A DNA stretch of 34,623 nt from Cyanobacteria bacterium QS_4_48_99. Lineage in GTDB: Bacteria; Cyanobacteriota; Cyanobacteriia; Cyanobacteriales; Rubidibacteraceae. Made by a program: the position numbers and the translations under genes. The notes beneath the pieces were generated by a model, which was not told where the DNA came from, searched no databases, and worked only from the letters and a program-made list of their open reading frames with translations. How positions within the stretch are numbered: position 1 is the stretch's first letter; each line of letters opens with the position of its first letter. Location: the NCBI GenBank assembly GCA_003021505.1, contig PXPT01000092.1, positions 1 to 34,623 on the forward strand, read 5' to 3'. Positions 1 to 34,623 of the stretch are shown here, piece by piece.

Positions 1-90
1 CGGGATGAGCGGCGTGCTGATATGCACCAAGCCTTTCTCAAGCTGGGCTGCGCGCTCATCCTGTTCAACCACCTGCAGAAGTTCTGTTAG
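1..90 (+). mobile_element. C-terminal tail of a probable transposase (partial)
   Basis: Frame 1 is open from the window edge to a TAG at 88-90 and encodes about 29 residues, including RADMHQAFLKLGCALILFN. The pattern of a short charged stretch, a helix and then a Cys/Leu-rich end followed at once by the stop resembles the C-termini of cyanobacterial DDE transposases. That is family recognition from memory and no catalytic residue is visible. The rest of the gene lies to the left of the window. No terminal inverted repeat could be identified after the stop. Confidence 0.45.
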
Positions 91-95
91 GCGTT

Positions 96-464
96 CTAAG
101 GTTCTATCTTGGCTTTCTCACTTGCTTGAGAATTAGCTGCTTCCTTCTCTTCAAGCTGCTTCTCTAGCTCTTTAGTCTGCTCTGCTTGTTGTTGAGGTTG
201 GCTTTCTTCTGCTACCTCTGAACCTGCCTGGGAATTAGCTTGAGTGGTTTCACTTTCAGGAAGCATAGCTCCAGTGATCGCCCACGAGAGGGGTGCGCCA
301 ATAATGCCTACAGTTACCCACTTAATCCAATTGCCTTTTCTAGTGCTACTGTTTTTGCTAGTCAGTACAAAAGCACCAGGAGCGAGGAAAGCTCCGATAG
401 GTCCTCCAGTCACTAAACCAATAACTGAGCTGGCAAGATACTCTTACGGCTTGCTCTTAACCAT
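96..464 (-). pseudogene. Small membrane protein gene with a stop at codon 7
   Basis: The best start is ATG at 464, preceded by an AAGAAGGA-type Shine-Dalgarno sequence about 6 nt away. It reads MVKSKP and then meets a TAA (444-446). The same frame continues as EYLASSVIGLVTGG and stays open to the stop at 96. The downstream part can be read from a GTG at 413 (105 aa). It shows a Gly/Pro-rich hydrophobic N-terminal segment, a second hydrophobic stretch (WVTVGIIGAPLSWAITGAML) and a Gln/Glu/Lys-rich coiled-coil-like tail. The function is not recognised. The TAA could come from a single CAA-to-TAA change. The gene is either inactivated or re-initiates at the internal GTG. A sequencing error at one base is the other possibility. 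Confidence 0.55.
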
Positions 465-540
465 AATTTTTCCTTCTTAGTAAAGTTTATATACGTTATT
501 TTTCTGTGCGACTTTCTGATAAGTTTACCCATGCTCTGGC

Positions 541-918
541 TCAAAGTTGCACCAATTTTGTAAATGCCTCCCCGAGGTAGGTACTGCTTAGAAGAGAAGA
601 TGTTTTAGCTATGTCCTGCTCTCTACTAAAGCGGGCTAAGTTAGTAGCAAAGGCAATTTCTCCCGTTTTAGAGTTCTTTGACCAATGCCCTTCTGGATAA
701 TGTGATCGCGCCACTTTATCTCCCAGCTCCGGTGGCTGTAGACGAGTATGCTTCAGCCTTTCAATTGCAGTCAGGCGAGCGCTATGAGAGCGGCAGTGTT
801 GCTTTTGCTTTTTAGCTCGGTACCAACTGACAACACTGGTATTTATATAAAATAAAAGCTGCGATTCATGAGAGGCTGTGTGCTGAAATAAATTCAGCAC
901 CTTAAAACCCTGTCCCAA
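541..918 (-). CDS. Hypothetical protein, uncertain
   Basis: This is an open frame of 125 codons on the minus strand with no competing frame opposite it. The product is basic in the middle (YRAKKQKQHCRSHSARL) and has no predicted signal peptide or membrane segment. A stretch such as ELGDKVARSHYPEGHWSKN looks protein-like but I do not recognise a family. It sits between the decayed small membrane gene and the TPR gene, in sequence with little other coding content. It could be a real orphan gene, a relic or a chance frame. Confidence 0.3.
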   Translation of the reverse strand: MGQGFKVLNLFQHTASHESQLLFYINTSVVSWYRAKKQKQHCRSHSARLTAIERLKHTRLQPPELGDKVARSHYPEGHWSKNSKTGEIAFATNLARFSREQDIAKTSSLLSSTYLGEAFTKLVQL

Positions 919-1001
919 GGGTAATCAAGGATTATACCTTTAGGGGTCTCGCAACGTTAGCTAAAATTTAAAGGGTTGAGTGGCATTGACAGGTCGAAAA
1001 A

Positions 1002-1523
1002 GTGGGTTCCCAGAAACAAGAAGAATTCCAACAGGAATATCAAGCGGGAAAAATTGCCTTTGAGCGAGGTCAATACCGCACCAGCGTGGAGCGATTGGAG
1101 AAAGCTTGTAGCCTGGTGGCTCGTCAATCGCGCCTTGGGGGAGAAATCCGGATGTGGCTGGTTACAGCCTATCAAGCAGCAAACCAGACTCAAGAAGCGA
1201 TCGCGCTTTGTCAACAGCTTGAGCGACACTCTAACGCGGAAATTCGCAAACAGAGCAAAGAGCTACTCTACATTATTAAAGCGCCTCCCTTAAAACGACC
1301 GCAAGAATGGATGACGAAAATTCCTGACCTCTCAGCCATGCCAGAGAGCGATCCCAAAGAGCGCCGCGGCAGCGGTACAGTTAAAAGTTCCCAGAAAAAG
1401 CGCCCCACCTCCGAGCCAGAACCTCTCGATTGGAGTCAGGTTAATACCAAAGACAATCAGTTTGTCTGGGCTGCCCTGCTTGCTATCCTTGCTATCCTCG
1501 GTGGCTTGGTATGGTTGAGTTAG
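1002..1523 (+). CDS. TPR-like protein with C-terminal membrane anchor
   Basis: The product is 173 aa from a GTG at 1002. The frame has a TGA just upstream at 987-989 and no ATG near, so the GTG is the only sensible start. Residues 1-95 form paired helices of tetratricopeptide type (YQAGKIAFERGQYRTSVERL, then AYQAANQTQEAIALCQQL). A polar linker of about 55 residues follows, then one C-terminal membrane helix (WAALLAILAILGGLVWL). The architecture matches a conserved cyanobacterial family of TPR proteins of unknown role. TPRs usually serve as protein-protein docking surfaces, and the tail anchor would place the helices on the cytosolic side. The next gene starts 20 bp downstream on the same strand, so the two probably form an operon. 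Confidence 0.75.
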   Translation: MGSQKQEEFQQEYQAGKIAFERGQYRTSVERLEKACSLVARQSRLGGEIRMWLVTAYQAANQTQEAIALCQQLERHSNAEIRKQSKELLYIIKAPPLKRPQEWMTKIPDLSAMPESDPKERRGSGTVKSSQKKRPTSEPEPLDWSQVNTKDNQFVWAALLAILAILGGLVWLS

Positions 1524-1542
1524 ATTTTAGGAGTTGGAATTA

Positions 1543-2334
1543 ATGAGTTTTGCACCTCGCGCCTCACGTTCTTACCGCTCACTCTTCTTATCGCTGGTTC
1601 TGTTGGTAGCAATGCTCCTTTCTGGCTGTGTCAGCTACGACATGGGGGTGAACTTCAAGGGACTGCACCAGGGTACTTTTGTCCAGCACGTTCAATTAGG
1701 GGAGCAGCTAACTAGTTTTAGCGGTTCCGAGGCAACTCAATGGCTGCGTAGCGTCGAGCGTCGAGCCAGGCAGCTAGACGGGGAAGCAAAGCGAGTTTCT
1801 CAACAAGAGGTTATTGTCACCATTCCCTTCAGCAATGGCGAACAACTTGCATCGAAGTTCAATCAATTTTTTCATCCGAATCCCAAAACGACTGCTCAGA
1901 CAGATGCCGATTTAGTTTCACTCAGTTCGCAAATGCGCCTGAATCAAAACAACTTGCTACTGTTGCAGCGCAATCGCCTAAATTTAGATGTGGATTTACG
2001 TGCCTTGGGTGTTCTTTCTACAGAAGGTAGAGTAGTTGTGGATTCGGGTTCGCTAGCGAACTTGGAATTTAGGCTCAATACGCCTTGGGGGGCACGCAGC
2101 GTGGAGAAGGCAGCAGAAGCAATTAGCCCCGAAGTAACTCAAGGTCAGTTAGTGTGGAAACTCCAGCCTGGTCAAATTAACAAGATTGAAGCTGTTTTCT
2201 GGCTTCCCGAACCTCTGGGGATTGGTGCGGCTGTAATTGCCCTTTTGATGGTAGGAGGGTTTTCTCTCAAGTATAAGCGTTTCCCAGGGACAGCCGAGCC
2301 TACTGCGTCTTCTCCCATCACTGAGGGGCAGTAG
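1543..2334 (+). CDS. DUF3153-type lipoprotein
   Basis: The ATG at 1543 is chosen because AGGAG (1529-1533) lies 9 nt upstream. A TTG at 1534 in the same frame sits directly on the Shine-Dalgarno and is unlikely. The 263-aa product has a type II signal peptide (LSLVLLVAMLLSGC, Cys about residue 29), a soluble domain of about 190 residues, and one membrane helix near the C-terminus (LGIGAAVIALLMVGGF) followed by a basic stretch. This layout, lipid anchor plus C-terminal helix, is that of cyanobacterial DUF3153 proteins, whose function is not known. It follows the TPR membrane protein by 20 bp, so a joint role at the membrane is plausible but only inferred. Confidence 0.75.
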   Translation: MSFAPRASRSYRSLFLSLVLLVAMLLSGCVSYDMGVNFKGLHQGTFVQHVQLGEQLTSFSGSEATQWLRSVERRARQLDGEAKRVSQQEVIVTIPFSNGEQLASKFNQFFHPNPKTTAQTDADLVSLSSQMRLNQNNLLLLQRNRLNLDVDLRALGVLSTEGRVVVDSGSLANLEFRLNTPWGARSVEKAAEAISPEVTQGQLVWKLQPGQINKIEAVFWLPEPLGIGAAVIALLMVGGFSLKYKRFPGTAEPTASSPITEGQ

Positions 2335-2438
2335 GACAATTGATATTGCACGCTCATGGGATTTTAAGGTCGCAGAGGAGCAAAGGACCAGGGGGGAAAT
2401 TCATGTTGTCGGCGCTAGCCTTCCATGTGGGATAGAAA

Positions 2439-3186
2439 ATGCAATTAACCCTCGAACAAATTCTCGTTCCACCAGGACAGCAATTATTGCTAAAAGATAT
2501 TAGCTGGCAACAGTTTGAGCCCATCTTAAATGAATGGGGAGAAAGTCGTGCAGGAAGACTTTCTTACAGTAACGGATGGCTAGAGATTATGGTTCCTCTG
2601 CCAGAACCTGAGAAAGATAAAGAAATCATTGGCGATTTAGTAAAAATTATTTTAGAAGGGTTCCTGGTTGATTTTGAACCTTTGGGTTCGACAACGTTCA
2701 AAAATGAAAAAATGACTCAAGCAGTAGAACCTGATGCCTGTTTTTATATTCATGATTACGCAGCAATTATTGGCAAGGATAGAATAGAGTTAACGGTCGA
2801 TCCAATCCCCCGATTTAGCTGTCGAAATTGATGTTATTTATCGAACGCAATTTGCAAATTATTAGCTTTTGGGAATTCCTGAACTTTGGCGCTAACTCGG
2901 CAAAGGTTGCAGATTAACCTATTGCAGAAAGGACAATATATAGCAATTATCATACTGGTGAGGTACAACGAATTTTTCTCTTTTTTACTATGTAAAATGG
3001 ATAGTGAGGCAGAGTATACCTCATGAGTCTAAGAAACGCTATATCCAGTCTCGTAATAGTCCTAATTTCCCAAGTATCCCAATTGTTGACATAGTTAACC
3101 AGTATGTTGAACAAAGTCAAACTGAAGGATGGAGTCGAGTGATTAGAGTATTCAAAAGTTCGGTAAGGGAAAACTTGAGAACATAA
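2439..3186 (+). pseudogene. Decayed Uma2-family (DUF820) gene
   Basis: The N-terminal 120 codons from ATG 2439 are typical Uma2: a strand-rich start, SYSNGWLEIMVPLPEPE, then the acidic VEPDACFYI segment. At the C5 run near 2808-2812 the frame slips. The expected SPDLAVEIDV continues in another frame, with stops after ANY and after PELWR. Further on, LQINLLQKGQYIA is visible in yet another frame. The C-terminal part, NFPSIPIVDIVNQYVEQSQT, returns at about 3060-3120. At least three indels or stops therefore separate recognisable blocks. Uma2 proteins have a restriction-endonuclease-like fold and occur in many copies in cyanobacteria. An intact paralogue lies at 13032-13694. Confidence 0.8.
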
Positions 3187-3286
3187 ATTGCAAGATCCGA
3201 TCGCTCAGTAGCGCTTTCCAAAAAAAACAGTTCCTCTTCTAGATGCCAATTATCACATAAGTTAGTAGGCTAAAGCATTTGTTTTC

Positions 3287-4477
3287 TTAAGTGGCACGCC
3301 AGCTTAACTTGAGGTTAATCCAGAAATTCCAAAGTGTCACTGATACAATCGCAATCAGGTTAGCTAAAAGATAATGAAGCCCTATAATATTAAATAGTAA
3401 ATTTAATAGCAAAACATTTAGAATTAATCCCATTAAACAAACTAAATTAAATTTGAGCAACCGCTTAAAGCGTTGATTCCATCCGCTTTGTTGGCTAGAT
3501 ACATCGCTAAAAGTCCAGGTATCGTTCCAGATAAAGTTATTGATAATTGCCACTTCAGCAGCGAGAATTTTACTGCGAGTTAATCCTAAGCTCAAGGTTG
3601 AGGTGTCATGGAGTAAATAAAGGACAGCCATATCTACAAAAACCCCGCCGAGACCAACAAAACCAAAACGAATTAAACGCCCAAATTGTCCTAAAGAAAG
3701 GCGTAATCGGAGTAAGTGTCCCAGATAATCAATATAGTGCTTCCAACTTACTTTGCTATTGCCTTCTTGACGTTCTTGAAACACATAACCGACTTCGGCA
3801 ATCTGGCTAATTTTTCCTCTACTTAGTACCTCGATGAGAATTTTGTAACCGAGAGGATTCATTGTACAACCCGTGATCGCATTGCGGCGTACCATAAAGT
3901 AACCACTCATGGGGTCAGAAACGCGACCGAATATCCCCGGCAGCAGAACAAGTCCCAACAACTGCGCCCCGCGCGAGAGACTCCGCCGAAGCAAGTTCCA
4001 GTCACTCACACCCCCCTGCTCAACGTGGCGGCTGGCAACGGCTAAGTCAGCGCCTCGGTCTATTGCTACTAAAAGTTTCAATAGAATTTCGGGCGGATGC
4101 TGTAAATCGCCATCAATCGCTCCTAAAATCTGTCCATTTGCCACTTGCCAACCGCGAAGCACGGCTGTTGATAGTCCTCGCTCATTCCGACGGCGCATTA
4201 CTCGTAAATGTGGGTATTGAGGCATTAGAGACTGTGCAATCTGCCAGGTTCTATCTGGACTATTATCATCGACAACAATCAGTTCGTAGTTTTCTGGAAT
4301 CACCTCGTCTAGTACATCACTCAATACTCTAATAATTTTATTGATATTTTTACCTTCGTTGTAGGTAGGAATTACTAGTGATAAATAGACGGCGTGAGAT
4401 GGGACAGGAATTAAATCAGGAATTAAAAAAAGTCCTGATGGAGGAGGTAATAGTTCGTTAGAATATTCGTTGTTCAT
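3287..4477 (-). CDS. GT2 glycosyltransferase fused to GtrA membrane domain
   Basis: This 396-aa protein resembles polyprenol-phosphate mannosyl- or glucosyltransferases. Residues 30-245 are a GT2 domain with the nucleotide-sugar motif LSLVIPTYNEGKNI, the acidic VVDDNSPDRT, and DGDLQHPPE carrying the metal-binding Asp residues. Residues 265-395 form a GtrA-type domain with four hydrophobic helices (for example LIRFGFVGLGGVFVDMAVLY). Fusions of this type load a sugar onto a lipid carrier at the cytosolic face, and the GtrA part is thought to help flip it. The donor and acceptor cannot be read from the sequence. The start at ATG 4477 has only a weak GAGTG upstream. The gene stands alone, with a 447-bp AT-rich leader. 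Confidence 0.85.
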   Translation of the reverse strand: MNNEYSNELLPPPSGLFLIPDLIPVPSHAVYLSLVIPTYNEGKNINKIIRVLSDVLDEVIPENYELIVVDDNSPDRTWQIAQSLMPQYPHLRVMRRRNERGLSTAVLRGWQVANGQILGAIDGDLQHPPEILLKLLVAIDRGADLAVASRHVEQGGVSDWNLLRRSLSRGAQLLGLVLLPGIFGRVSDPMSGYFMVRRNAITGCTMNPLGYKILIEVLSRGKISQIAEVGYVFQERQEGNSKVSWKHYIDYLGHLLRLRLSLGQFGRLIRFGFVGLGGVFVDMAVLYLLHDTSTLSLGLTRSKILAAEVAIINNFIWNDTWTFSDVSSQQSGWNQRFKRLLKFNLVCLMGLILNVLLLNLLFNIIGLHYLLANLIAIVSVTLWNFWINLKLSWRAT

Positions 4478-4924
4478 TCACTCAGTTTGGATGGTAAAAC
4501 GCGATACTTTTTAAGCAATACGCTGAAGTTTTGTTCGCCCACGACTTTTATTCAAAACCAAAAAAGTAAAAAATTGGTAAAACTATCTAGCAGTTAATTA
4601 TTAACAAATAAGGCAGAATAGCATTGCGATAAAAGTAAACAATAAGGCGCGCATGCAAAAGGAAAACGGCACTCATTTATTAACGCTTACTACTTTGTTT
4701 TCCCCTTTCGCGCCTCTAGCCTTTTACCTTCATTGATTTCCTAACCTAGCCCAGCGGCAGCTATTTTAAAGAAATCACCTTAATCTGAACTCCTACATTT
4801 GTCGAGACTAAGTAATAAAACTTATCAAAATATTTATACTAAGTTGCGCTCGAGGCGTGTATTTTTTAGGAGGCAGGGAATAATTGCTAATAGAAAAAAG
4901 GAGCGATCACCCTAGCTAAAAACC
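4478..4924. other. Intergenic region, no gene seen
   Basis: This AT-rich spacer lies between the aminotransferase stop and the glycosyltransferase start, both on the minus strand. No open frame with a credible start, no tRNA-like fold and no clear terminator was seen. It presumably holds the glycosyltransferase promoter. Confidence 0.5.
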
Positions 4925-6127
4925 TTAAGAAGCAAGTGAGTCTGGCTGATAACAAATTCCTGCTTGTTTGAGGCGACGAAGTGCCTCTCCTAAGCGATCG
5001 CACTCGGCAATCAAACTAATCCGCACATAGCCTTCACCCGCGACACCAAAAGCATTCCCTGGTGTCACCACCACTCCAGTTTTTTGTAACGTATCGAGGG
5101 CGAAATCAGTTGAATTTACCCCAGGCGGACACTGTACCCAGAGATACATGGTTGCCTTCGATTTGGGAATCTCCCAACCCAGTTCTGCCAAGCCTTGAAT
5201 GAGAAAATCGCGGCGTTGGCGATACCGTTCCTGCACCTGCTGCACGTAGCTATCCGGCAATTCTAGGGCGGTTTGCGCTGCGGCTTGAACTGCGGCAAAA
5301 ATGCCGTAATCCATATTTGTTTTCAGAGTGCGTAGCCCTTGAATAATCTTCGAGTTGCCCACTACAAAACCAACGCGCCAGCCTGCCATGTTATACGTTT
5401 TGGATAGGGTGTGAAACTCTACGCTGATCTCCTTTGCCCCTGGAATCTCTAATAAGCTAGTGGGTTGATAGCCATCAAAAGCGAGTTCAGCGTAACACAA
5501 ATCGTGAACCAGTAGGATTTCGTGACGGCGGGCGAAGGCGACAATCTCTTCAAAGAATTCCCGCGGGGCAGTAGCAGTGGTGGGATTACTAGGATAGTTG
5601 AAATAGAGTATTTTTGCCTGCTTTGCCACCTCATCGGGAATCGCAGTTAAATCAATCAGCCAGTCTTGTTCGGGTTTGAGAATGAGATTGTGAATCTTGC
5701 CCCCAGCGATTAAAGGTCCACGAAAATGGGCAGGATAAGCGGGACTAGGGACGAGAACCAAGTCCCCAGGATTGACATAGGCAAGGGCAAGGTGAGTCAG
5801 CCCTTCTTTAGAACCAATCAGCGGCAGGGCTTCGCTATCGGCATCGAGTTGCACTGCGTAGCGGCGTTGATACCAATTGGCGATCGCGCGACGGAAATTA
5901 GCAGTCCCTTCAAAGGGAGGATAACCGTGATTGCTTGAATTTCGCATTGCTTCTGCTGCGGCATCAACTACAGGCTGAGGCGTTGCGCCATCGGGATTGC
6001 CCATCCCCAAATCAATTAAATCCAGCCCTTGTTCTCTGGCACGGGCTTTCAGTTCATCTAGGCGGGCAAAAACATAAGGCGGCAGGGCACTGAGGCGTTC
6101 GGCTGGGGTAATCCAATCTAAACTCAT
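4925..6127 (-). CDS. Class I/II PLP aminotransferase (aspartate / LL-DAP type)
   Basis: The frame runs TTG-ATG, and ATG 6127 is taken as the start, giving 400 aa. The protein has the full fold-type I aminotransferase set: the N-terminal substrate loop (IDLGMGNPDG), the YPSNPTTATAP motif with the Asn that contacts the cofactor, the Asp of HDLCYAELAFDGYQP, the Schiff-base Lys in HTLSKTYNMAGWRVGF, and the carboxylate-binding Arg in GYVRISLI. Cyanobacterial members of this group are annotated either as aspartate aminotransferase or as LL-diaminopimelate aminotransferase, and sequence reading alone does not separate the two. It is the last gene of a minus-strand series but has about 300 bp of its own leader. 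Confidence 0.85.
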   Translation of the reverse strand: MSLDWITPAERLSALPPYVFARLDELKARAREQGLDLIDLGMGNPDGATPQPVVDAAAEAMRNSSNHGYPPFEGTANFRRAIANWYQRRYAVQLDADSEALPLIGSKEGLTHLALAYVNPGDLVLVPSPAYPAHFRGPLIAGGKIHNLILKPEQDWLIDLTAIPDEVAKQAKILYFNYPSNPTTATAPREFFEEIVAFARRHEILLVHDLCYAELAFDGYQPTSLLEIPGAKEISVEFHTLSKTYNMAGWRVGFVVGNSKIIQGLRTLKTNMDYGIFAAVQAAAQTALELPDSYVQQVQERYRQRRDFLIQGLAELGWEIPKSKATMYLWVQCPPGVNSTDFALDTLQKTGVVVTPGNAFGVAGEGYVRISLIAECDRLGEALRRLKQAGICYQPDSLAS

Positions 6128-6227
6128 CAAAAAGGGATGGCAAAATACAGAGACAGAGAACTATTGTCGCACTGAGACGCAAAACTGTGGAGAGACGCAG
6201 CGCAAAATAGGAGATGAGTGATGGGAG

Positions 6228-6248
6228 GGGCAACCCAACGGGTTGCCC
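6228..6248. repeat. Perfect 9-bp hairpin
   Basis: GGGCAACCC, loop AAC, GGGTTGCCC. It lies in the leader between the aminotransferase and the small upstream gene. There is no T-run on either strand, so it is not a standard intrinsic terminator. It may be the core of a dispersed palindromic repeat. The rest of 6128-6424 shows no gene. Confidence 0.6.
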
Positions 6249-6424
6249 GTACTGATGAGTGAGAATTTCTACTCGCAAAGTAGCTTGATAAGATTGCTTT
6301 CCGTACAGGTAAATTCCCTCCCCTTTCCCCTAACGCGAAGCGTTTAACCCTTACCCTCTGAGTGAAACGCTGTACTTCATCAAGATGCAAATTGCTATAA
6401 CTGAGGGAGCGATCGCACTAGCGA

Positions 6425-6727
6425 CTAACCTCCACTCCTCGAAGAATCGAGAGACTCGCGTTGCCAACAACCATACTGCTGAGCGTAATATTCTAGAATC
6501 TCCTCAATGCGCTGCTTGCTACTAGCATCCCCATCGGCAGCATACTGTATCCACAAACCTTCTATTTGGCTTTGTTTGTAACTAAACTGCTGTGACTGCT
6601 GGGGAATCTCAGCGATTTCTACTCCTCCCACCTGCCGCAAGTGAGCTGCAATCTCCCGATACATTGCTAGGGGTAACTCAGGAAAGCAAATTTTCTCCTG
6701 CCCTCCTTCGGCTGACTTCTGCTGCAT
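6425..6727 (-). CDS. Conserved small hypothetical protein
   Basis: The product is 100 aa from ATG 6727. It is soluble and has a patterned helix-strand core: FPELPLAMYREIAAHLRQV, then GVEIAEIPQQSQQFSYKQSQ and GLWIQYAADGD, ending in a helix that includes ILEYYAQQYGCW. It looks like a short cyanobacterial conserved family, but I cannot name it. It begins 42 bp after the stop of the Pro-rich lipoprotein on the same strand, so the two are probably co-transcribed. No catalytic motif is visible. Confidence 0.65.
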   Translation of the reverse strand: MQQKSAEGGQEKICFPELPLAMYREIAAHLRQVGGVEIAEIPQQSQQFSYKQSQIEGLWIQYAADGDASSKQRIEEILEYYAQQYGCWQRESLDSSRSGG

Positions 6728-6769
6728 GCTTTCAATCCCTCCATAACTAATACCAGCACCAGCTATTTC

Positions 6770-7606
6770 TTACCTCAAATCCCTGCTTTTTGGTAAGGAA
6801 ATGGGAATAGACACCCTAGATGAGGACTCGGATTGAGCGATTCCCAACCCTGACCCGACTTGTTTGGAGACTTCCATTCCCTCCTGCTCTAGAACGACAG
6901 TTAGAGCGGCATCTTGATTCCTTTCAATCCGCTTGAATAGCACTTGTCGTTGCTCGGATAAATACAGACCCACTTGGACGTAGCGACTCGATTCTTCATT
7001 GGGAGGCTTAACAATTGCATACGCCACATCTGCTACCTCCACAACTCCGGTCACTTCTACTGCTTTCGCTAGCTCCGGTTCAAAAGGGTCCGGTGGTTCT
7101 GGAGTCAGTTTGGGACCATAATCTCCACCAGGGAGACCACCTTCATCAGAGCGCTTGGGGGATTCTGATGAAGCTGGCTTCTTCTGAGACGGTTCAGGAG
7201 AAGGTGGTGGTGACGGCGTTGGCTTCTTCTGAGACGGTTCAGGAGAAGGTGGTGGTGGCGGTGCTAGCTTCTTACTCTTCGGGGGGACTGAAAATAGGGA
7301 AAAAGGATCTTCTTGCTCCTGCGTTGAAAGATCACCTCGATCTTCTAGGTCTTGTAAGATCTCATCAGGATTAGCAGATTTTTTTAAGCCAGCAACTTTT
7401 TGAGGCGGTTGCGGCTTCTGCTGGGCTGACGGTTGCTCAGAAGGAGGCTGACTCTTTTTAGAGGCACTAGGAGATGCCTTAGAATCAGTTGGAGTTTGCT
7501 CGCTCGTGCCTTGTGTTTCCTCAGCGTCATTAAATGGTAGGAGTGAACAGCTTCCCATCAAAAGAGCGATCGCTCCTAAAAATGGCATTAGTGAAATTTT
7601 CTGCAT
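6770..7606 (-). CDS. Proline-rich lipoprotein-like secreted protein
   Basis: ATG 7606 is preferred to a TTG at 7636 because it puts the signal peptide first (MQKISLMPFLGAIALLMGSC). The Cys near residue 20 makes a plausible lipobox (MGSC). Residues 25-170 are low-complexity Ser/Pro/Lys/Gln, including two copies of a 15-residue unit containing PPSPEPSQKKP, probably a flexible cell-wall-spanning linker. Residues 180-278 form a compact domain (EVTGVVEVADVAYAIVKPP, SRYVQVGLYLSEQRQVLFKR) that looks beta-rich. It is probably a periplasmic protein tethered to a membrane, function unknown. It lies downstream of sigF and upstream of the 100-aa gene, all on one strand. Confidence 0.7.
   Translation of the reverse strand: MQKISLMPFLGAIALLMGSCSLLPFNDAEETQGTSEQTPTDSKASPSASKKSQPPSEQPSAQQKPQPPQKVAGLKKSANPDEILQDLEDRGDLSTQEQEDPFSLFSVPPKSKKLAPPPPPSPEPSQKKPTPSPPPSPEPSQKKPASSESPKRSDEGGLPGGDYGPKLTPEPPDPFEPELAKAVEVTGVVEVADVAYAIVKPPNEESSRYVQVGLYLSEQRQVLFKRIERNQDAALTVVLEQEGMEVSKQVGSGLGIAQSESSSRVSIPISLPKSRDLR
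7175..7257. repeat. 45-bp in-frame tandem repeat in the lipoprotein gene
   Basis: Two units start at 7175 and 7220. Their first 38 bp are identical. Each encodes 15 residues of the Pro-rich linker. The near identity suggests a recent duplication or ongoing copy-number change. Confidence 0.8.
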
Positions 7607-7719
7607 GACCAGTTTCTTCCACTTGGGTCGAAGCAAACACCAACTTTTAATATTACACCGAACATGGCATTAGGCGCGGTAAATTTCGATAACAAGTAAG
7701 CAATTTCCCCTTTCTAAAA

Positions 7720-8511
7720 TTAGCTTTCGGTAGCCATTGACCGCTTCAGCAAGTCCAATCCTTTTTTTAGACGGCGCGATACAGTCACGACACTAATGCC
7801 TAAAAGTTCAGCGACTTCTTTTTGGGTAAGATCTTGCAAGAAAACAAATTCCAGAACACTGCGTGTCCGGTCTTCAAGCTCAATCAGCGCTTGTTGCAGG
7901 CGAAGTTGGTCTTCTTGAGCCAACTGAAAAGTGCGATATCGAGGATCAGGGACAAGTTCTCCCAAGCTAGTGGTACTTTCCTGTTCACTCCCCATAGGCA
8001 TGTCCAGGCTCAAAGGTTCCTGATTTTGAGCAGCTAGCTTGATATCTTGCCATTCTCTCAAAGAAATCTTTAATGCTGCTGCTATCTCTGCATCAGTTGG
8101 TTGTCGGTTTAACTCCTCTCGTAAGTTCCGCGTCACTCCTCTGGCTTGTTGTCGGAGTTCTAGCCAGCGTCGCGGAATTCGGACGCTCGCACCGCGATCG
8201 CGTAAATAGTGTTGAATTTCACCGCGAATATAGGGAATGGCAAAAGAACTAAAAGCGTATCCTTTGGACAGATCGAATCGTTCAATTGCTCGGATTAAGC
8301 CAAGACAGCCCACTTGCAACAAGTCATCGTAGCTTTCTCTACACTGATTGACCCAGTGGTGTGCCTCTTTCCTAACCAATCCGAAGTTGAGTTTTACGAG
8401 TTGATTGCGTAGTTCAGCATCCTGAGATTGCTGGTATTCTCTCAACAATCGCAAGCTCCGACGCTTCAGTTCCTCAGTGACTTTTAGTTCCTCAGTGGCT
8501 AGAGTCGGCAT
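7720..8511 (-). CDS. sigF: Group 3 RNA polymerase sigma factor, SigF type
   Basis: ATG 8511 is chosen because an AAGGAA Shine-Dalgarno lies 8-9 nt upstream. The frame could extend to a TTG at 8565. The product is 263 aa. Region 2 includes YDDLLQVGCLGLIRAIERFD (core binding) and YAFSSFAIPYIRGEIQHYLR (-10 recognition). Region 3 is RQPTDAEIAAALKISLREW. Region 4 is the helix-turn-helix TQKEVAELLGISVVTVSRRL. There is no region 1.1, as expected for group 3 sigma factors of the SigF/SigB family. In cyanobacteria SigF is linked to motility, pili and stress responses. No anti-sigma factor gene is adjacent. The lipoprotein gene follows 113 bp downstream. Confidence 0.88.
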   Translation of the reverse strand: MPTLATEELKVTEELKRRSLRLLREYQQSQDAELRNQLVKLNFGLVRKEAHHWVNQCRESYDDLLQVGCLGLIRAIERFDLSKGYAFSSFAIPYIRGEIQHYLRDRGASVRIPRRWLELRQQARGVTRNLREELNRQPTDAEIAAALKISLREWQDIKLAAQNQEPLSLDMPMGSEQESTTSLGELVPDPRYRTFQLAQEDQLRLQQALIELEDRTRSVLEFVFLQDLTQKEVAELLGISVVTVSRRLKKGLDLLKRSMATES

Positions 8512-8884
8512 AATAGTATTCCTTCGGTAGAGCTGCCAGGTAAATTTAGTGGTTACTGTTGTCAACTTATTAACCAGAGAAAATACTGAAAAAAATGCCT
8601 AAAATTTCGCGACTAACCGAAATTGCTAGCAAAGTTTCCAGATTGTTTCTGAATCCTAATCTTGCCTCGCAGTCAAATACAACAGTATTTCTACGCTTAT
8701 CTACCCCAGGAAAAATTTTTCTATTTACGCAATTTCACTGAGTAATTTGGTTTAGCTTTTGAGGCGTTACTAAGAATGGAGGGGACTTCACCAAGGCTTC
8801 CGCCAAGGATCGGCAGAGGGCAGGAGGCGTGACGTGCAGAAGTATTTTTTCTTCCTTTGCCCTATTATTTGACCGTCGCTGCAA
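8512..8884. other. Intergenic region upstream of sigF
   Basis: This spacer lies between the psbO terminator and the sigF start. It is AT-rich for the first 250 bp, then has a short GC-rich part with CCAAGG repeated at about 8792-8816. No ORF, tRNA or clear promoter consensus was recognised. Confidence 0.45.
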
Positions 8885-8908
8885 CAAAAAAGGGGCGGTA
8901 AGCCCCTG
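8885..8908 (-). terminator. Intrinsic terminator of psbO
   Basis: On the minus strand GGGGC, loop TTACC, GCCCC is followed at once by a run of six to seven T. It lies about 35 bp after the psbO stop, as expected for a strongly expressed single gene. Confidence 0.88.
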
Positions 8909-8942
8909 ATCAAATTATTAGTTAGCTTGGCTAGCTAGCTCA

Positions 8943-9776
8943 TTATGCTTCTGGTTCAATCACAGCGTAGAAAATGCCGCGAACTTTTACCTCCTCAGGC
9001 TCCACAGCCCCCATGTCGGTGTGAGAGGGCTGATTGCTCTCGAAGGTTCCAGCAATTTCACCGGTGTCACTATTAACCTTTGCTACTAGAAAGGAGATTT
9101 CCCCTTCGCTGCTTTCAATACGCTTGACATTTTCTTTGGCGTACTCTTCGCTATATGCTCCAGCATAAACGCCCACGGCACTGTCGTAACCCGCAGCAGC
9201 ACCGCGTCCTCTGGTATCGAGGAAACCACCGCCGCGATAGGAAGGAACCCGGAAGCCTCCCTCAAAGTCAGTGGTAGTGTTAATCTTGTCAGTTCCTGCT
9301 TGTGCTTGGGCGACTAAGCCTTTAACAGTGAAATTGAAGGGCACTTCTTCTCCCCCTGGCAGCTTCACTGTAATAGGCTGGAAGTCGATGCCACCTTCTT
9401 CAATCAAAGTTAGCTTCCCTTCTTGGTCTAGTAGAAGTTTTCCCCTAATTTGATCAAGGCTGGAAGTGTTTCGGGTCAGTAATTTTCCGCGAATAAATTC
9501 TGCTTCTCTGCGTTTATTAAGCGGCTCTTCCTTGACAAAATAATCCGTAGGCTGGATGCACATGTCGCGCACCGCATAGGATTTGTCAGGCGAGATGGCA
9601 ACAGAGCCGCGACTGGTTTCTTCTAGTCGCGGGCATTTATTTGCTAGTCCAGTGCCCAAAACCTGGTCATAGGTCAATTGCTTTTTATTAGCGGCAGTTG
9701 CAGGACCTTGACTGCAAGCTGTTAGTGCTCCTAGGCATAAAGCTAGGAAAGCAGCGATGAATGCACGATACTTCAT
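8943..9776 (-). CDS. psbO: Photosystem II manganese-stabilizing protein PsbO
   Basis: This 277-aa protein is PsbO, the 33-kDa extrinsic subunit that shields the Mn4CaO5 cluster on the lumenal side of photosystem II. Residues 1-25 are a signal peptide, and the end (LTACSQG) also reads as a possible lipobox. The mature part begins near KKQLTYDQVLGTGLANKCP. The conserved disulfide Cys pair is present (NKCP and RDMCIQP). The barrel strands include GGIDFQPITVKLPGGEEVPF and FRVPSYRGGGFLDTRGRGAA, with the typical PSII-contact loops. Length and spacing are normal. It is monocistronic, with its own leader of more than 300 bp and an intrinsic terminator downstream. Confidence 0.97.
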   Translation of the reverse strand: MKYRAFIAAFLALCLGALTACSQGPATAANKKQLTYDQVLGTGLANKCPRLEETSRGSVAISPDKSYAVRDMCIQPTDYFVKEEPLNKRREAEFIRGKLLTRNTSSLDQIRGKLLLDQEGKLTLIEEGGIDFQPITVKLPGGEEVPFNFTVKGLVAQAQAGTDKINTTTDFEGGFRVPSYRGGGFLDTRGRGAAAGYDSAVGVYAGAYSEEYAKENVKRIESSEGEISFLVAKVNSDTGEIAGTFESNQPSHTDMGAVEPEEVKVRGIFYAVIEPEA

Positions 9777-10239
9777 GATTTATCTCGCTTTGTCTATCTC
9801 TAGTTCAAAAATCTCTGCTGTAGCAGTAAGAAAACTGAGTGCTTAATGGTTAGAATCGAGTTAGCTACGCTCAGTTTGCGAGGGAGATCAATACATTTGC
9901 CCAATCTCATGCTACTGAGAGCCACGCAAGTCTAACCTTTAATTCCGTTAACTTAGGTTTTGCCCCTCGTTCCTCATAGATATGGGAAAGGCTTTTGTTA
10001 CACTCCTGCTAAGTATTGTACAATCTTGCGTCGTCTTTCCACTTATTCACCAGAAGCAACTTCAACGAGTTACCCAAAAGCTGAGCTAGGTAGGAGCATC
10101 AGCTAGGAGGAGTCGCAATTAAATTGTGATAACATGGCGCTGTTCGTTGGCATCTCCTGGAGAATACAAAAAGCAAACACGTGCCAAGTATACCCAAGAT
10201 GCCGGGAAATATAGGAGCGTCGCAACTCCTGAGTATCTT
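9777..10239. other. Divergent intergenic region between psbO and the phosphohexomutase
   Basis: This is a 463-bp non-coding region that must hold the psbO promoter (minus) and the mutase promoter (plus). The frame upstream of the mutase ATG stays open to 10126, but the residues do not look like a mutase N-terminus. No tRNA or operator was recognised. Confidence 0.5.
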
Positions 10240-11694
10240 ATGCCCGTTACTGTAAACCCAATCGAGTTTGGTACAGATGGCTGGCGAGGTGTGATTGCCG
10301 CCGATTTTACGTTTGAGCGCCTAAGCGCGATCGCGCCACTAGCAGCTAAGATTTTAGCAGATCATTATGGTACAATTGCGGACGGCCCCCTGGTAATAGT
10401 GGGCTATGATCGCCGCTTCATGGCAGAAGAGTTCGCCCAAGTGGCAGCAGAAGCTGTGCAGGCGGCTGGGTTTGATGTGCGGCTGGCTCAGAATTATGCC
10501 CCCACCCCTGCGTTTAGCTGGGCAGCGAAGGATCAGAAGGCGTTGGGGGCGTTAGTAATCACGGCAAGTCATAATCCGGCGCAGTATTTGGGATTGAAGG
10601 TTAAGGGAGGGTTTGGAGGGTCAGTTTCTCCAGAATTGACCAAGCAGATTGAAGCGTTATTGCCCGATTCTGGGGAGACCACGCCTTCGCAACGGGATCA
10701 TAGTGGAAGTTGGGAAACGTTTGACCCTTGGCTGAGTTACTGTGAAGGGTTGCGCTCTCAGGTAAAAATTGCCTCGATTACCGAAGCGATCGCCTCAGGA
10801 AAACTAACGGTTTACGCAGATGTGATGCACGGCGCTGCTGCCAGTGGGTTATCTCGATTGCTGGGAAGCGAAGTAACCGAAATCCGTAGCGCGCGCGATC
10901 CCTTATTTAGCGGCAATGCTCCCGAACCCCTACCCCAGCATCTTTCGCAGTTGTGCCGCACCATTCGCACAGAAGCCCGCACCCAACCAGAAGGATTGAG
11001 AGTGGGGTTGGTGTTTGATGGGGATAGTGATCGCATTGCCGCGGTTGATGGGAAGGGAAATTTCCTTAGCTCTCAAGTCCTTATTCCCATTTTGATTGAC
11101 CACCTCGCCAATCGGCGAGGCTTAACCGGGGAAGTGGTTAAAACCGTGAGTGGCTCGGATTTGATTCCTCGTCTTGCGGAACTCTCTCAACTGCTAGTTC
11201 ATGAAACGCCCATTGGTTACAAACACATCGCTGATCGGATGTTGACTACGCAGGTGTTAATTGGCGGGGAAGAATCGGGAGGCATTGGCTACGGCACCCA
11301 TATCCCGGAACGGGATGCCCTACTATCCGCTCTCTATCTATTAGAAGCAATCGTGGACTCTGGTCAAGATTTGAGCGCCCTCTATGCCCAAATCCAGCAA
11401 AAAGCTGACTTTTACTTCGCCTACAATCGCCTCGATTTGCCCCTGGCGAATCACTCAGCCAAAGGAAAACTATTAGAACGCCTCCAAACTCAGCCCCTCC
11501 AAGAGATTGCCCAACAGCCAGTCCGCGATCGCCTCACCATTGATGGCTATAAATTCCGCTTGGCAGATGGCAGTTGGTTGCTAATTCGCTTTAGCGGGAC
11601 AGAACCGCTGTTGCGACTCTACTGCGAAGCCCCTACCCAAGCACAGGTGCATCAAATCCTGGCATGGGCAAAGGATTGGGCAAGTTCGGTTTGA
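10240..11694 (+). CDS. Phosphoglucomutase / phosphomannomutase family protein
   Basis: The start is ATG 10240. The frame extends upstream to 10126, but the family N-terminus is the conserved IEFGTDGWRGVIAADFT, which follows this ATG by 7 residues. The product is 484 aa. It has all four domains of alpha-D-phosphohexomutases: the catalytic phosphoserine loop ALVITASHNPAQYLGLK, the metal-binding loop VFDGDSDRIAAVDG, the sugar-binding GGEESGGIGYGTHIPERDA, and the phosphate-binding RFSGTEPLLRLYCE. Members convert glucose-1-P and glucose-6-P, or the mannose equivalents, feeding glycogen and nucleotide-sugar synthesis. Substrate preference cannot be settled here. A heptamer repeat begins 2 bp after the stop. 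Confidence 0.9.
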   Translation: MPVTVNPIEFGTDGWRGVIAADFTFERLSAIAPLAAKILADHYGTIADGPLVIVGYDRRFMAEEFAQVAAEAVQAAGFDVRLAQNYAPTPAFSWAAKDQKALGALVITASHNPAQYLGLKVKGGFGGSVSPELTKQIEALLPDSGETTPSQRDHSGSWETFDPWLSYCEGLRSQVKIASITEAIASGKLTVYADVMHGAAASGLSRLLGSEVTEIRSARDPLFSGNAPEPLPQHLSQLCRTIRTEARTQPEGLRVGLVFDGDSDRIAAVDGKGNFLSSQVLIPILIDHLANRRGLTGEVVKTVSGSDLIPRLAELSQLLVHETPIGYKHIADRMLTTQVLIGGEESGGIGYGTHIPERDALLSALYLLEAIVDSGQDLSALYAQIQQKADFYFAYNRLDLPLANHSAKGKLLERLQTQPLQEIAQQPVRDRLTIDGYKFRLADGSWLLIRFSGTEPLLRLYCEAPTQAQVHQILAWAKDWASSV

Positions 11695-11695
11695 A

Positions 11696-11737
11696 GGTTG
11701 CAGGTTACAGGTTACAGGTTGCAGGTTGCAGGTTAGG
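11696..11737. repeat. Heptamer tandem repeat, GGTTGCA/GGTTACA
   Basis: Five full heptamers in the order GGTTGCA, GGTTACA, GGTTACA, GGTTGCA, GGTTGCA, then a partial GGTTAGG. It lies between the mutase stop and rdgB. The same unit recurs near 12493 and 14928. It is an STRR-type short tandem repeat of the kind known from cyanobacteria. Confidence 0.9.
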
Positions 11738-11847
11738 AATAATCTACCCTACGGGAACGGCTACTCTCCGAGAACGCCTGCGGCGAACGCCGAACAACTT
11801 GTCACCCATACATACATTCAACTTTCAACCCTCAACTCTATATCAAG

Positions 11848-12423
11848 ATGAAAACGCTAATTGTTGCTAGTGGCAATCCCGGCAAACTCCGGGAGATGCA
11901 GGAGTATTTAACGGGCTTGGACTGGGACTTACAGTTGAAGCCTAAAGCGCTAGAGATCGAAGAAACTGGGGAAACCTTCATGGCGAATGCCTGCCTTAAG
12001 GCATCGCAAGTGGCTCAAGCGATGGGAAAGTGGGCGATCGCAGACGATTCTGGCTTGGCAGTTAATGCCTTGGGTGGTGCCCCTGGCATCTATTCTGCTC
12101 GTTACGAGAAAACCGACAGCGAACGGATAGAGCGACTCCTGAAGGAACTAGGAGACACCGCCAATCGGCAGGCACAGTTTGTCTGTGCTGTGGCAGTTGC
12201 ATGTCCAGATGGCTCCATTGCTTTACACAGCGAAGGAACCTGTCGCGGAGAAATTCTCAACTCTCCCCGGGGTACAAGCGGCTTTGGCTATGACCCAGTT
12301 TTTTACGTCCCTCAATGGCAGCAAACCTTCGCCCAGATGCAGCCAGAACTCAAGCACAAAATTAGCCATCGAGGTCAGGCATTCCAGGCTTTACTCCCCC
12401 AAATACGGTCAATCGAGGGATGA
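11848..12423 (+). CDS. rdgB: RdgB/HAM1 non-canonical purine NTP pyrophosphatase
   Basis: The product is 191 aa, the normal length for the family. It hydrolyses dITP, XTP and related deaminated purine triphosphates to the monophosphate, keeping them out of DNA and RNA. The N-terminal VASGNPGKLREMQEYL is the phosphate-binding segment. ETGETFMANACLKA and WAIADDSGLAVNALGGAPGI hold the acidic metal ligands and the base pocket. GTSGFGYDPVFYVPQ and KHKISHRGQAFQAL complete the active site. ATG 11848 is the only start that leaves this N-terminus intact. It lies 153 bp after the mutase, with a heptamer repeat in between, so co-transcription is possible but not shown. Confidence 0.95.
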   Translation: MKTLIVASGNPGKLREMQEYLTGLDWDLQLKPKALEIEETGETFMANACLKASQVAQAMGKWAIADDSGLAVNALGGAPGIYSARYEKTDSERIERLLKELGDTANRQAQFVCAVAVACPDGSIALHSEGTCRGEILNSPRGTSGFGYDPVFYVPQWQQTFAQMQPELKHKISHRGQAFQALLPQIRSIEG

Positions 12424-12492
12424 AAGATGAGGGATGAACAAAGAAAAGGAGTGGGGGAGGGGGAAATGGGGGGATGAGGGGTGAGGAATGAA

Positions 12493-12553
12493 GGTTGCAG
12501 GTTGCAGGTTAAAGGTTATCTCCTTGTCCCCTTGTCCCCTTGTCCCCTTGTCC
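12493..12553. repeat. Composite repeat: heptamer GGTTGCA plus octamer TTGTCCCC
   Basis: Two GGTTGCA units are followed by GGTTAAAGGTTAT, then a tandem of TTGTCCCC (three full copies from 12524 and one partial). It fills the gap between the convergent rdgB and glnB genes and ends 2 bp before the glnB stop. The same order of parts is found at 14928. Confidence 0.88.
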
Positions 12554-12555
12554 TT

Positions 12556-12930
<375 letters not shown>

Positions 12931-13031
12931 TTATTTATAAAAAGCACGGTACTTTATTATCACCGAAACAGGCAAATTTTTGTCACACTCTCTACATTTT
13001 TCAAATCAACACGCTGATTCAGGCACTCACT

Positions 13032-13694
13032 TTAGTTGTCCAGTGTGTAGTCTGAGGATTGAAAGGTCTGCAACAACCAAGCCCCCACTTGAGCTTGATT
13101 CGCTTCTCGACTACGCCGCAGCGCCTCTTCGAGGAAACTCATCGCCAATCCTGGCAACACTTGCGACTCGCTAATGCGACGACTGCCTCCATCAGCAACG
13201 GCAAACGCTTTCAATTGGGCTTTTTGCACATCCACTACCCAATATTCAGCTACTGATAATTCTTCATAGAGTATCCGCTTATTCCCCAACTCGTCCGAGA
13301 GGGTCGTGTCACCAACTTCTATTGCTAAATCGGGCGGGGGATAGCTGTCTAGGCTAACAATCTTAGTTCCTCTGGGAACGACTTGGGCACTTTCCCCGAT
13401 ATAATAAGCCACGTCTGGCTGACACTCCTTTAACCCCGGTTTGCGAAAGCTACAGCCAGTCAATCCGGTGATAGGAATGCCTTTGATACTACAAAACAAA
13501 TTGACAGCAAAGAGAATAATTGTGTGATCGCAAGAATGGTCGTAGCCAATAGGAGCCATTTCAATTCGCATCCGTCCATCGTGATAGTAGCCCCTCGCTT
13601 GTTTGTAGGCAGGACTCGCAATTGCCTCGATGTACTCTTCCCAAGTCGCTACTACCCAGGTATCAGTAGGAACTTTAGCGATCGCATTTTTCAT
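13032..13694 (-). CDS. Uma2-family (DUF820) endonuclease-like protein
   Basis: ATG 13694 gives a 220-aa product. The frame extends 13 codons upstream to a TTG. The family order is intact: a Tyr/Gly-rich strand (GYYHDGRMRIEMAPIGYDHS), the helix with HTIILFAVNLF, the first acidic residue in CQPDVAYYIGES, the PD-(D/E)xK-like core PPPDLAIEVGDTTLSDELGN, and YEELSVAEYWVVDVQ. Uma2 proteins have a restriction-endonuclease-like fold and are strongly expanded in cyanobacteria. Their biological role is unsettled. The typical core is IEVxxxS-S-x-K, and here VGDTTLSDELGNKRILYEEL keeps the Lys. It stands alone between PII and ilvC. Confidence 0.85.
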   Translation of the reverse strand: MKNAIAKVPTDTWVVATWEEYIEAIASPAYKQARGYYHDGRMRIEMAPIGYDHSCDHTIILFAVNLFCSIKGIPITGLTGCSFRKPGLKECQPDVAYYIGESAQVVPRGTKIVSLDSYPPPDLAIEVGDTTLSDELGNKRILYEELSVAEYWVVDVQKAQLKAFAVADGGSRRISESQVLPGLAMSFLEEALRRSREANQAQVGAWLLQTFQSSDYTLDN

Positions 13695-13734
13695 GGCACA
13701 CCTGCGCTTGTAATTTTTATTCATGTTAACCAAG

Positions 13735-13835
13735 CCTAGGCGCGATACGCGCGCAGAAGAACCCCGTTTCGCCCCGCAAGAGATGTCGGTCGCGTCATGC
13801 CTCCGGCATATCGCGCCCCTGCACTAATTCCTAGG
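13735..13835. repeat. Palindrome-bounded element upstream of ilvC
   Basis: GGCGCGATA (13739-13747) and its exact reverse complement TATCGCGCC (13809-13817) bracket about 60 bp that include a small hairpin (ATGCC-TCC-GGCAT). CCTAGG occurs at both outer flanks (13735-13740 and 13830-13835). It looks like a small palindromic or MITE-like insertion in the ilvC leader. Confidence 0.5.
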
Positions 13836-13901
13836 AAACAGATTTTGCGGTAAGATAATAAGCTTGCACTACCATAATCTGCCTGGCAAAGGAGACCCCC
13901 T

Positions 13902-14900
13902 ATGGCTCGGATGTACTACGACGAAGATGCGAATTTAGACTTACTCACTGGTAAAACTGTGGCGATTATCGGTTATGGTTCTCAGGGTCACGCCCATGCT
14001 CTGAATTTAAAAGATAGCGGCGTCAATGTCATTATTGGACTGTATCCGGGCAGTAAGTCTATTCAAAAAGCGGAGGCGGCTGGCTTAAAAGTCCACACTG
14101 TCGCTGAAGCCGCCCAAGCGGCTGAGGTGATTATGATTCTGCTGCCGGATGAGGTGCAGAAAACGGTTTATAAGCACGAAATTGAGCCTTATCTAAGTGA
14201 TGGGAAAATGCTTGCTTTTGCCCACGGCTTTAATATTAACTTCAGCCAAATTGTGCCCCCATCCTCGACGGATGTAATTATGATTGCCCCCAAAGGACCA
14301 GGGCATTTGGTGCGACGCACGTATGAGCAAGGGGAGGGGGTTCCCTGCCTGTTTGCCGTGTTTCAAGATGGGACCGGGCAAGCACGCGATCGCGCCATGG
14401 CTTATGCTAAAGGGATTGGGGGTACTCGCGCTGGAATCTTGGAAACCAGCTTCCGAGAAGAAACCGAAACTGACCTCTTTGGCGAGCAAGTAGTTTTGTG
14501 CGGCGGCATAACTGCCTTGATTAAAGCTGGGTTTGAAACCCTGGTAGAAGCAGGCTATCAGCCAGAGTTGGCTTATTTTGAGTGCCTCCATGAGGTGAAA
14601 CTGATTGTTGACCTCATCGTTGAGGGTGGTTTGAGCAATATGCACCACAGCATCTCCAATACGGCAGAGTATGGAGACTACACTCGTGGGTCTCGCATTG
14701 TCACCGAACAAACCCGACAAGAGATGCGTCAAATCCTCGAAGAAATTCAATCGGGTAAATTCGCCGGCGAGTTCGTCTTGGAGAATCAATCCGGCAGACC
14801 TGTCCTCTCGGCAATGCGGCGTAAGGAGAGCGAACATTCCATCGAGGAAGTCGGCAAGGATTTAAGAGGAATGTTTAGCTGGATGAGTAAGAAGAGGTGA
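13902..14900 (+). CDS. ilvC: Ketol-acid reductoisomerase
   Basis: This 332-aa class I enzyme carries out the isomerisation and NADPH-dependent reduction of acetolactate or acetohydroxybutyrate in branched-chain amino acid synthesis. The N-terminal Rossmann domain has [20 protein letters not shown], and the NADPH-discriminating loop follows at LYPGSKS. The knotted C-terminal domain holds the metal ligands in [12 protein letters not shown] and [19 protein letters not shown]. The catalytic Lys is in [21 protein letters not shown] precedes the ATG by about 8 nt. Length is normal. It is a single-gene unit. A palindromic element and a GATAAT-like -10 box (about 13853-13858) lie in the leader. Confidence 0.97.
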
Positions 14901-14927
14901 GGGAGTGAGAAGTGAGGGGTGAACACA

Positions 14928-14971
14928 GGTTGCAGGTTACAAGTTGCAGGTTAAAGGTTATTTCCTTGTCC
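14928..14971. repeat. Second copy of the composite GGTTGCA repeat
   Basis: GGTTGCA, GGTTACA, AGTTGCA, GGTTAAAGGTTAT, then TTCCTTGTCC, the same order of parts as at 12493-12553. It lies between the convergent ilvC and dnaE genes, 28 bp after the ilvC stop. Confidence 0.8.
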
Positions 14972-15042
14972 TAGGTGTCTCCTTTGTCCTGCAATCCCCC
15001 GCTTCCTCTTTCTCCTCTACTCCACTCAGCATCCAGATTGTG

Positions 15043-17697
15043 TCAAACTTGAGCTAGGCTGAGGCTTTGCGACGCTTTGATCGCCTTAAGTTCTAATCCC
15101 CTCTCGAAAATTTCATCAATCGGCAACATTTGACCATCCGTGGTCATAAATTGGTGGTCTTTTGTTGCTCGAATGGTGGAGCCATCTTCTAAACAATATT
15201 CAAACACTTCTTGTTGACCGCGATTGTGCCACTGGGCAAGTGGTTGCGTATAGACGTAACCATTTTTATCGACGCTATAAACTGTACAGTTAATTTCTTC
15301 CTCAACAATTCTGCCAATGGGAATTGCGCCATATTCAACTGTCAGAATTTCCGTATCGTAACTTAGACAATATTCGGCAAACAATATCATTTGCTCGAAT
15401 AAATCTTCCGCAATACTTTTGTCAATCCCGTTTTTCGTTGCACCATCAATAAAAAGCTCTCGATGCTTCTCCATTTCTTTGACTTTCTTTTTGCCCATCG
15501 CCCGACGTAATAAGTCAGCTTGCCCCAAAGAGTAGCCCGCCAAATCCTGAGCAATTTTCATAATTTGCTCCTGATAGACCATGACTGCATAAGTCTCTTC
15601 GAGGATGGGTTCTAGCGAAGAATGCTCGTAGTGAATTTGCTCTCGGCCATGTTTGCGGTCAATAAACTTAGGAATAAGACCAGCATCTAGAGGTCCTGGT
15701 CGGTAGAGAGCACTAATTGAGGAAATATCTTCAATGCTGGAGGGTTTCAAGTCTTGCGCTACCTTCAGCATTCCAGAAGATTCTAGCTGAAAAACTCCTT
15801 CTAACTTTCCCTCTTGTATAAGTTGATAAGTCTCCTTTATATCCCTCGGTTGGGCGTTTTTAAGTTCACCTTTGGCAAGAATTTGTCTTGCTTTTCTTTC
15901 TTCAAGCGGTAAGTTATCTAAATTTAATTCCTTGTTTTTGTTTTGCTTAATTAAGTCAGCCGTTCTTTGAATTGTGGTTAGATTTTTCAATCCTAGGAAA
16001 TCCATTTTCAGGAGTCCCAGAGATTCCAAATCGTCCATAAAATACTGGGTGATCACTGTGCCGTCGTTATTTTTTTGCAGCGGCACAATCTCATCTAGAG
16101 GTTGTGCAGAAATCACCACGCCAGCAGCATGAACCCCATAAGTTTTGTTAGTCCCTTCAATGCGGATTGCCATATCCACCCAACGATGGACTTTCGGGTC
16201 ATTTTCGTATTTTTGTTTAAATTCCGGTTCTGGCGTATTCTCGGAAATCATTACTTCCAGGGGAGTGGGCTTGCCTCGTGTCACCGGAATTAGCTTTGCC
16301 ATGCGGTCAGATTCTGCGTAGGAAATATCTAACACGCGGGCAACATCTTTTAAAACCGCTTTTGAGGTCATGCGGTTAAAAGTAATGATTTGGGCGACGC
16401 GATCTTCGCCGTATGTTTCGGTAACATAGTCAATCACTTCATCCCGCCTTTCAATGCAGAAATCGGTATCAATATCTGGCATTGATTTCCGTTCGGGATT
16501 GAGAAAACGCTCAAATAAAAGTCCGTGATGAACAGGGTCAATGTTGGTGATTTTTAAGGCATAAGCAACGAGAGAGCCTGCGGAAGAACCTCTTCCCGGA
16601 CCAACGGGAATATTATTATCTCTGGCATATTTGATGTAGTCCCACACGACTAAAAAGTAGGTTGAGAACCCCCTCTGCTGCATGAGTTTCAACTCGTGTT
16701 GCAAGCGTTGTTTATAGGTGGGATCGATTTCTGAGGGAGTGCGGCATCGCAGCCGTTCTAAGAGTCCTTGCCAAGCCAGTTCTTCGAGATAGCTATCGGC
16801 AGTGTGACCCGAAGGCACGGGGTAATTGGGAATGCGCGGTTCGCCCATAACCTTATAGGGCTGCACTTTTTCGGCAACTTCCAGGGTAGTAGCGATCGCG
16901 CCCTCAATCACTTCATCCGGCAGGTGATCGCGAAACAACTGCGCCATCTCTTCGCCAGATTTGAGATACTCTGTGCCGCTGTAGCGTAAGCGCTTATCTT
17001 CGGTAATCAGCTTGCCAGTTTGTATGCAAATGAGTGCATCGTGTGCTTCCACGTCATTGCAAGATATGAAGTGAGAATCGTTAGTCGCAACAATTTTTAT
17101 CCCTAACTCGCGTGCAATTTTGACAATTTCTATATTAACAACGCGGTCTTCTGGAGAACCGTGGTCTTGAATTTCTAAATAGTAGTCTTCGCCAAATATT
17201 TCTTGATACCATTTCGCCACTTCGCGGGCACGTTTTAAATCTCCTGCCAGAATTGCCTGGGGCACTTCACCACCGAGGCAAGCACTAGTGACAATTAAAC
17301 CTTCGTGATATTGCTGGAGTAATTGTTTGTTAACGCAAGGACGGGCAAAAATACCTTTTCCTTGCATTCCATTAAGGTGAGAAAGAGTGGTAAGCTTGAC
17401 GAGATTTTGATACCCTTGGGTATTTTTTGCTAAAACAACTTGGTGATATTTGCGGTAACGTCCCTTCGTCTCGATGTCATCGGCATTAATGACATACATC
17501 TCGTTGCCAATAATGGGCTTAATCCCTTTACTACGGCAGAGTTTAATTAGTTCGATCGCGCCGTAGAGAACGCCATGATCGGTAAGTGCGATCGCGGGCA
17601 TACCTAACTCCACCGCTTGATCCACTAATGCGGGAAGCTGAGAGGCACCATCAAGAAGGCTATAATCACTGTGAATGTGTAAACCGACGAAAGACAT
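15043..17697 (-). CDS. dnaE: DNA polymerase III alpha subunit, N-terminal split half with N-intein
   Basis: ATG 17697 ([19 protein letters not shown]) is the usual cyanobacterial start. A TTG at 17709 only adds four residues. The product is 884 aa. The PHP domain begins with [11 protein letters not shown] and includes LTDHGVLYG. The C-family polymerase palm has [16 protein letters not shown] and [12 protein letters not shown] with the catalytic Asp residues. The fingers region includes [20 protein letters not shown]. The extein ends at ILFAEY, and residue 777 is the Cys1 of a split intein of 108 residues. In cyanobacteria the second half (IntC plus the polymerase C-terminus) is a distant gene, and the two are joined by protein trans-splicing. 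That second gene is not in this window. Confidence 0.97.
15046..15369 (-). other. DnaE split intein, N-fragment (IntN)
   Basis: Residues 777-884 of DnaE-N. Block A starts [19 protein letters not shown] with the nucleophile Cys1. Block B is [11 protein letters not shown] with the Thr and His that assist the first N-S shift. The order matches Npu and Ssp DnaE IntN (about 102 and 123 residues), here with a tail ending [14 protein letters not shown]. The last N-extein residues are FAEY, as in other cyanobacteria. Confidence 0.95.
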
Positions 17698-17847
17698 ATT
17701 GCTTGGCAAAAACCTGAATTCTCAAGTTAGATTTTAGCGAAGGCTTGCTTAAACTGGAATATGGCTGTGCAAACGGGGTGGCTTTTGCTCAGGTTCGCAC
17801 CAACCAGGGGCAAGCTTAGTAGTACATTGACTGTTTCTCGTCCGAAG

Positions 17848-17964
17848 CTACAACTCCTCCGGTTTGAGTCCTGTCTTTTTGGCAATTTTTGCCAGCTTTT
17901 TTGTCCAGCTTTTTTGTAGGGCTTTCAAAACATGCCTTGCCTTTGCCGAAGAGCATTGACTCAT
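17848..17964 (-). pseudogene. HicA toxin relic with internal deletion
   Basis: The ATG (17964) overlaps the hicB stop as TAATG, the usual coupling of this operon type. The frame stays open for 38 codons: MSQCSSAKARHVLKALQKSW, then directly KLAKIAKKTGLKPEEL. Full HicA proteins of this subgroup have about 70-80 residues, with a GSH segment between these two parts. Here the dsRBD-like core with the catalytic His is missing in frame. A 13-bp direct repeat (CCAGCTTTTTTGT, 17892-17904 and 17905-17917) sits at the junction and may have taken part in the deletion. The product would not be a working mRNase. Confidence 0.7.
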
Positions 17965-18175
17965 TACGCAGCAGCGACAAAAGCGATACCCATCAGATTG
18001 CCTGGCGTGCCTTCCCCGTGTTCGAGACGTTCTGCCAGAACTCGGAAAGCTAGAGCTTGAACTTTATTAATTGCATCTTCTCGGCTGGTTCCATATACCT
18101 TAACCCCTAAAATTTCGGGGACTTCAGCAATCCATCCCCGTCTTCTTCTCGGTCTAGTTCCATCGTAAAATTCAT
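17964..18175 (-). pseudogene. HicB-like antitoxin with one-base frameshift
   Basis: ATG 18175 opens MNFTMELDREEDG and then loses frame at the G-run near 18133-18140. The following frame reads WIAEVPEILGVKVYGTSRED, then INKVQALAFRVLAERLEHGE and a stop at 17964. Together they match short HicB antitoxins (about 70 aa), which bind HicA and repress the operon. One missing base between DG and WIAEV explains the break. The downstream HicA gene is also broken, so the module is dead. Sequence from 18176 to about 18300 has no clear gene. Confidence 0.75.
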
Positions 18176-18375
18176 TGTATCCCCGAAGCCCTTCCTGATC
18201 GAGAATGGTTTTCAGAGGAAGGCAATTATTTTTATTATCAAACTCTGTTACGCGATCGCGGGCATCTCAGACAATTAAAAATTCAAGCATATTAAATTAA
18301 AAATTGTAATTAGTCCTCACTCCTTAAGTTTTTAGAATGCTACTGATGACCAATGACCAATTTAATTTTGCATTT

Positions 18376-19251
18376 TTAATTTTTAATTGGATTGGAGCGA
18401 AGCGAAGTGACTGCTGCCTGATATCGCTCCTCAATTTTTTTGCGATCCCACTCTTCTAACACCACCGCTTGGCTGTCGCGCTCAATCATGTTGGCATGAT
18501 GCAGAAGTGACGCGCGATCCTTTTTTTTTGAATATATTTAGCAATAGTGGTGATCGCTTCTAGCAAGCGGAGTGTCACCACCACGTCCGTATGGGCGAAT
18601 GGGATCTAAGGCGCTATCAGTTAACCCCGCAAACGTCACTGGATCGACAATCAAGCGGAGTTTGTGGTTGCTATAGTAGCGGTAGGGGGAGGGAATCTCC
18701 CTTTCAACGAAGCTGTCCAAATCCCTGCCAGTCTCCTGGAGAATTTGCCAAGACTGAATCGAGCGTACTGAGTGTTGGATAAAGTAGATTAGCACGCCGA
18801 CACTTGCGATCGCCAGCACAATGCCGACTGTGACAGAAATATGCGGCACAAATACACTGTCTTCCGCGCCACGAATTGTTCCCAGTAAGAGCAAACAGTA
18901 GAGGAATGTAGCTGCAAAAGTGCCCAGCACAACCTTATTGCCGGTGTTTCGCATGAGGTTAATGAGCTGTCGCGGACCGAACTGGGAGGAAGTCAACGTG
19001 AAGGCAACAATTACAATCGAGAAAACAGTACCGGCGACAGAAATCGTGGAACCAGCAACGGTGGAAAGCAAGGCGCGCGCCCCATTCGGTCCACCCGTGT
19101 AAACCCAGCCCAAAGACCCCACGGCTCGGACGGGGGTGCCCGATCAAGGGTCAGCATCCCCAATGCCGGTCCCATGCCGATGACTGCCATCAGTGTGGGT
19201 AAAAAGAAGTAGTTGTAGAGAAGCGTTTCCCAAAGTTTTTTTCAGGTTCAT
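18376..19251 (-). pseudogene. DUF2254 membrane protein, copy 3 (decayed)
   Basis: Comparison with the intact copy just upstream shows the lesions. After ATG 19251 the frame slips within an A-run, and LWETLLYNYFFLPTLMAVIG follows in another frame. A second slip near 19115 leads into the long open part (GARALLSTVAGSTISVAGTV to RDLDSF). About 150 codons of the central soluble domain are then missing, so RDLDSF joins VEREIPSPYRY directly. Two more slips follow near 18585 and 18515, with the C-terminus still readable as IERDSQAVVLEEWDRKKIEE, ending at 18376. It is a clear pseudogene of the middle copy's family. Confidence 0.85.
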
Positions 19252-19254
19252 AAT

Positions 19255-20556
19255 TTACTGCTCTAGCACCTTCACTGCTGTCTGATATCCCTCCTCAATT
19301 TTTTTTCGATCTCGCTGATCGAACGCCACCTCACGGCTGTCGCGCTCGATCGCCTGGGCATGATCCAGAAGTACCGCGCGCTGCCTTTGGTGGCGGGTGC
19401 GTTGAGCAACAGTAGCGATCGCTTCTAGCAAGCCGATAGCGACCATCGCGTCCGAGCGCCCGTATTGGCGAATGGGGTCGAAGGCGCTGTCAGTTAGCTC
19501 CGCAAACGTTGCCTGGTTTCTAATCAGGCGGAGTTTATTGTTGTTGTCGTAGCGATAGGGAGACGGAATCTCACTCTCAGCCAGGCGGCAAAGCCCGGCG
19601 GTGAGCTTGTTAATGCACTGGAGCGCCGTAAAGGGATCGTTGATGCTGGGAGAAATAGCGCGAATGGCAATTTCGACTAGGCGGTTGACTGAGAACTCGA
19701 CATCCTGTATGGCAGAGCGTTGCTTCCCTAGAATCAACGCATCATTAATCTGCCTAGTGAGCTGATTATTCGCTAGTTTTCCAGGCGAGATCCTTGCCAG
19801 CTCATCTCCCTCCACAATATAGTTGCCGGGGCGGTGTTTGACGCGCACAAGGATGTCAAACGAGCTAGCAATCTTCACTAACGCCTCGTCATCAACTCCC
19901 TGGATATAACCACCACCAGTCGCCAAGATGGGCGAGGCTTCCTTATCTGAGGGGATTTCCTCTACTCCCCGCGAGGCTGCTCTACCCTGCCCGAACTTCC
20001 GGGAAAGCAGAGTGTTGATGCTACTGTCCAAATCGCTACTAGTATTCTGGATAATTTCCCAAGACTGAATCGACTTTGCTGCGTGTTGGACAAAGTAGAT
20101 CAGCATAACAACGCTGGTGATCGCCAGTAGGATGCCCACTGTTATGGAAATATGCGGCACAAATACGCTGGGCTTTTCCTGGACAGCTCTTAGGACGAGC
20201 AAACAGTGGAGGAACGTAGCTATGAATGTGCCCAGCACAACTTTATTGCTGGTGTCCCGCATGAAGTTAATCACCAGTCGCGGACCGAACTGGGAGGAGG
20301 TCAGATTGAGCAGAACCACGATGACCGAGAAAGTGGTGGCGGCGATGCTGACTATGGAACTAGCGATGGTAGAAAGTAAGCTGCGCGCAGCCTTCGGTCC
20401 ACTCGCGTAGAGCCAGCTCGGCTCGAACTGAATCATCCGGTCAAAGGCAAGTGTCCCAAATGCCAGCCCAATGCCGATGACTCCTACCAGCGTCGGCAAA
20501 AGCAAGTAGTTGTAGAGAAGCGTTTCCAGGATTTTTTTCAGCTTAATATTTTTCAT
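19255..20556 (-). CDS. DUF2254 predicted membrane protein, copy 2 (intact)
   Basis: The product is 433 aa from ATG 20556. The N-terminal 150 residues have four hydrophobic helices (LLLPTLVGVIGIGLAFGTLA; STIASSIVSIAATTFSVIVV; VLGTFIATFLHCLLVL; ITVGILLAITSVVMLIYFVQ). The rest is soluble: a region around SRGVEEIPSDKEASPILA, then RVKHRPGNYIVEGDELARI, SINDPFTALQCINKL, and a C-terminal helix ending YQTAVKVLEQ. This is the DUF2254 layout, whose function is unknown. It starts 3 bp after the stop of copy 1, and copy 3 starts 3 bp after its own stop. All three sit behind an AI-2E-type permease, and this is the only undamaged copy. Confidence 0.85.
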   Translation of the reverse strand: MKNIKLKKILETLLYNYLLLPTLVGVIGIGLAFGTLAFDRMIQFEPSWLYASGPKAARSLLSTIASSIVSIAATTFSVIVVLLNLTSSQFGPRLVINFMRDTSNKVVLGTFIATFLHCLLVLRAVQEKPSVFVPHISITVGILLAITSVVMLIYFVQHAAKSIQSWEIIQNTSSDLDSSINTLLSRKFGQGRAASRGVEEIPSDKEASPILATGGGYIQGVDDEALVKIASSFDILVRVKHRPGNYIVEGDELARISPGKLANNQLTRQINDALILGKQRSAIQDVEFSVNRLVEIAIRAISPSINDPFTALQCINKLTAGLCRLAESEIPSPYRYDNNNKLRLIRNQATFAELTDSAFDPIRQYGRSDAMVAIGLLEAIATVAQRTRHQRQRAVLLDHAQAIERDSREVAFDQRDRKKIEEGYQTAVKVLEQ

Positions 20557-20559
20557 AAT

Positions 20560-21966
20560 TTACTGCTCTAATGCCTTCACTGCTGCCTGATATCGCCCCT
20601 CAATCTTTTTTTGATCTCGCTGATCGAAGGCAATCTCACGGCTGTCGCACTCGATCGCCTGGACATGATCCAGAAGTACCGTGCGCTGCTTTTGGTGGCG
20701 GGTGCGTTGAGCAACATTAGCAATTATCTCTAGCAAGCGAATGATCAACCGATGCGTGCAATCGCCCATATTTACGAATTACGTCGAAGGCGTTGTCAGT
20801 TACTCCTGCAAACGTCACCTGATTTACAATCAGGCGGAGTTTGTGGTTGTCATCGTAGTAGTTGGAGGATGGGATCTCCCTTTCAGCCAGGTGACAGAGC
20901 CCTACACTGAGCTGATCCATACACCGGATCACCGTGAAGGGATTGGAGGGGGGAGATATGGCACAAATGGCAATTTCGACTAACTGGTTGATCTGGAACT
21001 CTATATCCTGCTGTGCATCCCGTTGTTTGCTCAGGATGAACTGGTTGTTAATCTGCCTGGTGAGCTTATTATTCACTCCTTCTTTATAGCAAACCATTGC
21101 CAGCTCATCTCCCTGCACAATAAACCTGCCGGGGCGATGTTTGAGGCGCAAAAGGAGGTCAGAGGAGGTGGCAATTTTGAGCAATCGGTTGATATCAATT
21201 TCCTCGATATAAGCGCTGCCACTCGCCAGGATAGGCGATGATTCCTGCTCTGAGGGGATTTCCTCCACTCCCCGCGAAGCTGTTTGATTATACCTAGCCT
21301 TCTTAGGAAAGAGGAGAGTGATGTTTTTATCGAGATCTGTGCCAACATCATCGATAATGTTGCCCGCCTGAATTGAGCTTACTGCGTGTTGGATGAAGTA
21401 AATTAGCAAGCCGATGCTAGTGATCGCCAGTAGGATGCCCACAGTGGCTGAGATTTGGGCAAAAATACGTTTTGTTTTCCTCCCTGGATGGTTTGCAGTA
21501 TAAGCAAGCAGTAGAGGAATCTAGCTGCGAATGTGCCCAGCACGACCTTATTGCCGGTGTCCCGCATGAAGTTACGCAGCAGTCGCGGACCGAACTGGGA
21601 GGAAGTCAGAGTGAGGGCAACAATCACAATCGAGAAAGTGGTGGCGGCAACGCTGATCGCCGTACCAGCGATGGTAGAAAGCAGCGTACGCGCACTCTGT
21701 GCTTCTCCCGCGTAGAGCAAGCTCAGCGAGCCAGTCGAGTTGAACTCAACTATCCGATCCAGAGTCAGTGTCGCAAACGCCAACCCAGCAGCGATCACTG
21801 TCATCAGAGTTGGTATAAACCAATAGCTGTAGCTCAGCGAGTTCCCAACTTGACCAACGGTCAGAGCAGGCTCCGTTACGGACGTATGAAGGGGGTGAGG
21901 TAATTCGCCCCCCGCGTCCTCCGCTTTGAGGCGGAGTGATCTCTGACTTAGTTTAATGTTTTTCAT
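20560..21966 (-). pseudogene. DUF2254 membrane protein, copy 1 (two frameshifts)
   Basis: ATG 21966 opens MKNIKL, as in copy 2, but is followed by about 30 extra residues before the first helix (SYWFIPTLMTVIAAGLAFAT). Near 21455-21466 one base is lost, so VFLP continues as ISATVGILLAITS in another frame. The central domain is whole (SRGVEEIPSEQESSPILASG; RLKHRPGRFIVQGDELAMV). A second slip near 20755-20775 follows RKYGR, and LLEIIANVAQRTRHQKQ to VKALEQ completes the family C-terminus. Overall length and block order equal copy 2. The break points differ from those of copy 3, so the copies decayed independently. Both slips could be sequencing errors, in which case it would be a second intact copy. 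Confidence 0.82.
21847..21936. repeat. 90-bp in-frame insertion bounded by small palindromes
   Basis: This segment encodes about 30 residues (including AEDAGGELPHPLHTSVTEPA) that copy 2 lacks. One end is the perfect hairpin CTCCGC-TTTGAG-GCGGAG (21919-21936). Near the other end is TGACC-AAC-GGTCA (21851-21863). The length is a multiple of three, so the frame was kept. It looks like a small mobile palindromic element inserted in the gene. Confidence 0.6.
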
Positions 21967-21971
21967 GCTTC

Positions 21972-22988
21972 TTAGCGCTGATTTAGAAAGTCTTTAATCA
22001 GAAGCTCTTTTAGCAAAACTTCAGCAACAACTGCTATCGGCAGTGCCAAGATCAAACCCAGTATCCCAAAGAAAATGCCAAAAACAACCAAGGACAGTAA
22101 GGTAATCGCTGGCAGCATAGATACCTGCCTCTGCATAACTAAAGGAGTCAGAATATTGCTTTCTATCTGCTGAATGGCGATATACAAAACCAACACTGCC
22201 AATGCTTTCCAGGGTGCATCAAGTAAGGCAAGTACCGCAGGTGGAATGACACTCAAGGTGGGTCCAATATTGGGAATGTACGTTAATAAGCCTGCCAGTA
22301 AACCATTTGCCAGCGGTAGGCGCACTCCCAAAATCCACAAACCCATCCCACTGAAAACAGCAATAACGGTCATGTTAAAGAGAATGCCAATTGCCCAGCC
22401 GCTGAGCGCCTCATCACATTTATCGAGCACTTCACTGATGCGAAGGCGACGGGAAGAGGGGAATAGCTGCATAAACGCCCATCGGTACTTGGACGGTTCT
22501 GCCAGTAGCATGATTGTCAAAACTGTAACCAGCAAAGCACTGAGGACAACACTAAGCGTGTTGGCAAATAAAGCAAGAAAGTTGTCAAATAGCCGACCTA
22601 CAAGGTCTTGGATTTGGGGAATCAGCCCACCCGTTCCCCGGAGACGCTCTAGCACCGAAACTGGAACAAAATTTTGCAGCCGATTGAGCCAACCACGAAA
22701 CTCCTCTATCCCTTGAGGTAAAAGTTCGATTAACTGTTGAAATTGGTTGACAAAAGGCGGCACAATCACCGCAATAAAGAGGGCGAGCACTACTAGTAAA
22801 CCCACCATGGTGAGCGGGACTGCAAGACTTCGCTTCATGCCTGATCGCTCTAGTCGTCGCACGACTCGGTTCAAAACAGTGGCAATTACTACAGCCGTGA
22901 ATGCCAGCAAGAGAGCCTGCCGGATTTGCCAAAAAATGTAGATGGAAATAACTAGAACGACTAAGCCAAACCACTGCCCCGCAGTCAA
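21972..22988 (-). CDS. AI-2E / PerM-family permease
   Basis: This 338-aa protein is a member of the AI-2E transporter superfamily (UPF0118). It has about eight membrane helices: two at the N-terminus (FGLVVLVISIYIFWQIR; LLLAFTAVVIATVLNRVV), a third (VGLLVVLALFIAVIVPPFV), then a soluble segment with QQLIELLPQGIEEFRGW and a membrane block. The family motif GLLTYIPNIGPTLSVIPPA is present. Members export varied small solutes or act in Na+/H+ exchange, and few do AI-2. A TTG start at 22988 is supported by GGAGGA about 10 nt upstream, and no in-frame ATG precedes the first helix. The DUF2254 copy 1 begins 5 bp after the stop, so they form one transcript. Confidence 0.88.
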   Translation of the reverse strand: MTAGQWFGLVVLVISIYIFWQIRQALLLAFTAVVIATVLNRVVRRLERSGMKRSLAVPLTMVGLLVVLALFIAVIVPPFVNQFQQLIELLPQGIEEFRGWLNRLQNFVPVSVLERLRGTGGLIPQIQDLVGRLFDNFLALFANTLSVVLSALLVTVLTIMLLAEPSKYRWAFMQLFPSSRRLRISEVLDKCDEALSGWAIGILFNMTVIAVFSGMGLWILGVRLPLANGLLAGLLTYIPNIGPTLSVIPPAVLALLDAPWKALAVLVLYIAIQQIESNILTPLVMQRQVSMLPAITLLSLVVFGIFFGILGLILALPIAVVAEVLLKELLIKDFLNQR

Positions 22989-23048
22989 AATGCTAATTCC
23001 TCCGTAATTTTTAGTAGTCGAAAAGTAGTGGCTAAAACCAACCCAGGG

Positions 23049-23597
23049 CTAATTTTGTTTGACAGAACTGAGCAGAAAAAGCGAAGTAATGCCTCCGACT
23101 AAGTGTGCCCCAGTAATATTCGTGTTCACCAAAATTATCAACACATCCAGGGTTTGAATGATTGTTTCCGGTTCGTAAATCATTCTGCCTTGGGGTTGTG
23201 CCAGCGCTTTGGCTAGCGTTGCGACCACACTAATTTCCGATCCCACAAAACCTAATAATATACCTACCAAGCTTACTATCAATCCGGTTCGTATGATGCG
23301 AACTGTATCTTTTTTATTAGGATAGAGTTGAGGGTTGGAGGTTTGTAAGCGTTTGGCTAAACGAGTGTAGCGGAAAGCCAAATAGATACGAAAGCACAAC
23401 GCCAACATTACACCCACAGCTAAAAATAAACTGATTCCCATCGCTGTACTCTTGCTTTGGGCAGCGATTGTCCGACTAAAGAGGGCAAATAATAAAGCGA
23501 TGCCAGAAACAGCAGTTAGCGCTAGCTGTACCCAGAAGCTAATTCGAGTCGTTCTGCGAAAAGTGGTGGCAAATTGTTGTCTAGTTGGGGAACTCAT
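23049..23597 (-). CDS. DUF3611 family membrane protein
   Basis: The product is 182 aa from ATG 23597. It has four hydrophobic helices: WVQLALTAVSGIALLFALF, AMGISLFLAVGVMLALCF, TGLIVSLVGILLGFVGSEIS and LDVLIILVNTNITGAHLVGG. Order and length match the cyanobacterial and plastid DUF3611 family, whose function is not established. It lies 60 bp upstream of the permease on the same strand and may lead the operon of permease plus DUF2254 proteins. No signal peptide or enzyme motif is visible. Confidence 0.8.
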   Translation of the reverse strand: MSSPTRQQFATTFRRTTRISFWVQLALTAVSGIALLFALFSRTIAAQSKSTAMGISLFLAVGVMLALCFRIYLAFRYTRLAKRLQTSNPQLYPNKKDTVRIIRTGLIVSLVGILLGFVGSEISVVATLAKALAQPQGRMIYEPETIIQTLDVLIILVNTNITGAHLVGGITSLFLLSSVKQN

Positions 23598-24045
23598 AAA
23601 TACCTAGCTAACTAGGGGATTCGCTTACTATGGTGGTCACCTGAAATAATCTCAGCCCCCTTCTCAAGGACGATCTATAGCAATCCGATTTGATTTGTAA
23701 ACGCCAAGGCGCTGAAAGCCCTTGCCTGCGCGGAGGCAGTTTCACATCTCATGTAGGACTGCTATACCACCGATATTTCTGGTGATAATAGTATGGGCAG
23801 GAGTAACAGTTTGTGAACCGCTTCTGCCAATCCAGCCAATTCTTTCACTTTTGATTAGGGATTCAATCTATCCTAGGTAGGAATCTCGATATCTATTTTT
23901 ATGTATTTCTGTGAGAACTAGTGCAGCTTCGCAGAACAGGCGGCAATTGATACCAAAAGATCTTCTGTCTAGGTAAGCTGGAACTCAGGAGTCAAGAAAA
24001 AATTAAGAGAAAAAGGGAGTCTTCTCCTAAACCAGAGAAGGAGTC
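23598..24045. other. Divergent intergenic region with a MITE-like element
   Basis: This is 448 bp between DUF3611 (minus) and nnr (plus). The element at 23676-23766 occupies its middle. The rest is AT-rich and has no ORF. It should hold both promoters, but no consensus was recognised with confidence. Confidence 0.5.
23676..23766. repeat. 91-bp MITE-like element
   Basis: The ends are TATAGCAATCC and GGACTGCTATA, inverted copies matching at 10 of 11 positions. The interior is non-coding and contains CCAAGGCGCTGAAAGCCCTT and further short palindromes. Size, terminal repeats and the lack of an ORF fit a miniature inverted-repeat element. A TA at each end may be the duplicated target. Confidence 0.65.
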
Positions 24046-25596
24046 ATGACTAATCGACGAGAACAGATTGAGCCAGTCGTTGTCAACGCTGAGCAGATGC
24101 GCCAAATAGAGGAGCGGATTTTTGCGGCGGGAATACCTGTGGCGGCGTTGATGGAAAAAGTGGCAGGGTTAATTGCCACGCGGATGATCGCGCTTTATCC
24201 CCACTCGGAACGCTCGCGGGTGGGGGTAATTGTTGGTCCTGGTCATAATGGGGGTGATGCCTTGGTGGTGGCGCGGGAGCTACATTTACGCGGCTATCAG
24301 GTATCGCTTTATCGTCCTATTGACAAGCTTAAGGAACTAACATCCAGTCACGCAAACTATGCGGCTAGCTTAGGGATGCCCTTTCATGAGGATATTCAGT
24401 CGCTGCGTCACTGTGAGTTAGTGATTGATGGGTTATTTGGGTTTGGGCAAACGCGATCGCTCTCTGGAAACCTTGCTGAGGCGGTGAATCAGCTCAATCA
24501 GTGGTCACAACCCGTGGTGAGTATTGACCTTCCTTCTGGCATCCAAACTGATACAGGGGAGGTTTTGGGGACAGCAATTCAGGCAACTCGCACTTTTTGC
24601 TTAGGCTTGTGGAAACTTGCCTTTTTCCAAGACCAGGCTTTGCCTTATCTGGGCGAAGCAGAACTGATCGATTTCGGCATTCCGCCCTGGGATATCTGGT
24701 CGATTATCTCTCATCCTCCCCAAATTCAGCAGATTACAGCAACCGCAGCACGGGAGTATCTGCCCCTGCCTCGCCCGAAGGTAACGCATAAATACAAGCA
24801 GGGACATCTGCTGGTGGTGGGTGGCTCTCGCCGCTATGCTGGTGGGGTGATTGTTACCGGATTGGGAGCCAGGGCGAGTGGGGCGGGGATGCTCTCGGTC
24901 GCTGTGCCAGAATCGCTCAGGTCAATTCTTGTCACCCAGCTTCCCGAAGCGTTAATTGTGGGCTGTCCCGAAACAGAGACAGGCGCGATTGCCCAACTTC
25001 CCCCAGAAGCATCCGATTTGAGTCAATTCAGCGCGATCACCTGCGGACCCGGCTTAACCCGCGATGCCCACCCCCTGGTGAAAACTTTGCTGGAAGTTGA
25101 TACACCCCTGGTTTTAGATGCCGACGGTTTAAATATCCTTGCTCAAATGGGTGCGAAAGAAGGGAGACGAGAAGCTGCCACTGTGCTAACTCCCCATCCC
25201 GGCGAGTTCAAGCGGTTGTTCCCCGATCTACCAAGCTCTACCAAAGACCAAATCAGTGCCGTCCAAGCCGCATCCCGACAGAGTGGTGCAGTAGTGCTTC
25301 TCAAAGGAGCTAGAAGCGCGATCGCCCATCCCGGAGGCGCTGTTTGGCTACTGCCTGAAAGTACCCCTGCCCTCGCTAGGGGAGGCAGTGGAGATGTTCT
25401 TACTGGCTTAATTGGGGGGTTAATGGCACAACAGTTGCCCCCTCAGCCACCCCTAGAAGCAACGGTTGCCACTGCGGCTTGGTGGCACGCCCAAGCCGGA
25501 ATCTTAGCTGCCCAAGAGCGCACCGAGTTGGGGGTAGATGCCTTTACCTTGTCGCAGTATTTGATGCCAGCTCTAAGGAGTGGGGTTGAAGGTTGA
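24046..25596 (+). CDS. nnr: Bifunctional NAD(P)H-hydrate epimerase / dehydratase
   Basis: This 516-aa fusion protein repairs damaged NAD(P)H. Residues 1-225 are the epimerase (YjeF_N), with VVNAEQMRQIEERIF, GVIVGPGHNGGDALVVAREL and VVSIDLPSGIQTDTGEVLG. Residues 240-510 are the ADP/ATP-dependent dehydratase (ribokinase-like fold), with HKYKQGHLLVVGGSRRYAGG, TPHPGEFKRLFP and the nucleotide-binding ALARGGSGDVLTGLIGGL. The start ATG 24046 follows GAGAAGGAG by 4-5 nt. Length matches bacterial Nnr. It is the first of several plus-strand genes, 219 bp before clpR. Confidence 0.93.
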   Translation: MTNRREQIEPVVVNAEQMRQIEERIFAAGIPVAALMEKVAGLIATRMIALYPHSERSRVGVIVGPGHNGGDALVVARELHLRGYQVSLYRPIDKLKELTSSHANYAASLGMPFHEDIQSLRHCELVIDGLFGFGQTRSLSGNLAEAVNQLNQWSQPVVSIDLPSGIQTDTGEVLGTAIQATRTFCLGLWKLAFFQDQALPYLGEAELIDFGIPPWDIWSIISHPPQIQQITATAAREYLPLPRPKVTHKYKQGHLLVVGGSRRYAGGVIVTGLGARASGAGMLSVAVPESLRSILVTQLPEALIVGCPETETGAIAQLPPEASDLSQFSAITCGPGLTRDAHPLVKTLLEVDTPLVLDADGLNILAQMGAKEGRREAATVLTPHPGEFKRLFPDLPSSTKDQISAVQAASRQSGAVVLLKGARSAIAHPGGAVWLLPESTPALARGGSGDVLTGLIGGLMAQQLPPQPPLEATVATAAWWHAQAGILAAQERTELGVDAFTLSQYLMPALRSGVEG

Positions 25597-25815
25597 GGAG
25601 GTGCGGAGGCACCGAGGAGATAGTTGGCTCCTGGAGCTCCTGGAGTTCCTCTATTCCCCGAGAGCCCCTCTGCTCCCCTGCTCCCTGCCTAACTCCGTAG
25701 AAGCCATCGGAGCAATTAAGCTAACATTAATATGTGACCCTACCAAGGGAACGAACACGGTAAAATTCCCCAAAACAGCAAAAACAGCGCCAAAATTGCA
25801 GCACTCAAAAACACT

Positions 25816-26502
25816 ATGAATTCACCTATCAGGGCTGCTCAAGCTCCTTACCAGGGAGATGGTTTCACTCGCACCCCACCGCCAGACTTGCCCTCTTTGT
25901 TGTTAAAAGAGCGCATTGTTTACCTGGGACTGCCTCTGGTTTCACCCGATGAGTACAAAGAGCAAATTGGCATTGATGTCACCGAGTTAATTATTGCTCA
26001 ACTGCTTTATTTGCAATTCGAGGACCGGGAAAAACCCATTTACATGTACATCAACTCCACTGGCACCTCTTGGTACGGCGGCGAGGCAATTGGGTTTGAA
26101 ACGGAGGCCTTTGCCATCTGCGACACCCTTAACTACATTAAGCCCCCGGTGAATACCATCTGCATCGGTCAGGCAATGGGAACAGCAGCAATGATTCTCT
26201 CGGCAGGAACCAAGGGCTATCGAGCCAGTCTCCCTCACGCCACGCTCGTTCTTCACCAACCCCGACAGGGGGCACAAGGACAAGCCACAGACATTGAAAT
26301 CAGGGCTCAAGAAGTCCTGAACAATAAGCAAATGACGCTGGAGATTCTTGCCCAAAATACGGGTAAATCCGTAGAGCAGATAGAAAAGGATACAGACCGG
26401 ATGTTCTACATGAGTCCCCAGCAAGCCCAAGAGTACGGTCTCATCGACAAAGTGTTAGAAAGCAGCAAAGAACTCCCCTCATCAGCAGGCGTTCCTAGCT
26501 AA
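25816..26502 (+). CDS. clpR: ClpR, non-catalytic Clp protease subunit
   Basis: The 228-aa ClpP-fold protein has lost catalytic residues. In the Ser position CIGQAMGTAAMI has Gly where ClpP (the next gene) has Ser in [11 protein letters not shown]. The His is kept (LVLHQPRQG). The Asp site DTDRMFYMS has Met where ClpP has Asp (DTDRDFFMS). It also lacks the GGSV substrate motif, with YINSTGTSWYGGEAIG there instead. In cyanobacteria ClpR pairs with ClpP3 in a mixed, essential ClpP3/R ring that works with ClpC. The clpP gene follows 94 bp downstream, which supports this partner. Confidence 0.94.
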   Translation: MNSPIRAAQAPYQGDGFTRTPPPDLPSLLLKERIVYLGLPLVSPDEYKEQIGIDVTELIIAQLLYLQFEDREKPIYMYINSTGTSWYGGEAIGFETEAFAICDTLNYIKPPVNTICIGQAMGTAAMILSAGTKGYRASLPHATLVLHQPRQGAQGQATDIEIRAQEVLNNKQMTLEILAQNTGKSVEQIEKDTDRMFYMSPQQAQEYGLIDKVLESSKELPSSAGVPS

Positions 26503-26528
26503 CTTGGCGCGGCTAGCTTGCCTTTAGA

Positions 26529-26555
26529 ACTAGGCAGTTCTCCCCATTGCCTAGT
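26529..26555. repeat. 8-bp hairpin between clpR and clpP
   Basis: ACTAGGCA and TGCCTAGT, with 11 bp between. No T-run follows, so it is unlikely to be a terminator. It may set the relative amounts of clpR and clpP mRNA by stabilising ends, which is only inferred. Confidence 0.55.
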
Positions 26556-26596
26556 GGTAAGAATAGAAAACTGACATTGACAACAGGAAAAGTCTT

Positions 26597-27199
26597 ATGC
26601 CTATTGGTGTTCCCAGAGTCCCTTACCGTCTTCCCGGTCAACCCTATAGCGACTGGGTCAGCATTTATGACCGCCTCTATCGGGAGCGGATTATTTTCCT
26701 AGGTCGCGGAATCAATGATGGTCTGGCAAACCAAGTCATTGCTGTCATGCTCTATCTCGATTCAGAAGACCCAGGCAAGCCCATCTATCTCTACATTAAT
26801 TCTCCTGGTGGTTCGGTCAGCGCCGGCATGGCAATTTACGACACCATCCAGCACGTCAAATCAGAAGTCGTGACGATTTGCGTGGGAATCGCTGCCTCCA
26901 TGGGAGCCTTCCTGCTCTCCGCCGGAAATCCAGGAAAACGCTTGGCTCTGCCCCATTCCCGCATTATGATTCACCAACCCATGGGAGGAACACCAGGAAG
27001 CAGGCAAGCTTCCGATATCGAAATTGAAGCCAACGAAATCCTGCGGATTCGCGGCTCACTGAATGAGATTCTGGCAAAACAAACCGGTCAGACCCTCGAA
27101 AAGATTGAGAAGGATACAGACCGCGACTTTTTCATGTCTGCCGAGGAAGCAAAAGAATACGGACTCATTGACCGCGTGATTGAGGAAAAAGCCACCTAG
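26597..27199 (+). CDS. clpP: ClpP3-type protease subunit
   Basis: This 200-aa serine protease subunit has an intact triad: Ser in [16 protein letters not shown], His in [10 protein letters not shown] and Asp in DTDRDFFMS. The [19 protein letters not shown] segment shapes the substrate channel. It lacks a long N-terminal propeptide (start [13 protein letters not shown]). Its place after clpR identifies it as the ClpP3 partner of the mixed ClpP3/R core, which with ClpC degrades unfolded and tagged proteins. The name clpP3 rests on this synteny and not on a tree. It ends with an intrinsic terminator at 27237-27286. Confidence 0.95.
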
Positions 27200-27236
27200 A
27201 TTATTTAGTCTGTCTCGACAACCACTGCCATAAATA

Positions 27237-27286
27237 GCACCTTACGTACTTTCCCATTAGTAGAGTATGTAGGGTGCATTTTTTTT
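27237..27286 (+). terminator. Intrinsic terminator after clpP
   Basis: GCACCTTACGTAC (27237-27249) pairs with GTATGTAGGGTGC (27265-27277) over 13 bp with two G-U pairs. Eight T follow at 27279-27286. It ends 6 bp before the ATG of the moaD-like gene. Confidence 0.85.
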
Positions 27287-27292
27287 AAACCG

Positions 27293-27553
27293 ATGTCTCA
27301 GCCTTCCATTACCGTTACCGTCAAGCTTTTTGCTGCCTATCAAGAAGCCTATGGCACTGCTGAACTCAAGCGGGAATTTCCTCCACAAACTCCCGTTATC
27401 GCTGTCCTAAAGCAACTGCTTGCCGAACATCCAGAACTTGAGCAGTGGCGCGAACTTACCCGCTTTGGCATTAATCTGCAATTTGTGGAACCGGACACCC
27501 TACTGCGAGATGGTGATGAAGTCGTGCTGATTCCTCCTGTCAGTGGTGGCTAA
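27293..27553 (+). CDS. moaD: MoaD-type ubiquitin-like sulfur carrier
   Basis: This 86-aa beta-grasp protein starts ITVTVKLFAAYQEAYG, has the typical middle helix TPVIAVLKQLLAEHPELEQW and ends DEVVLIPPVSGG. The C-terminal Gly-Gly is adenylated by MoeB and made a thiocarboxylate that gives sulfur to molybdopterin in the MoaD/MoaE synthase. It matches MoaD rather than the second carrier at 30890, which ends VPAVAGG. No moaE or moeB gene is in the window. The ATG has no clear Shine-Dalgarno, and it lies just after the clpP terminator, so its promoter is not obvious. Confidence 0.88.
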   Translation: MSQPSITVTVKLFAAYQEAYGTAELKREFPPQTPVIAVLKQLLAEHPELEQWRELTRFGINLQFVEPDTLLRDGDEVVLIPPVSGG

Positions 27554-27579
27554 TCACTGATGAACAATGGCGCGGCAGT

Positions 27580-27650
27580 CCCTAATTTCAGCGAAGCGAA
27601 TTAGGGGAGGTGCCTGATAAACGCTTGGGGAAACCCGAAGCGACAGGCAC
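27580..27650. repeat. Two adjacent hairpins downstream of moaD
   Basis: First, CCCTAATT (27580-27587) with AATTAGGG (27599-27606). Second, a longer structure: GTGCCTG (27610-27616) with CAGGCAC (27644-27650), and inside it CGCTT-G-GGG (27622-27630) with CCC-G-AAGCG (27634-27642). They lie just left of the IS200/IS605 remnant. They may be a palindromic repeat or part of the IS left end. Confidence 0.6.
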
Positions 27651-27696
27651 TCAACAATAGCGCGAAAGTTTCCAGGGTTCGATATCCGGGAAACTT

Positions 27697-28105
27697 TCAA
27701 TGTGTTGGCTGGTGTTGTTCATTAATGTACTCTTTGAGTTTCTCAATGGGAGCGCCGCCGCTAGAAGCAACGTAGTAAGAGCCAGACCAAAAAGATTTTC
27801 CCCTGTAGTGTTTCGAGTATTGCCCTGGAAACCCTTTCTTAACCATTCGAGCGGTGGATGCTTTGAGGCTTCCTACTACAGCAGAAATAGAGTTTTTAGG
27901 ATGGAACTCAATTAATAGGTGTACATGATCAGCCTCACCGGAAAACTCTACTAGGTAGCAGTCCATTTTCCTACAGACTTGCCAAAACATACCTCTCAGT
28001 CGTTCCAACATTTCCGGCGTTATTGCTTTCCTTCTATAAGGAGTGACAAACAAAGGTGCAACTGCACACTAAAAACGCTATGCGAGCCTCTCCTTACGGT
28101 GGCAT
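27697..28105 (-). pseudogene. tnpA: TnpA, Y1 (HUH) transposase with N-terminal frameshifts
   Basis: The open part (118 codons) has the HUH motif in GEADHVHLLIEFHPKNS and the catalytic Tyr in KEYINEQ. The conserved N-terminus is out of frame: SVFSVQLHL is readable just upstream and needs one added base near 28050-28056 to join FVTPYRRKAI. A further slip is needed to reach a likely ATG at 28105 (MPP). The missing strand is part of the active fold, so the protein is probably inactive. Single-strand transposition would need TnpA from another copy. Confidence 0.8.
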
Positions 28106-28133
28106 AACTCCCCCCATGTGCTAGACAAGATTG

Positions 28134-29279
28134 ATGGTAACTGGAACAATCACATATAAGCTATATCCGGGTGTCCAAGCTACTGATACTCTCCATGGGG
28201 CGCGTAAGATGCACTGTGATCTCTACAATTCATCCCTACGCAACCGTGAAAATCAGTATCAACGCTGGGTTATCTCGATTAGCTATTTTGACCAGCAGAG
28301 AAGCTTGACTGAGTTAAAGAAAGAGTTACCAGAATATGCAGAGCTAGCTTGTCATAGCCTTCAAAATACTCTTCAGCGAGTAGATTTTGCCTATCAGCGA
28401 TTTTTCCAAGGATGGAGTAAATATCCTTGAAAGGGAAAAGACGTTATAGAGGGTGGACTTATCCTTGTAAATCAGGATGGAAAGTTCACACCAGGGGCGG
28501 CGTTAATGGCAAGTTAGAGTGAAAAGATCTAGGGCGTGTCTGTACGTATTCGTGGAAAAGCTAAAACGTGGGGTATTCCTAAGGGTTGCAAGATTGTTTG
28601 GGATGGTAAAGATTGGTATGCTTCGATCACTGTCGATTGTGTACCAGAGCGTCAAACCGGAAACAACGCTCTAGGACTTGATTTTGGTGGTAAAACTGCA
28701 ATTGCTACATCTAACGGCGGATTTGTGAAAGCTCCTAGGTTTCAAACTCAGGCGCAAGAGAAAGTCAATCTGCTTTCTAAAAAGTTAGGTCGGAAACAAC
28801 AACCAGTCAAAGGAAAGTCTCAAGCTTCCCGACGCTGGAAAAAATACCAAGGCAAAATCCGTAGGGTGAAGCGAATTGAGGCTAATCGTAGATGCGATTG
28901 GAGTCATCAAGTAGCAGCACAAATGGTCAGCAGTAATCGCTTGGTTGCTACGGAAAAGCTAAACCTTAAGGGCATGACTCGCAAGGGGAAGAGACAAAAG
29001 ACGGGACTCAATCGTTCTATTGTTGATGTCGCTATCGGTAAAACTAAAGATGGGATTAAGTACAAAGTTGAGGAGGCTAACGGGGTCTACTTGGAGACTC
29101 CTACCCGACAATTAAAGCCAACACCACCTTGTGCTAAACGTTGGGAGACTAAACCTAAAACTTGGTCTGATCGCGTCCACCACTGCCAAGGTTGCGGTCA
29201 TAGCGAAGACAGAGACATCAACGCTGCCCAAGCAATTTTGATTGGGGCGAGGGGCAGGAACTGTCCTCTTCAGACGTAG
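28134..29279 (+). pseudogene. tnpB: TnpB RNA-guided nuclease gene, broken
   Basis: The start is ATG 28134. There are three lesions: a frameshift just before the TGA at 28428-28430, an in-frame TGA at 28520-28522 within KLE-TGA-KDLG, and a second slip just before the GTG at 28536. The C-terminal frame (247 codons) keeps the RuvC residues: Asp in ALGLDFGGKTAIA, Glu in VATEKLNLKGM and Asp in SEDRDINAAQAI. In the zinc ribbon the first CxxC reads CAKR, where Cys is expected at the fourth place (TGT to CGT). The second pair, HHCQGCG, is intact. It is therefore damaged in several ways and is not expected to cut DNA. Confidence 0.85.
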
Positions 29280-29314
29280 AGCCGTCTAGCTCTGTTTCAT
29301 GCGGAAGTATGAAA
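29278..29314 (+). ncRNA. Two hairpins after tnpB, possible right end / guide RNA scaffold
   Basis: AGAGC-CGTCTA-GCTCT (29278-29293) and TTTCAT-GCGGAAGT-ATGAAA (29295-29314) follow the tnpB stop directly, the place of the right-end hairpins and of the omega (re) RNA in intact relatives. That it is such an RNA is an inference from position. Confidence 0.4.
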
Positions 29315-29529
29315 AAAACTAGGGGCAAAGAAGCGCAGAAACAGCCATCACAGCGAAGCGGCTAGCTGTAGTTCATTAAGGAGGATTAAGGAAGGAGGTA
29401 GAAGGGGTGGTTTAAGAAAATTCTGCCTTCTGCTTTGTTATTTAAACCCGACTAAAATAGTCGGATATGATTGCTCGGGTTGGTGGCATGTGCTACTATC
29501 GACCGCAGTTCGTAGAGAATTTACTCAAC

Positions 29530-30834
29530 ATGACCCAGGCAACTCAAGCTCAGACATCCCAAAAACCTGCCACGTTTACCAAGCTAGTTTCCAAAGAAGG
29601 CGGTACAGAATACGACCTTCTGCCTCTCCACGTTTGCGAAGAAACCTTTGCTCCGCTGGAAGTGGCTTATGACCATGACGCTATCCGTCAGCAAGTCAGT
29701 CGTGAAAGCATTGAGGCAGGACCAAACTCAATTTGGCGCTATCGTGATTTCTTGCCAGTTGCCACAAATAACCCCATTGATGTGGGGACAGGCATGACAC
29801 CATTGGTGAGATCGAAGCGCTTGGCGCAACGCCTGGGTATAAAAAATCTCTACATTAAAAATGATGGTGTCAACGTGCCCACTCTTAGCTTCAAAGACCG
29901 AGTGGTGTCAGTTGCACTGAGCCGGGCTCGGGAATTTGGCTTTTCTACGGTAGCCTGCGCTAGTACCGGGAACTTAGCTAATTCTACAGCAGCGATCGCT
30001 TCTCATGCTGGTTTGGATTGTTGCGTGTTTATTCCTGCTGACTTAGAAGCCGGAAAAGTCCTCGGGACACTAATTTACAATCCCACCCTAATGGCGGTTA
30101 AGGGCAACTACGACCAAGTTAACCGCCTCTGTAGTGAAGTGGCTAACACCCACGGCTGGGGATTTGTGAATATCAACCTCCGTCCCTACTACTCGGAAGG
30201 CTCAAAAACCCTGGGCTTTGAAGTCGCCGAACAACTCGGCTGGCAACTCCCTGACCACATTGTCTCTCCGCTGGCATCAGGTTCTCTCTACACGAAAATC
30301 TACAAAGGCTTTCAGGAATTCGTTCAAACCGGCTTGGTTGAAGATAAAAGCGTCCGCTTCAGTGGTGCACAAGCAGAAGGTTGTTCTCCCATTGCTCAAG
30401 CTTTCAAAGAGGGGCGCGATTTCGTGACCCCAGCAAAGCCCAACACGATTGCCAAATCCATTGCCATTGGTAATCCCGCAGATGGTGCTTATGCGCTTGA
30501 TACTGCTAGAAACACAGGCGGCACGATTGAATCTGTCACCGATGCCGAAATTATTGAAGGTATGAAGCTGCTGGCAGAAACCGAGGGCATCTTCACCGAA
30601 ACAGCAGGCGGAACCACCATTGCCGTGTTGAAGAAACTCGCAGAAGCCGGAAAAATAGATCCTGATGAAAGCACCGTTGCTTACATCACTGGCAACGGAC
30701 TGAAAACGTCTGAATCTGTACAAGGTTACATCGGCGAACCACTAAAAATTAACGCCAATCTCGATAGTTTTGAGCAAGCCTTGGAGCGCTCTCGCACTCT
30801 GGATCGCCTTGATTGGCAGCAAGTGCTTGTATAG
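29530..30834 (+). CDS. thrC: Threonine synthase
   Basis: The start is put at ATG 29530 (434 aa). The frame is open from 29467, but those residues do not look like the family. The protein is a fold-type II PLP enzyme: the Schiff-base Lys is in VPTLSFKDRVVSVAL, the phosphate-binding loop is CASTGNLANSTAA, and FVNINLRPYYSEGSKTLGFE and HIVSPLASGSLYTKI are family blocks. The usual reaction is O-phosphohomoserine to threonine. An Ubl sulfur carrier of the CysO kind follows 55 bp downstream, so a beta- or gamma-replacement role using a protein thiocarboxylate should be considered as an alternative. Length is normal. Confidence 0.92.
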   Translation: MTQATQAQTSQKPATFTKLVSKEGGTEYDLLPLHVCEETFAPLEVAYDHDAIRQQVSRESIEAGPNSIWRYRDFLPVATNNPIDVGTGMTPLVRSKRLAQRLGIKNLYIKNDGVNVPTLSFKDRVVSVALSRAREFGFSTVACASTGNLANSTAAIASHAGLDCCVFIPADLEAGKVLGTLIYNPTLMAVKGNYDQVNRLCSEVANTHGWGFVNINLRPYYSEGSKTLGFEVAEQLGWQLPDHIVSPLASGSLYTKIYKGFQEFVQTGLVEDKSVRFSGAQAEGCSPIAQAFKEGRDFVTPAKPNTIAKSIAIGNPADGAYALDTARNTGGTIESVTDAEIIEGMKLLAETEGIFTETAGGTTIAVLKKLAEAGKIDPDESTVAYITGNGLKTSESVQGYIGEPLKINANLDSFEQALERSRTLDRLDWQQVLV

Positions 30835-30889
30835 TAGTCATTAAAGGACTACTGGCTACCGACTAATGACCAATCACCCATGAGTAACT

Positions 30890-31165
30890 ATGGCTGTTAA
30901 AGTTCTAATTCCCACAGTTCTGCAAAAATACACGGATAATCAATCCGTCCTAGAAAGTAGTGGTAGTAATATTAACGAGCTACTCGATTCCATAGAAAAA
31001 AGCTGCCCTGGAGTCAAAGGACGCTTACGGGACGAAGAGGGAAAGCCGCGTCGATTTTTGAATCTCTATGTCAACAACGAGGACATTCGCTTTTTAGAAG
31101 GAGCGCAAACCTCACTTCAAGATGGGGATGAGGTTAGTATTGTGCCAGCGGTTGCTGGTGGCTAG
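30890..31165 (+). CDS. CysO-like ubiquitin-fold sulfur carrier (MoaD/ThiS family)
   Basis: The product is 91 aa. The start [20 protein letters not shown], the middle [17 protein letters not shown] and the end [14 protein letters not shown] match mycobacterial CysO more closely than MoaD or ThiS. In CysO the C-terminal Gly is made a thiocarboxylate and gives sulfur to O-phosphoserine bound by CysM. A Mec-type protease then frees cysteine. No cysM or mec gene is adjacent here. Its only partner in the window is thrC, 55 bp upstream on the same strand. It may therefore serve thrC, or act in trans. The second carrier of this window (27293) is of the MoaD type. Confidence 0.8.
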
Positions 31166-31180
31166 TCTCCTTCGGGGACA

Positions 31181-31266
31181 GTCATTAGTCCACGCGTCAT
31201 GAGTCCTTAGTGGCTAACGCATACCAAATTTTACTAATGACTAATGACCAATGACCGATGACTAAG
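31181..31266. repeat. Inverted pair of TAATGAC-type tandem repeats
   Basis: GTCATTAGT (31181-31189) and ACTAATGAC (31233-31241) are exact inverted copies. The right side continues as a tandem of TAATGAC / CAATGAC / CGATGAC units to 31266. It lies between the sulfur carrier and the DUF2996 gene. Related units are at 30861-30879, 34158-34227 and 18346-18359. Confidence 0.85.
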
Positions 31267-31324
31267 GTTATTTGCTTAAATATAGATAACGGGCAAATTA
31301 ATCCACCACCGGCGATCGCATACC

Positions 31325-31900
31325 ATGGCAGAAGAAACCAACTCTAAATCAGAGCAACAGCAGAAAGCAGCGGAAAAATCGGAAGCTTCGTCTGCTGAAG
31401 AGACTACTAAAAACAAGGCAGGCAAATCAGAAAACAAAGAAAAGTCTGCTCAGGGAGACAAAGCCAAATCCGGCGCTGGGAAATCCCAGTCTGGAAAATC
31501 GAAAAAAGAGAAAGAACCAGCAGTCGAAGACAAGCCCTTTACCGAATTTATTCCACAGGACTTTATCCCCTCTCTGAAAGAGGCTTTGGCTAAACAGGGC
31601 ATCGAAGACATTGACCTAACTTTTACCCAAGATTCACCCCAGGTTCCTGTCCCTGGCTTGGGCGAAGATACTCAGTACTGGCAAGTAGTCGGTAGCTGGA
31701 AAAATGAAAGGCGCTGGTTCAACCTCTATTTCCTAGATGAAGATATCAAAGGAAAAAAAGCCTTTTCTTGGGCAACTAATGGCGCTCAACCCAGCACACT
31801 TGAACCTTTCATGAGTGATGAGCGCAAGGTGTCGCTAGATTTGTTAGTAATGTACACCATGCAACGCTTGAATGCGGAAAAGTGGTTGGGAGGAAACTAG
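31325..31900 (+). CDS. DUF2996 family protein
   Basis: The product is 191 aa from ATG 31325. The first 75 residues are a Lys/Glu/Ser/Gln-rich disordered tail. Residues 75-190 hold the conserved part: PFTEFIPQDFIPSLKEALAK, YWQVVGSWKNERRWFNLYFL and LDLLVMYTMQRLNAEKWLGG. This matches the cyanobacterial DUF2996 family, which has no known function. It has no membrane segment. It converges on the DUF3082 gene with 13 bp between stops. Confidence 0.82.
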   Translation: MAEETNSKSEQQQKAAEKSEASSAEETTKNKAGKSENKEKSAQGDKAKSGAGKSQSGKSKKEKEPAVEDKPFTEFIPQDFIPSLKEALAKQGIEDIDLTFTQDSPQVPVPGLGEDTQYWQVVGSWKNERRWFNLYFLDEDIKGKKAFSWATNGAQPSTLEPFMSDERKVSLDLLVMYTMQRLNAEKWLGGN

Positions 31901-31913
31901 CCGCAAGCGAAGT

Positions 31914-32249
31914 CTATTCGGAACTAGATCCCTGCCGGCGTTGCACTAAAACTTGGATCGCCAGTGCAACTAAACCAACCGCAACCAGCCCAAAAACGCC
32001 AGTTATTAAGGCGCTAACGCCCATAAAAAGGGTGCGAACGGCAACAGAAATGCTGACAGCAGTGGGATTGTTTGAAGGAATGGGATTGTCGGCAAAGCTT
32101 TCGATAATGGAAGTGGTGAGAAGATAAAGCGGGAACGCGATTCCTCCCGAAATTAGGGCACCCAGCAGACAATTCCAGGGGGTTACAGGCTTCGTGCTTG
32201 TCTTTGCCGATTGATTCTCAGATGGGAAGGCAGTAGTCTGCTTACTCAT
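31914..32249 (-). CDS. DUF3082 family membrane protein
   Basis: The product is 111 aa from ATG 32249. A polar N-terminus (about 22 residues) is followed by a first helix (CLLGALISGGIAFPLYLLTT), a short loop with ADNPIPSNNPTA, and a second hydrophobic block (MGVSALITGVFGLVAVGLVA) that could cross the membrane once or twice. The C-terminus is basic. It matches the cyanobacterial DUF3082 family, function unknown. It is downstream of ispE on the same strand, 110 bp apart. Confidence 0.8.
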   Translation of the reverse strand: MSKQTTAFPSENQSAKTSTKPVTPWNCLLGALISGGIAFPLYLLTTSIIESFADNPIPSNNPTAVSISVAVRTLFMGVSALITGVFGLVAVGLVALAIQVLVQRRQGSSSE

Positions 32250-32359
32250 GATGAGTTGGAAGAAAAGAGTGAATGGTGGAGACAGAAAAAGACGCGGTTA
32301 CGCGGGGACGCGGGGATAGTTGCTGAACAATAAACAAAAGAGATATTATACCATTCCTG

Positions 32360-33304
32360 TTAAGCCAGCACTTGGATGCCAGCACTCGAAAACTGGGCAA
32401 TCCAGAAGTATAAATCTGGGTCATTCATCTCTGCTTTCACGTCTTGTTTAATTTGCTGTGCCTGAAGTTGTGAGTCACAGAGGGCAAATACTGTGGAACC
32501 ACTCCCAGACATCATTGTGCCCAATATGCCCTCACGCTGAAAAGCTTTTCGCAGTTGGGCAACTTCAGGCAATGCAGGTAAAACTACTTTCTGTAAATCA
32601 TTGTGCAGCAGTTGACCAATTTGTATTCCATTTTCTTGGGTAATTGCCTTTACCAGTGGTTCAGAGTGTATCTGAGCAGTGCCAGATTGCCCATTCTCAG
32701 CCTTAGAAATAGACTCGCTGCCGAACTGCTGCCGATAGGTTTGGTATGCCCAAGCTGTGGAAATCTCTAGGTGGCGGTGCTTGGCTAGCACAACGGCAAG
32801 ATTATCTAAACCATTAAGAAAATCCAACTGTTCCCCTCGCCCAGTCGCAATCGCGGTTCCACCCGTAACGCAAAAGGGAACATCGGAACCAAGCTTCGTT
32901 GCCAGAGTTTGTAATTCCGGCAGGGTTAACCCCAACTGCCACATCTTGCTCATTCCCACCAAAACCGCAGCTGCATCAGTCGACCCTCCGGCTAGCCCTG
33001 CTGCGACGGGAATTTGTTTATCAATCGTAATTTCAACTCCCCCGTACTGAGCGAAGGCATCTGGGAATTGCTTTACCATCAATTGAGCAGCTTTATAGGC
33101 AAGATTGTGTTGGGCAGGAGGGAGTTGGGGGTGATCGCAGTGGATGCGAATGGCATCTGTGCAGTTAGCGAGTAAATTGATGCGATCACAGAGGCTAATG
33201 GTTTGTAAAATCATCACTAGTTCGTGATAACCATCGGGGCGATCGCCAACAATTTCGAGGTATAGATTAATTTTAGCTGGCGCAAGTAGAGAATAGGAGC
33301 GCAT
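32360..33304 (-). CDS. ispE: 4-diphosphocytidyl-2-C-methyl-D-erythritol kinase
   Basis: The product is 314 aa. It phosphorylates CDP-methylerythritol with ATP in the MEP route to isoprenoids (carotenoids, the chlorophyll tail, quinones). GHMP-kinase motifs are present: the catalytic start LLAPAKINLYLEIVGDRPDG, the ATP-binding loop IPVAAGLAGGSTDAAAVLVG, the Asp/Pro segment LGSDVPFCVTGGTAIATGRG and the C-terminal MMSGSGSTVFALC. ATG 33304 is the start (MRSYSLLAPAKINL), although no Shine-Dalgarno is clear. It begins 13 bp after the rsmA stop, the conserved rsmA-ispE operon order. Confidence 0.95.
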   Translation of the reverse strand: MRSYSLLAPAKINLYLEIVGDRPDGYHELVMILQTISLCDRINLLANCTDAIRIHCDHPQLPPAQHNLAYKAAQLMVKQFPDAFAQYGGVEITIDKQIPVAAGLAGGSTDAAAVLVGMSKMWQLGLTLPELQTLATKLGSDVPFCVTGGTAIATGRGEQLDFLNGLDNLAVVLAKHRHLEISTAWAYQTYRQQFGSESISKAENGQSGTAQIHSEPLVKAITQENGIQIGQLLHNDLQKVVLPALPEVAQLRKAFQREGILGTMMSGSGSTVFALCDSQLQAQQIKQDVKAEMNDPDLYFWIAQFSSAGIQVLA

Positions 33305-33317
33305 TAGGAATTATAAA

Positions 33318-34130
33318 TTAAGCTAACTTATTACTGAGAGCCACCCAATCTCGTACATTCAAATCCTCGGCACGGGCTTGGGGATTAATTTCTAATTGTT
33401 CCAGGAATTGTGTAATTTGGTTACTCTCGATCACCCCTTTTAAATTATTTCGTAACATTTTACGCTTATTAGAAAAGCCCATTTTCACGATACTCTCTAA
33501 AAGCTTGGGATCTTCAGCAGCCAGTTCAAAAGCTCGCGGACGCAAGCGCACGATGGCTGAGTCTACTTTCGGAGGAGGGAAGAAGGCTTTAGCAGGTACG
33601 GCAGAGATAAACTCACATTCGGCCAAATATTGTACCCGCACAGACAGTGCTCCAAAGGTTTTTGACCCAGGCGGAGTACACAAACGCTCAGCAATTTCCT
33701 TTTGCACTAACAGCACAATCAACTCATACGCTGCCGCTGGCTGGGCAATTGTTCCCAAAATTTTTTCCAGAATGGGACCTGTGATGTTATAAGGAATATT
33801 AGCAATAACTTTGTTGGGATTTTGGAAGCGAGTTTCGGAGGCAGCAAGTTGAGTATTTAAATCGAGGGAAAGAATGTCATTTTGCAGGAGTAAGCAATTA
33901 TCTTCCCTTGCTATTCTTTGGGCGAGGTTTTGGCACAAATCCCGGTCAATTTCAACAGCAACAACAGCTTCAGATTCCCATAAAAGACGGCTAGTAAGGA
34001 CACCTGTACCAGAACCAATTTCTAGGATGCGATCGCGCTTGTGCAATGCTGCTGCTGTAACAATCTTATTAAGTACCTTCTCACTGCGTAGCCAGTGTTG
34101 AGCAAACTGTTTGTGAGGTAGAGGAGTCAT
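33318..34130 (-). CDS. rsmA: 16S rRNA dimethyladenosine transferase
   Basis: The start is ATG 34130 (MTPLPHKQFAQHWLRSEKVL, 270 aa), because GGAG lies 9 nt upstream. ATGs at 34154 and 34166 are in frame, but the latter falls in a tandem repeat. It dimethylates two adjacent adenines of the 3' end hairpin of 16S rRNA (A1518/A1519 in E. coli). SAM-binding motifs are ILEIGSGTGVLTSRLL and VVAVEIDRDL. The catalytic motif is VIANIPYNITGPILEK. KAFFPPPKVDSAIVRLRPR is the family block before the C-terminal helical domain. ispE follows 13 bp downstream. Confidence 0.95.
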   Translation of the reverse strand: MTPLPHKQFAQHWLRSEKVLNKIVTAAALHKRDRILEIGSGTGVLTSRLLWESEAVVAVEIDRDLCQNLAQRIAREDNCLLLQNDILSLDLNTQLAASETRFQNPNKVIANIPYNITGPILEKILGTIAQPAAAYELIVLLVQKEIAERLCTPPGSKTFGALSVRVQYLAECEFISAVPAKAFFPPPKVDSAIVRLRPRAFELAAEDPKLLESIVKMGFSNKRKMLRNNLKGVIESNQITQFLEQLEINPQARAEDLNVRDWVALSNKLA

Positions 34131-34157
34131 GTCGCTTTGCTCCAATTCACGCATGTT

Positions 34158-34227
34158 ATTAGTCATTAGTCATTAGTACTAACGTTTATATAACTTTACT
34201 GATGACTACGGACTGTGGACTAATGAC
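34158..34227. repeat. Inverted pair of TAATGAC repeats at the rsmA 5' end
   Basis: Tandem ATTAGTC units (34158-34177) and the inverted ACTAATGAC (34219-34227) face each other across about 40 bp, the same layout as at 31181-31266. They overlap the upstream in-frame ATG of rsmA. Confidence 0.8.
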
Positions 34228-34292
34228 TAACTAATTTTTGATTATTTGTCTCCGTGTCTGTCCTAACTATGGTTGTTTAACCGGACTTAATA

Positions 34293-34528
34293 CTACAGTG
34301 CTTGCTTTTCCAGAAGTGAGGTTAGGGTATCTGCTGGAACGGGAGCGCCATAATAATAGCCTTGTGCTTTTAAGCAGCCGTTTGCCCTAAGATATTCCAT
34401 TTGTTATCGCGTTTCTACACCTTCAGCAATCACGCCCAAGCGGAGATTTTGAGCTAGAGAAATAATCGCAGTCGTAATCACTGCATCCTCTAAGTTACCA
34501 CCAAATCGCTTACAAAAGAACGATCAAT
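34293..34528 (-). pseudogene. C-terminal relic of an EAL-domain c-di-GMP phosphodiesterase
   Basis: IDRSFVSDL is readable at 34528-34502, loses one base, then continues NLEDAVITTAIISLAQNLRL, GVIAEGVETR, a TAA in place of the expected Glu codon, and QMEYLRANGCLKAQGYYYG to a TAG at 34293. These are the last blocks of an EAL domain, including the EGVET motif. The rest of the gene is absent, as an IS-like end begins at 34529. With one frameshift, one stop and a truncation it cannot work. Confidence 0.82.
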
Positions 34529-34623
34529 AGACCTCTTGCACGAACAAAGAAAGAAGTGAGACAACTAGGTGAAGCAAGAAAAACCCCACTTATGACTGAC
34601 GAAGAGATTAAACAGCTCCAAGC
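34529..34623 (+). mobile_element. Possible left end of an insertion sequence (partial)
   Basis: AGACCTCTTGCACGAA begins exactly where the EAL homology stops, and AGACCTCTTGCA is like the terminal repeat of a common cyanobacterial IS5-group element. The frame CTTGCACGA... is open to the edge with KTPLMTDEEIKQLQ, possibly the start of a transposase (ATG near 34592). Too little is present to name the family. Confidence 0.4.

Follow-up and report, generated by a model that had tools for sequence, protein, structure and literature searches.

DUF2254 (PF10011, InterPro IPR018723) is a protein family of unknown function, whose AlphaFold models are reported in PMC11184937 to be knotted or slipknotted. 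No link between DUF2254 and MscS channels was found among the titles and abstract openings listed by full-text literature searches, and no literature on the locus analyzed here appeared among the papers listed. In the genomes surveyed below, the usual setting of a DUF2254 gene is a pair in which a gene for a short MscS-type channel lies directly upstream. Tandem duplication followed by pseudogene formation is a general process, and both this process and the MscS-DUF2254 pair are the natural points of comparison for the locus.

Here, we analyze a stretch of 34,623 nucleotides (the window) on contig PXPT01000092.1 of a cyanobacterial draft genome (3.62 Mb, 196 contigs, 99.9% complete), which is the only genome of its genus and one of nine of its family. 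The window carries three adjacent DUF2254 genes, two of which are broken. We consider it probable that they descend from an orphaned accessory protein gene that was amplified in this lineage, drifted, and is now being lost.

Layout and lesions of the DUF2254 triplet

The three genes form a head-to-tail array on the minus strand with 3-bp spacing and are numbered in minus-strand reading order (Table 1). The earlier note on this DNA had described three head-to-tail paralogues, and this stands: both junctions read alike, and PF10011 matches are present in all copies. In a profile search, the four open pieces scanned all passed the PF10011 cut-off of 28.8 bits, with copy 2 reaching 401.9 bits (E = 2.8e-120, model positions 4 to 367 of 368), two pieces of copy 1 reaching 137.5 and 214.9 bits, and one piece of copy 3 reaching 185 bits. 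Copy 3 ends at about position 18398; position 18376, given previously as the end, is the stop reached by one of its frames. A search of the source genome found no further DUF2254 gene beyond the triplet, and no relative was found among phage records. NCBIfam gave no name for copy 2 or for the DUF3611 protein of the window, and a candidate coding remnant at 17967 to 18251 had no Pfam match. The AlphaFold model of copy 2, built from just 4 aligned sequences, has a mean pLDDT of 46.4, a quality too low for the model to be of use. Among solved structures, an aquaporin was the sole match listed (E = 0.7), which we take as chance.

Table 1. Features of the DUF2254 triplet and its upstream neighbors (positions in the window)
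Feature	Positions	Strand	Description
DUF2254 copy 1 (first in reading order)	20560..21966	-	Broken by two one-base slips of the frame; repeat inserted close to the start
DUF2254 copy 2	19255..20556	-	Open reading frame, 433 codons; near-invariant family positions changed, 22/119
DUF2254 copy 3	18398..19251	-	Broken by several indels that change the frame; in-frame loss of 438 bp at 18713; 3' end altered
Gap between copies 1 and 2	20557..20559	-	3 bp, context TAAATTATGAA
Gap between copies 2 and 3	19252..19254	-	3 bp, context TAAATTATGAA, identical to the other junction
3' end of copy 2	19255..19422	-	Shares 148/168 positions with the 3' end of copy 1; tract of gene conversion or border of recombination
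3' end of copy 1	20560..20727	-	Other side of the copy 1/copy 2 3' tract
AI-2E family transporter gene (PF01594)	21972..22988	-	5 bp upstream of copy 1
DUF3611 gene (PF12263)	23049..23597	-	Precedes the AI-2E gene on the same strand; the source genome has two DUF3611 genes
Dispersed palindromic repeat element (model R1)	21850..21947	-	In-frame insertion near the start of copy 1; E = 1e-12

Aligned to copy 2, copy 1 carries the two one-base slips reported before (near 21457 and 20747), together with in-frame indels of 93, 12, 3, and 3 bp, of which the 93-bp insertion had been overlooked. Copy 3 shows five or six frame-changing indels in total, located near 19241, 19121, 18586, and 18518 and at the 3' end; it has an 8-bp loss, and its large in-frame loss amounts to 146 codons, matching the deletion of about 150 codons claimed for it. 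Exact indel positions in both copies depend on the alignment. Judged by whether the frame is broken relative to intact relatives, copies 1 and 3 would count as pseudogenes and copy 2, which is open throughout as had been noted, would not. In the alignment to copy 2, the two broken copies have no frame-changing lesion in common, which agrees with the separate decay proposed for them.

The 93-bp insertion of copy 1 falls within the repeat element, which is the only R1 element in the window. The stems of this element covary, with 8 of 15 consensus pairs changed on both sides in a set of 12 sequences. When the best 150 of 669 to 2,583 candidates per genome were scored, at least 32 matches emerged in the source genome and at least 2 to 62 in each of six of the eight other family genomes, whereas the other two gave none. 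The element belongs to no Rfam family; among the 12 sources, only tRNA and one overlapping family in locus L046 matched. The loop of the element in copy 1 is enlarged and contains a second palindrome, part of which weakly matches another place in the genome (E = 0.4).

Origin, age, and constraint of the copies

In a tree of 62 rows, copies 1 to 3 form one clade (support 100/99) and are mutual closest relatives, which places the triplication within this lineage. The order within the clade is unsure (support 93/22), and the end branches of the copies measure 0.52 to 0.62, compared with a median of 0.16. No DUF2254 gene was found in the eight other family genomes, one of which is 85% complete, so that relatives with three intact copies, named in the earlier note as a refutation, do not occur among them. 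Over the last 168 positions, copies 1 and 2 are identical at 148, versus 810 of the 1,130 positions before, and none of 2,000 codon shuffles reached the best 165-bp identity window. This raised identity suggests that the 3' end underwent gene conversion or marks the border of a recombination.

Matches to DUF2254 were obtained in at least 114 genomes of an order-level survey and at least 75 of a class-level survey, each covering 388 genomes in overlapping sets with different queries and thresholds. The best four candidates were scored in most genomes, so that extra copies may be missed. Among the matches listed, with up to four candidates per genome in most, single or dispersed copies are the rule, and by eye only the source genome and one other, G573, show a pair of separate copies within 3 kb. 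G095 and G174 have neighboring pieces that match different parts of the model, which suggests one split gene in each. In G573 (contig C193), approximately 340 bp separate an intact copy from a broken one downstream of it on the same strand, with AI-2E and DUF3611 genes nearby, as in the window. However, the DNA of this broken copy resembles a distant intact copy more than the neighboring one, and a partner-type MscS gene lies directly upstream of both intact copies. G573 was thus ruled out as a second clean tandem duplication, since an extra copy that is closest to a distant one is not a plain tandem repeat.

The triplet itself is not a recent amplification, given aligned-base identities of just 74% (copies 1 and 2), 75% (copies 2 and 3), and 70% (copies 1 and 3); at this level, chance resemblance is no issue either. 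For the same pairs in this order, NG86 dS is 0.58, 0.51, and 0.67, and dN/dS is 0.45, 0.50, and 0.44 by NG86 and 0.71, 0.58, and 0.52 by YN00. In 43 control pairs of relatives with dS of 0.2 to 1, NG86 dN/dS is 0.07 to 0.275. The locus had previously been read as a snapshot of amplification followed by loss. Lineage-specific amplification is borne out by the single clade, but the quick course and the one healthy survivor that this reading implied are not, in view of the dS and dN/dS values above and of a copy 2 with the same number of changed near-invariant positions as copy 1.

Near-invariant positions, defined as at least 95% conserved among 59 relatives, are changed at 22/119 in copy 1, 22/119 in copy 2, and 16/83 in copy 3, whereas the relatives themselves, in a leave-one-out comparison, average 2.1 changed positions and never exceed 10. 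Measured against a reference of 61 MscS-adjacent proteins, the copies have 24/125, 20/126, and 17/91 changed. Three-point dN/dS per copy is 0.39 (0.26 to 0.65) for copy 1, 0.51 (0.30 to 1.08) for copy 2, and 0.49 (0.32 to 0.77) for copy 3, the 95% bootstrap ranges being wide and overlapping; without the 3' tract, the values are 0.36, 0.46, and 0.38. Since both the counts of changed positions and the per-copy dN/dS are similar, there is no measurable sign that the open copy 2 is under stronger constraint than the broken ones.

The projected frames contain no internal stops in any of the three copies (428, 431, and 273 codons for copies 1, 2, and 3). Under a simple substitution model, simulated neutral drift over the whole branch left the frame stop-free in 0, 4, and 10 of 1,000 runs for copies 1, 2, and 3, respectively; over half of the branch this rose to 0.75%, 4.75%, and 6.25% of 400 runs, and over a tenth of the branch to 34 to 53% of runs. 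Because stop-free projected frames are rare after neutral drift over the whole branch, it is probable that weak constraint maintained the copies as proteins during much of their existence and that their frames broke late. For copies 2 and 3, a longer neutral phase is compatible with the data than for copy 1.

Pairing of DUF2254 and MscS-type channel genes

The loci that we compared are best-scoring or hand-picked matches rather than a random draw. All fetched loci together provided 103 places, which came down to 76 distinct proteins once those shorter than 380 residues and identical ones were dropped. MscS lies directly upstream of DUF2254 for 61 of these, 12 are not adjacent to MscS, and for 3 the flank is too short to tell. 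A set of 44 loci consisted of the window, G573, two named contigs, and 40 stretches that we chose, most of them on long contigs. In this set, 32 of the 46 DUF2254 genes or open pieces, two of which are supplied by the window, are preceded within 150 bp on the same strand by a gene of one and the same cluster, with overlap of the two genes in 21 of the 32. Two members of this cluster were scanned and match the MscS models PF00924, PF21082, and PF05552. Conservation of the partner is high: when 43 members were compared with a query from Nostoc favosum, 37 were 69 to 92% identical and one was the query itself; the other five are different MscS proteins (23 to 39% identical).

MscS also adjoins DUF2254 in four of eight plasmid regions, three of the eight having been chosen for a visible MscS. 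These are found on plasmids of Nostoc (C052), Deinococcus ficus, where the two genes overlap by 4 bp, Deinococcus actinosclerus, and Lichenicola, where the order is reversed and DUF2254 is in two pieces. A Na+/H+ antiporter gene lies upstream of DUF2254 on a Hymenobacter plasmid and betT on two Klebsiella plasmids, and one region has no transport gene beside DUF2254. Other frequent neighbors in the cyanobacterial loci, each family being named from one member, are DUF389 (16 loci), an ion channel (13), DUF3611 (12), and a Na+/H+ exchanger (11). Through guilt by association, these neighbors support an osmotic or ion role for DUF2254, and the gene neighborhood suggests that it acts as a membrane accessory of a short MscS-type channel in osmotic or ion stress. 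A broader and more tentative proposal is that DUF2254 could be the dedicated membrane partner of this widespread channel and a general osmotic or ion-stress accessory, the window then being a case of amplification, drift, and loss without the channel. It builds on the gene overlap in cyanobacteria and Deinococcus and on the antiporter or betT genes that replace MscS in other lineages.

We searched for the partner-type MscS in 12 genomes, namely the source genome and 11 chosen for a missing or odd pair. It is present in six (67 to 78% identity) and absent in the source genome and five others (G116, G094, G626, G432, and G600). The source genome has five MscS matches, the best being 26% identical to the partner (E = 6.4e-25); no partner-type MscS was found anywhere in it, and the gene directly upstream of the triplet belongs to PF01594. 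The 12 non-adjacent proteins have an average of 4.8 conserved positions changed, and the 61 proteins adjacent to MscS an average of 2.5 (Mann-Whitney P = 0.05, kinship uncorrected). The highest value among the non-adjacent proteins, 18/127, belongs to L138 from the partnerless genome G432. However, three other proteins from partnerless genomes, L147 (G116), L089 (G600), and L146 (G094), have only 1, 2, and 2 changed positions and are thus conserved like partnered ones, so that a missing partner is not by itself enough to cause decay. As an explanation of the decay, MscS absence applies only in part and is weakly supported.

Explanations for the decaying triplet

The course of events that we favor begins with a single DUF2254 gene, located behind a gene for an AI-2E-type transporter, that would have been copied head to tail into three within the lineage. 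The single clade, the identical junctions, the tight same-strand spacing, and the raised 3' identity of copies 1 and 2 all point toward such copying. All three copies would then have drifted under relaxed constraint while remaining readable for much of their age. Breakage would have followed later, through slips and the repeat insertion in copy 1 and through slips and the 146-codon loss in copy 3, with copy 2 still readable and its conserved sites altered to about the extent seen in the broken copies. If the normal role of DUF2254 is that of a membrane accessory to the short MscS-type channel whose gene directly precedes it in most of the cyanobacterial cases, the gene would be an orphan under weak selection here, because this genome is without such a channel. 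Loss of the channel may have preceded the triplication.

That errors of sequencing or assembly produced the slips, and that all three copies are working genes, is improbable. The genome is indeed a draft of 196 contigs, and copy 1 has only two one-base slips in a projected frame that is free of stops. Yet the 438-bp and 8-bp losses and the altered end of copy 3, as well as the repeat in copy 1, are atypical of base-calling errors, the other window genes scanned (AI-2E, DUF3611, a DnaE half, and Uma2) are unbroken through their Pfam domains, and both broken copies have many near-invariant positions changed. We also regard it as unlikely that copy 2 was changed by selection for a new role instead of by drift. 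It is the only open copy, its stop-free state is reached in just 4 of 1,000 runs of full-branch neutral drift, and its dN/dS point estimate exceeds those of copies 1 and 3 (0.51, interval 0.30 to 1.08); this estimate nevertheless lies below 1, and the changes in copy 2 are as numerous as those in the broken copies.

The tight 3-bp spacing on one strand and the long coexistence of the copies without stops would fit three subunits of one mixed complex that is being reduced to a single-subunit form. Such a complex is very unlikely, as single or dispersed copies are the rule among the matches listed in the two 388-genome surveys. The AI-2E gene 5 bp upstream of copy 1 could instead have replaced MscS as the partner, in which case the changed positions would reflect a new partner, and AI-2E and DUF3611 genes also occur in the DUF2254 regions of G573 (L105) and G655 (L139). 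However, an AI-2E relative is present in all nine family genomes (two in G005), eight of which are without DUF2254, so that AI-2E does not depend on DUF2254; we consider a change of partner improbable. Amplification, drift, and ongoing loss of an orphaned accessory gene is the reading that we retain.

The position of DUF2254 beside mechanosensitive-channel genes in several phyla opens its role to a direct test, and the MscS pairing is the useful lead of this analysis; the triplet itself represents ordinary gene decay and genome erosion. As a member of the DUF2254 family, the locus is recognizable from copy 2 and the pieces of copies 1 and 3 that match the model, but it differs in being a tandem triple, in being without the partner-type MscS, and in its unusually many changes at conserved sites. 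It resembles the MscS-DUF2254 pair of cyanobacteria, Deinococcus, and Lichenicola in that DUF2254 stands in a same-strand run with a membrane transport gene, whereas here the upstream neighbor is an AI-2E transporter and the partner-type MscS is absent. With tandem duplication and subsequent pseudogene formation, it shares the head-to-tail copies, the 3' tract of raised identity, and the separate lesions; it departs from this process in nothing basic, apart from the age of the copies and from an open copy that shows no better conservation than the others.

The dispersed palindromic repeat

The 53-bp dispersed repeat, a copy of which is inserted in frame near the start of DUF2254 copy 1, is present in 7 of the 9 family genomes (counts from 150 scored candidates per genome) and has no Rfam family. 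It forms a palindrome with covarying stems and a conserved tail, ACCGTTGGT. By eye, we also observe additional palindromes inside the loops of some copies.

DUF2254 and DUF3611 in other genomes

Stops were also found in further DUF2254 relatives besides that of Aphanothece hegewaldii (two surveys, 388 genomes each). On G573 contig C193, an island (L105) contains two DUF2254-MscS pairs and a third, broken DUF2254 gene, together with AI-2E and DUF3611 genes, as well as HtrA-like protease and PRC-barrel genes identified by eye. Seven of the eight family relatives have one DUF3611 match and G003 has two.

A search of a plasmid collection (e.g., L186 and L188) recovered DUF2254 relatives in 1639 records, 1233 of them from Klebsiella, with approximately 23 to 27% identity among the matches listed. 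In both Klebsiella plasmid stretches examined, betT lies directly upstream of DUF2254.

Other features, in the window and elsewhere

Feature coordinates
Feature	Location	Remark
DnaE, N-terminal half	window 15043-17709	end resembles split-intein half
Palindromic repeat copy	window 21850-21947	one of 32 matches in own genome
IS605-type OrfB/TnpB gene	window 28536-29279	short, 247 codons; PF01385 and PF07282 matches
Second DUF3611 gene, own genome (G000)	contig C155:5515-6042	
DUF2254, Aphanothece hegewaldii	L037:4602-5930	in-frame stop

The IS605-type OrfB/TnpB gene is probably truncated. The N-terminal half of DnaE looks to terminate in a split-intein half, where the Intein_splicing profile match falls under its cut-off, and which we take to be the split DnaE intein.
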